Origin: Fervidobacterium pennivorans DSM 9078 | Lineage (GTDB): Bacteria > Thermotogota > Thermotogae > Thermotogales > Fervidobacteriaceae | Length of the DNA: 64,000 nucleotides | Assembly (NCBI RefSeq): GCF_000235405.2 | Contig: NC_017095.1 | Span: 1,141,501-1,205,500 of the forward strand | Reading direction: 5' to 3' | Part shown: positions 1 through 64,000 of the stretch, one piece after another | Position numbering within the stretch: the stretch's first letter is position 1 | Layout: every line of letters begins with the position of its first letter | Program-made: the position numbers and the translations under genes | The notes under the pieces: generated by a model | Database searches by the model: none | What the model was told of the DNA's origin: nothing | The model's input: the letters and a program-made list of their open reading frames with translations, nothing else

Positions 1-448
1 TTGTAGGGATGAAACCATTTTCGAATCGCGTCCTGACAATCACTGGTTTACCTCTTGCTAACAGCACCTGCGGAACATAACTAACCCACAACGGAGCAAA
101 CATCAGAACTTCGTCATTTTCTTCAAGTATTGCAGAAAAAGCGTTGAAGAGTGCCTGTTTACCACCGTTGCTAACAACAATCTCATCAGAAGAATATGAC
201 ACACCCTTCTTTTCTTTCAAATATTTCGATATCGCTTCACGCAGTTGAGGTATACCGTTGCTATCTGTGTACTTTGTGAACCCTTTTTGCAAAGCTTCGA
301 TAGCTTTATCAACTATGTTTTTCGGTGTCGGAAAATCTGGCTCTCCCACGGTAAAGTTAATTACGTCTTTGCCTTCAGATAAGAGCTTTTTTGCAAGTGC
401 ATCAATCTCCAGTGTTTTTGACGGTGCTATACATTCTGTAGGATGCAT
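1..448 (-). CDS. Class I aminotransferase (aspartate aminotransferase type), 3' end outside window
   Basis: This is the N-terminal 149 residues of a fold-type I PLP aminotransferase. It starts at ATG 448 behind AGGTGGTG. The beginning has the class I pattern: a SKT segment near residue 10, the VGEPDFPTP motif near residue 35, a TDSNGIPQLR segment and then VSNGGKQALFNA, which helps bind the PLP phosphate. The catalytic lysine lies beyond the window. Family knowledge points to aspartate or another amino acid with 2-oxoglutarate as substrates. It lies 36 bases downstream of gcvPB on the same strand and may be co-transcribed. Substrate specificity cannot be read from this fragment. Confidence 0.85.
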   Translation of the reverse strand, partial: MHPTECIAPSKTLEIDALAKKLLSEGKDVINFTVGEPDFPTPKNIVDKAIEALQKGFTKYTDSNGIPQLREAISKYLKEKKGVSYSSDEIVVSNGGKQALFNAFSAILEENDEVLMFAPLWVSYVPQVLLARGKPVIVRTRFENGFIPT

Positions 449-484
449 TTGATAACACCACCTATGTACGTTTTGCTGTTTATC

Positions 485-1918
485 TTACTTTTTGTATCTG
501 AATATTGGGAACTTCGTTGCAGAAACATCATCTAACCTTTTAACAGGTGTTGTGTATGGAGCTTTCTTAACAAGCTCAGGATTGCTGTGAGCTTCTTCGT
601 AAATCTTTTCCATGATTTCCACAAACCTGTCAAGAGTCATTTTGCTTTCGGTTTCGGTTGGTTCTATCATCATCGCTTCGTGAACGATAAGTGGGAAGTA
701 AATAGTAGGCGCGTGCATTCCGTAATCAAGTATTCTCTTTGCAATATCTAGTGTTTTCACACCTGTTTTCTTTGCAAATTCCTCGTTGTCGATTACGAAT
801 TCATGCATGCAAATCCTATCGTATGCAACTTTGTAAAGTCTTGAGAGCTTCTTTCTCAAATAATTTGCATTAAGAACAGCCATATCACTTACGTGTTTAA
901 GCCCTTTATTTCCCATAGTTAGAATATAAGTGTATGCCTTAACCATCACTAGGAAATTACCGTAGAAGCTGCGCACCATACCTATAGATTTTGGTAAATT
1001 GTAGTCCAAATCGTATCCACTTTCCGTCTTTTTCACAATAGGCACGGGTAGGTAAGGTGCCAAATGTTTTTTAACACCTATTGGACCACTTCCAGGTCCA
1101 CCCATGCCATGTGGTGTGCTGAACGTTTTGTGGAGATTCAGATGAACAATATCGAATCCCATATCTCCGGGACGAGTTCTACCCATAATTGCATTCAGGT
1201 TTGCTCCATCGTAGTAAAGTAATGCACCAACTTCGTGTGCCATCCTCGCTATTTCAAGTATGTCTTTTTCAAAAAGGCCCAATGTATTTGGGTTTGTAAG
1301 CATTATTACAGCAACGCTGTCGTCCAGGTGTGCTTTCAACTCATCAAGGTTTACACAGCCATCTTCGCCAGATTTTAATTCAATAACCTCAAATCCCGCC
1401 ATCGCAGCGGATGCAGGGTTCGTTCCGTGCGCACTATCTGGAACGAGCACTTTTCTTCTCTTTTCAAGTTCGCCTTTATCTTCAAAATAAGCTCTTGCAA
1501 CCAAAAGTCCTGTCAGCTCTCCATGTGCACCCGCTGCTGGTTGGAGCGTCATATCATCGGTCCCTGTTATCTCACAAAGCAGTTCCTTTAAATGCCCCAT
1601 GAGTTTTATCGCACCAGTAATTGTTTCCCTTGGCTGGAATGGATGGAGATTTGTGAAGAGTGCTGCCATGTCTTCATTAATCTTTGGATTGTACTTCATC
1701 GTGCAAGAACCGAGAGGATAGAAACCTCTATCAACCGAGTAATTCTTAAGTGCAAGGTCTGTGTAATGCCTTACAACATCCACTTCGGATACTTCAGGAA
1801 GCATTGGAGGTTCTTTCCTCAGTAAGTGTTCAGGGATTTCACATTTAACCTCTTCGATATCGTAAACAGGTAATTCGTAACCTTTCCTACCTTGAACGGA
1901 TTTTTCAAAGATTGTCAT
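485..1918 (-). CDS. gcvPB: Glycine dehydrogenase (decarboxylating) subunit 2, P-protein beta half
   Basis: This is half of the split P-protein of the glycine cleavage system. It decarboxylates glycine on PLP and passes the aminomethyl group to lipoyl-GcvH. The PLP lysine is K264 in [11 protein letters not shown], followed by the glycine-rich [18 protein letters not shown] near residue 160 is typical of this subunit. At 477 residues it has full family length. The ATG sits behind AGGTGATG and overlaps the gcvPA stop by 4 bases, so the two halves are translationally coupled. The split A/B form is the usual one in Thermotogae. Confidence 0.96.
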
Positions 1919-3240
1919 TTTGACATCACCTCAACAAGTTTCATCATGGATGTCTTGGTGTTAACTTCCGTTGCACAAACAAGCGCGCTCGGTCCAAGTG
2001 ATTTGTATACCCTGTCTATTGGTATCGGACCAAGTACACCTTCCTTAACCATAGCATGCCACTTTTCCCTATAATTCTCTGGTACCTTAATCACAAACTC
2101 GTTGAAGAACTCACCTTTGAAAATCCGCTGGAAACCTTTTTCTTCGAGCATCTTGGCAAGCACATGCGCGTTGTTATATGACCTCCAAGCAACTTCCCTT
2201 AACCCCTGTGGGCCCATCGTGGAAAGATAAATTGCATTAATCAAAGCTATATAAGCCTGGTTGGAGCAGATGTTAGATGTGGCTTTTTCTCTTCTGATAT
2301 GTTGTTCTCTTGTTTGAAGTATCATTACATAACCTTTCTTACCCTCTATATCTTTTGTTTCTCCAATAATTCTTCCGGGCATTTTCCTTACGTGCTTTTC
2401 AAGTGTTGTGAAAAAGCCTATGCCAGGTCCTCCAAGGTTTGGAGTAACACCAAGTGCTTGTCCTTCGCCAACAACGATATCAGCTCCGAACTTCCCTGGT
2501 GCTTCCAACAATGCTAAGGACACCGGTTCCGCCACAACTATGAATACAACGTTCTGAGGCACAATCTCCCTGATAGCCTTTAAATCTTCGATAACTCCAA
2601 AGAAATTCGGATAAGCAACTGCTACTGCTGCGACATCCTCGGAAAGCAAGCTCTTTAAATTGTCCATATCTACTTTTCCAGTCTCATCGTATTTAATTTC
2701 AAAAATTTCAATTCCCTGAGGTTTTGTGTAAGTCTTGGCAACCGTTCTGTATTCGGGATTTATTGATTGTGCAACAAGCATTTTGGTTTTTCCCGTTATC
2801 CTCGTTGCCATTAACAAGCTTTCTGCAAAGGCACTTGCACCATCGTACATGGAAGAGTTCGCTACTTCCATACCCGTTAACTCACACATCATCGTCTGGT
2901 ATTCAAATAACATTTGGAGAGTGCCTTGAGAGACTTCTGCCTGATAAGGAGTGTAAGCGGTAACGAAGTTAGGATTTGAAGCCAAGTGTTTAACAACCGT
3001 AGGAATGTAGTGGTAGTATACACCTGCACCTAAGAACACGTTCTCAGGGTCAAACGATACATTTTCTTTAGCCAGGCTTTCCGCTATCTTCCTTACAGTA
3101 AATTCGTCCTTACCTTCAGGTATGTTGTAACCATCTATTGTCTTGGGCACATCAACGAACAAATCATCGATACTGTTAACACCTATTTCTTGGAGCATTT
3201 GTTTGATTTCTTCCTCAGTGTGTGGTATGTACCTGTGCAC
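1915..3240 (-). CDS. gcvPA: Glycine dehydrogenase (decarboxylating) subunit 1, P-protein alpha half
   Basis: This is the partner of GcvPB in the heterotetrameric P-protein. [14 protein letters not shown] at the N-terminus is a family signature, followed by [10 protein letters not shown] and [13 protein letters not shown]. An upstream GTG at 3249 overlaps the GGGAG Shine-Dalgarno sequence. GTG 3240 has the proper 8-base spacing and starts directly at the conserved [10 protein letters not shown], so I prefer it (441 residues). It lies about 40 bases after the gcvT-like gene. A gcvH gene, which sits between gcvT and gcvPA in many Thermotogae, is missing here. Confidence 0.95.
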
Positions 3241-3281
3241 GTAACTCACTCCCTTCTGACTCCCTACCTAATTCAGATTAT

Positions 3282-4649
3282 TCACTTTCGTGACCTTACA
3301 CTACCACGGTAGAATGGAGTTTTAACAACCGTTCCGTCTACGTATTTGTCTCTTATCAATACCTGAACAATATCTCCAAGCTTGATATTCGCATCTACGA
3401 GAGCAAAGGCTATTGGTTTATTTAACGTTGGTGAGAACGTTCCGCTTGTTATATAACCTACCTTTTGCCCGTCTTTGTAAACTTCCATTCCGTGTCTTGG
3501 GACAAGCTTTGATTCGAACATCAACCCTCTGAGTCTTCTTTTTAATCCTTCCTCTTTTTGTTTTAGCAGTGCTTCCTTGCCATAAAAATCACCCTTTTCA
3601 AACTTCACTGCCCAGGAAATTCCCGCCTCGAGTGGTGTTATTGTGTCATCCATATCGTTTCCATACAACAAAAGCCCTGCTTCAAGTCTAAGAACATCTC
3701 TTGCACCCAAACCAGCTGGTTTTATGCCAATCTCAAGTAACTTGCGCCAAACAAAAGGTGTTTCGTTGGCAGGTAGGTAGAGCTCAAAACCATCTTCGCC
3801 TGTGTAACCAGTTCGCGAGATGATACCTTTTACTCCAAATATTTCACCCTCTGCAAAGGAGTAAAATCCTATATCTTCGAGATTCAGATTTGTATGTGGC
3901 TGGAGCTTTTCTTGAGCCTTTGGACCTTGAACGGCAATCAGACCTGTCTCGTCCGATATATCTTTAAGGGTAACGTTGAATTTCTGTGCCAGGTTCGATA
4001 AGTGATTGAAATCTTTCGTTATATTTGCTGCGTTCACTACGAACATAACCTTATCAGGTGCAATTTTGTACACAAGTAAATCATCCACAAATCCACCGTT
4101 TTCATTACACATGGCTGTGTAAATGACATCTCCAAATCCAATTGAACCAAAATCGTTAGTTACTACATAATTTGCAAAGTTTATAGCATCAGGTCCTTCA
4201 CACAAAAATTCTCCCATGTGAGAGACATCAAACATTCCAACTTCTTTTCTTACCATGTTTACCTCAGCAACGATTCCCTCGTATTGTAACGGCATGTAGT
4301 AGCCTGCAAATTCTACCATCTTTGCTCCTAACTTTACATGGTCTTCATACAGTGGTGTGTATTTCACCTTAGTTCCCTCCTTTTGAAGTAAATTACAAGC
4401 TTCCTCGTAGTACTCCTCAGGCACTAATACCTCGCATTGAGCGCTACTTCCAAAAATCGGATGAACAAATACGTCCGTCTTTTGGATAATCACCGGAATA
4501 CCATATGCCTCTAAAAATTTCTCAATAAGTTTCGCTTCTATTTCTCCTATTGTACTTTTGATTATTTTCCACATGACATATACCATCTCCAAAACGGATT
4601 TAATCTTCCCTTCAAAATCTATTTTAGTTCGTAATTCTAAGTTTTTCAA
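3282..4649 (-). CDS. gcvT: Glycine cleavage T-protein (aminomethyltransferase) with N-terminal DUF2007-like domain
   Basis: Residues from about 96 to 455 are a standard GcvT, which transfers the aminomethyl carbon from GcvH to tetrahydrofolate. Visible motifs are PLYEDHVKLGAKM, MFDVSHMGEF, the folate-site stretch GYTGEDGFELY and RDVLRLEAG. The first 95 residues are extra. MWKIIKSTIGEIEAKLIEKF followed by a short glycine- and serine-containing turn and VLVPEEYYEEA matches the pattern of the small DUF2007 'signal transducing' domain. The TTG at 4649 follows AAGG and lies just after the pncB stop. An in-frame ATG at 4574 (MWKII) behind GGAG is an alternative start that keeps the whole DUF2007 unit. 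No frameshift separates the two domains. The T-protein assignment is firm; the role of the added domain is unknown. Confidence 0.9.
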   Translation of the reverse strand: MKNLELRTKIDFEGKIKSVLEMVYVMWKIIKSTIGEIEAKLIEKFLEAYGIPVIIQKTDVFVHPIFGSSAQCEVLVPEEYYEEACNLLQKEGTKVKYTPLYEDHVKLGAKMVEFAGYYMPLQYEGIVAEVNMVRKEVGMFDVSHMGEFLCEGPDAINFANYVVTNDFGSIGFGDVIYTAMCNENGGFVDDLLVYKIAPDKVMFVVNAANITKDFNHLSNLAQKFNVTLKDISDETGLIAVQGPKAQEKLQPHTNLNLEDIGFYSFAEGEIFGVKGIISRTGYTGEDGFELYLPANETPFVWRKLLEIGIKPAGLGARDVLRLEAGLLLYGNDMDDTITPLEAGISWAVKFEKGDFYGKEALLKQKEEGLKRRLRGLMFESKLVPRHGMEVYKDGQKVGYITSGTFSPTLNKPIAFALVDANIKLGDIVQVLIRDKYVDGTVVKTPFYRGSVRSRK

Positions 4650-4656
4650 AACAACC

Positions 4657-5973
4657 TTATTCTTCCCAATAACGTTTAGGAACGATTTTCAAGTGTGAAG
4701 CGTCTTTTTTGTATCGTCCCACCTTCGCACACGGTCTTCCGTTAACTTCCACGATATCTGCAGTTATATCTATTTTTTTCTTCAAAAGTTTCGAGCCAAC
4801 ACCGTAGACATCTACAGGAACTCCTAATGATTCAAAGAGTTTTATTTTTTCCTCGTCAAAACCTCCTGAAACAACTATCTTTAAATCCTTTAACCCAACC
4901 TTATCGAATTCATTTCTTGCTCTCCAAACAAGTTCAGGACACACACCAAACGATTGAGGACCTATTGGAGTAACGGATTTATCTCTTAGATTTCCTGAAG
5001 TGTCGAATCTAACTCCCCAGATTTTGTTTTTGCCAGGTCCTATTATCGGTGATGGATCCGTTTCTCCAAGTATGAAGGGTTTTCCCATCACGTATTCGTA
5101 ATGCTTCTTAACAACTCTGAACGTTGTTCCAATAACATCGTTGTCCCAGTCTACAAGGACTATCCTGTTCACATTATCCGGCATGTATTTGTCAAACGCA
5201 ATAGCTGCGTCTTCGGTGCTACCATCGTATGCTGCAATTAATGCGTGTGGTATAGTTCCCATGGATTCAACTCCCCAGTAATCCGCGTTCGCATCGGTCG
5301 ATACACCGAATGCACCTGCTTTAAGCGCAGCGTATCCATCCGTTGCTTGGACCCAGTAATGGTCAAAACGAGCACTGAAGAAAAGTATAGGTTTTCCGTT
5401 TGCCGCTTCAACAACTTTCTTAACAGCGGTTGCTGTGCTCGTTGCACGGGCTATAACTCCCAATAAGACGGTTTCAAGGTAACCAAAGTAGACAGGGTCG
5501 CCTTCGATAGTCATCAGTGGCTCGCCTTCAGGAACAAATTCCCCATCGTAGACTGCTCTGACTTCTATCTCATCCCATTTATCAACCCAAAGGTCGTTCA
5601 ATTTCAACCTAATGTCCCATTTCTTCCTTGTAAGTTCAACAATCTTTTCAACATTCCCTTCAACAGCCAAACTTTGCATCGCTTTGTCCAAACTGATAAT
5701 TTCGTTGTAGAGTTCTTTTGCCTTTACTTCATCTTTGTAATACCCTGTGCAATACCTAAGGATAGCCAACGCCTCGTCAACTCCACAAACTATTGCGTTG
5801 TCACGTGGAAAGAATTGGTAATACACTCTTGGGTGTCTGTTGTCCTTTTTTAAAACTTCAACGTATCTAGTGAAGTATTTGTCCGAATAATATCCCATCC
5901 TTATTCTATCTATAGGAACTTTAAAGACCTTGGGATGCAATCTTTTAAGATTCGTATTCTTCTGCTCGCTCAT
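4657..5973 (-). CDS. pncB: Nicotinate phosphoribosyltransferase
   Basis: This enzyme forms nicotinate mononucleotide from nicotinate and PRPP in the NAD salvage (Preiss-Handler) pathway. The length (438 residues) and pattern fit the short bacterial/archaeal form: IRMGYYSDKYFTRY at the N-terminus, EGEPLMTIEGDP, SARFDHYWVQATDG in the phosphoribosyl-binding region, then VLVDWDND and SGGFDEEKI near the phosphate-binding end of the barrel. The ATG follows GGGAGGTAAG. It is 4 bases from the radical SAM gene upstream and 7 bases from gcvT downstream, so it is probably in the same transcript. Confidence 0.92.
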   Translation of the reverse strand: MSEQKNTNLKRLHPKVFKVPIDRIRMGYYSDKYFTRYVEVLKKDNRHPRVYYQFFPRDNAIVCGVDEALAILRYCTGYYKDEVKAKELYNEIISLDKAMQSLAVEGNVEKIVELTRKKWDIRLKLNDLWVDKWDEIEVRAVYDGEFVPEGEPLMTIEGDPVYFGYLETVLLGVIARATSTATAVKKVVEAANGKPILFFSARFDHYWVQATDGYAALKAGAFGVSTDANADYWGVESMGTIPHALIAAYDGSTEDAAIAFDKYMPDNVNRIVLVDWDNDVIGTTFRVVKKHYEYVMGKPFILGETDPSPIIGPGKNKIWGVRFDTSGNLRDKSVTPIGPQSFGVCPELVWRARNEFDKVGLKDLKIVVSGGFDEEKIKLFESLGVPVDVYGVGSKLLKKKIDITADIVEVNGRPCAKVGRYKKDASHLKIVPKRYWEE

Positions 5974-5977
5974 CGTC

Positions 5978-7771
5978 TTACCTCCCTTTCAGAACATTAC
6001 TTGTTTTGTAATCGATACAGACTCTGCATAATGTACAACGCTCACGACAATCTATGGTAGTCTCACCTGAAAAGTATTTCTGATACTCGTTCCAAAGGAA
6101 GTTTTTATCAACTCCGCTATCGAGATGGTCCCAAGGAAAATCTTCTAATCCATACGGCCCCAAGTAAAGAGATATGTCTATTTCTTCAAAAAGTTTCGAC
6201 CATTTTTCGTACGAGAAATGCTCACCCCATTCATCATAGTAACCAATTTTGTATGCCTTTTCAATGACTGGAAAAAGTAATCTATCACCACGAGAGAGTA
6301 TACCCTCAACGAAACTTTTTTTACCATCGTTAATGTCCAATTTTCCAAATTTTTTGTATGGATTCAATATCTTTTTCACCATGTCCATGTATTCTGGCGG
6401 CTGGAGTTTTGCAAATTGGAAAGCCGTGTGTGGTTTTGGAATCAGTAAGTTTATTGATGCCGTTATGTCCATGAAACCAACTTTCTTGATAGCCTTTACA
6501 AGTTCACCTATTTCCCGTATATCTTCTTCTGTTTCATTCGGAAAACCAACCATGAAGTACAGTTTTATTCTCCTCCAACCTGCTTTCTTAGCTTCTTGAG
6601 CTGTTCTTAATATTTCGTCATATGAGATTTGCTTGTTTATCGCGTCTCTCATCCTTTGACTTCCAGCTTCCGGGGCAAAAGTTAGACCTGTTTTTCGAAT
6701 TGTGGAAATTTTCTCAGCCAATTGTATATTAAAAGCATCAACGCGGGTCGATGGGATGGAGAGTGATATTTTCTTCTCTTTTATGTACGGAAGAAATTCA
6801 TCGACTAATTCGTTAATCTGGGAGTGGTCTAATGCGGAAAGTGATAGGAGTGAAACTTCATCATATCCTGTATTTTCTATCAGCTTTTTTGCAATCTCAA
6901 CAACCTTATCGAAACTTCTCTCCCTCACAGGCCTATAGACATACCCAGCATGACAAAATCTACATCCACGAGTGCAGCCCCTGCTGATTTCTACAACGAC
7001 CCTATCATGAACACTCTCAACATGCGGAACTATTTTCCTCTCAAAATGTTTTACACTATCCAAATCCTTCAGTATGTTCCTTCTCACTTTTGCTGGCACA
7101 AAATCGTATTTTGGAACAACCTTTCGGCCAGTGTATGAATAAAAGATAGGAACGTAAACTCCCTCAATCTTTGCAAGTTCTTTTAGACGACTTTCTCTAT
7201 CGAATCCTTTAGTTTCTTTTACCACCCTAAGAAAATTTTTAAAATTCACTTCCCCATCGCCTAAGTACACAGCATCGAATGCTTCAGCAATTGGTTCACA
7301 GTTGAACGCTACCGGTCCGCCACCAACAACTATTGGGTCATTATCCCTTCTATCGTAGCAACGAATAGGAATACGCGAAAGCTCTAATAACTTGAGCACA
7401 TTTGTATAGGATAACTCGTATTCAAGAGAAATTCCGAGCACGTCCATTTCATAAATGGGAGTTTTTGTTTCAAGTGTAAAGAGCGGGATATTGTACTTTT
7501 CCATTTTTTCAATCATATCGGTCCACGGTAGGAATGTCCGTTCTGCATAAACAAAATCCAGTTCGTTAGCAAGCCAATAGAGTATCTCAAGCCCATAGTG
7601 AGACATTCCAACTTCGTAGACATCCGGAAAAGCTAAAGCAACACGGAGGATATCCTTTTTAACTTCTTTGACCACGGTGTTGTATTCTCCACCAATGTAT
7701 CGCGCAGGCTTAGAGACTGTGTTTAAATGTTCAGAAAGGAACCTAAGAATTTCGTTGTTCAAATTTACCAC
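5978..7771 (-). CDS. Radical SAM protein with B12-binding-like N-terminal region (TIGR03960-like)
   Basis: The SAM-cleaving [4Fe-4S] site is C266-x3-C270-x2-C273 in SRGCTRGCRFC. The first 230 residues resemble the cobalamin-binding fold that often precedes such domains (DVYEVGMSHYGLEI, VVGGGPVAFNCEP, YLGDGE). A second cysteine group near the C-terminus (DCRERCTLCRVC) may hold another cluster. This architecture matches a widespread family of unknown reaction, usually encoded with or fused to a DUF2344 protein; none is seen here. The GTG start has AGGAGG at ideal spacing. The radical SAM class is certain; the substrate is unknown. Confidence 0.85.
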   Translation of the reverse strand: MVNLNNEILRFLSEHLNTVSKPARYIGGEYNTVVKEVKKDILRVALAFPDVYEVGMSHYGLEILYWLANELDFVYAERTFLPWTDMIEKMEKYNIPLFTLETKTPIYEMDVLGISLEYELSYTNVLKLLELSRIPIRCYDRRDNDPIVVGGGPVAFNCEPIAEAFDAVYLGDGEVNFKNFLRVVKETKGFDRESRLKELAKIEGVYVPIFYSYTGRKVVPKYDFVPAKVRRNILKDLDSVKHFERKIVPHVESVHDRVVVEISRGCTRGCRFCHAGYVYRPVRERSFDKVVEIAKKLIENTGYDEVSLLSLSALDHSQINELVDEFLPYIKEKKISLSIPSTRVDAFNIQLAEKISTIRKTGLTFAPEAGSQRMRDAINKQISYDEILRTAQEAKKAGWRRIKLYFMVGFPNETEEDIREIGELVKAIKKVGFMDITASINLLIPKPHTAFQFAKLQPPEYMDMVKKILNPYKKFGKLDINDGKKSFVEGILSRGDRLLFPVIEKAYKIGYYDEWGEHFSYEKWSKLFEEIDISLYLGPYGLEDFPWDHLDSGVDKNFLWNEYQKYFSGETTIDCRERCTLCRVCIDYKTSNVLKGR

Positions 7772-7789
7772 AGTATACCTCCTGTACGC

Positions 7790-8923
7790 TTAATCTATCA
7801 GATAACTAAAGGATATAGAAATCTTCGCAACACCGGACACATTCAGCTCAACCTCAGCATAATCTGCTAACTGTTTAACGATAGTTCCAGCCGAGATAGA
7901 GAGGTTTGAAATACCTTTTGCTTGTATGACCACCTTTGTAAGTCCGTGCCCTTTTAAATTTAATTCTCCAGTTATATAAACCCTTCCGCCGATTTTTGTT
8001 GATTTAGTAAGTGTCCAAGAGTGAAAAACTTGCCAGCTCTTTGAAATAAAAACGCTTCCTTCTTTGTTCAAATCAGGCATTTGTGTAAGCCCGATAGGAA
8101 CAGTATAGCCCAGGATATTACCATAAACATATAACTCTCCAGCGGGAAGTTCTTCATCTGTCTTCAGCTCAACAACATAATCGGCAGCTTGCCAGTTGTA
8201 ACTGTAGTTGTAAGTTAGACTTATCCTATTGATATCCTTTCTAACCACTTTGACGGTCTTATTCTTGATATTTAACCCCTTATCCAAACCTTCCATGTTC
8301 CCCAAGACGAAAATCTTTCTACCAGCTGATGATGTTTCGAGTGCTTCTACTGACTGTGCAAGGGTCATTTTGTTAAAAGTCGTTGCTCTTGTTTCATCCG
8401 GAGCTGTTGACAAAATTACATACGCCTTTTCGATAGGTGCCTTAAGCTCAAAAAACTGTTCAAGTGTGTCTTCTTTTAAGCTGTAGTATATCCTGTATGA
8501 ACCAGGAATCCTGAAAAGCACATCAGCCTCTTCACTAAGTCTAAGAACATTCTCAGTCTTTCCTTTCTCAAGTACCTTTGCAAGTCCAAAAGCAGTATTT
8601 GTGAACATATCCCCTGTTTCTGAAACAAGATAATTCTCCAATATCTTGTAAGTTCCTAGCGGTAATGTTGTGGGTAGTTCGTATTTTGTTTGGGTTGCTG
8701 TCGATTCAACATACCATTTCGATGCCGATGCCTGTAAAACCTGCCAGCTCTCAGGAATAACGAAGCCGTCTGCGACATTTTTGACCAACCAACCATAATA
8801 ATTGAACAAGACAAGGACATCAGCAAATAGGATAGATGAGAACACAACCAGCATAATTGGTACAACTAACAGAGTTAACAGAACTCTTGACACTTTTCGA
8901 GAAACCATAAATTTTTGGGTCAT
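7790..8923 (-). CDS. Secreted or envelope protein of unknown function
   Basis: I do not recognise this family. The N-terminus is a clear export signal: basic residues, then a hydrophobic stretch at about residues 14-34 ending at LFADV. The remainder has no further membrane segment and looks beta-rich. A tryptophan-containing element occurs twice: PESWQVLQAS near residue 58 and SKSWQVFHSW near residue 295. Each is followed by an extended strand region, suggesting two related modules. The ATG follows GAGGTGG at good spacing. The gene lies between a rhomboid protease gene and a radical SAM gene. No catalytic motif was found. Confidence 0.6.
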   Translation of the reverse strand: MTQKFMVSRKVSRVLLTLLVVPIMLVVFSSILFADVLVLFNYYGWLVKNVADGFVIPESWQVLQASASKWYVESTATQTKYELPTTLPLGTYKILENYLVSETGDMFTNTAFGLAKVLEKGKTENVLRLSEEADVLFRIPGSYRIYYSLKEDTLEQFFELKAPIEKAYVILSTAPDETRATTFNKMTLAQSVEALETSSAGRKIFVLGNMEGLDKGLNIKNKTVKVVRKDINRISLTYNYSYNWQAADYVVELKTDEELPAGELYVYGNILGYTVPIGLTQMPDLNKEGSVFISKSWQVFHSWTLTKSTKIGGRVYITGELNLKGHGLTKVVIQAKGISNLSISAGTIVKQLADYAEVELNVSGVAKISISFSYLID

Positions 8924-9123
8924 ACCAGACCACCTCTTTGTTTTTGGCGTTCTTTACGCCATACTACTTCCACATAGCCCAAACATTCTTTTTTTATCTT
9001 CTTTTTTAAAACAACGAGCTTGTTTATTCTCTGAAGTGGTTTTCTTTAAAAGCCAAACAGGTTTCCAACTTTATGAGTAGCGGTACTTAGATATTCATGG
9101 TATATGGAGCCCCGTCAAATGAT

Positions 9124-9825
9124 TTAATGAAACATCATTACATCAGAGTATATCAGCATTCCAAAACTTACTCCAACGAGCACTAAAAACAAAATCGCTA
9201 CTATTTTCCAAAATCTCTCAGCACGATACGATGAGTAAACAGGAACTGCGTATCCAAGGAGCATACCTGATAGTAACCCACCTATATGTGCCGCGTTGTT
9301 TATGCCAGAACCTGGAATAAATCCAAGTGCGACATTCAATATTATCATCGGTAGCAGAGCACTCCCCGTTATCGGTTTCAAAAAGAAAGGCGTATCTTTT
9401 CTAAAACCAGCTGCAAAGAGTGCTCCAACCAATCCAAAGATGGCACCGCTTGCACCTACTGATAGTGAATCATGGTAGAAAAAGTGTGTAGCTATATTAC
9501 CGGCTATACCGGTTAAAATAAAATAGGAGAGGAAACGGTATGTACCGTAAATCCCCTCCGCATAGCTACCAAGTATGTAAAGAGCATACATATTGAACGC
9601 TAAGTGCAAAAAACCACCATGCATGAACATTGCAGTTACGATTCTCCACCACTCACCTTGGTCAACAAGCGGACCGTATTGTGCACCGAACAAGAGATAA
9701 GCATAGGGCTCACTTACGAAAAACGTTTGAACAACGTAAAACGCAAGCAAGATTATGGAATCTATCATTATGATGTACATGTACAATTGCCTTCGTGAAG
9801 CTATTTTATCAAGAAATCTGAACAT
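9124..9825 (-). CDS. Rhomboid-family intramembrane serine protease
   Basis: This is a polytopic membrane protein that cleaves membrane proteins within the bilayer. The catalytic dyad is visible: S126 in GASGAIFG and H180 in NNAAHIGG. The upstream HGGFLHLAFNMYAL element lies in TM2, and six or seven hydrophobic segments fit the core fold. The length of 233 residues is normal. The ATG follows GGAGGAG. It is 22 bases downstream of ybaB. The 200 bases after it contain no gene; they include a short GGCGT/ACGCC inverted repeat upstream of the secreted-protein gene. Its substrate cannot be inferred. Confidence 0.92.
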   Translation of the reverse strand: MFRFLDKIASRRQLYMYIIMIDSIILLAFYVVQTFFVSEPYAYLLFGAQYGPLVDQGEWWRIVTAMFMHGGFLHLAFNMYALYILGSYAEGIYGTYRFLSYFILTGIAGNIATHFFYHDSLSVGASGAIFGLVGALFAAGFRKDTPFFLKPITGSALLPMIILNVALGFIPGSGINNAAHIGGLLSGMLLGYAVPVYSSYRAERFWKIVAILFLVLVGVSFGMLIYSDVMMFH

Positions 9826-9847
9826 ACTACTCCTCCACTAAATGAAA

Positions 9848-10210
9848 TTAAGCCAATGGATTGTATTTCGCAATTATCTCGTTTGTTTTTTCTTCCCTTA
9901 TACTTTCAACTTTTTGCCATACCTCGCTCATAGCCGTTTTGAGCATATCGTTGAACATTTCCAAATCATCTAATAACTCCTTATCGTATACGATGTCCCG
10001 TATTTGCCTGTCACACGTTGCCACGATTTTGAGTGCACCACCGCCAACTTCAACCTCTACCTGTTCTTGAGCGAATGATTCTTCCAAGTTTTTGAGTTCT
10101 TCCTCCATCTTCATTTGTAGCCTCTGAAGTTCCGCAAAGTTCTTTGGAATTCCCGGTGCACCACCGCCACCACCAAGGTTTCTTCCACCAAAACTCTTCA
10201 ACTTTTTCAT
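9848..10210 (-). CDS. YbaB/EbfC-family nucleoid-associated DNA-binding protein
   Basis: This is a small dimeric DNA-binding protein. After a glycine-rich N-terminal tail (NLGGGGGAPG) comes the family core: LQRLQMKMEEELKNLEES, VEVGGGALKI, and a C-terminal helix with LKTAMSEVWQKVE. The start at ATG 10210 has AGGAGG eight bases upstream, better than an in-frame start at 10243, and gives 120 residues. The usual neighbours dnaX and recR are absent; here it lies between apbE and a rhomboid gene. Confidence 0.9.
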   Translation of the reverse strand: MKKLKSFGGRNLGGGGGAPGIPKNFAELQRLQMKMEEELKNLEESFAQEQVEVEVGGGALKIVATCDRQIRDIVYDKELLDDLEMFNDMLKTAMSEVWQKVESIREEKTNEIIAKYNPLA

Positions 10211-10245
10211 ACTGTTATCCTCCTTTTTGTGATTTTTAAGCAATA

Positions 10246-11313
10246 TTATCTGTCCGACATCTCGTATATTCTGAAGTTATCTGTTCTGAGCAACTGCTTT
10301 TTCGGAGTAACTAAAAGAACCTCAGCACCGTATTTTGGGAATACGGTTCGCGTAAATAACCACCTATCTTCTCCAAGCACAAACGCTGCGGTTGAAAACG
10401 CATCGGCAATAACAGGGTCACCAGCTATCACGGTTGCACTGATTGCTTTATTTGCAGGATAACCTGTTCTTGGGTCCAGTATATGGTGGTACCTAACGTT
10501 ATCAACGATAAAGAACCTCTCGTAATCGCCACTTGTGGCTATGGAACCTTCACTTAGGTAGACTATTGTTATATTTTCCCCTGGCTGTCCTCGTGGGTCT
10601 CTGACACCTATAACCCAATGTGTTTTGTTGTATTTTGGACCAAGAATCATTATCTGCCCACCCGTTTCCACAAATCCATGACACGATTTATCGAATTCCT
10701 TAGCTATCTGGTAAGCACGTTTCAGCGCGTATCCTTTTAATATACCGCCAAGGTCTATCCATGCACCGTTCGTTTTAATTTTCTTGTTAATATAGTCAAT
10801 TGCTATTTTTTGATAACCGGAGTTCGAAACTGCTTCCGCTATTTCACTGGCACTAGGAACTGTGAATGTTCCTGTTGCCTCTCTTTCTGTAAACTTGCTG
10901 AATCCCCATAGCTGGATGAGTCGTCCTAATGCAGGGTCAAACGCACCTTCCGTATCACGCGCAATCTTAAGTGCCAAATCTATCACCGATAATGTTTCAT
11001 CATCAACTTCAACCCAATCTTCTGAGTGGTTCAGCTTGTATATGATAGATGACTCAATGTATGGATCAAATTTCTTTTCTAATCGTTTCATTTCGTTAAA
11101 TATTGCCTTGGAAATGGTCGAAGGATTGACCTTTGAAGAAATTCTGATACGAACGTAAGTTCCAAATATGTAATCTTCAAAATCTGAATACTGACCCGTT
11201 TTTCCAGAAACAAAGAGCAGGTAAATAGCTGCGATAATTATGAAAAGAACAATAACTGAAAAAACCACGATTCTGTTGAGTATCATGATTTCTTTAGGAT
11301 CTGGTTGCTGCAC
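10246..11313 (-). CDS. apbE: FAD:protein FMN transferase (ApbE family)
   Basis: This enzyme attaches FMN covalently to threonine residues of flavoproteins such as Rnf and Nqr subunits. It has an N-terminal membrane anchor at about residues 12-36 and then the ApbE domain: DPALGRLIQLWGF, the glycine-rich DLGGILKGYAL, VETGGQIMILG, and near the end HHILDPRTGYPAN with the metal/FAD-binding pattern. The reading frame overlaps the upstream amrS by 31 bases. Both GTG 11313 and ATG 11286 are possible starts and neither has an ideal Shine-Dalgarno sequence. No Rnf or Nqr target gene lies in the window. Confidence 0.92.
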   Translation of the reverse strand: MQQPDPKEIMILNRIVVFSVIVLFIIIAAIYLLFVSGKTGQYSDFEDYIFGTYVRIRISSKVNPSTISKAIFNEMKRLEKKFDPYIESSIIYKLNHSEDWVEVDDETLSVIDLALKIARDTEGAFDPALGRLIQLWGFSKFTEREATGTFTVPSASEIAEAVSNSGYQKIAIDYINKKIKTNGAWIDLGGILKGYALKRAYQIAKEFDKSCHGFVETGGQIMILGPKYNKTHWVIGVRDPRGQPGENITIVYLSEGSIATSGDYERFFIVDNVRYHHILDPRTGYPANKAISATVIAGDPVIADAFSTAAFVLGEDRWLFTRTVFPKYGAEVLLVTPKKQLLRTDNFRIYEMSDR

Positions 11314-12326
11314 ACCTTACACCGCCCTTCCTCATCCAAATTTACAATCTCTACATTATAGCCTCTTCTAATTATAACAAGACTTCCACACTTTGGACAA
11401 TATGTACTTTCGTATCGCTCGTCCCAGACATTCCCCAGGTATACGTAATTCAGATATTTTTTGGCAAGTTTGTAAGCTTCTATTAGAAATTCCACTCTCG
11501 TTGGAGGCTCACCGTATCTATATGCTGGATGATAACGAGAAAGATGCAGTGGGATATCGCTAGATATCTTTGCTAATGCCTTGAATTCTTCTTCAAGTTC
11601 ATCGAAATTGTCGTTTCCTCCTGTAACTATCAGTGTAGTAACCTCCACATGAACACCTGCGTTATGCGCTTTTTCTATAGTCCTCAGCACATACTCATAC
11701 CTTCCGCCACAAACTTTTTGATAAAAATCGTTGTTAAAGCCTTTAAGATCTATGTTCATTGCATCGATGAATGGTATCAATTCTTCGAGTGGCCGGTCGT
11801 TGATGTAACCATTTGTAACCAATACGTTCTTGAGATTTTTAGCTTTTGCCAGTTTGGCCGTCTCATATACAAACTCATACCATACTATCGGTTCACTGTA
11901 TGTGTAAGCAATGCCTATGTTTCCTTCGTGTATGTATTCCGTTGCAATATCGACTAAATCTTCAGGAGTTATCTTTTTTACGTATGGTGGTCTTTGTTGG
12001 GAAATCTCCCAATTTTGACAAAATTGGCATCGAAAGTTGCAACCCCAAGTGCCCACGGATATTATCAAACTTCCTGGGTAGAAATGGAAAAGAGGTTTCT
12101 TCTCTATTGGGTCAAGTGCTATCGAACTGACTTCACCATAGTTCAGTGAATAAAGCTTACCGTTTATATTTTTTCTAACTCTACAGACTCCAAAACTGTT
12201 TTCTTTTATTACACATTTATGAGGGCACAGGTCACATTTAACCATGTTATTTCCAAGCTGTTCGTAAAACATCGCTTCTTTGAGCTTCATAAACTCAGGC
12301 ACACTATCGTACTCGTGGGTGCTCAT
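11283..12326 (-). CDS. amrS: AmmeMemoRadiSam system radical SAM protein (PflA-like)
   Basis: The SAM cluster motif is C96-x3-C100-x2-C103 in TWGCNFRCQFC. An N-terminal zinc-like group (CDLCPHKC, then GVCRVR) and a C-terminal pair (YCPKCG, CKVC) flank the barrel. The conserved YTYSEP and MNIDLKGF segments are those of the AmmeMemoRadiSam radical SAM protein, related to pyruvate formate-lyase activases. The other two members (MEMO-like and AMMECR1) are not adjacent. The function of the family is unresolved. The ATG follows GGTGGTGA. Confidence 0.88.
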   Translation of the reverse strand: MSTHEYDSVPEFMKLKEAMFYEQLGNNMVKCDLCPHKCVIKENSFGVCRVRKNINGKLYSLNYGEVSSIALDPIEKKPLFHFYPGSLIISVGTWGCNFRCQFCQNWEISQQRPPYVKKITPEDLVDIATEYIHEGNIGIAYTYSEPIVWYEFVYETAKLAKAKNLKNVLVTNGYINDRPLEELIPFIDAMNIDLKGFNNDFYQKVCGGRYEYVLRTIEKAHNAGVHVEVTTLIVTGGNDNFDELEEEFKALAKISSDIPLHLSRYHPAYRYGEPPTRVEFLIEAYKLAKKYLNYVYLGNVWDERYESTYCPKCGSLVIIRRGYNVEIVNLDEEGRCKVCSNQILKKS

Positions 12327-12343
12327 TCAGACTCACCACCTTA

Positions 12344-14866
12344 TTAACTTCTGACAAATAACGTCCTAAAGGAGTTTTTAAGAGGTCTTGCGTTTTGTAT
12401 TATTTCACCGTTTGGTAGAACGATTCTTTCATATCCATTGCCAGCTGTTGTTTTGGATATCTCACTTTTCAAAGGTTCTTCGTCGAGTACATAATCTATT
12501 TTTAGCTTTCCCAATTCGTATGTGTTGGGGTATATTAGTGTATATTCGCCATCTGGAATATGAGCCTTAAAAACACTCTTTCCATCGGTTCCGAAACCTG
12601 CTCTCACTGCCACATGTATACCGAACGGTAGTTGCAAAGCATAGGCAAGAGAGAATGGGGCTAATAGATTCTCAATCTTTGTTGGAGGGGTCAACGCTAT
12701 CTTCAAAATATCGTACTCCATCTGAGTCCGTTCCCAGTCATCTTCAACCTTTATCTCTTCTTTTTGTATCACCTTTCCGAAAAGCTTGCTCCCAATCTTA
12801 ACAACCTCTGGGTTAATACCACTTTTCAAAGAGCGCAATTTTTGGATAGCTTTCCTTCTACTTCCAAATATCTCGTCAAATGTCCCAATCTTTATTAGCG
12901 CCTCTATTGTGGAAAGTGAAAACCCGGATTTCTCTACAAATTCTTCAAATGAATTGAATGTCTGATTTTGCAAAATTTCTGCCTTTTCCGGAGAAATTCC
13001 AGGAACAACATAGAGTGGCATCACATATGTCTTTTCTTCTGCCTTTCTGTTACTTTGAGCAGGTAAAGACCCGATGTTCACCTTAGGTGGACGTATAGTG
13101 AAACCGAGCGCCTGTAAATTGTAAACAGCTGTAGGTAGAATAGTTGTGTCGTACTTTAGATAAACATCGTAAAAAAGCTTTGGATAATTGATTTTGAAAT
13201 ATGCCATAAGATACGTAATGTGCGCATACGCTACTGCGTGGGATTTGTTAAACGCGTACTCTCCCAAACTAAGTATAACTCTTGCGAGCTCTTTACCCTC
13301 ACTGCCGTAAATTTCTACAAGTTTATTTGTGAGCGTTTCGTATATTTCTCTGACCTTGCTTACATCCTTTTTTGCTATCGCCTTTCTCAGTTCATCTGCC
13401 TGAACACTTGTCAATCCTGCTAAGTCCATAGCAATTTTCATTACCTGCTCTTGGTAAATTGGAAAGCCGTAAGTGTCACTTAATTGCGGAACTTTGAATT
13501 TCAGCTCTTTTTTCAATTTGAGTTGCCTTATTTCCCTAGTTACACCAGCTTTGATAGGTCCTGGCCTGTTGAGTGATATTGCTAAAACAAGCTCTTCAAA
13601 CTTTGAAGGTTTTAAATCACGAACAACTTGCTTACCTATAAAACTGTCAAGTTGGAAAATATTATCCGTAAAACCAACAGATATGTACTTGTATGTCTTT
13701 TTACCTTCGCCGGTTTTTTCAAATTCTGGTATCATTTCGTATAAATCGTCCAGCTCACCATTCTTAGAACCAACAGAAAAATTCCACAATCGTTTTGCTT
13801 CTTCTTTTATGTACTTTAGGATGGTCAATGTCTTTAAACCAAGAATGTCAAACTTCACATATCCTAGCTTTTCTAAATCTTTCATATCCCACTCTACCGT
13901 TTCCGTGCCGGGGGCAAGAGGAAGGTTCATTGGAGTCGTTGAAATTATAACGCCAGCTGCATGTGTTGTTCTTTGAACAGGGATATCAGATAGGTAATCT
14001 GATAAAGGTCCATATTCATTCAATACCTTTTCTGGCATTGTTGCAAACGCACTTATATTGTAGACATTTGCAAATTCCTCTCTTAGAATACTTATCAGTC
14101 TTTGGCGCTGTATATCTTCAACGTCTAAATCAATATCTGGATAATCTCTCCTACCCTCGTTCAAAAACCTTTCAAATAGCAATCCGAATTCCATAGGGTT
14201 TACCTTTGTAATTCCAAGCCTGTAAGCGAGCAAACTACCAACAGCACTTCCCCTTCCCGGTCCAACTTCTATGTTATTTTCCCTTGCCAAATCCACTATG
14301 CGCTTAATTGTGTAAAAATACCCCTCGAATCCAAATTTCTTGACTAATTCAATTTCGTGTTTGAGCCTGTCGTAATATTCCTTCTCGTTTTCCAAAAGTT
14401 CGAGCAGTACATCCTTTGATTTTTCATAATGTAACGTTTGAGTACTCTTCAAATCGTATCTAAATTCGCCTCTAACCTTGAGTTCAAAACCTTTGAAATC
14501 TGTCACTAAAGAAACTCCCTCAGGAGCTTTTCCAAAATATTCTACCAATGCCTTAAAATAATCTTCTTGACCAGGCAGATAGTAAATCGGTGGCTGGGAG
14601 ATGGACTCGAAGTTATGCTTGAGAAATTCCACAAGTTCCGGTGTCTTTCCATAGTCATTGTATACACTAAACATCTTTTTCAAATCGTTTGTGTCTTTGG
14701 CAATATAAGTATCTATACCAACTCTAAGTCCTACGATACCTTTTACTTTGTAAATCGTAGCTGTTTGCAAAAACTTAACGACGCCAGAGAATGTAGTGTC
14801 AGAAAGCACAACCTGGTCAAAACCGTTCTCCAGGCACCATTTAAATAACTCTTCGAATTTTATCAC
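12344..14866 (-). CDS. dnaE: DNA polymerase III alpha subunit, short Thermotogae-type DnaE
   Basis: This is a C-family replicative polymerase of about 840 residues, far shorter than the roughly 1,160 of E. coli DnaE and similar to the Thermotogae form. Catalytic aspartates are in RRDYPDIDLD, preceded by GPGRGSAVGSLLAYR. KFDILGLKTL, NRPGPIKAG and GEYAFNKSHAVAY are further signature blocks. A helix-hairpin-helix-like segment follows (SPEKAEILQNQTFNS). The N-terminal PHP domain is degenerate, without the usual HxH metal ligands, so proofreading by this subunit is unlikely. The GTG at 14866 cuts into the first PHP strand. The frame stays open up to TGA at 14912-14914, and ATA 14908 has a better Shine-Dalgarno sequence (see findings). 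Confidence 0.93.
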   Translation of the reverse strand: MIKFEELFKWCLENGFDQVVLSDTTFSGVVKFLQTATIYKVKGIVGLRVGIDTYIAKDTNDLKKMFSVYNDYGKTPELVEFLKHNFESISQPPIYYLPGQEDYFKALVEYFGKAPEGVSLVTDFKGFELKVRGEFRYDLKSTQTLHYEKSKDVLLELLENEKEYYDRLKHEIELVKKFGFEGYFYTIKRIVDLARENNIEVGPGRGSAVGSLLAYRLGITKVNPMEFGLLFERFLNEGRRDYPDIDLDVEDIQRQRLISILREEFANVYNISAFATMPEKVLNEYGPLSDYLSDIPVQRTTHAAGVIISTTPMNLPLAPGTETVEWDMKDLEKLGYVKFDILGLKTLTILKYIKEEAKRLWNFSVGSKNGELDDLYEMIPEFEKTGEGKKTYKYISVGFTDNIFQLDSFIGKQVVRDLKPSKFEELVLAISLNRPGPIKAGVTREIRQLKLKKELKFKVPQLSDTYGFPIYQEQVMKIAMDLAGLTSVQADELRKAIAKKDVSKVREIYETLTNKLVEIYGSEGKELARVILSLGEYAFNKSHAVAYAHITYLMAYFKINYPKLFYDVYLKYDTTILPTAVYNLQALGFTIRPPKVNIGSLPAQSNRKAEEKTYVMPLYVVPGISPEKAEILQNQTFNSFEEFVEKSGFSLSTIEALIKIGTFDEIFGSRRKAIQKLRSLKSGINPEVVKIGSKLFGKVIQKEEIKVEDDWERTQMEYDILKIALTPPTKIENLLAPFSLAYALQLPFGIHVAVRAGFGTDGKSVFKAHIPDGEYTLIYPNTYELGKLKIDYVLDEEPLKSEISKTTAGNGYERIVLPNGEIIQNARPLKNSFRTLFVRS

Positions 14867-14948
14867 GGAACCTTCAAAAGAATAAGGCGAAGCGATGCAA
14901 ATAGTTATAAATCAACCACCTCAAACAATCGGTATCTCAGATATATTT

Positions 14949-15602
14949 TCACTGGCCAGATGCATTTAAGATTTCGCGTCTCAACTCTGGAAGCCTTGGA
15001 TTTCTAAACACACCGTATCCCATCACCAGAATATCAACACCTGCTCTAACAAGTTCTACGGCGTTTTCGTTTCCTACCCCTCCATCAACCGCTATCTTAA
15101 AGTTTAGCTTTCTTTCCTTCCTAATGTCATTAAGTCTTTTTATTTTATCCATCATTGTTGGAATGAATTTCTGTCCAGAAAAGCCTGGATTGACTGTCAT
15201 TACCAATATACCATCCACGTATGGTAGTATTTCATCTAAAGTGGACAACGGCGTTGCCGGATTGATAGCAACGAAAGCTTCCGCTCCAAAAGACTTTATA
15301 TACTCTACCGTTCTGTGCAGATGATAACATACCTCTTGATGGACAGTGATTCTTGTAGCTCCCTTTTCGACGAAACCCTTGATAAGTTCTGTTGGATTTG
15401 TAACCATAAGGTGTGCATCAATGGGCATATTGGTAAATGTTCTAAGAGCCTCTATCATTGGAAATCCAAAAGTTAAATTCGGAACAAAGTGCCCATCCAT
15501 GACGTCAAGGTGTATCTCGTCTATCAGCTCCTGCACTCTTTTAACCTCTTCACTAAGGTGTGCTAAGTTGGCTGCAAGTATAGATGCACTCACAATAGCC
15601 AT
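14949..15602 (-). CDS. rpe: Ribulose-phosphate 3-epimerase
   Basis: This enzyme interconverts ribulose 5-phosphate and xylulose 5-phosphate in the pentose phosphate pathway. It is a 217-residue TIM barrel with all family landmarks: SASILAANLAHL, HLDVMDGHFVPNLTFG carrying metal-binding His and Asp, DAHLMV, VMTVNPGFSGQKF, and VDGGVG with the catalytic aspartate. The ATG follows GGAGG. It is the first gene of the minus-strand run and faces phoH divergently across about 180 bases. Confidence 0.97.
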   Translation of the reverse strand: MAIVSASILAANLAHLSEEVKRVQELIDEIHLDVMDGHFVPNLTFGFPMIEALRTFTNMPIDAHLMVTNPTELIKGFVEKGATRITVHQEVCYHLHRTVEYIKSFGAEAFVAINPATPLSTLDEILPYVDGILVMTVNPGFSGQKFIPTMMDKIKRLNDIRKERKLNFKIAVDGGVGNENAVELVRAGVDILVMGYGVFRNPRLPELRREILNASGQ

Positions 15603-15728
15603 AGTTTATCCTCCTTTTCGAACAATTATTACACTCATTGCGGTTATTAAATCTAGATTGAACCTTCGTGATACACACCAGAAAAATAAACCGTCATAAT
15701 TTTAATAGAAATTTTCCCTCTTTTCTGA

Positions 15729-15734
15729 TATAAT
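15729..15734 (+). promoter_or_regulatory. Extended -10 promoter element upstream of phoH
   Basis: TATAAT is preceded by TGA (TGnTATAAT form). No clear -35 hexamer lies at 17 bases, consistent with extended -10 promoters. It sits about 45 bases before the preferred phoH start. Confidence 0.5.
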
Positions 15735-15780
15735 TATACACGTGGAAACTAAAAATACAAATATTTTGCGAGGTGAAGAT

Positions 15781-16746
15781 GTGTCGGTAAGGAGAATCGT
15801 TGTACCTGCTGATGTTGCTATGATAGAAGTGCTTGGACAGTACGATAACAAGGCACGGTATCTGAGAAGGAGATACAACGTGGAAATCTCAGTTGTAGAC
15901 AACGAAATCAGAGTAAGAGGAGAGGATGAAAAGTCCCTCGATATTGTCGAAAAGGTTTTAAGGGAAGTTATCAACATAACACGCGATGGTCACTTGCTTG
16001 ACTGGACAGAATTTGAATACATAGTTGAAGAAAACGAAAAGATAGAAAACCCTAGAGAAGTATACAAAAAATCTGTTGGAAAGGTAAAAGCTAAAACAGA
16101 AGGCCAGAAAAGATATCTGGAAGCCATAGAGAAAAATGATATAGTCTTTGCGATAGGGCCCGCAGGCACGGGTAAGACGTATCTTGCATCGGCTGTAGCT
16201 GTAGATTATCTAAAATCAGGAAAAGTGCAAAGGATTGTCCTCACAAGGCCGGCGGTTGAAGCTGGAGAAAAACTTGGATTTCTGCCTGGCGACTTGACAG
16301 AGAAAGTAGACCCTTATCTCAGACCTTTGTACGATGCACTTATAGATATGCTTGGAATCGAAAAATTCATCTCTCTTAGGGAGAAAAACGTTATAGAAAT
16401 AGCACCACTGGCATATATGCGTGGCCGAACACTGAACAACGCTTTTATAATACTTGATGAAGCACAGAATACAACATATGAACAAATGAAAATGTTTCTG
16501 ACACGTATGGGTTTTGGTTCGAAAGTTATAGTTACTGGTGACATAACACAAATAGACATAGAAGAAAGGTCAGGACTAGTAGTAGCGCAAGAGATACTCA
16601 AAGACATAGAGGGTATTGCGTTTGTTTACTTAACTGATGCTGACGTTGTAAGACACCCCCTTGTTAAGAAAATCATAAGAGCATACGATAACTTTGAAAG
16701 AATGGAAAAACAAGAAAAAATGGAGAAGCAAAAAACAAGTAGATGA
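15781..16746 (+). CDS. PhoH-family ATPase
   Basis: This is a P-loop NTPase of the PhoH/YbeZ type. After a KH-like N-terminal region ([19 protein letters not shown]) come Walker [31 protein letters not shown] and Walker [14 protein letters not shown] 15781 has GAGGTG at good spacing and is preferred over an in-frame GTG at 15742 that has none (321 residues). Order with a 7TM-HD protein and ybeY is the conserved phoH-pgpH-ybeY cluster, linking it to RNA or ribosome maturation. It overlaps the next gene by 4 bases. Confidence 0.93.
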
Positions 16747-18179
16747 ATTATCAGAAACATAAAAAACGACGTTCATACGAGGAGAGAACGGGAAGAATGG
16801 AACAACAAGCTCATAGGTCAGAAGTAATGTTAAGCGAATCTTTCATGTACGATGGTATAATTATTGCACTCATCATAAGCGTTGCAAATAACCTCTACGA
16901 CCTTGGAGTCCTTGACCTTGCAAATGAGTTTATTTTGATACTCATAATATGGTATGGCATTATTGAACATTTCATCCGGAACTCTAATGTCATCAACTTT
17001 GATATCAGGTATAGATTACTTTTCTACACAACCCTGCTTGGTGGAGCAGCCTTAAATACTATAGTTTATAAAACATACGGTATTAGCTACATACCAATTA
17101 TAATTGCTCCAATGATTATTACACTCCTTGTTGACTACGAGTTCGGTGCTAGCGCTGGGTTGATTCTCTCACTTTCAACCGCTTTTCATCACCACGATTT
17201 CTTCATGTTCCTACACCTTTTCCCTCAAGTGGTTATCTCTACATACTTGCTAAAGAACACAAAGAATAGAATACAGGTCGCAAAAGCTGGTTTAGTATCG
17301 GGTATCGTTAGCTTGTTAATGATTCTTTTACAAGAACCAGTTCGACATTTTTACTTCTCTCTGAAAGACTACATAGTGATATTCTTGAACCCCATATTCT
17401 CATCTATTGCCGTTGTTGGCATTCTGCCGTATATCGAAATAACGACACGCATTTACTCCAACATTGGGCTTGCTGAAATTGCGACGATTAACCATCCTTT
17501 GCTTAAAACTCTTTCACTCCATGCGCCTGGCACCTATCAACACAGCTTACGAGTTGCTGAACTAGCCGAACATGCTGCAGAAAGCATAGGTGCTAATTCA
17601 GTACTTGTCAGAGCCTGCGCGCTTTACCATGACATTGGTAAGGTAAGAAACCCTGAGTTTTTTGTAGAGAACTTAAAGTCACCTGAGGAAAACCCGCACA
17701 ATACATTACCTCCTGACGTTAGCAAGAGTATCATTATGAAGCACGTTACCGATGGTATCGAAATTGCTCGGAAAAACAGATTACCTATCCAAATAGAACT
17801 AGCAATTCCTCAACACCATGGAACAAGAGTACAGAAGTATTTCTATATAAAGGCTTTGACAGAAAACCAAAATACCCCTATAGAAGAATATCGATATCCA
17901 GGACCAAAACCAAAAAGTAAAGAAATGGGTATTCTGATGCTGGCTGATATTGTTGAGGCAACATCAAAGAGTCTTAAAAACACTTCAGTCGAAGAAATAA
18001 AAAAGGTCATAGAGAAGACTATAATAGAGCTCTTTGAAGAGAATCAGCTCGACGAAACCGGTTTAACACTGGGTGAATTAAGAACCATAATGGATAGTTT
18101 CTTGGGTGTCTTTCAAAGTCTTTCAGCGCATAGGATAGAATACCCAACGATAAATAAGGAGATAGAAACTATAGGATAA
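16743..18179 (+). CDS. Membrane-bound HD-domain phosphodiesterase (PgpH/7TM-HD family), short form
   Basis: This is likely a cyclic-dinucleotide phosphodiesterase; relatives (PgpH) hydrolyse c-di-AMP. Seven hydrophobic segments (about residues 38-235) are followed by a cytoplasmic HD domain: [17 protein letters not shown] (HD motif), PHNTLPPD and AIPQHHG. The protein has 478 residues, whereas typical PgpH proteins exceed 700 because of a large extracellular 7TMR-HDED region; that region is absent here. The ATG overlaps the phoH stop (ATGA). Specificity for c-di-AMP is inferred from the family and from the phoH-ybeY neighbourhood. Confidence 0.85.
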
Positions 18180-18202
18180 AAATAGAACAACGAAAAAACA
18201 GG

Positions 18203-18685
18203 ATGGTGATATTCTTGGAAGAGTTACTTAGGTTTTTCGAAGTACCTGAAGAAGTGGAGAAAATACTAAGTCCCTACAAAAAGAAACTTTCCGAAATCAT
18301 TGAAAAAGAAATTGGAAGAGTTCTTATACATTTTATTTTCGTTGATACCGAAACAATTGCAGAGATGAACAGGGATTACCGAGGAAAGGAAGGACCAACC
18401 GACGTACTAACATTTGTTTATGGAAACTCCCACGAAGAAGTTGAAAATCTGGGGGAGAAAGCATTTGAAAACACAACTGAGCCGTACGCTGAAGGATACA
18501 TATGCTTAGATATCGTTAAGAAAAATGCCGAGGAATACAACAATACATTTGAAAAAGAACTCTTGACGGTGGTTGTTCACTCTATTTTACACATGGCTGG
18601 TTACGACCACGAATATGATGCAACAAATGCTGAGGAAATGTTTCAAAAACAAGAGATGTACCTTAGAAAATTGCTTAGTGAATAA
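18203..18685 (+). CDS. ybeY: Endoribonuclease YbeY, rRNA maturation factor
   Basis: This is a metal-dependent endoribonuclease for 16S rRNA 3'-end maturation and ribosome quality control. The zinc-binding signature HSILHMAGYDHEYD has the three histidines of H-x3-H-x5-H. GPTDVLTFVY is the second family block. The start is ATG 18203; a TTG at 18215 with GGTGA upstream is an alternative that removes four residues. The gene converges on a metallo-beta-lactamase gene only 7 bases away, and I see no terminator between them. Confidence 0.95.
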   Translation: MVIFLEELLRFFEVPEEVEKILSPYKKKLSEIIEKEIGRVLIHFIFVDTETIAEMNRDYRGKEGPTDVLTFVYGNSHEEVENLGEKAFENTTEPYAEGYICLDIVKKNAEEYNNTFEKELLTVVVHSILHMAGYDHEYDATNAEEMFQKQEMYLRKLLSE

Positions 18686-18692
18686 CCGTTAG

Positions 18693-19433
18693 CTATTCAA
18701 TGGTAAGGTTTTTGATGCCCCACTCGAGCATTTCTGCATGTTTTCGTTCGACAAAATTCGGGTCGGTTTCGAGCTCATATGGATTGAGTTCACCGTTTAT
18801 AAGCCTTCTTACTTTATCGATATAATCTCTCATTTTTTTCACGCTATCATAAGAACCATAATCACCATGACCCGGAATCACGTACTTTGCCTGTGGCATG
18901 TTATCTAACGTCTTCAACCATACGTTCAAATTGCTGTCAGGAACTATCTCTGGGTGTATATCATTAACCACAGTATCACCTGTAATTAAGACCGATTCAC
19001 TGGGAATATATACATAGGATGAGTCTGGGGTATGTCCAGGTCCATAGATAAAGAGTATCTTTAAGCCATCTTCGTATTCGAACTGGTCTTGAAAGAGCAC
19101 ATTTGGTAGTTTTGGCTCAGTGTACTCAATGCCCAAACTTTCAAAATACGAAGCGTCAAATTGCTCCATCTTTTTCCTTGTAAGCTCGTGTGCTAAAATA
19201 GGAACGTCAAAAGCAACGTTCCCAAGTGTATGGTCTGGATGGTAATGTGTGTTAAAAACAAGACTTATATTTTTCATCGTAAAGTCCCGAACGAATTTTG
19301 CAATACTCTTTGCTTTTTCTGGGAAAAGCGACGTGTCAATCAACACAACACCTTTCTTTCCAATGATTATTACGTTATTTGCTGCTTCCTCATGCTCGAT
19401 TAAATATACATTTTCAGTAACTTTTTTTACCAC
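18693..19433 (-). CDS. MBL-fold metallo-hydrolase
   Basis: This is a metallo-beta-lactamase-fold protein of about 246 residues. Metal-binding motifs are THYHPDHTLGN (HxHxDH), GPGHTPDS, TGDTVVND and PGHGDYG, giving a dinuclear site. The GTG at 19433 has GAGGTG seven bases upstream and starts at VKKVTENVYLIEHE, the usual first strand; the frame is open five codons further. This subgroup includes glyoxalase II-like and other hydrolases, and no specific substrate can be named. Confidence 0.88.
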   Translation of the reverse strand: MVKKVTENVYLIEHEEAANNVIIIGKKGVVLIDTSLFPEKAKSIAKFVRDFTMKNISLVFNTHYHPDHTLGNVAFDVPILAHELTRKKMEQFDASYFESLGIEYTEPKLPNVLFQDQFEYEDGLKILFIYGPGHTPDSSYVYIPSESVLITGDTVVNDIHPEIVPDSNLNVWLKTLDNMPQAKYVIPGHGDYGSYDSVKKMRDYIDKVRRLINGELNPYELETDPNFVERKHAEMLEWGIKNLTIE

Positions 19434-19513
19434 TTTGCAACACCTCAATCATCGCGTGCTATTTTGACAAGTGTTTTTCACATAAATTTTTCTCTGAAGG
19501 AGTTGGTAATTCC

Positions 19514-20500
19514 TTGAAAGTTTTACTATCTGGTTACTACGGTTACGGTAATTTCGGTGATGAATTGATGCGATTAAGCATGGAAGATTTCTTAAAAAAA
19601 TACAAAATTGACTACATCACTGCACTACCGAAAAGAGAAAGCAAAGACTCAATATCTCGGTTCAATTTACTTGAACTTTTAGGTGCTATTTTTGATTGTG
19701 ATGTTCTCATTTACGGAGGCGGGGGATTACTACAGGATATAACAAGCTCAAAAAGCTTTTTATACTACATATCTACAATACAATTAAGCTTTCTTCTGAA
19801 TAAACCAGTTATTTTGTTCGGTAATAGCTTCGGACCTATTAAAAAACCTTTGGATAGATGTTTGTTGAATAAAACCCTCAAAAATGAAAAGATTTATATT
19901 TTTGCAAGAGATTTAGTTTCTTATAGATTCGCGAAGCGCATTAACAAGAATACAGTACTCTCTTGCGACCCAGCTGTTAGATTTCTCAGCACGATTGACA
20001 AACTACCCGAGAAAAAATACGACTTAGTTCTTGTGCCAAGAAATATTCAAAATGTTGACAAATACGACATATTAGGAAAGTATTTCAATAACATAATCGT
20101 TTGCCCAGCACAGAACACTGATATAAACATTGCAAAAATAGTAAGTAAAAGATTGAATGCTGACTATTTCGATAACCCTGATGATGTTAACTCAGTTTTG
20201 TCATATCTATTATCGTCCAAGTTTATAATTTCTGAAAGATTCCATCCTACCCTCGTTGGTGCGTATTTTGGCATTCCATTTATTTCTTTGGAAAATTCTA
20301 AAGCGGAAAGATTCTTTAGAAAGTACACAAACAGAAAAGAATTCTTCGCAAAAGACATGGTAGACATTTATCAAAGGTACAAGAGTGTTTCGGAAAATCC
20401 GTTATACCTGAAATCAGAAATGGATAAAGAGTGCGATGAGTCATTCAAAAAACTTTATAAATTACTGATCAAAATCAAGTCATCCGGCTCAATACTTTGA
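19514..20500 (+). CDS. Polysaccharide pyruvyl transferase family protein (CsaB-like)
   Basis: CsaB-type enzymes add ketal pyruvate to cell-wall polysaccharide, creating the ligand for SLH domains. Visible blocks are GYYGYGNFGDEL at the N-terminus, YGGGGLLQDITSSKS, FGNSFGPIKKP, and SERFHPTLVGAYFG near the C-terminus. Length (328) fits. TTG start with AGGAG 11 bases upstream. It opens the glycan locus. An SLH protein (Omp-alpha-like) is encoded at 52-53.5 kb, so a functional pairing is plausible but inferred. Confidence 0.85.
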   Translation: MKVLLSGYYGYGNFGDELMRLSMEDFLKKYKIDYITALPKRESKDSISRFNLLELLGAIFDCDVLIYGGGGLLQDITSSKSFLYYISTIQLSFLLNKPVILFGNSFGPIKKPLDRCLLNKTLKNEKIYIFARDLVSYRFAKRINKNTVLSCDPAVRFLSTIDKLPEKKYDLVLVPRNIQNVDKYDILGKYFNNIIVCPAQNTDINIAKIVSKRLNADYFDNPDDVNSVLSYLLSSKFIISERFHPTLVGAYFGIPFISLENSKAERFFRKYTNRKEFFAKDMVDIYQRYKSVSENPLYLKSEMDKECDESFKKLYKLLIKIKSSGSIL

Positions 20501-20563
20501 CATAGTATGATTAATCTTGTTTATTAATGATGATTTAAAAAAAATAAAAATTTTGAGACCATA

Positions 20564-20592
20564 TTGGGTTTTAAAACAATTTGTGGTATAAT
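20564..20592 (+). promoter_or_regulatory. Promoter of the glycan gene cluster
   Basis: TTGGGT at 20564-20569 and TATAAT at 20587-20592 are separated by 17 bases. TGG directly before the -10 makes it an extended type. It lies upstream of the wecB remnant and the wecF-like gene, and probably drives the downstream sugar-nucleotide genes. Confidence 0.6.
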
Positions 20593-20675
20593 ATGCTTGC
20601 AAAATGCGGTAAAATGATTTTGTAACATAAATTCTAAATTATATACTTAGAAAGGTAATGAACTTAAAACCCGTT

Positions 20676-20859
20676 TATTGAAGAACAAATACCGAAAGTA
20701 GATTCATAGCCAAAAAAGTAGAAGAAGGATTAAGGACATTCAAGAGAAATATCAATAGTAGTTCCAATACATCCAAGAACAAGAAAGATTGAGGAATATA
20801 ACCTTGAAAAATATTTAGAAAAAGTGAAAGTAATAGAACCAGTTGAAGACCACATTTAA
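20676..20859 (+). pseudogene. Remnant of UDP-N-acetylglucosamine 2-epimerase (wecB-like)
   Basis: Two frames together give a recognisable piece of the WecB family. In one frame RTNTESRFIAKKVEEGL resembles the family stretch HRxENTDSxExLxNIxEGL. Starting at 20755 in another frame, IVVPIHPRTRKIEEY leads to KVIEPVEDHI and a stop, resembling VFPIHPRTRKRLEE...VKLIEPV. No start codon, no catalytic N-terminal half, and a frameshift between the pieces. In a functional pathway WecB makes UDP-ManNAc, so its remains beside a WecF-like gene suggest a larger ancestral cluster. The rest of the 400-base gap holds only the promoter above. Confidence 0.65.
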
Positions 20860-20901
20860 CCTTATTGTTTGAATAAAAGCACTTTACCAAGGAGGATTAC
20901 A

Positions 20902-21978
20902 ATGGTAGTACACCTGTTACTCGCTGGCTATAAAAGTGCTTATACGAAAAAATTTCTCGAATTCCTTGCTGAAAACTTTCCAAAGAATGAACACGTTGTT
21001 GTAGCTTTCGGGCGTAACTGTTCGCAGCGAATTAATAAAACGAATACTGATATAAAAGTACTTTGTGTTGATTCACTGAGAAAATTACCGACATACTTTA
21101 GATTGGTAAAGCAAGCAAGGTTGATTATCGCCCATTCGTTGTTTTTTACACGTGGCTTGATGTTGCTCTTTACTAAGCCAAGCGTATTAAGAAAAACGAT
21201 TTGGATCTTATGGGGTGGAGATCTTTATAACTATTGGGTGAAAGAACACCACAATCCAAAAGAAAAAATAATTGAGTTCGTTAAATCTGTTGTTATCAAG
21301 AAAATAAAAGGTGTGGGATGTCTCGTTAAAGAAGATTATGAATTTCTGAAGACGAAGTATGCTACTTCCGCTCGCTATTTCTATGTTTTTTACCCGAATC
21401 CTGTTGATTTTTCACTCCTTGATAGTGTGAGGAATATGGCCTCTTTATCTTCTTCCAGTAAGAAAAAGTGTCTTATTGGGAATTCGGCAACTGAGACCAA
21501 CAAGCACTTAGAAATCCTCCAGGCGTTATCCAAACTGAAAGAAGAAGATTTTGAGATAATATGTCCACTTTCATACGGTGACAAAAGATACGCCGAGAAG
21601 ATCATTGAAATGGGACAGAGGATATTTGGCACTCGTTTCGTACCTCTCACACAGTTTCTAAGTCCGGACGAATACGCAAAGATCCTCGCCTCTGTTGATG
21701 CTGCGATTTTTAATCATAACAGGCAGCAAGGACTGGGGAACATTCTTGCGTTGCTCTATCTTGGTAAGAAAGTATATACTCGAAGTGATATACCAACCTG
21801 GGGGTTTTTCCAGAGATTAGGAATAACCGTATATGATACAAAAGAATTTCTGCAAAAGCCCGATAATAGCATTTTTGATTTTGATGAACGAATTGGAAGA
21901 CGAAACAGTGAAATAATTGCAAGAGAATTTTCTGAGGAACGCTGCGTTGAAGTATGGAGAAATTTATTTTCCAATTGA
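20902..21978 (+). CDS. TDP-Fuc4NAc transferase family protein (WecF-like, GT56)
   Basis: In enterobacteria WecF transfers 4-acetamido-4,6-dideoxygalactose from dTDP to the lipid-linked common-antigen intermediate. Characteristic blocks are [42 protein letters not shown] and the signature [17 protein letters not shown]. The ATG at 20902 follows AGGAGG at ideal spacing (358 residues). The next genes, rmlA, a DegT aminotransferase, an acetyltransferase and rmlB, could make exactly this donor. Family assignment is confident; the precise acceptor in this organism is unknown. Confidence 0.85.
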
Positions 21979-22009
21979 GAGTGCAGCTTTACAAAGGAGG
22001 GGGACAAAC

Positions 22010-22882
22010 TTGAAAGGTATAATCCTAGCAGGTGGTTCTGGGACCAGGTTTTATCCAGCAACGATAGCTGTGAATAAGCAGCTTTTGCCACTATATGATA
22101 AACCACTCATATATTACCCACTCTCCGTTTTGATGTTGGCTGGGATTCGAGAGATTCTAGTTATTTCGAATCCCGAGTACCTGGCTCTGTATCAAAAGCT
22201 TCTTGGCGATGGTTCTCAACTTGGCGTACAATTTCAATACAAAGCACAGGAGAAACCAAGAGGAATAGCTGACGCTTTTATCGTAGGTGAAGAGTTCATT
22301 GGTAACGATACGGTCTGTCTTGTCTTGGGAGACAACGTCTTTTTTGGGCAGGGGTTTACACCGATCTTGCAACAGGCGGCGAAGTTGGAGGATGGGGCAA
22401 TAATCTTCGCTTACCCTGTCAAGAACCCGAAAGACTTTGGAGTCGTTGAGTTTGATGAGAAGTTTAATGCAATAAGTCTTGAGGAGAAGCCGGCCAATCC
22501 CAAGTCAAACTACGCCGTTCCAGGCTTATATTTCTATGACAACCAGGTGGTTGAAATAGCCAAGAGCATTAAACCATCCTGGAGGGGGGAACTTGAAATT
22601 ACGGATGTCAACAAAGAATATCTGCGCATGGGCAAGCTAAAGGTGATACCATTAGGCAGAGGATTTGCATGGCTTGATACCGGCACGCCAGAAAGCTTTC
22701 TGGAAGCAGCCAACTTCGTTGCCACGGTACAGAAAAGGCAAGGGTTTTATATAGCCTGTATTGAAGAAATTGCGTACAGGATGGGGTTTATTACAAGGGA
22801 ACAGTTATTGGAACTTGGAAAGAAAATGGAGAAGACAGAATATGGCAAATATCTACTTACGATAGCGGGTGAATGTGTATGA
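22010..22882 (+). CDS. rmlA: Glucose-1-phosphate thymidylyltransferase
   Basis: This enzyme joins glucose 1-phosphate and dTTP to dTDP-glucose. The nucleotide-binding start is [16 protein letters not shown], then [28 protein letters not shown] with the metal-binding aspartate, [10 protein letters not shown] and [13 protein letters not shown]. The TTG at 22010 sits behind AAAGGAGGGGG and begins exactly at the canonical LKGIILAGG; the frame upstream to 21917 overlaps wecF and is not needed. 290 residues, typical length. It overlaps the next gene by 4 bases. Confidence 0.95.
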
Positions 22883-23961
22883 TAAATGTCACAAGAAGCA
22901 TGATGCCAGAGTTTGAGAAGTACGTCGATAAGATTAAAAAGCTTTGGGAGACAAGATGGCTGACGAACAATGGAGACTACTTGCTTGAACTTGAAAAGAA
23001 ACTATCGGAACGTTTCAATACGAACTGTGTGCTTGTATCAAATGGAACGTTAGCACTAATAATCGCTCTCGAACTCTTTGATTTTCCCAAGGGATCGGAA
23101 ATCATCGTGACTCCGTTCACTTTTGCGGCAACTGTTGAAGCAATAATTTGGCAAGGTTACAAACCTGTATTTGCGGATATTGATCCAGAAACGTTCAATA
23201 TACTCCCTGAGGAAATTGAAAAGAAAATAACAGATAGAACAGTTGCAATAATGCCCGTGCATGTATTTGGGAATCCTTGTGCTGTAGAGGAGGTAGAAAA
23301 AATTGCCAAAAGCAACAACTTAAAGGTAATATACGATGCAGCGCATTGTTTTGATGTATTCCACAAAGGGCAGTCTGTCTATAAGTACGGGGATGTTTCT
23401 GTGGCAAGTTTCCACGCTACTAAGGTATTCCATACAATAGAGGGAGGAGCCATATTTTCTGAGGACCCTCATCTGATAGAAAAAGCAAGGAGGCTTAGGA
23501 ACTTTGGGTTTAACGAACAAATAGAAATCGTTCATCCAGGAATAAACGCAAAGATGAACGAATTTCAAGCAGCAATGGGGTTGTTGAACTTGGAGATAGT
23601 TGATGAGGAAATAGAAAAAAGGAAAAAGAACTACGAGATGTACAAAGAACTCCTAGAAGGTACAGGTGTTGTTTTCCAGAAATTGAATCCAGGGCTCACA
23701 AAATACAACTATATTTATATGCCGGTCCTTTTCAAGGATACAATAACAAGGAACAGAGTTTATGAAGAATTAAAAGCAAACGGATACAATCCCAGGAAGT
23801 ATTTCTATCCATCTCTGAACAAAGTGTTTTCGAATGAAGGATGTCCAAATTCGGAAAATGTTTCCTCGAGGATACTTCATTTGCCTTTGTACGGCGAGCT
23901 GGAGACCAAACATATTGAAACAATTTGCCAAATCATCAAGGATGTAATTAGGAGGGGTTGA
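22879..23961 (+). CDS. DegT/DnrJ/EryC1/StrS-family sugar aminotransferase
   Basis: This is a PLP-dependent aminotransferase acting on keto-sugar nucleotides. Landmarks are [43 protein letters not shown], and the PLP lysine in [17 protein letters not shown], followed by RNFGF. ATG 22879 (ATGA overlap with rmlA) has GGTGA at proper spacing. With RmlA and RmlB nearby and no RmlC or RmlD, the expected substrate is dTDP-4-keto-6-deoxyglucose, giving a 4-amino-4,6-dideoxyhexose (WecE- or VioA-like). A 3-amino product would need a ketoisomerase that is not present. Confidence 0.9.
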
Positions 23962-23963
23962 TT

Positions 23964-24542
23964 ATGGCAGTCAAAACATCGTTTTACACACCTGAAGAAC
24001 TCAGAGAAATTGGATTTGCTAAAATAGGAAAGAATGTACTGATAAGTCGCAAAGCATCAATATATGCGCCGGAACTAATTGAAATCGGAGATAATGTAAG
24101 AATTGATGATTTTTGTATTTTATCCGGGAGAATAAAGCTTGGGAGCTATATTCACGTAGCAGCAGGTTGTTATCTATTTGCTGGGGACTATGGGATAGAA
24201 ATGGAAGATTTTTCTGGGCTGTCAAGCCGCGTAGCTATATACGCTGTAACAGATGACTACGGTGGAAAGTACCTTACAAACCCAACCGTACCAAGTCAAT
24301 ACAGAAATGTGGTGGGTGGAAAGGTTCACATCGGAAAACATGTGATCGTAGGAACTGGGGTAACCATATTGCCAGGTGTTACAATAGGCGAGGGTGCAGC
24401 AATAGGGGCGATGAGTTTGGTTACCAAAGATGTACAACCCTGGAAGATAGCAGTGGGTATACCTGCAAAAGAGATCAAAGAAAGGAGCAAAGACCTTCTT
24501 CAACTTGAAAGAAAGCTAGAAGAAAGTAGGAGGCAAGAATAA
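23964..24542 (+). CDS. Left-handed beta-helix (hexapeptide-repeat) acetyltransferase
   Basis: This is an acyl-CoA-dependent acetyltransferase of the LacA/NodL/CysE superfamily with repeated isoleucine-rich hexapeptides (IGDNVRIDDFCIL, IGKHVIVGTGVTILPGVTIGEGAAIGAMSLV) and a C-terminal VGIPAKEIKER. ATG 23964 has AGGAGG eight bases upstream (192 residues). It sits between the aminotransferase and rmlB and is the natural candidate to N-acetylate the amino sugar, though enterobacterial WecD belongs to a different (GNAT) fold. Annotation as galactoside O-acetyltransferase would be misleading here. Confidence 0.85.
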   Translation: MAVKTSFYTPEELREIGFAKIGKNVLISRKASIYAPELIEIGDNVRIDDFCILSGRIKLGSYIHVAAGCYLFAGDYGIEMEDFSGLSSRVAIYAVTDDYGGKYLTNPTVPSQYRNVVGGKVHIGKHVIVGTGVTILPGVTIGEGAAIGAMSLVTKDVQPWKIAVGIPAKEIKERSKDLLQLERKLEESRRQE

Positions 24543-25588
24543 TGAAATACCTCATCACAGGAGGAGCCGGGTTCATTGGAACGAATTTTATATATTACAT
24601 GTTAGAATACCATCCTGAGCATGAGTACGTTTGTTTAGATAAATTGACGTACGCAGGCAATTTGGCAAACTTGCAGAAAGCGATGGAATACAAAAACTTT
24701 CGCTTTGTCAAAGGTGATATAGTCGATAGGAGGCTTGTTTTTGATTTATTTGAGCAAGAAAAGTTTGATATTGTGGTAAATTTTGCAGCAGAATCACACG
24801 TGGACAGGTCAATAGAGAATCCCGAGTTATTTCTTGTTACAAACGTACTTGGCACACAGGTGTTACTTGATGCTTCAAGGAAATTTGGTGTAAAAAGATT
24901 TCACCAAATTTCAACTGATGAGGTATATGGTGACTTACCGCTCGATAGACCGGAACTAAAGTTTAAAGAAACAGATAATCTAAAACCATCCTCTCCGTAT
25001 TCTGCTTCAAAGGCATCAGCTGATCTACTCGTGCTTGCGTATTACAGAACGTATAAGTTACCCGTAACTATCTCAAGGTGTTCGAACAATTATGGTCCTT
25101 ACCAGTTTCCCGAAAAGTTGATTCCCTTAATGATAATCAATGCATTGAATGATAAAGAATTGCCTGTTTACGGCACAGGGCAGAATGTGAGAGACTGGAT
25201 ATACGTAACCGACCATTGCGAGGCGATAGACATTATCTTGCAGAGAGGTAAGGAAGGGGAAGTGTACAACATAGGGGGAAGTTGCGAAAAGAGAAATATC
25301 GAAGTCGTGAAGACGATACTTAAAAAGCTTGGGAAACCAGATAGTTTGATAAGATTTGTGAAAGACAGACCGGGACACGATCTGAGGTACGCAATGGACA
25401 CGAGCAAAATGGAAGAAGAATTCGGATGGAAGCCGAAAACCGACTTCGAAGAAGGAATCGAAAAGACGATAAAGTGGTATCTAGATAATGAGCATTGGTG
25501 GAAAGAGATAGTCAGCGGTGAATATATGAAATACTATGAAAAAATGTATGGAAATAGGCTTAGGGAGACCAATAGCGGCAGTGTGTGA
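24542..25588 (+). CDS. rmlB: dTDP-glucose 4,6-dehydratase
   Basis: This enzyme converts dTDP-glucose to dTDP-4-keto-6-deoxyglucose. It is an extended short-chain dehydrogenase: NAD-binding GGAGFIGTNF, NFAAESHVDRSIE, catalytic STDEVYGDL (with the Asp-Glu pair), YSASKASAD (YxxxK), NNYGPYQFPEKLIP and RDWIYVTDHC. Length 348 is typical. The ATG follows AGGAGG and overlaps the preceding stop by one base. rmlC and rmlD do not follow, so rhamnose is not the expected product of this cluster. Confidence 0.96.
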   Translation: MKYLITGGAGFIGTNFIYYMLEYHPEHEYVCLDKLTYAGNLANLQKAMEYKNFRFVKGDIVDRRLVFDLFEQEKFDIVVNFAAESHVDRSIENPELFLVTNVLGTQVLLDASRKFGVKRFHQISTDEVYGDLPLDRPELKFKETDNLKPSSPYSASKASADLLVLAYYRTYKLPVTISRCSNNYGPYQFPEKLIPLMIINALNDKELPVYGTGQNVRDWIYVTDHCEAIDIILQRGKEGEVYNIGGSCEKRNIEVVKTILKKLGKPDSLIRFVKDRPGHDLRYAMDTSKMEEEFGWKPKTDFEEGIEKTIKWYLDNEHWWKEIVSGEYMKYYEKMYGNRLRETNSGSV

Positions 25589-25779
25589 AAAAGAGTGTTA
25601 AGGAGAATAGTAAGTAGAATCATTTTTCCCCAAGACTTCTCTTGAGAATTTTGGTTTTGTTGAGATATTCGAAACGAACGTTAGCCTTTAAGAATAATCT
25701 AAGACACTCGGTAGTGGTTACCAATAGGGAAGCACGAGAAGAGAGGACTTAGAACATATGTGAGCCAAAAGTACAGAAA

Positions 25780-25975
25780 CAAAGAGGTGGAAAGATTTGC
25801 TAATAAGTTACATAAAGGGCCTTCTCACTTTTCGTTGGGCACGTGGTTGAAGGCGATGATTAGTTTTATTACCACATCAGTGGTAAGCTATTTGATCGTT
25901 CGCGAGGAGTTCGGAAAGGCTTCAATGCTTACCTTTGTCTACAGTGTGGCTCTGATTATATCTACAATTGGAAAA
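25780..25975 (+). pseudogene. 5' fragment of a duplicated wzx-type flippase gene
   Basis: This fragment is homologous to the start of the intact flippase at 26476. FSLGTWLKAMISFITT, SYLIVREEFGKASM and LIISTIG match FSIGTWLRAVISFVST, SYLIVPEEFGKASM and LIISTIG. Similarity extends upstream into the Shine-Dalgarno region (AGAGGTG...TTG in both). The TTG at 25797 is out of frame with the body, so a frameshift lies within the first codons. Similarity ends right after STIG, where glycosyltransferase sequence begins. The 190 bases between rmlB and this fragment hold no intact gene. Confidence 0.75.
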
Positions 25976-26479
25976 GGCAAAGAGTTACGGTTATTCAGGT
26001 ATAAATGAGGTAGTTATTCCGAACTTTTAAACCTTTGGACAAAAACGAAGTAAGGAAACAGCTGGGCATATATACAGAGGGATACAAGTACGTGGGTTTC
26101 GTGGAAAATCTAATAGAGATAAAACGCGCAGACAAATTGGTTAAAATATTCGACAGAATAAGACAAAAAGTTGAAAACGCCAAATTCATTGTCGTCGGAG
26201 ATGGGTACTTAAGAAAGAAGATGGAACAAGAAGCAAAAGAAAAACGACTAGACGTTATTTTCACTGGCAGGTTAAGTCAACATGAAGTGGTGATTTATAT
26301 GAACGCAATGGATGTTACGGTACTTCCGAGTAGAAAAGAAAGTTGTTGAAGTGCTGAAAAACGGATACGATCCAGACAGGTTAATACAGAGGGCAAAGGA
26401 ATACACATGGAAAAAGATAAGTGAAAAGGAAATGAAAATCTACGAAGAAGTCATAGCAAAAAGAGGTGAAAACGTTTGA
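25976..26479 (+). pseudogene. Broken GT4-family glycosyltransferase
   Basis: Pieces in several frames form the C-terminal half of a GT4 enzyme. SYGYSGINEVVIPNF is followed by a frameshift to FKPLDKNEVRKQLGI, then YVGFVENLIEIKRADKL, FIVVGDGYLRKKME and VIFTGRLSQHEV. VLPSRKES ends at a stop at 26347, and the donor-binding segment that should follow is missing. A last frame gives VVEVLKNGYDPDRL through KISEKEMKIYEEVIAKRG to TGA 26479. The N-terminal half is gone, cut at the junction with the wzx fragment. It still overlaps the intact wzx start, as an intact gene would. Confidence 0.75.
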
Positions 26480-27915
26480 CAATAAAAAATTACATAAAAG
26501 GCTTTTTTTCCTTTTCAATAGGCACATGGCTTAGAGCAGTAATTAGTTTTGTTTCTACACCAATAATAAGTTATCTTATTGTTCCAGAAGAATTCGGCAA
26601 AGCCTCAATGTTTACTTTGGTTTACAATATCTCTTTAATAATATCCACGATAGGTCTGGATCAGAGCTTTGTCAGATTCTACAACGAGGTAGAAGAGGAA
26701 GAAAGAGGAAGTTTATTCTGGGAATGCATTCTTTTTCCCTTTCTAATTTCAATTCTTATTTCTTCAGTATTTATAGTATTCGAAGGGAAAACAAGCACCT
26801 TTTTGTTTCAGATTCACTATCCCTTTATAGGATGGTTTCTATCATTGAGTTTAATCACCGGACTGTTTCAAAGATTCAATGAGTTATCAGTGAGGATGCA
26901 AAAGAGAGGTTTGGTTTTTTCAGCCATTCAAATTATTTCTGCTTTATTCAATGTCATTATCACCATACTGTATGCAAAGTTCATTTCAGCGGATTTTTAT
27001 GCAATAATAGCTGGTCAAATAGGTGGGAACATTGCAGCATTATTGTACGGTCTTCTTACCGATAAGGAAAACAGAAAAATTTCCAGAGTTAATGTTTCAA
27101 ATATCAAGAAATACCTCAGTTATGGTTTACCCTTCATCCCAACTTTTCTGATAACCTGGCTTTTTACATCCATGGACAGAATCTCGTTAAGGTACTATTC
27201 AACCTTCAACGAAATGGGATTGTATACGGCTGCGTTCAAATTGGTGTCGGTAATGAACTTGATTCAGACTGGATTCACAACATACTGGGTTCCAGTCGCG
27301 TATGAAAAATACTCCAAAGAGCCGGAAAATAAAGATTTTTACAGAAAGGCATTTCTGGTTGTTTCGCTCGTTATGTATATATTTGGATTACTGGTAATTG
27401 GGTTCAAAGATATAATCTTTCTTTTGTTTGCCAAAAGTTACAGAGAAGCGTCTTACATTGCTCCTTTTTTGATACTGATGCCCATAATGTATACCATATC
27501 AGAAACAACTGTAATGGGTATAAACTTCAAAAAGAAAACATACTGGCATATTGTGATAGCAGCAACAAGTGCACTGGCAAATTTTGTAGGAAATACTCTG
27601 TTAGTTCCAATTCTTGGAGGAAAAGGTGCCGCTATATCGACAGGGCTTTCTTATATAGTATTTTTTTCAATGAGAACTTTAATTTCAAAAAGATTATACG
27701 ATGTAAAATATGATTTAAGTAAGATAGTAGTTAGTAATATAGTAATAGTTATAGTTGCTCTGATAGGAACATTTAGGCGCAGTACTTTAGAAACAATTTT
27801 ATCAGCCTTGGTTGGTATTTTAGTAGTTTTATTATTGTATCATAAAGAATTGAAGTATTTAATGAAAACTCAAAAAATTTCAAAATCTTTAAAAGCTAAG
27901 TTTGTTAACAAATAA
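26476..27915 (+). CDS. Polysaccharide flippase of the Wzx/MATE-like family
   Basis: This is an integral membrane protein of 479 residues with about 12-14 hydrophobic segments, expected to move lipid-linked oligosaccharide across the cytoplasmic membrane. Family features are the N-terminal GTWLRAVISFVSTPIISYLI, GLDQSFVRFYNE near residue 57, and GLPFIPTFLITWLFTSMDR in the second half. It has a TTG start behind AGAGGTG, overlapping the end of the broken glycosyltransferase. Base composition is more AT-rich than in rmlA or rmlB. It presumably exports the repeat unit made by this locus. Confidence 0.88.
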   Translation: MTIKNYIKGFFSFSIGTWLRAVISFVSTPIISYLIVPEEFGKASMFTLVYNISLIISTIGLDQSFVRFYNEVEEEERGSLFWECILFPFLISILISSVFIVFEGKTSTFLFQIHYPFIGWFLSLSLITGLFQRFNELSVRMQKRGLVFSAIQIISALFNVIITILYAKFISADFYAIIAGQIGGNIAALLYGLLTDKENRKISRVNVSNIKKYLSYGLPFIPTFLITWLFTSMDRISLRYYSTFNEMGLYTAAFKLVSVMNLIQTGFTTYWVPVAYEKYSKEPENKDFYRKAFLVVSLVMYIFGLLVIGFKDIIFLLFAKSYREASYIAPFLILMPIMYTISETTVMGINFKKKTYWHIVIAATSALANFVGNTLLVPILGGKGAAISTGLSYIVFFSMRTLISKRLYDVKYDLSKIVVSNIVIVIVALIGTFRRSTLETILSALVGILVVLLLYHKELKYLMKTQKISKSLKAKFVNK

Positions 27916-28047
27916 TTCTTATTAAAAACAATTTCCCAATCAATATTGAATAAATTGCTAAGCAGTGACAAGATAAATAATCTATTTTGTTTTAGAAGTT
28001 ATATCTATTACACTACAGTCCTTTTTAATTTTTCTTATTGATTGAAT

Positions 28048-28083
28048 AGCTACCTTTCGAGGTGGCTTAGACTGTTGACAAAG
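28048..28083 (+). repeat. Hairpin followed by an orphan end of the IS1182-like element
   Basis: AGCTACCT and AGGTGGCT (28048-28067, loop TTCG, one G-T pair) form a hairpin. Immediately after it, 28068-28083 reads TAGACTGTTGACAAAG, almost identical to the 16-base terminal repeat TCAGAYTGTTGACAAA of the insertion sequence at 44.3-45.9 kb. The complete element also abuts a hairpin at the same position. No transposase sequence follows here. Confidence 0.6.
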
Positions 28084-28119
28084 GTGCTTCTAACTTTAAA
28101 AGTGAACTAGAAGCACCTT
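28081..28119 (+). repeat. Long inverted repeat upstream of glycosyltransferase gene
   Basis: AAGGTGCTTCTA at 28081-28092 pairs perfectly with TAGAAGCACCTT at 28108-28119. The 15-base loop contains a further ACTTT/AAAGT pairing. It could act as a terminator after wzx, but no T-run follows, so it may be part of a decayed mobile element. Together with the preceding hairpin it occupies most of the 256 bases between wzx and the next gene. Confidence 0.55.
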
Positions 28120-28171
28120 GAAGGACACAAAACCAGAACTAAGATTTTTTATACTCAAACGAGGTGATAAT

Positions 28172-29263
28172 ATGACAGTTTTATTAATAGGATACTTACA
28201 TCCAAAATATGACAAAAGAGTATTCAGAACAGTAAAAAGTTTAGCAAAAGAATGTAAAATAATTTATCAATACTGGACAGATGAAAATGAAGAAAAATAT
28301 ACAGAAAATAACATAACATACATACCTATAAAATACACAAAAGGTGTTAAAGCCAAACTTCACATTAAAATAAAAAACAGAATAAATCTTGATAACATTA
28401 TAGTTAATATAATTAAGAATTATGATTACGATATACTTTACATGCATCATTTTCCTGAAACTAAACCCGTTCTTCCTTTTAAAATAGCAAAAAAAAGAAA
28501 AAAGAAGGTTGTTTTTGATATTCATGAATATCACCCAGAAAGCTTCTTAAACTCATTGAAAGGAAGTATAAAAAATCTGAAAATAAATATAATGTGGAAA
28601 ATTTTTAAAAAACAAATAGAATTTTCAGACAAATTAATATTTGTATCAGAAGAAACTAAAAATGATATTTTAGAAAAAACGAAGTTAAAAAAAGAATCAT
28701 TAGTCGTTCCAAATTTTGCTTCTTTTTCAGTAAATCACGAGACAAAAACAAAAGAAATTGTATTTGTTGGGAAAATCTCTAGACCACTAATTAAAGAAAA
28801 AGAAATTTTAAAAAAGCTTATAGAAAATGGCTTTACATTTAAAATTATTGGAATGGACTCTAACCTCTTCAATGATATACCGCATATTTATACGAATTTT
28901 CTACCCTATGAACAGATGATGAAAGAACTTTCAAAGGCTTCATTTTCACTTATTTCATATCAAACTGTAAATGATGAGAGGTATAAAAATGATACTCTAG
29001 CATTACCCCATAAATTTTTTGATTCTATTGCGGCAGAAACACCTGTAATAGTAAAAGATACATTTGTTTCAATGGCAAAATTGGTGGAAAAGTATGGCAT
29101 AGGAGTAGTTATAAATTCCAATAACGTAGATGAGTCAGTAGAAAAGATACTTAAAGCATATGAGAACTATCACTTACTCATTGAGAACATAAAAAAGCAC
29201 AAAGATAAATTTGTTTGGAATGAAGAAAAAGAAAAAGAATTTGTGGATTTTGTTTTAAAATGA
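28172..29263 (+). CDS. Glycosyltransferase, GT4-like
   Basis: A probable GT-B fold glycosyltransferase of 363 residues. VLLIGYLHPKYDKRVFRTVK at the N-terminus, VVFDIHEYHPESF, KLIFVSEETKNDI, VPNFASF and IVFVGKISRPL fit GT4 enzymes; FDSIAAETPVI lies at the donor site. The ATG at 28172 follows GAGGTG. The sequence is strikingly rich in Lys, Ile, Asn and AAA/ATA codons, unlike rmlA or rmlB, which suggests recent acquisition. The sugar specificity cannot be told. Confidence 0.78.
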   Translation: MTVLLIGYLHPKYDKRVFRTVKSLAKECKIIYQYWTDENEEKYTENNITYIPIKYTKGVKAKLHIKIKNRINLDNIIVNIIKNYDYDILYMHHFPETKPVLPFKIAKKRKKKVVFDIHEYHPESFLNSLKGSIKNLKINIMWKIFKKQIEFSDKLIFVSEETKNDILEKTKLKKESLVVPNFASFSVNHETKTKEIVFVGKISRPLIKEKEILKKLIENGFTFKIIGMDSNLFNDIPHIYTNFLPYEQMMKELSKASFSLISYQTVNDERYKNDTLALPHKFFDSIAAETPVIVKDTFVSMAKLVEKYGIGVVINSNNVDESVEKILKAYENYHLLIENIKKHKDKFVWNEEKEKEFVDFVLK

Positions 29264-29276
29264 TGGGGGAAAAGAT

Positions 29277-29430
29277 ATGAAAAAAGTATCAATAGTCATT
29301 CCTACAAGAGATGAAGAAAATATATTGAAAAACGCATAAATTCACTTTTAGAAATGATTATCCAGAAAAAGAAATAATCGTTGTTAATGGGAAGTATATT
29401 AAGAAGCACAATTTGTTTGACACAACGTGA
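29277..29430 (+). pseudogene. Remnant of GT2-family glycosyltransferase
   Basis: An ATG behind GGGGGA opens a short frame, MKKVSIVIPTRDEENILKNA, that stops after 20 codons; VSIVIPTRDEE is the classic GT2 start. After frameshifts the sequence reads INSLL, NDYPEKEIIVVNG and KKHNLFDTT, the next conserved blocks compressed and interrupted. Everything after about residue 50 of a normal GT2 is missing. A strong hairpin follows 20 bases later. Confidence 0.65.
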
Positions 29431-29448
29431 AAAGATAAAAGGATAAAA

Positions 29449-29490
29449 GGCAGGTGGTTCATAAGCGAACCACCTGCCTTAGTTGTTTTT
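29449..29490. terminator. Bidirectional terminator between glycan locus and ABC importer
   Basis: GGCAGGTGGTTC and GAACCACCTGCC form a perfect 12-bp stem with a 6-base loop (29449-29478). T-rich tracts follow on both sides, so it can end the plus-strand glycan transcripts and the minus-strand importer operon. Confidence 0.85.
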
Positions 29491-29532
29491 AGTTGTTTTT
29501 CGTTAGTTCAAGCTCCCAATCGTATCAATTGA

Positions 29533-30414
29533 TTACTTAATTAAACCTAAACCTTTAAGGAACATCTCTGCTACTTCTGGGGGTTCATATCCTTCAACAT
29601 CAACAAGGTAGTTTAATCTGATCATTATATTCTGGTTGAGATACAATGAAAGCGGTCTGACTATATCTCTAATTTGAGGATATTTATCAAGAACTTCTTT
29701 TCTCACTGTTGGAACTAAATTGTATGGTGGGAAGAATTGCTTATCGTCTTCAAGTACAACCAAATTATATTTCATCAATTTTCCATCAGTAGAAAATACC
29801 ATAGCTACATCTATTTGTCCGTTATAGAGTGCTTCATAGGTTAAACCAACTTCCATCGTTTTTACCTGGTTCTTTTTTACACTCATTCCATAAACTTCAG
29901 CCATTTTCATAAAGCCATCTGGTCTTTGGAAGAATTCATAATCAACTCCGTAGATAAGATCGTGGTTCTTTTCGTATTTAGCAAGGTCCGATATTGATTT
30001 TATACCGTTTTTCTCAGCAAATTCCCTTTTTACAGCAAGTGCATAAGTGTTGTTAAAACCACACATATCAAGCCATACTATACGATTTTTCTCAAAATCT
30101 TCCTTTTTCACTGCCTCGTAAAGTTTCAAAGGATCTTGAATAACAGTTTTATGCTTAAGGTAGGCAACCCATGCGGTTCCAGTATAGTCAGCATATATGT
30201 CTACTTGACCAGTTTCTAAAGCCTTTCTTGCGGCAAAAGAGCTCATCCCTGTGTATAGCTCTACATTAAATCCTGCCTCTTCAAGTAATTTAGCTATCAT
30301 GTTACTCACAATGAATTGTTCTGTAAAATTCTTTCCTCCCACTTTAATTTTCGGTGCTGCAAATGTAAGGGAAATTCCTACGATTAACAAAACAACCAGT
30401 AATAACTTTCTCAT
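29533..30414 (-). CDS. Glycine betaine/choline-type ABC transporter substrate-binding protein (OpuBC/OpuCC-like)
   Basis: This is the extracytoplasmic binding protein of a compatible-solute importer. A signal peptide (MRKLLLVVLLIVGISLTFA) is followed by KIKVGGKNFTEQFIVSNM, ALETGQVDIYADYTGTAW and YGVDYEFFQRPDGF, all typical of the quaternary-amine binding family. No lipobox cysteine is seen, so it may be soluble or anchored by its signal. ATG 30414 fits AGGAGG; a GTG three codons earlier overlaps the ribosome site. It is last in the operon order permease, ATPase, permease, binding protein. The ligand could be betaine, choline, carnitine or proline betaine. Confidence 0.9.
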   Translation of the reverse strand: MRKLLLVVLLIVGISLTFAAPKIKVGGKNFTEQFIVSNMIAKLLEEAGFNVELYTGMSSFAARKALETGQVDIYADYTGTAWVAYLKHKTVIQDPLKLYEAVKKEDFEKNRIVWLDMCGFNNTYALAVKREFAEKNGIKSISDLAKYEKNHDLIYGVDYEFFQRPDGFMKMAEVYGMSVKKNQVKTMEVGLTYEALYNGQIDVAMVFSTDGKLMKYNLVVLEDDKQFFPPYNLVPTVRKEVLDKYPQIRDIVRPLSLYLNQNIMIRLNYLVDVEGYEPPEVAEMFLKGLGLIK

Positions 30415-30567
30415 GGAAAACACCTCCTATTATTTTTGATGGTGATAATTCCAGCCCGTTATTTTTAAAAATCCATGCTAACTAAAAGAATGCTCTCCTA
30501 TTAGTTTTTTCACAAAACATCCCCCCCTTTCAGTTAAAAAGGCCAAAAAGCAATTAGGAATGGATAA

Positions 30568-31230
30568 CTATTCTGTAGATTTATTAAGTTGTAGCCCTGG
30601 AGAAGTAAGTTTTTTCTCAAGAATAGAGAGCAATATATCAACGATAATTGCCAGCAAAGCTAATGGAATAGCTCCACCAAGTATCATTTCAGAACTCATC
30701 AAACGCAAGCCAATAAAAATTGTCTCTCCAAATCCCCCTGCTCCAATAGCAGATGCCACGGCCGTAGTACCGATATTGATTGTAGCAGCACTTCTTATTC
30801 CAGCAGCTATTGCCGGGAAACTCATAGGTATTTCAACTTTCCACAAGATTTGTCTATCAGTCATTCCCATGCCCCTGGCAGCTTCTTTTATTTGCGCGGG
30901 TACGCTTATTAGCCCCGAAGCAGCGTTAAATACTATTGGCACCAAACTGTATACAACCAGCGCAAAAATGGCTGTTCGAGCTCCAATTCCTAAAAAGAGA
31001 AATGTCAATGCTAAAACCGCAATACTCGGTACAGCTTGACCAACTCCAGTAATGGATAATGCAAAAGTTCTAGCTTTTTCTCTACCTGGTCTGGTTACAT
31101 AAATAGCTATTGCTAATCCCACTATTATAGAAATTGATAAAGAAACAGAGAATAAAAATAGTGTTTGCCATAATTGGTGCATTAAATTGTCAATATTTTG
31201 CATCCAAAAATCGAACACACTATCGTACAT
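30568..31230 (-). CDS. Quaternary-amine ABC transporter permease (OpuBB/OpuBD-like)
   Basis: An inner-membrane permease of about 220 residues with five or six hydrophobic segments. The EAA loop that contacts the ATPase is visible as EAARGMGMTDRQILWKVEIP, and TTAVASAIGAGGFGETIF is the family block near the C-terminus. ATG 31230 lies eight bases after GAGGAG; GTG and ATG codons at 31239 and 31236 are too close to the ribosome site. It pairs with the second permease at 32424 to form a heterodimeric channel. Confidence 0.9.
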   Translation of the reverse strand: MYDSVFDFWMQNIDNLMHQLWQTLFLFSVSLSISIIVGLAIAIYVTRPGREKARTFALSITGVGQAVPSIAVLALTFLFLGIGARTAIFALVVYSLVPIVFNAASGLISVPAQIKEAARGMGMTDRQILWKVEIPMSFPAIAAGIRSAATINIGTTAVASAIGAGGFGETIFIGLRLMSSEMILGGAIPLALLAIIVDILLSILEKKLTSPGLQLNKSTE

Positions 31231-31276
31231 ACACATCACTCCTCATATATCTACATCAAAGCTTTTTTTAATCTTT

Positions 31277-32401
31277 TTATATACTATCTTCTCCCGTACT
31301 TTCAAAAACATCGAGTAAATCTCTAAGGCGTAACACACCCAAGATTTGAACCTTATCGTTAACAACTGGAACGACAGATAATCCAGATGACATCATTATA
31401 GACATCGCTTCTAAAAGATTCGAACTAGGCCTGACAGTTTCAATTTGTTTTATTAGTTTCCTCAAATCTCGATCCTCTTTTACTTTTTCTATGAACTTCT
31501 TGGACACATATCCCAAAAACCTTCCCTTTTTATCAACAACGAATAGATATGTGGCATTTTTTTTGTTCATTTCTTCCAGTACATCCTTTATTTTTAAATT
31601 GTCGCTAAGTTCAATCACGTTGAAATCTTTTTTGTAATACTCTCTAACTTCCGTTATTTCTAAGCTTCTTAAAACTCTATCAGAACCGAGAAGCTCTTCC
31701 ACAAATTCATTTTTTGGATTACGGAGAATTTCTTCAGTATCATCATACTGCACCAATTTGCCCTGATTTAATATGGCAATTTTATCTCCAAGTTTAATTG
31801 CCTCTCTTATGTCGTGGGTAACAAAGACAATGGTTTTTTTAAGTTGATCTTGAATTTCGAGAAGCGCGTCTTGAAGCTTTTCTCGATTGATCGGGTCGAT
31901 AGCTCCAAACGGTTCATCCATCAAAAGTATATCTGGATCAGCTGCTAATCCCCTTGCAATTCCTACACGTTGCTTTTGCCCTCCGGATAGTTGAGCAGGG
32001 TATCTATCTCTGTAAATCTCCGGGTCAAGATTAACTAACTCTAAAAGCTCATTAACTCTCTTTCTTATCTTTTCTTCATCCCATTTCAATAACCTTGGAA
32101 CAACTGCAATGTTTTCAAATACAGTCATGTGTGGAAACAAACCGACATCCTGAATAACATAACCTATGCTTCTTCTCAATTGAATGGGGTCAATCTCATC
32201 AATAGAAGTTCCATCGAATCTAATGTCTTCACCAGTACGCTCAATTAACCTGTTAATCATCTTCAAAGTGGTTGTCTTTCCACAACCGGATGGACCTATC
32301 AAAATCGTCAGTTTGTTATTCTCAATCGTCAGATTTAAACCATCCACCGCTTTTGTACCATCAGGATAGTATTTTTTTAAATCAATCAATTCTATTGCCA
32401 C
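31277..32401 (-). CDS. Quaternary-amine ABC transporter ATP-binding protein with CBS domains (OpuCA-like)
   Basis: This is the ATPase of the importer. It has Walker A GPSGCGKTT, a Q-loop segment IGYVIQDVGLFPHM, the signature LSGGQKQRVGIARGLA, Walker B DILLMDEPFGAID and the switch histidine in VFVTHDIREA. A C-terminal pair of CBS repeats (about residues 250-370, with FLGYVSKK and GVLRLRDLL) is the usual osmosensing or regulatory region of OpuA/OpuC ATPases. GTG 32401 has AGGAG eight bases upstream (374 residues) and is preferred over TTG 32419. Confidence 0.93.
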   Translation of the reverse strand: MAIELIDLKKYYPDGTKAVDGLNLTIENNKLTILIGPSGCGKTTTLKMINRLIERTGEDIRFDGTSIDEIDPIQLRRSIGYVIQDVGLFPHMTVFENIAVVPRLLKWDEEKIRKRVNELLELVNLDPEIYRDRYPAQLSGGQKQRVGIARGLAADPDILLMDEPFGAIDPINREKLQDALLEIQDQLKKTIVFVTHDIREAIKLGDKIAILNQGKLVQYDDTEEILRNPKNEFVEELLGSDRVLRSLEITEVREYYKKDFNVIELSDNLKIKDVLEEMNKKNATYLFVVDKKGRFLGYVSKKFIEKVKEDRDLRKLIKQIETVRPSSNLLEAMSIMMSSGLSVVPVVNDKVQILGVLRLRDLLDVFESTGEDSI

Positions 32402-32423
32402 TTTCTCAACTCCTTTCAAATCA

Positions 32424-33092
32424 TTATTTATTGGTTTTTCTCTCTATTTTTAACCCTTCTGATGTCAAGGCATTTTCAATCGCAAGAAGCCCATAATTAA
32501 CGCCAACACCCAGAGCTGCAACTAAAATAGCTCCTAAAAGAATCATCTCGAGTCTTGACCTGCTCAAGCCACCAAAAATGAAGTATCCAAGGCCTCCTGC
32601 TCCAATTAAGTATGCTACAGTGGTGACCCCGACACCCATAACTGCGGCATTCCTTACGCCTGCCATAATAATAGGCAAAGCCAAAGGTAACCGGATCTTA
32701 AAAAGAATTTGACTACTGGTCATACCCATTCCTTTTGCTGCTTCTATAATCGCAGGACTAACCGTTCTTATAGCAACTAATGTATTTCTAATCATAGGTA
32801 ACAAAGAATATACAATCACCGCAACTACGGCAGGAACAATTCCAATTCCAGCGTTAAAAGGTGCAAGCAAAACAACCATTATTCCAAATAAAGCAAGACT
32901 GGGAATCGTCATCAGCACACTGGAAATGTAAAGAACAACAGCTTCAATCTTTTTATGATGGGAAATATATATACCTACAGGCACTGCAATGGCTATAGCA
33001 AGTGGAATTGCTATGCCTATTATCTTGAGATGTTGCAACAGATGTCTTAAGATAAGCTGATTGTTTTTAATTAAATACTCAAGAAAGTTCAA
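32424..33092 (-). CDS. Quaternary-amine ABC transporter permease (OpuBB/OpuBD-like)
   Basis: First gene of the importer operon, a permease of about 222 residues with an EAA loop EAAKGMGMTSSQILFKIRLP and TVAYLIGAGGLGYFIF, paralogous to the permease at 30568. TTG 33092 lies six bases after AGGAGG; the ATG at 33098 directly abuts the ribosome site. Upstream is a leader of about 220 nt to the predicted promoter. Confidence 0.9.
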   Translation of the reverse strand: MNFLEYLIKNNQLILRHLLQHLKIIGIAIPLAIAIAVPVGIYISHHKKIEAVVLYISSVLMTIPSLALFGIMVVLLAPFNAGIGIVPAVVAVIVYSLLPMIRNTLVAIRTVSPAIIEAAKGMGMTSSQILFKIRLPLALPIIMAGVRNAAVMGVGVTTVAYLIGAGGLGYFIFGGLSRSRLEMILLGAILVAALGVGVNYGLLAIENALTSEGLKIERKTNK

Positions 33093-33316
33093 ATCCATCC
33101 CTCCTTACTAAGATAAAATTTATATACATCCACATTTTAGTTATTTGCAAGAAATTAAAGTTAGTCATCTTCTAAAGTGCCGGCACCATAAGACAGTAGT
33201 GCATAAATCGACAAATTTTAGCCCGTAATTACAAATAATTCAAAATATTTAAAAGTTTCTCGTTTCAACGTAACACATCCACGTATATATAACATTTTAT
33301 ATAGGCGCCATTAAAT
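33093..33316 (-). other. Long untranslated leader of the importer operon
   Basis: No coding sequence is visible between the predicted promoter and the permease start. The leader is AT-rich with one self-complementary GTGCCGGCAC and no obvious terminator or known riboswitch core. Its length hints at post-transcriptional control, but I cannot identify a class. Confidence 0.35.
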
Positions 33317-33346
33317 ATACTATCAAAAAAAAAGATGGATTGTCAA
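33317..33346 (-). promoter_or_regulatory. Promoter of the compatible-solute importer operon
   Basis: On the minus strand a perfect TTGACA (33346-33341) and TAGTAT (33322-33317) are separated by 18 bases. CAACC and GGTTG at 33345-33356 form a small inverted repeat touching the -35, a possible operator. Confidence 0.6.
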
Positions 33347-33408
33347 CCTTGGTTGTAGATATATTACGAAATGTTAACAAAATAACTTTTTTTACAGTGT
33401 TAAACACC

Positions 33409-33754
33409 TTGAGCATCGTTGTTATTCTTTTATTTGAGATGATTTTGAACATGATTGCGTCGAACACTATAACCAGACCTTTGTAAATATCAGTTAGGCA
33501 CTATGTCAATAAGATAGGTCAGATGCTTTCAGGATACAAAATGGCGCATAAAAAGCAAGTGGCGTGCTAATAGAGACAGTTAGTGTGGTCGAAGTGGTAT
33601 CAGCAGATAGAAGGATTGCCTGGAAGTTCACAAAAGCAGAGTGCAGCAACACAAGAAATGACAACAAGCGAAGGCAAGCCAAGAGTTAAGTAGTGCTGCA
33701 GAAGAGATGAGTTCTATAGCTAACAGTTTGCTTGAACAAGTAAGGAAGTTCTAG
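33409..33754 (+). pseudogene. Decayed methyl-accepting chemotaxis protein gene
   Basis: Scattered fragments match chemoreceptor parts in the right order. At 33409-33486 a membrane segment LSIVVILLFEMIL leads into ASNTITRPL, the usual TM2-HAMP junction, then a stop. Further on GSSQKQSAATQEMT resembles the signalling helix. At 33692-33754 SAAEEMSSIANSLLEQVRKF plus a stop is the typical receptor C-terminus. Many frameshifts and a large internal deletion separate the pieces. The terminator at 33783 would have served the intact gene. Confidence 0.65.
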
Positions 33755-33782
33755 ATTTAAGGTAAATATACTATAGTGAGCA

Positions 33783-33815
33783 AAAAGCCGTCTCAAGAGA
33801 GACGGCTTTTTTAAG
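33783..33815. terminator. Rho-independent terminator
   Basis: AAAAGCCGTCTC and GAGACGGCTTTT form a stem with a short AAGA loop, followed by TTTTTT on the plus strand and by poly-T on the minus strand. It closes the receptor remnant and the NuoF-like gene that ends at 33845. Confidence 0.85.
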
Positions 33816-33844
33816 ATGCTTAAAGATTCTATTGTTGTACCTTC

Positions 33845-35458
33845 TTATTTTACAGTCGCTTTCTTTGGTTTTACTTCTTTGCAAAGTCCTGCATAGCATA
33901 TTTTGTCTTTTATGTGTGCTTCGAATTCTTCCCTAAAGTTGTTAATTAGCGAAAGCAACGGCACATTGATACTCTGTCCAAGTCCACAGAAAGAGGAATC
34001 TGCTGTGACGTAAGCTATCTGCTCAAGGTATTTCAAATCTTCTTCAGTTCCTTGGAATTTCGTCATTTTTTCAAGAATATCGCACGCAACTTTTGTTCCT
34101 TCTCTACACGGAGTACATTTACCACAAGACTCGTGTCTGAAAAATTCCATAACGTTGAGAGCGATATCCACAGCACAGTGAGTATCATCGATAGCAAGTA
34201 TGACACCGGAACCAAGGCTGACACCATAATTCTTCATTGAATCATAATCGAGTGGTGTATCAAGTTTATCTGGTCCGATGAATGTTCCAGCCAGTCCTCC
34301 TGTTTGGACCATCTTCAGTTCTCTTCCGCCTTTTATTCCTCCACCAAATCCATAGAGCACTTCTCTGACAGTAACACCCATGGGTAGTTCGACCATTCCA
34401 CGCCTGTTAACATCTCCAACTAAACAGAAGACCTTTGTACCTGGCGAGTTAGGAGTCCCTATGCTTCTGAACCATTCAGCGCCGTTCAGTATTATCTGTG
34501 GAACATTCGCCAATGTTTCCACATTATTTATCACCGTAGGTTTGCCGAATAGACCTACCTGAGGTGGATAAGGAGGTTTCAACCTCGGTCTACCAGCTTT
34601 ACCTTCAATCGACTCGAGCAACGCAGTCTCTTCACCGCATACGTAAGCACCTGCACCAAGTCTTACGGTCAAATCAAAGTTGAAACCACTACCGAGAATG
34701 TTTTCTCCAAGGAATCCGTATTCATATGCATCCTTAATCGCTTTTCTTAGATTCTCAACGGAATTGTAGTACTCACCACGTATGTATATATACCCTTTCG
34801 TTGCTCCAACAGCGTATCCTGCTATAATCATGGCTTCGATTATTGAGTGTGGGTCACCTTCCATGATTAATCTGTCTTTGAATGTTCCAGGTTCACCTTC
34901 GTCAGCATTACAGACTATGTATTTCTGGTCTGATTGTGCCTTTGCTGTGAACTCCCATTTCAATCCGGTCGGGAAGCCTGCACCACCACGGCCACGTAAC
35001 CCACTTGCTTTTATTTCGTTTATGATTTCTTCGGGTTTCATTTGGAGCGCTTTGGAAAGCGCAAAGTAACCGTCTCTTGCAATGTACTCTTCTATGTTCT
35101 TGGGATCGATGACACCTATATTCCTTGTGACAATTCTATATTCTTTGACTTGGAATTTTTCACCGGGCTTTAGCTTAGATTTATCAACTGTCAAATCCCA
35201 AACCTGCCTACCTTTGAGTAAATGTTCTTCCACTATCTTTTTTACATGCTCTTTTGACTTGACGACGTAATAAACATCATCCGGTAGAACATGCATAACA
35301 ACACCATCGTATGCCCCTATTGCCACTGTTTCTAAAACACTTACAAGAGAATCTAGATTATACTCTTTTATCAACGTTCTCAAATAGTTTGCAAATTCTC
35401 TTGCTCCTAAAAGGATGCTGTTACTATCCACAGAAACCAGAACGGTAATTGGTGTCAT
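33845..35458 (-). CDS. NuoF-like flavoprotein with degenerate N-terminal domain (bifurcating-hydrogenase beta-subunit family)
   Basis: The FMN/NADH-binding NuoF core is intact: GLRGRGGAGFPTGLKWEF, CNADEGEPGTFKDR, LGAGAYVCGEETALLESIEG and the [4Fe-4S] ligands ESCGKCTPCREGTK with FCGLGQ. The first 90 residues are a thioredoxin-like fold like that of the paralogue at 36043, but all four cluster cysteines are replaced (VLVSVDSNS for ILICAGGGC; ETVAIGAYDG for ETGCMGACSL). The C-terminal 2[4Fe-4S] ferredoxin domain of the paralogue is absent (537 against 609 residues). It overlaps the NuoE-like gene by 4 bases, so they form a pair. The catalytic partner is not encoded nearby. Confidence 0.88.
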   Translation of the reverse strand: MTPITVLVSVDSNSILLGAREFANYLRTLIKEYNLDSLVSVLETVAIGAYDGVVMHVLPDDVYYVVKSKEHVKKIVEEHLLKGRQVWDLTVDKSKLKPGEKFQVKEYRIVTRNIGVIDPKNIEEYIARDGYFALSKALQMKPEEIINEIKASGLRGRGGAGFPTGLKWEFTAKAQSDQKYIVCNADEGEPGTFKDRLIMEGDPHSIIEAMIIAGYAVGATKGYIYIRGEYYNSVENLRKAIKDAYEYGFLGENILGSGFNFDLTVRLGAGAYVCGEETALLESIEGKAGRPRLKPPYPPQVGLFGKPTVINNVETLANVPQIILNGAEWFRSIGTPNSPGTKVFCLVGDVNRRGMVELPMGVTVREVLYGFGGGIKGGRELKMVQTGGLAGTFIGPDKLDTPLDYDSMKNYGVSLGSGVILAIDDTHCAVDIALNVMEFFRHESCGKCTPCREGTKVACDILEKMTKFQGTEEDLKYLEQIAYVTADSSFCGLGQSINVPLLSLINNFREEFEAHIKDKICYAGLCKEVKPKKATVK

Positions 35459-35940
35459 TTCGCATCACCGCCCTTGAGGCTTTCGATAATCTCTTCAACT
35501 TTTTCTACTGTTAAATCTCCATAGTATTGGTCATTAATCATTATCACAGGAGATACCCCACACAAGCCAAGACAACCTGTCTCTTCCAATGTAAAGAGCC
35601 CATCTTTTGTAGTCTCACCAAAGTCCACACCGAGTTTCTTTTTCAGATACTCAACAATCTCCCGTCCTCCAGGCACATGGCATGGCAAGCTGGTGCAAAC
35701 ACGGATGATATACTTTCCTCTAGGTTTTGTAGAGAACATCGTGTAGAAGGTGAGCACTTCGTAGACCTTTGAAGGTGGGACATTCAGTTCTTCAGCTATC
35801 ATTTCACCTACTTCAGGTGGTATGTAATGACTTTGGTAGTAATCTTGGACTTTATGAAGCAAGTAAATTAGTATATCCTGTTCTTCAAGTTGTTCGCTTT
35901 TCAACTCATCGATTATATTTCTTAAAGTCGCGCGATCCAC
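35455..35940 (-). CDS. NuoE-like [2Fe-2S] protein (HydC/HndA family), second copy
   Basis: A 161-residue thioredoxin-like [2Fe-2S] subunit. The four ligands are CTSLPC and, further on, GCLGLC. Helical N-terminal YQSHYIPPEVGEMIAEELNVP and FYTMFSTKPRGKY are family marks. GTG 35940 follows GGGAGGGAAGG and begins VDRATLRN; the open frame back to 36033 would run through the terminator hairpin and is not credible. It feeds or accepts electrons for the NuoF-like partner encoded immediately downstream. Confidence 0.9.
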   Translation of the reverse strand: MDRATLRNIIDELKSEQLEEQDILIYLLHKVQDYYQSHYIPPEVGEMIAEELNVPPSKVYEVLTFYTMFSTKPRGKYIIRVCTSLPCHVPGGREIVEYLKKKLGVDFGETTKDGLFTLEETGCLGLCGVSPVIMINDQYYGDLTVEKVEEIIESLKGGDAK

Positions 35941-36001
35941 ACACCTTCCCTCCCCGAATGAAAAATTAGAAAGCTTGCAAAAATCAAAAGATCTAATAAA
36001 C

Positions 36002-36041
36002 AAAGGTGAGCCTCCCTCATAACGGGGGCTCACCTTTTTTT
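36002..36041. terminator. Terminator hairpin between the two NuoEF modules
   Basis: AAAGGTGAGCC and GGCTCACCTTT form a strong stem around a CTCC...GGGG-rich top. On the minus strand it is followed by TTTGTTTATT, an imperfect U-tract. It separates the NuoF-like gene at 36043 from the second NuoE-like gene and suggests two transcripts or partial read-through. Confidence 0.75.
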
Positions 36042-36042
36042 G

Positions 36043-37872
36043 TTACTTCGTGACGCTTCCCACTATCGCTGGTGTTACCTTGCTAATTGCCCCGAATCTA
36101 CAAACTTCGATACAGCTACCGCACCGTACACATGCTTCTTGGTCGATTTCGTGAACCTTTCTTACCTCACCGTGTATTGCATTTACTGGACATACTCTTG
36201 CACACGCGGTACAACCTACACACTTCTCTGAATCTATCACGTAGCTTATGAAAGCTTTACATTTCTTAGCCGGGCATTTCCCTTCTTTCACATGTGCTTC
36301 GTATTCGTGCCTGTAGTATTTGAGTGTCGACAAAACTGGATTTGGTGCAGTTTGACCAAGACCACACAAGGATGAGTCTTTTATCACCTGAGCTAATTGC
36401 TCGAGCTTTTCTATATCCTCCATCGTTCCTTCGCCTTTTGTGATTCTGTCGAGTATATCGTACATGACCTTTGTTCCTTCACGACACGGTGTACATTTAC
36501 CACAAGACTCATCAACTGTGAATTCCAAGAAGAATTTTGCAACATCTACCATACAATCGTCTTCGTCAAGCACAATCATACCACCAGAACCCATTATGGC
36601 TCCGAGTTTACCAAGCGATTCATAGTCCACAGGAGTATCAAAGAACTCGGCCGGGATAACTCCACCACTTGGTCCACCCGTTTGGACAGCCTTTATCTGC
36701 TTTCCTTGTGGATGACCTCCTCCAATATCGTAAAGTAGCTCCCTTAGTGTGATTCCCATTGGTACTTCGACAAGACCTGTGTTTTTAATCTTACCCGCAA
36801 GTGCAAATACCTTCGTTCCAGGTGACTTTTCAGTTCCGTATTGTCTGAACCATGAAGCTCCTTTGAGAATTATTGGTGGAACAAGCGCAAGTGTTTCAAC
36901 ATTGTTTATGACCGTAGGCTTGCCCCAAAGACCTTTTTGAACAGGGAACGGAGGCTTGACTCTTGGCTGACCGCGTTTTCCTTCAATCGAGTGCATCAAA
37001 GCCGTTTCTTCACCACACACAAATGCTCCTGCACCAATTCTTATTTCGATATCGAACGAAAAACCAGTTCCGAAGATGTTTTCTCCAAGGAAGCCATACT
37101 CGTGTGCCATTTCTATTGCTCTTTGAAGTCGTTCAATTGCAAGTGGGTATTCCGCTCGCACATAGACAAACCCTTTTTGCGCACCTATCGCATATCCAGC
37201 AATAGTCATTGCCTCAACTATTGAATGTGGGTCACCTTCGAGGATAGACCTATCCATGAAAGCTCCTGGGTCACCCTCGTCAGCGTTACAAATCATGTAT
37301 TTAACATCTGATTTCTGCTGTCTTGCTAATTCCCATTTTAAACCTGTTGGGAATCCCGCTCCACCTCTACCTCTCAAACCGCTGTCCTTAATTTCTTTTA
37401 TAACTTCCTCTGGTGTCATCTGTGTGAGTGCCTTGTGCAGTGCAAAATAACCATCTCGTGCAATGTATTCTTCAATACTCAGTGGGTCAATGACCCCAAC
37501 GTTTCTCAGAGCTATTTTGACTTGCTTGGCGAAGAACGGGATTTCTGTTGATGTTTTTTCCTGTATTGTAAGTTTTTCTTTTTCTCCTTCAAACAGATAT
37601 TCGGGAACAACACGACCTTTTAATATGTGCTCCTCTACTATTTTCTCTGCCGCCTTCGGTGTGAGTTTTTGATAATAGACTCCATCTGGGTAAATAACTG
37701 CAAGTGGACCCAAACTACATGCACCCATACAACCGGTCTCAACAATCGAAACTACGGAGTCAAGCCCATATTCTTTTAACTTTCTCTCAAAAGCCTGTTT
37801 TACACTCTCTTCGCCAGCGGATATACAGCCACCACCAGCACAGATTAGTATTGTATTAGTCTTAAGCGCCAC
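36043..37872 (-). CDS. NuoF-like flavoprotein with N-terminal [2Fe-2S] and C-terminal 2[4Fe-4S] domains (HydB/HndC family)
   Basis: The domain order matches HydB/HndC of NAD(P)-linked [FeFe]-hydrogenases. A thioredoxin-like [2Fe-2S] domain (CAGGGC and GCMGAC), then the NuoF core (RGRGGAGFPTGLKWE, GAGAFVCGEETAL, ESCGKCTPCREGTK, LCGLGQ), then two ferredoxin motifs (CVGCTACARVCP and CVRCGSCIEVC). 609 residues. In bifurcating complexes this subunit holds FMN and binds NAD(H). The GTG follows GGAGG. It is preceded by two small [2Fe-2S] proteins and a NuoE, but no HydA-type catalytic subunit is in the window. Confidence 0.92.
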   Translation of the reverse strand: MALKTNTILICAGGGCISAGEESVKQAFERKLKEYGLDSVVSIVETGCMGACSLGPLAVIYPDGVYYQKLTPKAAEKIVEEHILKGRVVPEYLFEGEKEKLTIQEKTSTEIPFFAKQVKIALRNVGVIDPLSIEEYIARDGYFALHKALTQMTPEEVIKEIKDSGLRGRGGAGFPTGLKWELARQQKSDVKYMICNADEGDPGAFMDRSILEGDPHSIVEAMTIAGYAIGAQKGFVYVRAEYPLAIERLQRAIEMAHEYGFLGENIFGTGFSFDIEIRIGAGAFVCGEETALMHSIEGKRGQPRVKPPFPVQKGLWGKPTVINNVETLALVPPIILKGASWFRQYGTEKSPGTKVFALAGKIKNTGLVEVPMGITLRELLYDIGGGHPQGKQIKAVQTGGPSGGVIPAEFFDTPVDYESLGKLGAIMGSGGMIVLDEDDCMVDVAKFFLEFTVDESCGKCTPCREGTKVMYDILDRITKGEGTMEDIEKLEQLAQVIKDSSLCGLGQTAPNPVLSTLKYYRHEYEAHVKEGKCPAKKCKAFISYVIDSEKCVGCTACARVCPVNAIHGEVRKVHEIDQEACVRCGSCIEVCRFGAISKVTPAIVGSVTK

Positions 37873-37924
37873 GCCTTTCGCCTCCCCAAACTAAGAAAGT
37901 AATCTCAGTAAGTTCGTAATACTT

Positions 37925-38230
37925 TTACTTATCCGTTTCCACTTTCACTAAATTATTTTCGAACGTCTTTGTATCTTTTATCAGTCCCAGATGGTATTTG
38001 AGGATATCTTTAACTACGTCGGTGTTCATCATCCCATAATAGTATTTCTTTTCACCGTCAGTAACCATCACGGATGGTCTGTATTTGCATGTTCCCAAGC
38101 ATTCGGCTTCCACAATCTTAACCTCTTCTTGAAATCCCATCTGTTTTGCCAGTCTTAAAAACTCATCGCGTATGTTCAAACCTCCATTTTCTTTGCAGCA
38201 GCCTACTACACAAACGTGAATTTCTACCAT
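37925..38230 (-). CDS. Thioredoxin-like [2Fe-2S] ferredoxin
   Basis: A small protein of 101 residues with the four-cysteine pattern of thioredoxin-like ferredoxins: VCVVGCCKENGG and AECLGTCKYRP, ending in YYYGMMNTDVVKDIL. ATG 38230 has GGTGG seven bases upstream; the open frame back to 38296 would overlap the previous gene. Its cysteine cluster is CxxxxCC rather than the usual Cx4C, so ligand use needs checking. It is probably an electron carrier or accessory subunit of the adjacent NuoEF module. Confidence 0.8.
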   Translation of the reverse strand: MVEIHVCVVGCCKENGGLNIRDEFLRLAKQMGFQEEVKIVEAECLGTCKYRPSVMVTDGEKKYYYGMMNTDVVKDILKYHLGLIKDTKTFENNLVKVETDK

Positions 38231-38246
38231 TTGCAACCACCTTTTT

Positions 38247-38624
38247 TTAAACTTCGCCTCTTTTAACAACCAAGTCTGAAACGACTTTTCCTTCAAGTAC
38301 GTGTGACTGAATTATTCTCTTTGCATTTTCTGGAGTCACATTCCCGTAGACTATTGGTTCTTGACCTTCAAGAGCAACTTCTATTGTTGGTTCAACTTCA
38401 CACAAGCCCATACAACCGGATTGCACAACTGCTATATCGTCTATTTTCATTTCATTTAGATACTCAACTATTGCTTTCAACGTATCCTTCGCACCTGCTG
38501 CAATTCCACATGTACCCATCGCAACGACAATCTTTCCTCTTTTTCCTGCTTCCCTCATCTTGATATTTTGAAGTGCTTGTTCTTTAATTTTCATTAATTC
38601 TTCCAAGCTCTTTACTTTACTCAT
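38247..38624 (-). CDS. Thioredoxin-like [2Fe-2S] protein (HndB-like)
   Basis: A 125-residue protein with a charged helical N-terminus and a thioredoxin-like [2Fe-2S] domain; MGTCGIAAGAKDT and SGCMGLCEVEP supply cysteines. One of the four ligands of standard members is less obvious (MGTCGIAAG has a single cysteine). It resembles HndB of NADP-reducing hydrogenase operons, whose order hndA-hndB-hndC is reproduced here. The ATG overlaps the preceding NuoE stop by 4 bases. Confidence 0.82.
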   Translation of the reverse strand: MSKVKSLEELMKIKEQALQNIKMREAGKRGKIVVAMGTCGIAAGAKDTLKAIVEYLNEMKIDDIAVVQSGCMGLCEVEPTIEVALEGQEPIVYGNVTPENAKRIIQSHVLEGKVVSDLVVKRGEV

Positions 38625-39115
38625 TGCGACCCACCCCTCCTGTACGCAGCAATGATTTTACTAACCATGTCGGGAGTTACTTTTCCATAGAAATCTTTTT
38701 CACCAATCAAAACAACTGGTGCCATACTACAAGCTCCGAGACATCTCACTGGATGAACAGAGAACAACCCATCCTCCGTTACTTCCTCTGCCTTCACACC
38801 TAGTTCTTCTAAGAACCTTTCCATTACCCTGTCACCGCCCTTAACATAGCAAGCGGTTCCAAGGCAAACCTTTATTTGATATCTACCTTTTGGCTTGGTG
38901 GAGAAGAAATTGTAGAACGTCACAACACCATAAACTTCAGATACTGGAACGTTCAACTTCTCCGCTATATGCTCTTGAACTTCCTGCGGTAACCAACCAA
39001 AAAGTTCTTGTGCTTTGTGAAGAACACCTATAAGCATACCTGGTTTGTCTTTAACCTTTTCGATATAAGCGTCCAGTTCTTCGTAAAGTTCCTTGTGTTG
39101 CTCACATACGGCCAC
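38621..39115 (-). CDS. NuoE-like [2Fe-2S] protein (HydC/HndA family), first copy
   Basis: First gene of the electron-transfer operon, 164 residues. Ligands are CLGTAC and RCLGAC; YGVVTFYNFFSTKPKGRY and LHKAQELFGWLP are family blocks. GTG 39115 lies seven bases after AGGAGG. ATG 39121 is too close, and the open frame back to 39199 reads through the promoter. It should pass electrons between the NuoF-like FMN subunit and a partner. Confidence 0.9.
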   Translation of the reverse strand: MAVCEQHKELYEELDAYIEKVKDKPGMLIGVLHKAQELFGWLPQEVQEHIAEKLNVPVSEVYGVVTFYNFFSTKPKGRYQIKVCLGTACYVKGGDRVMERFLEELGVKAEEVTEDGLFSVHPVRCLGACSMAPVVLIGEKDFYGKVTPDMVSKIIAAYRRGGSQ

Positions 39116-39143
39116 ACACATCCCTCCTTCACACTTCGTGATT

Positions 39144-39149
39144 ATTATA
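39144..39149 (-). promoter_or_regulatory. Extended -10 promoter of the NuoE/NuoF operon
   Basis: Minus-strand TATAAT preceded by TGT (TGnTATAAT). The region at the -35 position reads GTGAAC, a weak match. About 30 bases before the first NuoE start. Confidence 0.5.
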
Positions 39150-39309
39150 ACATGATAATGCGCAAAGTTCACCATTGTAAAAGAGTATCTAATTGGCATC
39201 TTCTGGAGATTTCTTTCTTTTTTGCAAGTTATTCAACTTTTTCTATTACTTATGCTTTTTTTCACAAGGTTCTTAAAATAAAAAAACATCTTTGTTTTAC
39301 TTCTTTCAC

Positions 39310-40161
39310 TCAAAGAGCTAGTGAAATAAGCACGATTAACATTCCCAAGATTTTGAAAATACTTAAAGTTTCTCCAAGTAAAATTAGTGCGAAAATAGTT
39401 GCGACTACAGGTTTTAGGAAGAATACCCTGCTAGATTGTGTTGCACCAAGTGTCTCCATGGCTTTAAAATAAGTAAGATAAGCAACTCCGGTAACAATGA
39501 GACCTAAATAGATAAGAATTATCCAACCAGCGAAGTTGATTTGAGTGGGAATATTGAATTTTCCAAAAGCCACAAGTAAGGCTATGTATACAAAGCTAGA
39601 ACAAAGTGACGAATAAGCCGTAACAAGTAAAGGACCGTATTTTTTTGTATATTTTTTCATTAAAACAGTGTAAAGTCCGAAAGTTAAGGCGGCAAGAATA
39701 CCAAAGAATATGCCAAGCCACGAATCACCTTTAATTTTTCCCAAGCTGAAAATAAATATACCAATAAAACCAAGTCCGATACCAATATATTTTCTCAATG
39801 GATACTTCTCTTGCAAGATAACTGATGCAAATAATGAAACAAAAATAGGGTTACTTGCAACAAGAGTCGCGGCAGTTGAAGCATTCGAATATTTCACTGC
39901 TAACTGTAGCGAGGTCATAGAAATAACACTGTTAAGTGCACCTATAATTGTGATTGGAAGTACATCTTTTACATCCGGGTCTTGCTTAACAAATAGTATC
40001 AGAAAAAGTCCGCCAATTAAAAAGCGGAAGGAAGTCATGAAAAATGGGTCTACCTTGCCCATCAAGGGCTTGGATACAACTTCTATACTTGAAAAAGCAA
40101 GCAATGTGATTGATAAAAAGATGTAGGCCAAAACTTTACGACTTTTCTGCTCGTTACTCAT
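39310..40161 (-). CDS. DMT-superfamily (EamA) transporter
   Basis: An inner-membrane protein with ten hydrophobic segments in two EamA halves. FLSITLLAFSSIEVVSKP and SFRFLIGGLFL begin the first repeat; GILAALTFGLYTVLMKKY and SRVFFLKPVVATIFALILLGE lie in the second. The start at ATG 40161 (283 residues) is preferred; the frame opens five codons earlier at a GTG inside the ribosome site. Substrates of this family are metabolites or amino acids; none can be assigned here. Confidence 0.88.
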   Translation of the reverse strand: MSNEQKSRKVLAYIFLSITLLAFSSIEVVSKPLMGKVDPFFMTSFRFLIGGLFLILFVKQDPDVKDVLPITIIGALNSVISMTSLQLAVKYSNASTAATLVASNPIFVSLFASVILQEKYPLRKYIGIGLGFIGIFIFSLGKIKGDSWLGIFFGILAALTFGLYTVLMKKYTKKYGPLLVTAYSSLCSSFVYIALLVAFGKFNIPTQINFAGWIILIYLGLIVTGVAYLTYFKAMETLGATQSSRVFFLKPVVATIFALILLGETLSIFKILGMLIVLISLAL

Positions 40162-40192
40162 AGAGTCATCTTCCACCTATGCAATTTTCTCA

Positions 40193-40459
40193 TTATCCAA
40201 TTTTATAATGTTTAAAAATCCGTTTCTTCACATGCCAGGTGCAAGATACGCCACCTTCAAAACGTACCATATCTCCTGCTCCAAAATTTACCTTTGTTCC
40301 ATCATCGAGCTCAACTTCAACTTCACCTTCAACTACGTAAAACTGTTCAGGCTCATCGTAATACCAATCAAAAGTACTTTCTTCTTTGCTCCATGTACTC
40401 CATTTTTTTGCTTCTTTGATTTCTTTCTCTGTCGGTTTCCAAATTCTGACCTTTTGCAT
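40193..40459 (-). CDS. Small cupin-domain protein (DUF861/cupin_3, TM1112-like)
   Basis: A single cupin barrel of 88 residues. IWKPTEKEIKEAKKWSTW at the N-terminus, QFYVVEGEVEVELDDGT (cupin motif 1) and FGAGDMVRFEGGVSCTW (motif 2) match the small Thermotogae cupin typified by TM1112. The His-rich metal site of larger cupins is not conserved, so catalysis is doubtful. Relatives include ureidoglycolate-type enzymes. It is adjacent to the DMT transporter, possibly co-transcribed. Confidence 0.85.
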   Translation of the reverse strand: MQKVRIWKPTEKEIKEAKKWSTWSKEESTFDWYYDEPEQFYVVEGEVEVELDDGTKVNFGAGDMVRFEGGVSCTWHVKKRIFKHYKIG

Positions 40460-40602
40460 AACAGAACCCCCTCTTAGTGAAATTTTTAATCAAGTAGTCC
40501 AGATTTATTGTACAGCAACTGTTAGTTTATGTTAATCAAGAATTTGTTAATATTTGGGAAAATAATCACAACGTCTTAGACCTACTTTGATTTCCCTAAT
40601 GT

Positions 40603-40632
40603 TTGACAAAGCAAAGAAAAGTAAGGTAGAAT
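40603..40632 (+). promoter_or_regulatory. Promoter of pcp
   Basis: TTGACA at 40603-40608 and TAGAAT at 40627-40632 with an 18-base spacer, about 60 bases before the pcp start. Confidence 0.6.
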
Positions 40633-40692
40633 TCTTTTTGAATTGTCTCTCTTACAATGCAACTACAATACAACCTGGGAGGGGAGTGGATT

Positions 40693-41337
40693 ATGGACTC
40701 TGGAAACAGGAAACAAACAATTCTTCTTACTGGCTTTGAACCTTTTGGAGGTGAGAAAGTCAATCCGAGTATGCAAATCGTAAAGAGACTGTCGAAAAGG
40801 CACTTTCAAAATATACATATTGAGACATTGATACTGCCTGTCAGTTACGAGAAAAGTACTAAAGTGCTTGAAGAGTATTACAAGGATCATCATGTAGACT
40901 TCGTGCTGCATTTAGGGCAAGCCGGTGGAACTTCCGGAATAAGAATTGAACGAGTTGCGATAAATTTACTCGACTCGAGGCATCCTGACAATGATGGAGT
41001 CATAAAAAGAGAAACTCCCATCTTGGAGAACGGTCCTGATGGATATATGACACGTATCAACGTAAGGGAAATCGCTAATTTTCTGAATTCAAAAAAAATT
41101 CCCGCTTTTGTTTCTTACACAGCGGGTCAGTACATTTGTAATGAGGTCTACTATTATTCACTCCACCATTCAAAAACTTTTGGTATACCAAAGCACGTAT
41201 TGTTTATACACCTTCCTTTTTTACCTGAGCAGGTAGCAAGCAAAGAGGGTAAGACAGAGAACATACCTTCCATGTCGCTTGAGCTACAAACAAAAGCCAT
41301 CAGACTGCTACTGGAGAACATCGAGCGCTTTATCTAA
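40693..41337 (+). CDS. pcp: Pyrrolidone-carboxylate peptidase (pyroglutamyl peptidase I)
   Basis: A cysteine peptidase (family C15) that removes N-terminal pyroglutamate from peptides. TGFEPFGGEKVNPS at the N-terminus, the catalytic glutamate in RIERVAINLLDSR, and the cysteine block SYTAGQYICNEVYYYSLHHS with the nucleophile in YICN are visible; the catalytic histidine is expected in PKHVLFIHLPF. ATG 40693 follows GGGAGGGGAG (214 residues). It suits an organism that ferments peptides. Confidence 0.95.
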   Translation: MDSGNRKQTILLTGFEPFGGEKVNPSMQIVKRLSKRHFQNIHIETLILPVSYEKSTKVLEEYYKDHHVDFVLHLGQAGGTSGIRIERVAINLLDSRHPDNDGVIKRETPILENGPDGYMTRINVREIANFLNSKKIPAFVSYTAGQYICNEVYYYSLHHSKTFGIPKHVLFIHLPFLPEQVASKEGKTENIPSMSLELQTKAIRLLLENIERFI

Positions 41338-41348
41338 TTTTCTTAGTT

Positions 41349-42707
41349 TTATTTGAACAACTTCACACATTCAACAGCACCAAAGCTCATCGTTATGCTC
41401 ATAGGAAGTTTTCTCAAAATTCGTCCAATTTCAACATTTTTGGTTACTATTGACCAATATCTCTCGTGGTCATTAATCAAGAGAGTATAGTTATCTCCGC
41501 TCACCCCCAAAAGAATTTCGTTCACTAATTCTTTCATGTTCTGGTCAAAAGGTATCGTTTCGTACTTTGAATTCTCCGAATAGTAGTTTATCCCCTGACT
41601 ACGTCCAAAGGCAACAAATGAATAGTCATCAGGTAATTCTGAATATCTCTTTTTGAGAGCATTTGCCACTGCAAACGGCAAGGCTTCAGGCATTATCCCA
41701 GAAATTTCTTTGTTCAAAAATTCCAACAATAGACGCATAGAATCCTCAGAAGACCTTATTCGTTCGAATATGGAATATAAGCCATCTGAGTATGCAATAA
41801 AAGTGAGACCGTTTTGTAATTCAAATCGCCCACAGTCTTCACTAGTGTATTTATAATCCATAAGTCCAATAGGGAAAATGGACTTCATCATCATCTTACT
41901 GAATCTGTGCCCGTCGTAAACGATCAAAGGTGGGTGCCCGCAATTGATGTACTCAACTTCGTTACCTCTTATTCTTAAAAAAAGCCCAGTAACATAGTTG
42001 TGGCCTAATACTGTCTTTAGACTTTCCTGAAGCTCGTTAATCATATCAGCCATATTTAGATTCCTCTGTGCTGTTGAACGAATAACGGACTTTACAGCGG
42101 AGCACAAAAGAGCTGACTGAATGCCATGGCCAGATATATCAGCTGTGTAAAGGTAAACATCCTCATTAACAGTGAAGTAATCGTAAATGTCACCACCTAC
42201 TATTTGGGAAGGCATGTATTTCGATGTTATCCAAATTCCATTACAAACCTGAACTGGCTCTGGCAACATTAATGTTTGAAGTGAACTGGCAAGATTGAGG
42301 CTTTCTCGAAGTTCTTTGTATAAACTTTCGATTTTCTCTCTGTTCTTTTTGAGTTCGATATGCAAAGCTATTTTTGATATAAGTTCCACATCGATAATCG
42401 GCAACTCGATATAGTCTGAGATACCTATCTGGTATAATTCCAACAATGTAATGTAATTCTTCTCTTCTATTATTACAATAACCGGCAAGTCCTTTATCTC
42501 AACCGTTGTCTTAATATACCTAACAACATCTTGCGCGTCTCTAAGCAACCAGTAATAAACAAGAATAAGTTGAGCATCGGTTCTTTTCAAAGCTGCGCTA
42601 ACATCTGAGGCAATACTGACATCATAACCAACGAACTGCAGTAATTCAGCAGTATCTTTTATAACGTTTGGGCTATCTGTAAGGATTATAACACTATCAC
42701 TCGGCAT
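41349..42707 (-). CDS. PP2C-type (SpoIIE/RsbU-like) serine phosphatase with N-terminal receiver-like domain
   Basis: The phosphatase domain (about residues 150-360) has GGDIYDYF, TADISGHGIQSALLC and AYSDGLYSIFERI, the metal-binding aspartates of PP2C enzymes that act on anti-sigma-factor antagonists. The first 115 residues have a receiver fold, but the phospho-acceptor position reads LILVYYWLL, without aspartate, and the conserved lysine is replaced (YIELPI). It therefore looks like a pseudo-receiver. The last 80 residues are unrecognised. ATG 42707 with GGAG eight bases upstream. No anti-sigma partner is adjacent. Confidence 0.87.
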   Translation of the reverse strand: MPSDSVIILTDSPNVIKDTAELLQFVGYDVSIASDVSAALKRTDAQLILVYYWLLRDAQDVVRYIKTTVEIKDLPVIVIIEEKNYITLLELYQIGISDYIELPIIDVELISKIALHIELKKNREKIESLYKELRESLNLASSLQTLMLPEPVQVCNGIWITSKYMPSQIVGGDIYDYFTVNEDVYLYTADISGHGIQSALLCSAVKSVIRSTAQRNLNMADMINELQESLKTVLGHNYVTGLFLRIRGNEVEYINCGHPPLIVYDGHRFSKMMMKSIFPIGLMDYKYTSEDCGRFELQNGLTFIAYSDGLYSIFERIRSSEDSMRLLLEFLNKEISGIMPEALPFAVANALKKRYSELPDDYSFVAFGRSQGINYYSENSKYETIPFDQNMKELVNEILLGVSGDNYTLLINDHERYWSIVTKNVEIGRILRKLPMSITMSFGAVECVKLFK

Positions 42708-42829
42708 CCTAGCCACTCCTCAAGTTCCCAATGATTCTATAGCACTCTTTCATAGTTTTTATTATACAATATCTTTTGTAAGAATTAACACTTCAATCTT
42801 CTCAATAACAAAAAAGGGGGACGCATTCA

Positions 42830-44239
42830 ATGGGTAAAGCAGGGTTAAGAGTAAGTATCATAGGTGCTGGGAGTGCGGTGTTTTCAATGAAAATCATCTC
42901 GGATTTCTGTAAAGTTTCCAGTCTTTCAGACTCTAACATTGTGCTCATGGATATCGACAAAACACGAGTTGAAAATGTTCTGGTGCTTGCAAAGGAACTG
43001 AGTCAATATTTTGGAGCAAAACTCACATTTGAGATTGCTGATACTATAAAAGGTGCTGTTGAAGGTTCCGACTTTGTTATAAACACAGCGATGGCTGGAG
43101 GGCATGGATATCTTGACCTTGTCAGGTCTATTGGTGAAAAGCATGGTTATTATCGTGGAATAGATGCTCAGAACTACAATTTTGTATCCGACTATCTCAA
43201 CCTCACGAACTGGAATCAAATGACTTTGTTTCTGAAGATAGCCCGAACAATTGAAAAATACGCTCCAGAAGCTTGGTATCTTCAGGCTGCTAACCCTGTC
43301 TTAGAAGGTACAACACTTGTTTCTACACAAACTGGGATAAAAATGGTCGGATTTTGTCACGGACACTATGGAGTAGAGGCTCTTGCAAAGTTCTTAGGTG
43401 TTTCGGAATACGAATGGCAAGTCGGTGGAGTAAACCATGGAATTTGGTTGACAAAGTTCACAACAAAAGAGGGCAAAAACCTCTACGAGGAAATCGAAAA
43501 AGTTGCTCAAAACGTTAAATACGAAGAATTTAAACCTTCCAATCCTTTCGATGACCAGCTTTCACCAGTTGCTTGGGAGATGTATAAAATGTATGGTTTG
43601 TTCCCAGTGGGTGATACCGTCAGAAATTCTACATGGAAATATCACAGAAATCTGGAAACTAAAATAAAGTGGTATGGAGCTCCATGGGGTGGTGCAGATT
43701 CCGAAATAGGATGGAAATGGTATGTGGAACAGTTAGCGCAAGTTGTTAATGTGATAGATATGTTTGCGAAAATGTTACGTAGTGGAGTAAAAATAAATGA
43801 GCTAAAAACCGGCACACCTATTGATGATTATCTAAAAGAAATACTGAGTGAAAAGTTGAGCGGTGAGCAACACGTACCGTTTATAAACAGTGTTGTCACT
43901 AACACCCCAGGAAGATTTGTTGTAAATGTTTTAAACAATGGCAAAATTAAGAACGTTGATAACGATGTAGCGGTAGAAATCTGCGCTACGGTATGTGGTG
44001 AAAAGTTTGAGTTTGAAGAAACTCATGTTCCAGAACGAATTGTGAACTGGTATTTAAAACCAAGAATCTTACTTGCAAAACAAGCTTTAGATGCGTTCTT
44101 AAACAAGAATGTCAAACTGATAGCCGATATTTTAGAGAGAGACCCAAGAACAAAAAGCAGTGAGCAGGTGGAGAAACTGATATCCGAACTTTACCCGATA
44201 GTAATTAAAAAGGCAAAGGAAATAGAAGAACAAGAGTAA
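42830..44239 (+). CDS. Glycoside hydrolase family 4, probable alpha-glucuronidase
   Basis: GH4 enzymes use NAD+ and a divalent metal for redox-assisted hydrolysis. VSIIGAGSAVFSMKII is the NAD-binding start, NTAMAGGHGYL and LQAANPVLEGTT are active-site strands, and the metal site is GFCHGHYG plus VGGVNHGIW. A Cys-His-Gly-x motif marks the alpha-glucuronidase subgroup of Thermotoga, whereas alpha-glucosidases have Cys-His-Ser. 469 residues. The ATG follows GGGGG. It stands alone, ending at the IS-flanked terminator. Confidence 0.9.
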   Translation: MGKAGLRVSIIGAGSAVFSMKIISDFCKVSSLSDSNIVLMDIDKTRVENVLVLAKELSQYFGAKLTFEIADTIKGAVEGSDFVINTAMAGGHGYLDLVRSIGEKHGYYRGIDAQNYNFVSDYLNLTNWNQMTLFLKIARTIEKYAPEAWYLQAANPVLEGTTLVSTQTGIKMVGFCHGHYGVEALAKFLGVSEYEWQVGGVNHGIWLTKFTTKEGKNLYEEIEKVAQNVKYEEFKPSNPFDDQLSPVAWEMYKMYGLFPVGDTVRNSTWKYHRNLETKIKWYGAPWGGADSEIGWKWYVEQLAQVVNVIDMFAKMLRSGVKINELKTGTPIDDYLKEILSEKLSGEQHVPFINSVVTNTPGRFVVNVLNNGKIKNVDNDVAVEICATVCGEKFEFEETHVPERIVNWYLKPRILLAKQALDAFLNKNVKLIADILERDPRTKSSEQVEKLISELYPIVIKKAKEIEEQE

Positions 44240-45763
44240 CACAATAACTTGTAAGCAAGTGTTGAAAAAGGCTGGGAATTGCTCCCAGCCTCAGATTGTT
44301 GACAAACCCCCACTTTTCGATAAACGAAAGGTGGGGTTTTATTATCGCCAATACAACTTTTGAGAAAAATTCTAATAAAACTTCCAAATTTTTGCCCTTC
44401 CCTGGACCTCCCTTCCCCTTTTTCCATATCCAATTCGCTAATTTTTTCATGTTAAAACATGTGCAAGTCAATAACACTTGCATGTGCACCTTTTCTATCC
44501 CCCTCAGCATCGTCACCCTCATACCGTGCTTCTCCTTCAAGTCCGCAAATACCCTCTCTATCGTCTTGCTTCTTTCTTTGTACAACTCTTTACATTCTTT
44601 CGTGTGCCTTAAATACTCTACTTCTTCCATGTATTCTTCCCATACATGTCGGGTGATTATCTTCGTGTGATTCTTACTGCTTGTACATCTACCTAAATCT
44701 TCACATTTCTCACATACCTTCGGATCCGATTTGTATTCTTTGTACCCTTTTCTGTTTGTTGTTGAGTATTCTAATATCTGCCCTTGTGGACATATGTAGC
44801 AATCGTAATATTCATCGTATACGAATTGTCTTTTTTTGAAATACCCTTCTTTGTGTTGTGCACGTGTGTATGGCATGCACGGGACTATACCTTCGTCCAT
44901 CAATAGCTTACATATCGGTGGAGTCTTGTATCCTGCATCCAAAGCTGCCCTTTTCGATTTGCCAGCGTTCTTTTTGTTTTATTGAATAAGTTCTCAAACA
45001 CCATGCTGTCGTGGACATTTGCTGGTGTTGTTATACAGCTTAGTATTATCCCGTTCTTATCGCATGCTATGTGTGCAGAATATCCGAACTGGTGTTCTTT
45101 TTCATTTTTGTTTATCATCCCGCTATCTGGGTCTGTCGTGCTTATTTTTATTTCCTTCAGTTTTACTTTCTCATGTGTGAAATCCAAAGGCTTCAATCCG
45201 TGTTTTTGCCTATCTTTGTTTATTTCTTCTTCTAAAGCTTGTTTGTATGTCTTGGTTTGCTCCTCTACAAATACCTTCTCGTACTTTTTCTTGTTCGCAC
45301 TTGCTTTGATGTGTGTTGAATCCATGAACACGGCATCCATATTTACCAAGCCATGCTCGATTGCTTGCTGCAGTATTTTGTTGAAGATTTGCTCAAACAA
45401 ATCGGTTCCTTTGAACCTACGTTCGTAGTTTTTACTGAACGTGCTGAAATGAGGGATGGTATCAGAAAACCCGAATCCGAGAAACCATCTGTATGCGACG
45501 TTTGTTTGTATTTCCTTTATGGTTTGACGCATGGATTTTATGCCGAACATATATTGGATAATGGTAATTTTAATTAACACAACGGGGTCAATACTAGGTC
45601 TGCCATTATTGAGGCAGTACTTGTCTTTGACAAGGTCGTAGATGAAATCGAAATTGATGGCGGATTCGATTTTTCTGACGAGGTGGTCATGAGGGACGAG
45701 TTGCTCGATGGAGACGGATTCGATTTGTTCTCTGCGTGATTTATCTTTGTTGATGGTCAGCAT
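44205..45763 (-). pseudogene. IS1182-family transposase, interrupted by a -1 frameshift
   Basis: The N-terminal 287-codon part (45763-44900) has the DUF772 start SIEQLVPHDHLVRKIESAI and FDFIYDLV, then MDSTHIKASANKKK and HQFGYSAHIACD. The second part, from about 44970 to 44205, has AALDAGYKTPPICKLL, CEKCEDLGRC and ERVFADLKEKHGMR, the DDE C-terminal region. The join is an A5 run (T5 at 44971-44975 on the plus strand); one more A would give a continuous KKNAGKSKRAALDAGY. The second frame has no stop inside the element and runs through the left repeat into the hairpin and past the GH4 stop. It is probably inactive unless slippage restores the frame. Confidence 0.88.
44270..44290 (+). repeat. Left copy of 21-bp direct repeat (terminator hairpin) flanking the IS
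   Basis: GGCTGGGA-ATTGC-TCCCAGCC, an 8-bp-stem hairpin just after the GH4 gene, preceded by GAAAAA. It is identical to 45870-45890. The pair is best read as a target duplication made by IS insertion. Confidence 0.85.
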
Positions 45764-45869
45764 GTATATTCCTCCTACTATTTGTGTAAAAAAAAGAGGA
45801 TCCTGTTTGGAAAGGATCCTCTTTTGAAGAGATTATACTTGAACAAGTTATACTTTGTCAACAGTCTGA
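44291..45869. mobile_element. IS1182-like insertion sequence, 1,579 bp
   Basis: Ends are TCAGATTGTTGACAAA (44291-44306) and, on the other strand, TCAGACTGTTGACAAA (45869-45854): 16 bp with one mismatch. It carries one transposase gene on the minus strand, split by a frameshift. Hairpins inside each end (44304-44340 and 45792-45825, the latter with AAAAGAGGATCC/GGATCCTCTTTT arms) would insulate the transposase from outside transcription. It lies between the convergent GH4 and recN genes, and its flanking repeat is a complete terminator hairpin. IS1182-family elements are known for variable-length target duplications and palindromic targets. Confidence 0.9.
45792..45825. terminator. Terminator-like hairpin inside the right end of the IS
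   Basis: Perfect 12-bp inverted arms AAAAGAGGATCC and GGATCCTCTTTT around a 10-base loop, with A- and T-runs on both sides, upstream of the transposase start. It should block read-through transcription into the transposase. Confidence 0.8.
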
Positions 45870-45890
45870 GGCTGGGAATTGCTCCCAGCC
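45870..45890 (-). repeat. Right copy of the 21-bp direct repeat (terminator hairpin)
   Basis: Identical to 44270-44290. On the minus strand it lies directly after the recN stop and on the plus strand it is followed by TTATTTTTCTTT. Thus both recN and the GH4 gene keep a hairpin despite the IS insertion. Confidence 0.85.
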
Positions 45891-47423
45891 TTATTTTTCT
45901 TTAGCATTACTTAAATCTCCAATAATTTCTATAACCTCTTTTCCACCAAGCATTCTCTCAATTTCTTCCATTCGCCCTTTTTCATCTAATTCTACCACCT
46001 GACCTGTATCACCTATCCTACGTAAAGACAAATGCTTGTCTGCTTTCAAAGCAATCTGAGGCAAGTGGGTTACAACTATCACCTGATGTTTTTTCGAAAG
46101 TTCACTTAGTTTCTGAGCCAATTTTACAGCAGTTACCCCACCTATGCCGGCATCAATTTCATCGTATACCAGCACATCGGTACTAGCCATACTGAGTTCC
46201 AACGCAAGCATCAAACGTGATAGTTCACCACCAGAAGCTATCTTTCGCAATGGATATAGCGGGCCATCGGAGAGCGTGCTTCCAACCAGCTCAACTTCAT
46301 CTATCCCGTTTTTTGTCATTGTTTTTTCATAGAAGGAAAAATCTATCCTTGCGTTCATATTCAAATCCTGCAAATGTTCGGAAATCGCTTTCACAATTTT
46401 TCTCGCAGCACCTTTTCTTTTTTCGCTTATTTGAAGTGCTAAGTCACGCAATTCGCTTTCCAATCGCTGACGTTCTCTTTCCGCGTTTTCTAAGATTTCA
46501 ACCGTCTTTTCAACAATCCTTATTTCCTCGGACCACTTTTTGAAATTTGCCAGCACATCTTCTATTGTGGGACCATATTTCCTACGCAATTTCCTATAGA
46601 CCCACAACCTGTTTTCAATCTCTTCAAGGTTTATATCTTCTATATTAGCCAGTTCTTTGCCTATTCTGTTGTTAAGCTCTGCTATCGATTCAACAGCATT
46701 GTCTAACAAATCGTGATATTTATCTTCTAGCAGTGAATAGACTCTTCTCAATGCGTATTCTATCTCTTCCAGCTGTTGAGAAGCGGTGCTATAGTTTTGG
46801 AGAAGAGTTTGCATGTTAAGTGCTTTTTTGTATTTTTCTTCAAGTTCTTGTTCTTCGTCTTCACTGAGATTTGCATTTGCTATTTCGTTAACTCTTTCCT
46901 TTAGCTCTTCAAGTTTTTTCAACTCTGTAGCTTTGTCCGTTGTAGTGATAATTTTGACAACTTGTTGATATTCATCGTAAAGCTTTTTGTAGTTCTCAAG
47001 TATTTTTGAGTTTCCAGCTATTTCGTCGAGTATCTCAAGGATAAAATCTTTATCTAATAGCTTCATATGTGAGTTTTGCTTATGGATAGTTACGAGACTC
47101 GAGAGGACGTTTTGGATTTGTTCACGACTAACCAATCGACCATCTATTTTGTAGAATAATCTCTTGTTTTTTCGCTCAACACTGAACACATGTTGACCTT
47201 TTTTTATTCCAATCTCCTCGTAGTCCTTATGAAGGTTTACAACCATGTCGGCCGAGAAGGTCTCACTACGGATGTTCTGATAGTCCAAAAACGAACCAAT
47301 CACGTCGAGAATTAAGCTTTTCCCAGTTCCTGTCTCACCAGTTATTATGTTAAGACCTTCTGAAAGATATATATCTACATCCTTTAAATAAACATATTCA
47401 TTGATGTGTATTAATTCAATCAA
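45891..47423 (-). CDS. recN: DNA repair protein RecN
   Basis: An SMC-like ATPase for double-strand-break repair. Walker A is GETGTGKSLILD near the N-terminus; a long coiled-coil centre (about residues 150-340, many Glu/Lys/Leu) follows; the C-terminal half has the signature IASGGELSRLMLALEL, Walker B VLVYDEIDAGIGG and VVTHLPQIALKAD. About 510 residues, a little shorter than E. coli RecN. TTG 47423 has GAGGTGAG at good spacing; a TTG two codons earlier is too close. Confidence 0.95.
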   Translation of the reverse strand: MIELIHINEYVYLKDVDIYLSEGLNIITGETGTGKSLILDVIGSFLDYQNIRSETFSADMVVNLHKDYEEIGIKKGQHVFSVERKNKRLFYKIDGRLVSREQIQNVLSSLVTIHKQNSHMKLLDKDFILEILDEIAGNSKILENYKKLYDEYQQVVKIITTTDKATELKKLEELKERVNEIANANLSEDEEQELEEKYKKALNMQTLLQNYSTASQQLEEIEYALRRVYSLLEDKYHDLLDNAVESIAELNNRIGKELANIEDINLEEIENRLWVYRKLRRKYGPTIEDVLANFKKWSEEIRIVEKTVEILENAERERQRLESELRDLALQISEKRKGAARKIVKAISEHLQDLNMNARIDFSFYEKTMTKNGIDEVELVGSTLSDGPLYPLRKIASGGELSRLMLALELSMASTDVLVYDEIDAGIGGVTAVKLAQKLSELSKKHQVIVVTHLPQIALKADKHLSLRRIGDTGQVVELDEKGRMEEIERMLGGKEVIEIIGDLSNAKEK

Positions 47424-47467
47424 GAGCAACTCACCTCAGCAAAATTCAAACAAATGTCCCAAGAGTT

Positions 47468-47875
47468 TTACTTGTGTTCATCTTTGCCCCTCAAATTTCC
47501 TTTGTCAAATGCATATGGTAACAATTCGCTAACAGTGGTTTCCAATACCTCACCTTTCAGATTAGTCAGTATGACTTTAAAATTTCCGAATTCAGCCATA
47601 ACCTGCCTGCACGCTCCGCAGGGAGCAACTGGTTTTTCCGTATCCGCTATCACAACCAAAGTATCAAATTCCCTTTCGCCGTTTGCTACAGCAGAAAAAA
47701 TTGCGGTTCTTTCCGCACAGTTTGTTAAGCCATATGATGCGTTCTCAACATTCGCACCTATGTATACTTTCCCGCTCTTTGTAAGCAAAGCAGCGCCAAC
47801 GTGAAATTGAGAATACGGGGCATAAGCATTTTTCATAGCTTCTTTGGCTTTCTGTATGAGTTCTTCAGTCCTCAT
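47468..47875 (-). CDS. cdd: Cytidine deaminase
   Basis: This is a zinc enzyme that converts cytidine and deoxycytidine to uridines in pyrimidine salvage. 135 residues, the homotetrameric small form. Zinc and catalytic motif: NCAERTAI (Cys-Ala-Glu) and PCGACRQVMAEF (PCxxC). GANVENASYG binds the nucleoside. The ATG overlaps the CorC-like gene by 11 bases, indicating coupled translation. Confidence 0.96.
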   Translation of the reverse strand: MRTEELIQKAKEAMKNAYAPYSQFHVGAALLTKSGKVYIGANVENASYGLTNCAERTAIFSAVANGEREFDTLVVIADTEKPVAPCGACRQVMAEFGNFKVILTNLKGEVLETTVSELLPYAFDKGNLRGKDEHK

Positions 47876-49193
47876 TATCCTCGACCTCCTTGTTCTGATT
47901 CTTGGCTGCGTCTTTTTCTTGCTTGATAGTTACCAAGACTTTTTCTATCTTATTCCTTGAGGCAGCAACAACTTTAAAAGCTATTCTCTCATCCTCGTAT
48001 GTTTCTCCTACCTTCGGAATGTGCTTAAACTTTTCGAGAAGATACCCTGCTAATGTGTCAAATTCCCCTTCTGGAAATTCTATCCTGAGTTCCCTTTCAA
48101 TGTCGTTGAGTGAGAGCGTAGCGTCAACCAAGTAGGAATTATCGTTGATTTTCTTGATTCCGGTATTTTCTCCTTCGTCGTATTCGTCCATTATCTCACC
48201 AAAGATTTCTTCAAGTATGTCTTCCATAGTGACGATACCAGCTGTTCCTCCGTATTCGTCAACAACTATAGCCATATGAACCTTCTTGGCCTTGAATTCT
48301 TTTAGCAATTCAGATACAGGCATAAACTCAGGCACAAAGAGAGGTGGTCTTATCAGTTCCTTGACTAAAACTTTGTCTACAACATCCATCCCTCTTCGAG
48401 CAATGAAGCTGAGCACATCTTTTGCGTAACAGATTCCAACAATATTGTCTATTGTTTCACGATAAACAGGTATTCTCGAGTATTCTTCTTCAACAATGAT
48501 TTCCATTGCTTCTCTTAAAGTCTGACTTTCTTCAATAGCTACTATATCTATCCTTGGAATCATTATCTCCTTAACCAATGTCTCGTCCATTTCAATTGTG
48601 CGCTCTATCATTAATCCCTCTTCGTGTGTGATGGACCCTTCCTCACGTCCTATCTCCAGATAAGAGGCTATATCATCCATTGTTATAAAAGGTGTTTCCT
48701 GAACAACATTCCCACCTAAAAGTTTAACTATTGCGTTGGCAATTGCAATAAACATAGTAATTATTGGCGACAACATCTTTGAAATAAAAATTATGATTTT
48801 AATACTTCTTTCGAACATTTTTTCACTGTTTTGCCTTGCCAAAATCTTTGGAGTAATCTCTCCGAATACAAGTAAAAAGAAGGTCATCACAAGTGTAGAA
48901 AGTATTGCTGAAAGCGATTCTGATTTAACTACTTGCGAGAACATTACTGCAGCTAAGGAGGAAGCTAAAATGTTCACCAAATTGTTTGATATCAACAGTG
49001 CTGTGAGCAATTTGTTAAAAAAGTGCATTTCACTTTCTTCCTCTTCTTGCTCTTCTTTACTTTTGGCGAGAAGCCGCAGTTCGTGACGGCTAACAGATGT
49101 CAGCGCAGTTTCTGACGCCGAGAAAAATCCCGATATCATAATCAACAGAACTATGAAAAACGCATACCATAAATAACTCAGTGGATCCTCCAC
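47865..49193 (-). CDS. CNNM/CorC (HlyC)-family membrane protein
   Basis: DUF21 transmembrane domain (GFFSASETALTSVSRHELRLL, LVFGEITPKILARQ), then a CBS pair (EIMIPRIDIVAIEE, VVDEYGGTAGIVTMEDILEEIFGEI), then the C-terminal CorC/HlyC domain (LAGYLLEKFKHIPKVGE). Relatives act in magnesium or other divalent-cation efflux; older annotations call them hemolysins. 442 residues, full length. GTG start behind GGAGGTG. A promoter with TGGTATAAT lies about 40 bases upstream. Confidence 0.9.
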   Translation of the reverse strand: MEDPLSYLWYAFFIVLLIMISGFFSASETALTSVSRHELRLLAKSKEEQEEEESEMHFFNKLLTALLISNNLVNILASSLAAVMFSQVVKSESLSAILSTLVMTFFLLVFGEITPKILARQNSEKMFERSIKIIIFISKMLSPIITMFIAIANAIVKLLGGNVVQETPFITMDDIASYLEIGREEGSITHEEGLMIERTIEMDETLVKEIMIPRIDIVAIEESQTLREAMEIIVEEEYSRIPVYRETIDNIVGICYAKDVLSFIARRGMDVVDKVLVKELIRPPLFVPEFMPVSELLKEFKAKKVHMAIVVDEYGGTAGIVTMEDILEEIFGEIMDEYDEGENTGIKKINDNSYLVDATLSLNDIERELRIEFPEGEFDTLAGYLLEKFKHIPKVGETYEDERIAFKVVAASRNKIEKVLVTIKQEKDAAKNQNKEVEDNED

Positions 49194-49230
49194 GAAAAGT
49201 TCACCTCCAAGAATTTTTTACACTGATTAT

Positions 49231-49258
49231 ATTATACCATAAAGACAATCGCGGGTTA
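49231..49258 (-). promoter_or_regulatory. Promoter of the CorC-like/cdd/recN run
   Basis: Minus-strand TATAAT (49236-49231) preceded by TGG; TTAACC lies 18 bases upstream as a possible -35. It is back to back with the plus-strand promoter at 49262. Confidence 0.55.
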
Positions 49259-49261
49259 ACG

Positions 49262-49290
49262 TTGGAAATACTTTAACAGTATGATATAAT
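49262..49290 (+). promoter_or_regulatory. Promoter of the PAS-GGDEF gene
   Basis: TTGGAA at 49262-49267 and TATAAT at 49285-49290 with a 17-base spacer and TGA before the -10 (extended type). Confidence 0.65.
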
Positions 49291-49328
49291 TAAATGTGTT
49301 GTAAAATTCATAAATTCAACTAAACGAG

Positions 49329-50918
49329 GTGGGGTATATCCAAAGCAACGGACTTATTTTAGATTTTGAAACCCTTAAAGTTGCCCTTGAAAAGTCAAAG
49401 ATATTTTTACTTATCTTCGATGAAAACGGAGAAATCTTAAAAGTCTCCGATAATGTTCCTGTTTGCCTAAAGAATCTAACAAACGTTTTTCGTATCTTGC
49501 CGGACTTTTCTGATATAATCAAGCGCGTTAATAAGAATGGCTTTTCACAAGATATTATAACTTTGCACACACCAGAAACTGAAAAGATAAAACTTTTAAC
49601 GTTTAAAGCCAAAGAATACTACTGGACCTTAGGTGAAGTGATAACAGAACAGCTACTTATCGATGAAGTTATAACTGAAAAGCTTGAAACGTTAACAATG
49701 TACCTTGAGCTTGCTCCTGTTTTTTTTGTTGTTTTAAATGAGAAAGGGAAGATTGCATACGTCAACAACTGGACTCTTGAAAAAACAGGCTACAGTTTGG
49801 TAGAAGTTCTTGGAAAGAATTGGTTTGATATATTTATTCCAGAGGATATAAAGAGTACAGTTAAGCGAGTTTTTGACGATATCATGAATGGGCGTGTTGA
49901 ACCCCGCAAAACATTTGAAAATGATATCATAACAAAAGACGGAAAAACCATTACAGTGCTTTGGCAAAATAAATTACTCACCAAAAACGGTAAGCCATTC
50001 GGAACAATAAGTGTGGGAGTCGATGTCACTGAACAAAAAATCAGAGATTTCGAAGAGGATATTCTATTTTCCATCCTTAGTGCTACTTCGGAAACTAGCT
50101 ACCATGATGCCATAAGCAAACTGGCAAAGATATTAGAAGAAAAGTGCAATATAAAAAGAGCGATTGGAAGAATCCAAACACACGAGGAAACAAAATTTTT
50201 CGAACTTCTGAATAAAATCGAAACTAATGAGAGGGACCTATACAAAACCATTAACTACGAACGCCGGTTAGATGAAAAAACCTTAAGCTTAGAAATGTCT
50301 TATAAAGCGCTACCAAAATATGCTACGAAAAGATGTTTAGAAAATATTGCAGCGGTAATCCTTAACTTCATAGACAGTGTTTACTATATTCAGAAGTTAG
50401 AAGAAGCCTCATTTAGAGATCCATTGACCAAGCTTTTCAACAGAAGGTATTTCGTGATGATGTTACAAGCTGAAATTAGGCGAATAAAACGATACGGTGG
50501 TGACTCGTGTGTCGTAATGATCGATTTAGATGGATTAAAACAAATCAACGATACCCTTGGTCACGACAAAGGCGACCTTGCGATAATTACGTTATCTAAA
50601 GTCATGATGGAAAACACACGAAATACTGACGTGTGTGCAAGATTTGGTGGCGATGAATTTGCAATACTACTTCCTAATACTCCCCTGGAATCCGCTGGTC
50701 TAATTATTCAAAGGATAATTGATAAACTCGATACGCTTGATATAAAAGAATTTCGAATATCAATAAGTGCAGGTATTACCAAAATCTTGCCAAACGATGA
50801 CACCAATGGTATAAGTGTGCTTAAAAGAGCAGATGAACTACTCTATAAAGCGAAAAGAAGTGGTAAGCACACCATATGTATTGATGGTACTGAAGAACAG
50901 AACAATTCCTATAACTGA
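49329..50918 (+). CDS. PAS-domain diguanylate cyclase (GGDEF)
   Basis: A predicted c-di-GMP synthase of 529 residues. A divergent N-terminal sensor region (about 1-110) is followed by a PAS domain (VFFVVLNEKGKIAYVNNWTL to GTISVGVDVTEQK), a linker region of about 120 residues, and a GGDEF domain beginning DPLTKLFNRRYF with DLDGLKQINDTLGHDKGD and active-site RFGGDEFAILLP. No EAL domain is present. The GTG start overlaps its own GAGGTGG site, so the true start may be a few codons later. It has its own promoter. Confidence 0.88.
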   Translation: MGYIQSNGLILDFETLKVALEKSKIFLLIFDENGEILKVSDNVPVCLKNLTNVFRILPDFSDIIKRVNKNGFSQDIITLHTPETEKIKLLTFKAKEYYWTLGEVITEQLLIDEVITEKLETLTMYLELAPVFFVVLNEKGKIAYVNNWTLEKTGYSLVEVLGKNWFDIFIPEDIKSTVKRVFDDIMNGRVEPRKTFENDIITKDGKTITVLWQNKLLTKNGKPFGTISVGVDVTEQKIRDFEEDILFSILSATSETSYHDAISKLAKILEEKCNIKRAIGRIQTHEETKFFELLNKIETNERDLYKTINYERRLDEKTLSLEMSYKALPKYATKRCLENIAAVILNFIDSVYYIQKLEEASFRDPLTKLFNRRYFVMMLQAEIRRIKRYGGDSCVVMIDLDGLKQINDTLGHDKGDLAIITLSKVMMENTRNTDVCARFGGDEFAILLPNTPLESAGLIIQRIIDKLDTLDIKEFRISISAGITKILPNDDTNGISVLKRADELLYKAKRSGKHTICIDGTEEQNNSYN

Positions 50919-50928
50919 AATTTTTATC

Positions 50929-52005
50929 TCAGCAAAAATGTTCTCTAACCTCTTTGTACGCCTCAACAATGGTTTCTAAGTCGTACTTTCCTGGTGTAAC
51001 ACTAAGATGTGAAGCATTTATTACAATTGATGCCCATGAATGTATATCATCATCAGTGATTAAAGTATCAAGTCTTACGTTCAAAAGACGGTAGAATTCG
51101 TACAGTGAACCGTCGAACATATCGATGATAACGTTAGCTTTTTCACACCCATATTTTTTTGCGATTCTCAATTCATATGGCAAAAAAACAGCTGTAGCAA
51201 GTCCATGTTTTACACCTTTGTCCGTTGTTAAAGAATAACCCAATGCATGTGCAACCGTAGTCCCTGTTTGAGCAATAACCATTCCTGCCAATGTTGATGC
51301 AAACATCATCCGTTCTCTGTAGAATTCATTAGCCAAATCACTCATTAACTTTGGGAGATACTCTTTGATTATCTTAACACTTTCAATTGCAATCATGTCA
51401 CTGAAAGGTGTAGCTCTCGTTGATAAAAATCCCTCTACTGCATGAGATAATGCGTCAAGAGCTGTAGAGAGTGTTAGTGATTCACTTAACGTAAATGTGT
51501 ATTTATAATCAACAAATGAAATTTTTGGAAACACGCATTCGTGTGAAAAACCACGTTTTCTGCCATTTACAGTCAGCACAGAGTACTGAGTAACCTCACT
51601 ACCAGTTCCTGCCGTGGTAGGAATGCATATTATCGGTTTTGCACTTTGATATTTACTTTTGTCATACAAGTCTTCGGGTTTCAAGTGTTTGTTCTCAATA
51701 AGCACTGCCACAGCCTTTGCAGTGTCCATTGGACTTCCACCACCAAGTCCGATAACTACATCAACGTCTTCGAATCTTTCTGATATCTCCTTTACAACCT
51801 CCAGAGGAGGATTTTCGGGAGTTTCATCGTATATGTACACATGCTTTCCTTCAAGCACGTCTAAAATATCGTCAAAACTACCATTTTTCCTCGAACTTCT
51901 TCCAGTAATAATGAGAAATGTCTCACCGAGAGACTGAAAAAGTTCTCTATTCTTAAGAACAATATCTTTCCCGTACAGCACTTTAGTTGGCATAAAAAAA
52001 CCCAT
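50929..52005 (-). CDS. Iron-containing alcohol dehydrogenase
   Basis: A group III NAD(P)-dependent alcohol dehydrogenase of 358 residues. GLGGGSPMDTAKAVA binds the coenzyme; CIPTTAGTGSEVTQY follows; metal-binding residues lie in DALSHAVEGFLS and AHALGYSLTTDKGVKHG. In this fermentative setting it may interconvert aldehydes (or butyraldehyde) and alcohols. The ATG follows GGTGG at seven bases. Convergent with the GGDEF gene, 10 bases apart. Confidence 0.93.
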   Translation of the reverse strand: MGFFMPTKVLYGKDIVLKNRELFQSLGETFLIITGRSSRKNGSFDDILDVLEGKHVYIYDETPENPPLEVVKEISERFEDVDVVIGLGGGSPMDTAKAVAVLIENKHLKPEDLYDKSKYQSAKPIICIPTTAGTGSEVTQYSVLTVNGRKRGFSHECVFPKISFVDYKYTFTLSESLTLSTALDALSHAVEGFLSTRATPFSDMIAIESVKIIKEYLPKLMSDLANEFYRERMMFASTLAGMVIAQTGTTVAHALGYSLTTDKGVKHGLATAVFLPYELRIAKKYGCEKANVIIDMFDGSLYEFYRLLNVRLDTLITDDDIHSWASIVINASHLSVTPGKYDLETIVEAYKEVREHFC

Positions 52006-52065
52006 TCGACTACCACCCTTTCATCTCTATTTTTCTACCGTTTTCAATCTTCCACAAAAGTTACA

Positions 52066-52093
52066 AGAAAAAAGCTGGTCCGAAAAGACCAGC
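52066..52093 (-). terminator. Terminator after the Omp-alpha-like gene
   Basis: On the minus strand GCTGGTC, loop TTTTCG, GACCAGC, then TTTTTTCTTG. Classic Rho-independent form, about 40 bases past the stop. Confidence 0.9.
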
Positions 52094-52131
52094 AATTGAG
52101 TAAACTTTAAAACAAATCGATTATGCTGATA

Positions 52132-53541
52132 TCATTGCTGCCCCTGAATAACAAACCAGAGGGCTGCACCTCCTAATATTACCCCAAGAATACTGAGGAT
52201 CAAAGATATGTTACCCGTTTGATTTGTTTCAAGCGCTGCCACCTTTGCCTTTAAGTTATCATTTTCGCTCTTTAGTTGTGCAAGTTCATCTTTCAAATTT
52301 TTAACATCCTGTGAGTTCTTCTGTTTTAATGCTTCAACATCTCCCGAAAGCGTTGAAATGTTGTTCTTAACGCCTGTAACTTCTGATTTAAGACTTTCGA
52401 CATCCTGGATTTGTTTTTCAAGACCTTCGACTTTTCTTTCAACTGTCGAAATTGCGTTTTTGACTTCAGAGTCAACTTGTTTTAAATTGATAATCTCAAC
52501 TTTTAAGTCGTTCACTTCGACCTTCAGATTTGCAATTTCGTCTTGTAAAGAAGAGTCCATTTTTTTAAGTCCGACTATCTCATTGTTAAGAGCATCAACT
52601 GTGCTTTTAAATTTGCTAATATCAGACTTCATGCTATTTACGTCTGCGAAAATGGCTGACTGAAGTTTTGAGACTTCGGAAACAGACTGTTTGATAGCAT
52701 CTATCTCTGAAGTTTTTCTTTCTACATTTGAAATTTTTGTTTCAATTGTTGATAGCGTTGTCAGTTGTGCACGAATAGAGTTTACAGAATCCTGTAAATC
52801 TTTCACGTTTTTCTCGACTCCGGAAACTTTTGAAGAAAGAGTTGTGACACTCTCCGTAGTTGCAAGCGATGAAATTCTTTGATTTAAAGAAGTTACTGTT
52901 TGCTCAAGAGTGGTTAACCTCTTCTTTAGGTTTTCTACCTCGTTCCTCACATCATCAACGTTTTTCGACAACTCGTTAAGATTCTGTCCTGTAGGCGTCA
53001 CTGAAACTAAACCCCTCATCTCGGTTACTTTAACTGTCAAAGCATCATACAGTGCTTTAAGATCATCTAAATCCCTTTTTAAGTTGTTTAGCTGCTTAGA
53101 AGAATCCTGTACAGTCGATGACAAAGAATTAACCTGAGCAATCAAATTATCAATTCGTGTGTTGATGTTTTTATCAGCTGTTGCAAGTTCAAGTATTTTA
53201 TTTGAAATGTCCTTAAGTTGCGCATCGATGTTTGCTGGAAGTGCAACTTGTTGCGATTGCTGGGATGATGTTGTTGAAGTAGGTAGCTTCTTTTCCACAG
53301 CAGAAATCCTATCGTTTAATATATTCAACATTCTATAGAGCGCAACAGCAAGTTGATACCTAGTTAAAGGTTGATTTCCTTGGAAAGTTCCATCTGGCAT
53401 ACCACTCAAGATACCGAGCTTGGTTAATTGGTCAACAGCCTCGTAAGCCCAATGGTTTGCCGGCACATCTTTAAACGTTGCTGCGTAAAGGCTACTGAAT
53501 AATGCAACAACAATAAAACAAACTAAAAATGCTCTTTTCAT
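52132..53541 (-). CDS. SLH-domain coiled-coil envelope protein (Omp-alpha-like)
   Basis: The domain layout matches the Thermotogae outer-sheath spacer Omp-alpha. A signal peptide (about 1-20) is followed by a single SLH domain (FKDVPANHWAYEAVDQLTKLG, GMPDGTFQGNQPLTRYQLAV). A very long coiled coil runs from residue 75 to 440 with regular heptads of Leu/Ile/Val. A C-terminal hydrophobic anchor (ISLILSILGVILGGAALWFV) ends in a short QGQQ tail. The SLH end would bind the cell wall and the C-terminus the outer 'toga'. 469 residues. AGGAGG before the ATG. It has its own terminator. Confidence 0.9.
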   Translation of the reverse strand: MKRAFLVCFIVVALFSSLYAATFKDVPANHWAYEAVDQLTKLGILSGMPDGTFQGNQPLTRYQLAVALYRMLNILNDRISAVEKKLPTSTTSSQQSQQVALPANIDAQLKDISNKILELATADKNINTRIDNLIAQVNSLSSTVQDSSKQLNNLKRDLDDLKALYDALTVKVTEMRGLVSVTPTGQNLNELSKNVDDVRNEVENLKKRLTTLEQTVTSLNQRISSLATTESVTTLSSKVSGVEKNVKDLQDSVNSIRAQLTTLSTIETKISNVERKTSEIDAIKQSVSEVSKLQSAIFADVNSMKSDISKFKSTVDALNNEIVGLKKMDSSLQDEIANLKVEVNDLKVEIINLKQVDSEVKNAISTVERKVEGLEKQIQDVESLKSEVTGVKNNISTLSGDVEALKQKNSQDVKNLKDELAQLKSENDNLKAKVAALETNQTGNISLILSILGVILGGAALWFVIQGQQ

Positions 53542-53610
53542 CTTTTGACACCCTCCTTCTTTATTTTAGTTTTTCAGGCTCGCTAAATCTATTTTATCAT
53601 AGCTTGTAAG

Positions 53611-54648
53611 TTACACAAGTTCTACGAGTTTTTCTGGAATCTTATCAGCGGGAAGTACATAATCAGCGTAACCTTCTTCTATAACTGACTTGGGCATACC
53701 AAAAACCACGCAAGTTTCTTGGCTCTCGGCTATGACAACACCTTTGAAGAATTTAACCTTAAAGGCACCCTTTGTACCATCCTTTCCCATTCCGGTAAGA
53801 ATAACAGCTATAGTATTTTCTTTGTAGATTTCTGCAACTTTATCGAGAGTATAATCCACTGCGGGTCTTACGTTGTTAATTTTTTCTGTGTTTTTATCAA
53901 GATAGATAATACCTTTTTTATCCTGATACTTGACACCCATATGATAATCCCCTGGAGCTACATAAACCCATCCGGGTTTAAGAACATCACCTTCTTCTGC
54001 CTCTTTAACAGACAGGTTGGAAATTCTATCTAATCTCTGTGCTAAGGATTTCGTAAATCCTGGAGGCATATGCTGAACCAGCAAAATAGGTGCAGGAAAA
54101 TCCTTTGGAAGAGGCGGGATTACGAGATCCAAAGACCTTGGCCCCCCTGTTGAAGCACCTATAACAACTACTTTGCCTGATACTACAGATTTCACACGGA
54201 GATTAGCCAACGGTTTTCTCTTAAGAAGGATTTGCGAAATATTTATTTTCATAGCATCTCGAATTTTTTGCACCAACTCTGGTCCCATTTTTCTGAAATC
54301 CATAGATACGCTACCGGAAGGCTTGGTTACAAAATCAACGGCACCTAGTTCAAGTGCTAAAAGTGTTATTTCTGCTCCTTCTTCTGTCAAGCTACTTACC
54401 ATTATAATCCGCGTAGGTGCTCTCTTCATTATCTCCTTCAGTGCCTCAATACCGTTCAACTTTGGCATCTCAACGTCCATAGTAATTACATCTGGTTTGA
54501 GCTTCAACGCAAGCTCAACGGCTTCCATTCCATCCCTTGCTACACCAACAACTTGCATATCTGCTTCTTTGTCGATAATATCCTTTAGAATCATTCTCAT
54601 AAATGGTGAATCATCAACAACCATTACTTTTATTTTTTCTTTTTCCAA
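53611..54648 (-). CDS. cheB: Chemotaxis response regulator protein-glutamate methylesterase
   Basis: CheB removes methyl groups from chemoreceptors after phosphorylation by CheA. The receiver domain has VMVVDDSPFMR and the phospho-aspartate in DVITMDVEMPKLNG. The catalytic domain has the Ser-His-Asp set: VVIGASTGGPRSL, VQHMPPGFTKSLAQRLD and ILTGMGKDGTKG. 345 residues, normal. TTG start behind GGTGGTGAG, overlapping dagK by 19 bases. No intact chemoreceptor gene is in this window, only a remnant at 33.4 kb. Confidence 0.96.
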   Translation of the reverse strand: MEKEKIKVMVVDDSPFMRMILKDIIDKEADMQVVGVARDGMEAVELALKLKPDVITMDVEMPKLNGIEALKEIMKRAPTRIIMVSSLTEEGAEITLLALELGAVDFVTKPSGSVSMDFRKMGPELVQKIRDAMKINISQILLKRKPLANLRVKSVVSGKVVVIGASTGGPRSLDLVIPPLPKDFPAPILLVQHMPPGFTKSLAQRLDRISNLSVKEAEEGDVLKPGWVYVAPGDYHMGVKYQDKKGIIYLDKNTEKINNVRPAVDYTLDKVAEIYKENTIAVILTGMGKDGTKGAFKVKFFKGVVIAESQETCVVFGMPKSVIEEGYADYVLPADKIPEKLVELV

Positions 54649-55082
54649 CTTCTCACCACCTTGATACTGAGTAACGGAAACGTAACTGTTGATATTATAG
54701 CAAAAATCTTCGCTATTTCCAAACTCCAGTCAAATAGAATACCACCAAAGACCATAATTCCGACTGTTACGGAGAAAAGAGTTGCCCACAACACAACTCC
54801 CGCACTAACATCTTTGATTATCTTTATTACAGGGTGGTACTCCTTACTGTACAAATTCATCAGATGTTCGATAATAGTGTTTACAAGTTCTGACCAGATG
54901 ACAAAGAAAACAGCGAATATAATCCACAATGTGTCTTCCCTTTTTACTGGGAGGAAAAATGTTGCGGCAATGACCAATAACCCTATTGAAAAATGTATCC
55001 TTAAGTTTCTCTCTGATATTATTGATTCAACAATACCCTCTATTGCATGTTCAAATGATTCTTTGAGATTATTCGAACCCAA
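54630..55082 (-). CDS. dgkA: Diacylglycerol kinase/undecaprenol kinase family membrane protein
   Basis: A small polytopic kinase. SFEHAIEGIVESIISERNLRIHF at the N-terminus, SELVNTIIEHLMNL (catalytic Glu-Asn region) and IIKDVSAGVVLWATL are the family blocks. In Gram-positive-type relatives the substrate is undecaprenol. TTG 55082 follows AAAAGGA at short spacing (150 residues); the frame opens further upstream inside korC but no better start exists there. Four hydrophobic segments are visible, one more than in E. coli DgkA. Confidence 0.83.
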   Translation of the reverse strand: MGSNNLKESFEHAIEGIVESIISERNLRIHFSIGLLVIAATFFLPVKREDTLWIIFAVFFVIWSELVNTIIEHLMNLYSKEYHPVIKIIKDVSAGVVLWATLFSVTVGIMVFGGILFDWSLEIAKIFAIISTVTFPLLSIKVVRSWKKKK

Positions 55083-55665
55083 TCGTCCTTTTTCTTTTTC
55101 TTTCAATGCGAGGTTTGTATACCTTGTCCGTAAGCGCCGCTCCAAATTTGATCGCCTCCACGTTCAGTTCGTAATATTTAGGGTTAACTTCCTCTTTTAC
55201 AGCTTCAAACAACGTATCAAAATCAACCAAAGCCGTGCTCTTTACCAAGGCCCCGAGCAATATCATGTTTGAGACCATCACGTTACCGAATTTTTCAATC
55301 GCTAGTTTGCTGGCTGGAATATTGATTATTCTTTTCGTAACTCGTCTGAATTCGTTTGGAATGTCCTTTATATACGTGCTGTCATAAACAATTATACCAT
55401 TGGTTGCAACGAATTTGGCCTGGCTAACCATAGATGGATGCATTATTATCAAAGAGTCAAATACCACAGCTTTTGGATATAGTATCGGTTCGTTTGATAC
55501 CAAAACATCACAGTAACTAGGTCCACCACGTACTTGTTCGCTGTAATTCTGTGTCTGGACAACATATTTTTCTGCTAAAACAAAGGCTCTTGATAAAACG
55601 TAACCTGCAAGCAAATTACCTTGTCCACCAATTCCGGCAATCCTTATAGAAAAAGGCCTTGTCAT
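55069..55665 (-). CDS. 2-oxoacid:ferredoxin oxidoreductase gamma subunit
   Basis: The gamma-type subunit of the pyruvate/2-oxoglutarate ferredoxin oxidoreductase family, 198 residues. RIAGIGGQGNLLAGYVLSRA at the N-terminus, NYSEQVRGGPSYCDVLVS and NMILLGALVKSTALVD are family marks. ATG 55665 lies seven bases behind AGGGGG; ATG 55671 abuts it. It follows the beta-subunit gene with a 2-base gap between stop and start. No alpha-subunit gene is present on either side. Confidence 0.88.
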   Translation of the reverse strand: MTRPFSIRIAGIGGQGNLLAGYVLSRAFVLAEKYVVQTQNYSEQVRGGPSYCDVLVSNEPILYPKAVVFDSLIIMHPSMVSQAKFVATNGIIVYDSTYIKDIPNEFRRVTKRIINIPASKLAIEKFGNVMVSNMILLGALVKSTALVDFDTLFEAVKEEVNPKYYELNVEAIKFGAALTDKVYKPRIERKRKRTIGFE

Positions 55666-55667
55666 TG

Positions 55668-56492
55668 TCATTCCCCCTTACTTTGATTAGCATAGGTAAG
55701 TCTGTATCTAGTGTAGAAATCAGGCTTAGATTCATCTTTTCTAAACACTCCTATAACGATTTTGCCCTTAAGCTCTTCTTCTGTCATTTGGTCAGCTTTC
55801 TCTTTCATGACAGTATTGTTTTTGAAGTAATCCATCATCTGCCAAGGCTCCCTTAATCCGTTGTACCTTCCGTAGTATGTATGGCAATTCGTGAGAACTT
55901 CTACAATGGAAATACCCTTGTGGAGAAGCGCTTCTTTTATGTATTTTACAGTGAGCTGATAATGATATACTGTTGACCTTGCAACATACGTAGCACCAGC
56001 AGAAAGAGCAAGATTTACAACGTTGAATTGCTCCTCAACATTACCCAATGGCATTGTTCCAGCGATTTTTCCAGCCGGAGTTGTAGGTGAGTGTTGACCA
56101 CCTGTCATTCCATAAATCATGTTATTGTATATTATGACTGTTAGATTGATATTTCTTCTACACGCATGAATGAAATGATTGCCACCAATAGCTGTAATAT
56201 CTCCATCCCCACCCATCACAACGACCTTGAAATCCGGTCTTGCAAGTGCTACACCTGTCGCAAAAGCTATAGCTCTACCATGCAGCGTGTGCATCGTGTT
56301 AAAATCAAGATAACCTGTCGATCTTGATGAACAACCTATTCCAGAAACAACGGCTGTCTGATCAGGGTCCAAACCGGTCTGGTCATAAGCTTCCAAAAAG
56401 CTTTTGAGTATTATTCCGTTCCCGCAACCTGGACACCATACCGTGGGCCATCTATCTTCCCTTATGTACTTGAGCAGCTTATCTACCTTCAC
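55668..56492 (-). CDS. 2-oxoglutarate-type 2-oxoacid:ferredoxin oxidoreductase beta subunit
   Basis: The thiamine-diphosphate-binding subunit. WCPGCGNG near residue 20 and GIGCSS give the [4Fe-4S] cysteines; GDGDITAIGGNHFIHACRRN is the TPP-binding GDG-N motif; TGGQHSPTTPAG follows. 274 residues from GTG 56492, which has GGAGG eight bases upstream. The pattern is closest to KorB. Normally it works with an alpha subunit encoded next to it, but the upstream gene here is a dCMP deaminase. Confidence 0.9.
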   Translation of the reverse strand: MKVDKLLKYIREDRWPTVWCPGCGNGIILKSFLEAYDQTGLDPDQTAVVSGIGCSSRSTGYLDFNTMHTLHGRAIAFATGVALARPDFKVVVMGGDGDITAIGGNHFIHACRRNINLTVIIYNNMIYGMTGGQHSPTTPAGKIAGTMPLGNVEEQFNVVNLALSAGATYVARSTVYHYQLTVKYIKEALLHKGISIVEVLTNCHTYYGRYNGLREPWQMMDYFKNNTVMKEKADQMTEEELKGKIVIGVFRKDESKPDFYTRYRLTYANQSKGE

Positions 56493-56985
56493 TCTCCCCA
56501 CCTCCATACACTTCTATTCCACATGTTTTGAAAAAGAAATCGGTCAAAGGATCTGGGTAACCCTCTATGTACACTACTCTCTTAATACCGGCATTGATTA
56601 TAAGGCGTGCGCAAACAGAACACGGCTTGTGAGTCACGTAGATTGTGGCACCCTCTGTTGAAATCCCAAATTTTGCGGCTTGCATAAGCGCATTCTGCTC
56701 GGCATGCAAGCCATAACAGATTTCTTGATTCCTGCCCGATGGAATATCCAAATCATCTCTGATACAACCAATCTGGTCACAATGTGGAAACCCAGAGGGG
56801 GGTTGATTGTAACCAGTTGCCAATATTCGTTTGTCCTTTACTATTAAAGCACCAACTTTTCTATGAACACAGGTGGACCTTTCTGCAATTAACCTGGCTA
56901 ATCTTTTGAAATAGTCGTCCCAGCTCTCTCTTTCATCTTTTGACTCTTTTATGGTAACATTTTTAAGGTATGACTCCAAATCCAT
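56479..56985 (-). CDS. Deoxycytidylate (dCMP) deaminase, ComEB-like
   Basis: A zinc deaminase that converts dCMP to dUMP for thymidylate synthesis. CVHRKVGALIVKDKRILATGYN leads to the zinc motif HAEQNALMQAA and KPCSVCARLIINAGIKRVVY. A long insert with CDQIGC is usual for this family. ATG 56985 behind AGAGGTG gives 168 residues. It overlaps korB by 14 bases, so the two are co-transcribed although unrelated in function. Confidence 0.93.
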   Translation of the reverse strand: MDLESYLKNVTIKESKDERESWDDYFKRLARLIAERSTCVHRKVGALIVKDKRILATGYNQPPSGFPHCDQIGCIRDDLDIPSGRNQEICYGLHAEQNALMQAAKFGISTEGATIYVTHKPCSVCARLIINAGIKRVVYIEGYPDPLTDFFFKTCGIEVYGGGESEGR

Positions 56986-57109
56986 AACTTCACCTCTTTT
57001 GTCTATCAGACCAAACATTTAAGATTAGTGACTAATTTTATTTTAAACCAATTAGTAAATAATATCAACTGATAGCAAAATTTACGAACTAGAGCAAGGG
57101 GGCGTAAAT

Positions 57110-57568
57110 GTGGAAAAGTTTGAGATTTCAGTTGTTAGAGCAGAAATTGGTAGTATTTTAATATTTACAAGAAATGACGTCTGCGAACAAATCCAACTAA
57201 CTGAAGATATTTTACCAGAATACGGAAATAACATATTCACAAGACAGATTAACGAGTATCTTTGCGGTGAACGGAAAGTTCTTGATTTTCCAGTTAGGTA
57301 TTCGACTGGTCCCGTCTTTGAAAAGATTTGGTCATATTTGAAAGAAAATGTGACTTATGGTAAAATCATAACGTATGGAGAATTGGCTAAAATATGCGGT
57401 ACAAGTGCAAGAGTTGTCGGATACGCTATGGCATCAAACCCATTGCCTTTGTATATTCCATGTCATAGGGTTGTTGGTAAAGATTCTATAGGCGGGTTTA
57501 CAGCAAGAAATGGTAAATCTATGATTAAGTGGAAAGAATATCTTTTGAAGCTGGAGGGATCACTTTGA
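57110..57568 (+). CDS. ogt: Methylated-DNA-protein-cysteine methyltransferase
   Basis: Repairs O6-alkylguanine by irreversible transfer to its own cysteine. The acceptor motif PLYIPCHRVVG carries that cysteine; FEKIWSYLKENVTYGKIITYGELAKICG is the DNA-binding helix-turn-helix with the arginine finger in SARVVGYAMASNP. 152 residues. GTG start after GGGGG. It overlaps the PBP gene by 4 bases. Confidence 0.95.
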   Translation: MEKFEISVVRAEIGSILIFTRNDVCEQIQLTEDILPEYGNNIFTRQINEYLCGERKVLDFPVRYSTGPVFEKIWSYLKENVTYGKIITYGELAKICGTSARVVGYAMASNPLPLYIPCHRVVGKDSIGGFTARNGKSMIKWKEYLLKLEGSL

Positions 57569-59619
57569 AGAAATTCTTGTTCACATTATTTTTAACATTT
57601 TTCTTTTTGTCCCTGTTTACACCTCTTGTGATCTACAACAGATATACTGCAAATCTCTCAGCGCCACAGAACAAAATTCCAACAAGCCTGGTTGTTGAAT
57701 ATTCTGACGGGACACCATTGTACAGTCCAAAGACTGTTTGGGTTGATTTTGATGATATTCCAGTACTCGTTAAGGACAGTGTGATAGTATCTGAAGATAA
57801 GAGGTTTTACACTCACAGTGGTGTCGACCTTATAGGAGTAGCTAGGGCTCTTTTTACGATAATCACCACCGATGAAATTCAAGGTGGAAGCACCATTACT
57901 CAACAGTTAGCAAGAACTTTGTATCTCTCACAGGAGAGGACTTGGAAACGCAAGATAAAAGAGGCACTTATTGCACTTTGGTTGGAACAAAATTACTCAA
58001 AAAATGAGATTTTAGAAATGTATATAAACTCTGTATACCTAGGTAATGGAGTTTACGGTTTTCCAGCAGCTGCAAAATTTTACTTTAACAAAACCCTGGA
58101 ACAACTAACACCTCTTGAAATTGCAATGCTCACTGCAACACTCAGATCTCCGGAAAAAGCCAATCCATTGAAAGAGCTGAATAAAGACTTCACAAAAAAC
58201 GTTCTGAGAAAAATGAAGGAGGCCGGAGTATTAACTGAACTTGAATATTCACGTGCGTTGGAGGAACTTAAAAATATAGATATAAGAAACACAAATGATT
58301 TTGCACGTTCATTTGATCAGGATCTCTTTTGGATAATTGTTACAGAACTCAAAGAGCTTGGATTTGAACTCGGAGATTTAAGAAATGGCTTCAGAGTTAG
58401 GACTACAATTGACAAGAAGTTGCAAGAGCTTTTAGTTTCTAACATAACCAAAGACCAATGGGCTGGGTTGATAGTTGAGCATTCAACAGGAAAAATAAGA
58501 GCAGCGTATGGACTTGGTATAATTAATGGGCGTCGGCAGCTTGGTTCAGCTATAAAACCATTCTACTATTACCTTGCATTTATGGCAGGGTACAATCTTG
58601 ATGACTTTCTTCCGGACAATCCTATCAAAATTGGGCGATGGGAACCAGAAAACTTTGACAAGAAATTCCGAGGGAAAGTAACTATTGAATATGCGCTCGC
58701 ACACTCTTTGAACATACCATCTATCAATTTGTTTTTGAAACTTGGACAAGGAAATGTTACGAATTTCCTAAAGAATACATTGATGATATCAGGTTTCTAT
58801 CCTAACGATGCCACTTTGGCACTTGGGACCTTAGAAACATCCGTTGCCGATGTTGCGCAAGGTTATTCAGCAATATTTACTGGAGGTTTAGTCATCAGAC
58901 CACGAATTGTTGAGTACGTTAAGGATAAGAATGGGTACGTATACTATTCGTACAAACCTGCTTTAGTAAATGTTGTTAAACCACCCAAGGAATTTGATAA
59001 AAGGACACCGCTAGAAGCTTCTATCCTGACACTCAGGGCAATGGAAAAAGTAGTTACCGAAGGAACTTCCCGGTCTGCACAAATGCCTGGAAGAAAAATA
59101 TACGGAAAATCAGGTTCTGCGGAAAACTATGCGTGGTTTGTTGGGGGAGACGGAAAATACCTCTTCATACTGGCGAGGGATAACGTAAAGGAAGTCAGTG
59201 GTCTTGTAGTAACTCCAAAGTGGAGAGAGATAGCTGTCAAAACTGAAATAGGATACACTCCAATTTCTTTACCGATTAACAGTAAGATTCAAAGATTCAA
59301 CGTCATGGGCGACTCCGAAAACCTTACAGAACCTAAAACAGTTACAGGTGAGGCTCCAGAAAGCACTTCAACTACCTCACAACCAGAAACAATAAATTCC
59401 GTTCAAGAAACAAATCAAAATAAACCAATAAAACTGTCTCGGGAAGAGATTGTTTCCAGGGTGAAAACATCCTCAATTACAGCAAACGAGCTTGTTGAAG
59501 TTTTGAAATCATATAGTCCAGATGAAAGAAGAACCATCCTTTCTGAAATAAACTCTTTGTCGCAAGAACTTGCGGCGGAAGTCTATCAAAAGCTATTAGA
59601 CCAAGGTATAGAGTTTTAA
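57565..59619 (+). CDS. Class A penicillin-binding protein (peptidoglycan glycosyltransferase/transpeptidase)
   Basis: A bifunctional cell-wall synthase of about 684 residues. It has an N-terminal membrane anchor, then a GT51 domain with EDKRFYTHSGVDLIGVARAL and GGSTITQQLARTLYL, then a transpeptidase domain with the serine in LGSAIKPF (SxxK), HSLNIPS (SxN) and YGKSGSAENYAW (KSG). A Ser/Thr-rich linker and a helical tail (about 600-684) of unknown role end the protein. TTG 57565 follows GGAGG. The transpeptidase domain is compact compared with E. coli PBP1a. Confidence 0.94.
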   Translation: MKKFLFTLFLTFFFLSLFTPLVIYNRYTANLSAPQNKIPTSLVVEYSDGTPLYSPKTVWVDFDDIPVLVKDSVIVSEDKRFYTHSGVDLIGVARALFTIITTDEIQGGSTITQQLARTLYLSQERTWKRKIKEALIALWLEQNYSKNEILEMYINSVYLGNGVYGFPAAAKFYFNKTLEQLTPLEIAMLTATLRSPEKANPLKELNKDFTKNVLRKMKEAGVLTELEYSRALEELKNIDIRNTNDFARSFDQDLFWIIVTELKELGFELGDLRNGFRVRTTIDKKLQELLVSNITKDQWAGLIVEHSTGKIRAAYGLGIINGRRQLGSAIKPFYYYLAFMAGYNLDDFLPDNPIKIGRWEPENFDKKFRGKVTIEYALAHSLNIPSINLFLKLGQGNVTNFLKNTLMISGFYPNDATLALGTLETSVADVAQGYSAIFTGGLVIRPRIVEYVKDKNGYVYYSYKPALVNVVKPPKEFDKRTPLEASILTLRAMEKVVTEGTSRSAQMPGRKIYGKSGSAENYAWFVGGDGKYLFILARDNVKEVSGLVVTPKWREIAVKTEIGYTPISLPINSKIQRFNVMGDSENLTEPKTVTGEAPESTSTTSQPETINSVQETNQNKPIKLSREEIVSRVKTSSITANELVEVLKSYSPDERRTILSEINSLSQELAAEVYQKLLDQGIEF

Positions 59620-59641
59620 AATGCATTGGAGGTGTTGTGAA

Positions 59642-60175
59642 GTGAAATTTTTCTACAACTTGGAGAGAAAGGATAACTTTGAATACATAGTTCTGCGGGT
59701 TGAAGAAAATAATCTGTCAGGAACAGGAGCAATACTACCAATTAGAAAAAACGGTGAGAACTATAAAATTTTTATGGGGGTAATTGAAGAGTACAGAAGC
59801 ATCGTTGAAAAACTGCACTGCGAAGATGTTTTTGTCATTACCGGTATACTTGAAGAACATTTTCCAAACCATCCGAAGGTTAAGTTTGCAATCCAAGCAG
59901 CAGTACTTGAACTGTTTTCTAAAAAATACAACCTTGACATCAACAAACTTCTGGGCGGTCTGAAGTCAACCAAAAATGAGTTGTGTGGTGAAAGGCTCTT
60001 CCCTGAGTACTTGGGAGATGTCTTTCATGCAAAATACTATCCAGGAACCAAAAAAGAAACGAATACGACATTTGTCCTAACAAAATATCCAAATAACGAG
60101 ATGGATACTATCCTCAGTGCGCTTTCCTCAAATTATGAGTATCTGGAGGTGATTTCTTGGAGAGAACTTTTATAA
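59642..60175 (+). CDS. Stand-alone enolase-superfamily N-terminal-like domain protein, function unknown
   Basis: Residues about 1-115 resemble the capping N-terminal domain of muconate-lactonizing/mandelate-racemase enzymes: strands with GTGAILPIRKNGENY, then a helix pair ending AIQAAVLELFSKKYNLDINKLLGG, the hallmark run before the barrel. The catalytic TIM barrel that should follow is absent. Instead there are about 65 unrecognised residues with a weak strand-helix pattern, and the protein stops. GTG 59642 with GGAGGTG gives 177 residues. It is tucked between a PBP gene and ndk and overlaps ndk by 19 bases. It might be a pared-down dipeptide-epimerase relative. Confidence 0.5.
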   Translation: MKFFYNLERKDNFEYIVLRVEENNLSGTGAILPIRKNGENYKIFMGVIEEYRSIVEKLHCEDVFVITGILEEHFPNHPKVKFAIQAAVLELFSKKYNLDINKLLGGLKSTKNELCGERLFPEYLGDVFHAKYYPGTKKETNTTFVLTKYPNNEMDTILSALSSNYEYLEVISWRELL

Positions 60176-60600
60176 TACTTAAGCCAAACGCAGTTAGAAG
60201 AGGGCTCATTGGAGAGATATTGAAAAGATTCGAGCAAAGAGGAATAAAAATCGTCGGTCTAAAGTTTCTTTGGATGACACAGGAGCAATGTGAAAAACTG
60301 TATGAACCACACAAAGGTAAACCATTTTACGAAGAACTTGTGAACTTCATGATGAGCGGACCTGTTGTGGCAATGGTTGTAGAAGCACCGAGAGTAATAG
60401 AAATGGTAAGACACATCGTTGGAGCAACTGATCCACTTAAAGCAGAGGCGGGAACAATAAGGGGAGAGTTTGCACTAACCGTAACTAAAAATCTCATCCA
60501 CGCAAGTGATTCTGTTGAAAATGCCGAAAGAGAAATGTCCATATTCTTCTCACCAGAGGATTTGATAGAGTATAAACTTGATATACAAGACGATATTTGA
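60157..60600 (+). CDS. ndk: Nucleoside-diphosphate kinase
   Basis: Balances NTP pools by phosphate transfer through a histidine. ERTFIILKPNAVRRGLIGEIL is the family start; ATDPLKAEAGTIRGEFA and NLIHASDSVENAEREMSIFF (phospho-histidine in NLIHASDS) follow. 147 residues, normal. The TTG start at 60157 follows GGAGGTG and lies inside the end of the preceding gene. Confidence 0.95.
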   Translation: MERTFIILKPNAVRRGLIGEILKRFEQRGIKIVGLKFLWMTQEQCEKLYEPHKGKPFYEELVNFMMSGPVVAMVVEAPRVIEMVRHIVGATDPLKAEAGTIRGEFALTVTKNLIHASDSVENAEREMSIFFSPEDLIEYKLDIQDDI

Positions 60601-60622
60601 TAAAAAGCCACTTGAAAAATTC

Positions 60623-60655
60623 AAAACCTGGGGGTCAACCCCAGGTTTTATTCTT
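60623..60655. terminator. Bidirectional terminator between ndk and nhaC
   Basis: AAAACCTGGGG and CCCCAGGTTTT form an 11-bp stem with loop GTCAA, followed by a T-rich stretch in both directions. Confidence 0.9.
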
Positions 60656-60669
60656 GATTAACCTACCCA

Positions 60670-62283
60670 TTATTCCTCAACAGGTTTTCTAACGCGTATC
60701 ATGACTTCATAAGCGATGAAAAACACTATAAGAGCCGAAACGAAACCAGCTACTGGACTATTAAATATACCGGCAATTAAATAACCCAGTGCAGAGATTA
60801 CCATAACAAACGTAGCGTAAGGCATCTGTGTGGCGACATGTTCAAGATGCGGGCAACCAGCTCCTGTTGAAGATAAAATCGTAGTATCTGATATAGGTGA
60901 ACAGTGGTCTCCAAAAATCGCACCGCCAATTGAAGCACCAACTGTAATAAGTGCGCTGTTCAAAAGGTTAGCACCTGTTTTCTCAGCGAGCGCTATAGCA
61001 ATTGGCATGGCAATAGGAATCATTATCGCAAACGTTCCCCAGCTTGTCCCTGTGGCGAAAGAAATAGCTGCTGCAATTATAAACACAACAACCGGTAAAG
61101 CCCACAATGGAAAACCGCCGCTTGTGACTACATGAGCAAGATACTTCGAAAGTCCCAATCCACCATCTTCCGGTGAACTCTTAATAACCGTTCCTATCGT
61201 CCAAGCAAGGGTCAATATAACAAGTGCTGGAACCATTGACTTTATACCACCAACAATAGCTTCTCCAACTTTTTGGATTGTAAGTAATCCTCTTAGCATA
61301 AAATATATCGACGCAAAAACTAATGTAAACAACGATGCATAAAATAAGGCCTTGGAGGCATCAGTGTTGTTAAACGCTTCTTTGAGTGTCATAGACTTCA
61401 CTGCTTCTGAAAATGTATGTATGTTTTCTCCGTCTATCGCTCCAAGGTATGTAGTAATTGGGAAGAAAATCACCGCAAGACCGACAAGAACAAGAATTGG
61501 CAAAATCATGTCAATCGCTCTAGCCCGTTCCTTGACAACTATACCTTCTTTAACTTCACCTGTTGGTTGACCAAATTCTGCATTGTAAAGTCCCAAACCT
61601 TTGAGCGCTCGGTTTTCACTTTTTGCCATTGGCCCGAAGTCCCTTCTGAGTATGGTTTGAAGAACCATAAGTATTGCTAGTATTGCGTATAGATTTATAG
61701 GTATGAGTAGGATAAAGAATGTGAATTCACTAACACCAAGCTTTGAAAAGCCATCTGAACCTTTGATGATACTCATTATAGTAACCACCCAGCTTGAAAT
61801 AGGCGCCAAGACACTTACTGGGGCTGCCGTTGAATCCAATATATACGCGAGTTTCGCTCTTGAAATCTTTTGTTCATCAGTAACAGGCCTCATAACGGTG
61901 CCTATTGTTAAGGAATTAAAATAATCATCGATGAATATGAAGATACCAAAAAGCCATGTTATGATAAGCGTACCCTTTCTACTCTTAACCTTCGAAGCCA
62001 TCCATTTTCCAAAGGCACTTGCGGCACCTGTTGCTTGCATCAGACCAACAAAAGCACCAAGGAGAGCACAGAACAATATGATTCTTATGTTCCACCCATC
62101 GTTAAGCGAATTAGCGATACCGTCTGTAGCATCAATTAAAGCAGTAACAGGATTCCAGCCGTTGACTATAAGATACCCTACAAACACTCCTGTGAAGAGA
62201 GAAAAGATAACCTCTTTAGTCAAAAGTGCTAACGCAACAGTAATAACTGGCGGTAACAAGCTCAGCCAACCATAGTGTTCCAT
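60670..62283 (-). CDS. Na+/H+ antiporter, NhaC family
   Basis: A polytopic membrane protein of 537 residues with about 12 hydrophobic segments. WLFGIFIFIDDYFNSLTIGTVMRP, PVSVLAPISSWVV, AISFATGTSWGTFAIMIPIAMP and GAIFGDHCSPISDTTILSSTGAG are signature stretches of the NhaC/ArsB-like family, including the sodium-binding-type polar residues. The ATG follows GGAGGAGGGG. It probably exports sodium or adjusts pH, though some relatives carry amino acids or lactate/malate. A TGGTATAAT promoter is 35 bases upstream. Confidence 0.9.
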   Translation of the reverse strand: MEHYGWLSLLPPVITVALALLTKEVIFSLFTGVFVGYLIVNGWNPVTALIDATDGIANSLNDGWNIRIILFCALLGAFVGLMQATGAASAFGKWMASKVKSRKGTLIITWLFGIFIFIDDYFNSLTIGTVMRPVTDEQKISRAKLAYILDSTAAPVSVLAPISSWVVTIMSIIKGSDGFSKLGVSEFTFFILLIPINLYAILAILMVLQTILRRDFGPMAKSENRALKGLGLYNAEFGQPTGEVKEGIVVKERARAIDMILPILVLVGLAVIFFPITTYLGAIDGENIHTFSEAVKSMTLKEAFNNTDASKALFYASLFTLVFASIYFMLRGLLTIQKVGEAIVGGIKSMVPALVILTLAWTIGTVIKSSPEDGGLGLSKYLAHVVTSGGFPLWALPVVVFIIAAAISFATGTSWGTFAIMIPIAMPIAIALAEKTGANLLNSALITVGASIGGAIFGDHCSPISDTTILSSTGAGCPHLEHVATQMPYATFVMVISALGYLIAGIFNSPVAGFVSALIVFFIAYEVMIRVRKPVEE

Positions 62284-62318
62284 GTTTTCCCCTCCTCCCT
62301 ATAATGTTATTTTGCTAG

Positions 62319-62346
62319 ATTATACCACTTTTCAGTTACAAAACAA
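62319..62346 (-). promoter_or_regulatory. Promoter of nhaC-type gene
   Basis: Minus-strand TATAAT (62324-62319) preceded by TGG; TTGTTT about 16 bases upstream is a weak -35. Confidence 0.5.
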
Positions 62347-62399
62347 AGCAGGAATTACAATTTTCTGTAAATATCTATCAACTTTGCTATTTACTGAGT

Positions 62400-62428
62400 T
62401 TGTAATTACCACCTTTTCGTGGTATAAT
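62400..62428 (+). promoter_or_regulatory. Promoter of ferritin-like gene
   Basis: TTGTAA at 62400-62405 and TATAAT at 62423-62428 with 17-base spacing; TGG precedes the -10. Confidence 0.65.
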
Positions 62429-62474
62429 AAATTTAAAAATGTACTTGATTTAAGAAATTTAGGGAGGTGTGAAC

Positions 62475-62954
62475 ATGACAGGGAGAGAACTTTTCAACAT
62501 CGCTATCAAAGTAGAATCAGCGGGCTACGCTTACTACTCTAAACTATCCGAAAAGTCTACAGGGCAACTCAAAGAATTCTTCAAAGAACTTGCAGAGCAA
62601 GAAAGAGAACATGCAAAAAGATTCGAGGAACTAATGAAAAAGTACCAAGAAGACCAATCACTGGCAACTTGGCAAAATGAAGAAGTGAGCGGTTATGCAG
62701 AAACTTACGCAAAAGCTTTTATCTTCCCGGAAATTGAAAACGAAACGGTTCCGGAAACTATCTTTGGTGCTTTGAAAAAAGCTATAGAGGTCGAGAAAGA
62801 TTCGATAATTTATTATAATGAAATCAAACAAATAGTTCCCGACCCAAAACCAATTGAGGAAATCATCAATGAAGAAAAGGAACATCTTAGAAAGTTGTCC
62901 GAAAAACTTCAAAGCGAGGATTTATCAACGTACAGTGAAGGAAGCATGATTTAA
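62475..62954 (+). CDS. Ferritin-like diiron domain protein (rubrerythrin family)
   Basis: A four-helix-bundle protein of 159 residues. The paired metal motifs are visible: a glutamate in the first helix (IKVESAGYAYYSKL), ELAEQEREHAKRFEEL (ExxH), KAIEVEKDSIIYYNEI, and EIINEEKEHLRKLSEKL (ExxH). The rubredoxin-like cysteine domain of full rubrerythrins is lacking. The ATG follows GGGAGGTG. It likely reduces peroxide or stores iron in an anaerobe. Own promoter and terminator. Confidence 0.88.
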   Translation: MTGRELFNIAIKVESAGYAYYSKLSEKSTGQLKEFFKELAEQEREHAKRFEELMKKYQEDQSLATWQNEEVSGYAETYAKAFIFPEIENETVPETIFGALKKAIEVEKDSIIYYNEIKQIVPDPKPIEEIINEEKEHLRKLSEKLQSEDLSTYSEGSMI

Positions 62955-62973
62955 CGGACAAGTAATCGTAAAA

Positions 62974-62999
62974 AAGAACCCGGGAAACCGGGTTCTTAT
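62974..62999 (+). terminator. Terminator after the ferritin-like gene
   Basis: AAGAACCCGG, loop GAAA, CCGGGTTCTT: a GNRA-type loop on a 10-bp stem, followed by ATTAAT. Confidence 0.8.
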
Positions 63000-63032
63000 T
63001 AATACATTTGATTGTAAAGTTAGGAGGCCACT

Positions 63033-64000
63033 ATGGATTTATCAAATGCATATAAAATGGAGAAAGTTTACAAAGTCAGCTTTTGGGCAATCTTTCTTTA
63101 CATGAATCTTTTCGCCAGTTCTTTTTTATTTTCCATAGAGATAACATTTTCATTCGTTGGCGATGTTATGTTCCATATGCCTACTGTAAATTCCGCCTAT
63201 TCGAATGGAAAGTACCATTTTGAAAATATCTTTGAACACATTAAAAAATACATTGAAAAAAGTGATATTGCCTTTTGTAACCTTGAGACTACTCTTGGTG
63301 GCCAACCGCATACTGGCTACCCACGGTTCTCTTCACCTGATGAAGTGCTTGATGCATTGAAATATGCAGGGTTCGATATTATCAACGTGGCAAATAATCA
63401 CATGCTTGATAGAGGTGTCTTAGGATTGAAGAGAACGTTGGAACAAATAAAAAAACACGAATTAATATACGTAGGTGCTCGTTCCACTCCACTTGAGGAA
63501 CTGTACAAGATTATTGAAGTGAAAGGTCTTAGAATTTCATTTGTTTCATTCACTTATTCAACAAATGGTATTCCTATTGATGAAAAGTACAAATACATGT
63601 TCATGTATATCTCAAAACAAACACTTCTTTCGATTCTTAATGAAATGAAAAAGATATCAGATGTGCTCATAGTCTATTTTCACTATGGAAACGAATACGA
63701 AACAACCCCTACAAAAGAGCAAATAGAACTTGCATACCTTGCGTTGGACAACGGTGCAGATATGGTTATTGCAAGCCATCCCCATGTTCTTCAGCACATT
63801 GAGCTTGTAGAATACGGCCCGAAGACAAAACTTATAGCTTACTCACTTGGTAATTTTCTTTCAAACATGAAAGCCCCTGGTACAGATGAGGGCGTAATAC
63901 TAAACGTAACTTATCATCCTATAAAGGGCGTTGTTGATGTAACTCCTATTCTCACGTGGGTCCACTGTTACAAGTTAGCAGGTAAATCCTATTATAGAAT
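63033..64000 (+). CDS. CapA-family (PGA_cap) metallophosphatase-like protein, 3' end outside window
   Basis: The first 322 residues of a protein of the poly-gamma-glutamate synthesis/capsule-anchoring family, which has a calcineurin-like phosphoesterase fold. After a hydrophobic signal or anchor (about residues 16-34) come SFVGDVMFH (metal-binding Asp), CNLETTLGG, INVANNHMLDRG (Asn-His), YFHYGNEYE and VIASHPHVLQHIE, the typical ordered metal ligands. AGGAGG before ATG 63033. The family's biochemical role outside Bacillus is uncertain. It is cut by the end of the window. Confidence 0.85.
   Translation, partial: MDLSNAYKMEKVYKVSFWAIFLYMNLFASSFLFSIEITFSFVGDVMFHMPTVNSAYSNGKYHFENIFEHIKKYIEKSDIAFCNLETTLGGQPHTGYPRFSSPDEVLDALKYAGFDIINVANNHMLDRGVLGLKRTLEQIKKHELIYVGARSTPLEELYKIIEVKGLRISFVSFTYSTNGIPIDEKYKYMFMYISKQTLLSILNEMKKISDVLIVYFHYGNEYETTPTKEQIELAYLALDNGADMVIASHPHVLQHIELVEYGPKTKLIAYSLGNFLSNMKAPGTDEGVILNVTYHPIKGVVDVTPILTWVHCYKLAGKSYYR

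Follow-up and report, generated by a model that had tools for sequence, protein, structure and literature searches.

A conserved stand-alone protein of Thermotogales with an enolase-superfamily capping domain and, probably, the last strands of a barrel

Enolase-superfamily proteins are treated as enzymes made of a cap and a barrel. The cap, three strands followed by helices, closes over the substrate and selects it. The muconate lactonizing enzymes and other MLE members (3my9, 1nu5, 1muc) are complete two-domain proteins of about 350-370 aa, and the L-Ala-D/L-Glu epimerase of Thermotoga maritima (2zad, 3deq, 3der, 3des, 3dfy; NF041118) has a complete barrel with the KxK motif, the D/E/D metal ligands and the β6 lysine. 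In the epimerase YkfB, we take K162 to lie on β2 and K268 on β6. These two lysines are its acid-base residues (PMC5808125). Here, we describe a real and conserved family of much shorter proteins, to which no model in the searched libraries is dedicated; its member in Fervidobacterium pennivorans has 177 residues. The family is also present in T. maritima, where the locus tag of the orthologue is presumably TM0238, and our literature search found no paper on this tag. In mainly open literature, including the accessible parts of PMC4215206 and PMC5808125, we found no description of a stand-alone or truncated enolase cap, nor of the small gene in a murE neighbourhood.

The gene lies near the end of the window, by which we mean the whole stretch of 64,000 nucleotides that was analysed (Table 1). 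The first-pass annotation had credited it with its own start, a good ribosome site and a stop, and all are present: a GTG start (ATG at the same codon in two close relatives), a GGAGGTG site 7 nt 5' of it and a TAA stop. It had also placed ndk downstream in another frame, which is the case, and the two genes overlap by 19 nt. The start of ndk is apparently TTG and its ribosome site sits inside the preceding gene. The gap between the end of the penicillin-binding protein (PBP) gene and the small gene is 22 nt. By eye, the last ~60 codons of the PBP form a helical-looking tail; a similar tail occurs in congeners without the small gene and is thus independent of it.

Table 1. Features at the locus, in positions of the window
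Feature	Position	Strand	Basis
6-O-methylguanine-DNA methyltransferase-like gene, first of the row	57110..57568	+	library search
Class A penicillin-binding protein (Transgly + Transpeptidase), directly upstream of the small gene	57529..59619	+	library search
Ribosome site GGAGGTG of the small gene	59628..59634	+	sequence; most orthologues have a similar site
CDS of the 177-aa barrel-depleted enolase-superfamily protein	59642..60175	+	sequence, orthologues, dN/dS
Capping domain, residues 1-105: three-stranded meander and helices	59642..59956	+	NCBIfam, profile-profile, model
Variable linker, residues 106-116, presumed excision junction	59957..59989	+	family alignment, model
Strand-helix-strand-helix-strand piece, residues 117-177, read as β6-α6-β7-α7-β8	59990..60172	+	predicted structure only
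Ribosome site of ndk, within the small gene	60145..60152	+	sequence
ndk (nucleoside diphosphate kinase), TTG start	60157..60600	+	ORF list, library search
Terminator-like hairpin after ndk, matched on both strands	60623..60649	+	hairpin search

The small protein is neither an artefact nor a pseudogene product. We searched 41 genomes, its own and those of 40 relatives. At E <= 1, 37 of them gave a match, and strong matches (E 2.4e-22 or better) revealed a stand-alone orthologue in 27. These 27 orthologues are 172-183 aa long, mostly have a clear ribosome site, are free of frame damage down to about 30% identity and are never fused to a barrel. One of them (in G025) lies inside a 328-aa open frame, whose extra upstream stretch runs antisense over murE. 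The gene is under purifying selection: dN/dS is 0.010 in the closest pair (dN 0.0048, dS 0.47) and 0.024 in the next one, where dS is already 1.8. Both parts of the protein are constrained, with dN 0.022 vs dS 2.7 in the N-terminal part and dN 0.077 vs dS 1.6 in the C-terminal part of one pair.

To search more widely, we used a profile of 20 aligned sequences (alignment A1: the window and 19 of the 27 loci, near-duplicates omitted), in which 23 columns are invariant. It matched 51 of 103 genomes of the phylum at E <= 0.01. The stand-alone gene is carried by 31 of them (E <= 1.5e-58), 17 in the window's family (f1) and 14 in family f3. The other matches fall in families f10 (18 genomes), f6 (one) and f2 (one). 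Those of f10 and f6 lie in frames of 254-376 aa, and the 12 examined are full-length proteins of 310-344 aa. The f2 match (G030, C-terminal part, E 0.002) we regard as chance, its frame reading by eye like a ribosomal-protein methyltransferase. Finally, two peptide patterns were used to scan contigs. Of 50 candidate stretches, 11 proved to be relatives, and their titles all name Thermotogota, Thermosipho or Thermotogaceae; such a scan detects pattern carriers only, and the family may be present elsewhere.

Three congeners do not carry the gene (G001, 99% complete; G003, 81%; G004, 60%), and all three keep the PBP. The distance between the PBP and ndk matches is about 118 nt in G001 and about 129 nt in G004. 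In G001, the gap includes a short sequence, adjacent to the ndk ribosome site, that looks like the final dozen codons of the small gene (58% over 12 residues, which is not significant on its own), and G004 is similar. These scraps lie at about 300-350 of both L082 and L083. It is thus likely that these two genomes deleted the gene but kept its end for the translation of ndk. One might read such losses and leftovers as signs of a decaying gene, or of a mis-called reading frame. But the undamaged orthologues and dN/dS values of about 0.01-0.02 refute decay for the carriers, and we give this reading practically no credence.

What is this protein? Its residues ~12-109 share homology with the capping domain found at the N-terminus of dipeptide epimerases. 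The NCBIfam model A_G_epim_Thtga (NF041118) matches residues 12-109 with E 4e-7 and 29.5 bits; this is below its curated cut-off of 500 bits, and the protein has neither the score nor the full length of an L-Ala-D/L-Glu epimerase. Profile-profile comparison, which the first-pass annotation had proposed as a check, found the cap homology: with residues 1-105 as query against 23 full-length proteins (11 epimerases, 11 f10 proteins and one f6 protein), hhalign aligned residues 14-105 with E 2e-13 and a probability of 98.0%. The whole small family against the 11 epimerases alone gave 57% and E 1e-4. Foldseek ranks the dipeptide epimerase of T. maritima highest (3dfy, E 1.7e-6), and the Pfam model MR_MLE_N is marginal, matching 4 of 20 members with a best E of 0.012. 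In the predicted structure of the window protein, three N-terminal strands are followed by helices. The fold assignment of the cap is thus strong, hhalign, NCBIfam, Foldseek and VIA all pointing to an MR_MLE_N-type capping domain. The conserved motif of this part is G-x-G-x-x-x-P-x-R-x-x-G-E-N-Y-K. Among other library matches of the window protein, Pox_E6 and DUF5722 in Pfam were at chance level, as were those in PHROGs, and PADLOC gave none. A multicystatin that topped the PDB sequence search (E 3.7e-5) we also take for a chance match, as it is no longer listed with the family profile.

The first reading of this gene was that of a solitary cap whose recognisable part ends at NKLLGG, where the barrel of MLE-type enzymes begins. 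The homology indeed stops near residue 104-109, and the protein is conserved as a stand-alone one carrying a cap. It does not seem to be a cap and nothing else, however, as the residues beyond NKLLGG superpose near the end of the barrel in two models. Both were made with AlphaFold2, the first for the window protein with alignment A1 (mean pLDDT 93.0), the second for the T. maritima orthologue with 10 f3 sequences and none from the window's family (pLDDT 92.8); they are partly dependent, since four to seven rows of the second or their near-copies are also in A1. The order of elements is the same in both: the cap, a variable linker and a strand-helix-strand-helix-strand piece. The linker varies in length within the 20 aligned sequences, and the pLDDT block means over residues 101-120 are 83 and 87. 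In the last piece, P121, E122, G125, Y149 and P150 are invariant.

When superposed on the full-length chains that Foldseek ranked highest, at least 171 residues are matched at 2.2-3.0 Å in the ten best rows of both models, and no unrelated fold was seen. The first model matches 3my9 with Z 18.2 (171 of 177 residues, 2.5 Å) and 3dfy_E with Z 16.4 (173 residues, 3.0 Å), its residues 1..177 falling on 5..325 of the latter chain. The second matches 3ijq_A with Z 18.2 (177 of 180 residues, 2.4 Å) and 3dfy_E with Z 17.0 (177 residues, 2.8 Å; 1..180 on 5..322). Muconate lactonizing and other MLE enzymes are among the highest structural Z values. In all 50 rows listed for each search, the match runs from near the start of the chain to at least residue 313; in the T. 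maritima enzyme, residues 317-320 form the β8 motif DLDS. By these end points, about 150 enzyme residues ahead of the barrel end are unmatched in the small protein. We infer from the models that they comprise β1-β5 and, with them, the KxK motif and every metal ligand. The protein has no complete (β/α)7β barrel; it has 177 aa in total and, in both models, three strands beyond the cap. Neither the profile nor the superposition end points place in it the KxK motif of β2 or the three acidic metal ligands of β3-β5, and hhalign aligned no segment of residues 106-177 to β2-β5.

The assignment of the C-terminal part is good at the level of the predicted fold, and residues 117-177 are probably the last strands of the barrel, β6-α6-β7-α7-β8. 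This reading builds on predicted structures and range end points and must be taken with care as AlphaFold2 was trained on enolase folds, which may favour such packing. The sequences do not speak for it. The best hhalign match of the C-terminal part (E 0.026, probability 1.9%) is away from the expected place, and the pairwise scores of 23 C-terminal parts are within shuffle noise (z -0.6 to 1.2) and agree on no place. Only alignment by eye pairs FPEYLG with KLMKSG, TFVLTKY with LMIGCM and YEYLEVISW with FEFHDLDS. One might argue that the protein is a true solitary cap that gained an unrelated α/β piece at its C-terminus. The absence of similarity between residues 106-177 and any barrel segment would fit, and so would the weak match of the C-terminal part to the methyltransferase-like frame of G030 (E 0.002), although this is expected of any strand-helix-strand piece. 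But nearly all residues of both models superpose on full-length enzymes, and a gained domain is not expected to make all listed matches end so close to the end of the barrel. We consider such a gain rather unlikely.

Could the missing barrel be supplied by another gene? A cap without a barrel, as first described, would fit half of a split enzyme. Yet the position of the last strands is already occupied in the model, and a search with the barrel model PF13378 in 61 genomes, including all 31 carriers, found no lone barrel in the window genome. The matches there are the 346-aa frame of the epimerase and one of 443 aa, which we take to be enolase itself, and nothing else; the site of the small gene has no match in its own genome. 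No full-length enzyme takes this place in the orthologues examined. A split enzyme is therefore exceedingly improbable. The small protein might also bind or regulate the full-length L-Ala-D/L-Glu epimerase, or compete for its substrate. The T. maritima dipeptide epimerase is its closest characterised relative by fold, with a homologous cap and a chain on which the whole small protein superposes, and most carriers also have the epimerase. Six of the 31, however, have no epimerase-like match to PF13378 (G017, G023, G096, G097, G098 and G099), and the enzyme occurs without the small gene in G001, G003, G004 and family f2. The best E values in the six are 2.5e-9 (G023) and 2.4e-8 (G017), weaker in G096, G098 and G099, with no match in G097, and these weak frames (321-457 aa) would be enolase itself. 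Four of the six genomes are only 92-94% complete, which makes the absence of the epimerase uncertain in them. The small protein thus does not seem to need the epimerase, and we find such a partnership very doubtful.

The full-length proteins that match the family profile best are those of f10, probably Petrotogaceae (E 1e-8 to 3e-4, 18 genomes). We examined 11, of the same class and 310-334 aa long (L063-L066, L068-L074). Most have G-E-T-Y/F-K where the small protein has G-E-N-Y-K. Unlike the small protein, they have the barrel, with PF13378 above its cut-off in the three tested, and their gene neighbourhood is different. All 11 keep the acidic ligands on β3, β4 and β5, but both catalytic lysines are replaced: the second of β2 by E (10) or D (1), that of β6 by D (5), E (4) or S (2). 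The replaced positions correspond to K162 and K268 of YkfB (PMC5808125). These proteins may be a family of pseudoenzymes or have an altered chemistry. In an unrooted tree of the cap region, the stand-alone family, the f10 proteins and the epimerases each fall on one side of a branch. Such a tree cannot show which is nearest, and the proximity of f10 is based on profile scores and the shared motif only. Should they be the closest full-length relatives, catalysis would seem to have been altered or lost before the excision. Barrel fragments were also noted. A 113-aa frame (L066:8-346) repeats some of the barrel encoded by the f10 gene, from which it is separated by about 5.6 kb on that contig, and another partial PF13378 match, in G084, has an internal stop. 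In the window, a 6-O-methylguanine-DNA methyltransferase-like gene precedes the small gene by two genes, and one is also found a few genes from the f10 gene in the three loci tested (e.g. L063:4208-4666), perhaps a trace of a shared neighbourhood.

The gene order PBP, small gene, ndk had been suggested as something to look for in Thermotogae. It is the rule in the window's family, where all 17 loci have the PBP immediately upstream and 16 have ndk next, the exception having ndk elsewhere on the same contig. It does not extend to the other carriers. In Thermotoga-like genomes the small gene diverges from murE and precedes a glgC-like gene (8/8 loci), and in a third group NfeD and a radical SAM gene are upstream (6/6 distinct contigs). 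Four Thermotoga-like stretches of 19-20 kb show the order murE-murF-mraY-murD-ftsW-murG-murC; NCBIfam names murE, murF, mraY, murD, murG and murC in one of them, and ftsW is our assignment by position. One Thermotoga-like genome encodes an epimerase with the same sequence as the T. maritima PDB entry. That two of the three contexts consist of peptidoglycan genes is suggestive of a link with peptidoglycan. Since ndk overlaps the small gene, simple co-transcription is an alternative reason for the order in the window's family. A ligand or partner from peptidoglycan synthesis is thus a tentative guess, drawn from two gene neighbourhoods only (PBP and murE), and we hold it to be possible rather than probable. 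Dipeptide binding or regulation of the PBP, put forward in the first-pass annotation, would be conjectural as well; six of the 31 carriers show no epimerase-like match, and the three congeners without the small gene keep the PBP.

Our preferred reading, to which we give a probability of roughly 0.6, is that the family kept the cap and the last strands of the barrel, lost about 150 residues of the barrel and became a soluble, non-catalytic binding protein. The ancestor would have been an enzyme of the enolase superfamily, similar to MLE or dipeptide epimerases. The excision would have removed β1-β5, the KxK motif and the three metal ligands and left the cap and, probably, β6-α6-β7-α7-β8. Since KxK and the metal ligands would be lost with β1-β5, the metal-assisted proton abstraction of the superfamily is not expected. 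Binding would then be the most likely activity, with the start of the GENYK helix, the PxR loop and the turns PE..G and YP lining a residual substrate pocket. The edge opened by the missing strands may be shielded by another copy of the protein or by a partner. One could also propose that the protein is still an enzyme, with a new chemistry in the remodelled pocket, given its invariant polar residues (E14, K42, E49, E50, H77 and E122). But the protein lacks the segment in which the metal ligands and the β2 lysines would lie, and the β6 lysine would not be conserved where the alignment by eye puts it, which makes this improbable.

One may speculate further on how such a binding protein arose. 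The lysines might have been lost first, as in f10, and five of the eight strands later, leaving a stand-alone recognition module, preserved by strong selection, that reads a cell-wall precursor peptide and tunes the neighbouring PBP or Mur enzymes. We see this as rather unlikely. If true, excision of the catalytic core would have turned a member of a complete two-domain enzyme superfamily into a sensor. The family offers a natural test of what the cap does alone and of how the barrel tolerates a large internal excision. It also provides a functional hypothesis for an uncharacterised gene of Thermotogales that lies beside PBP and mur genes.
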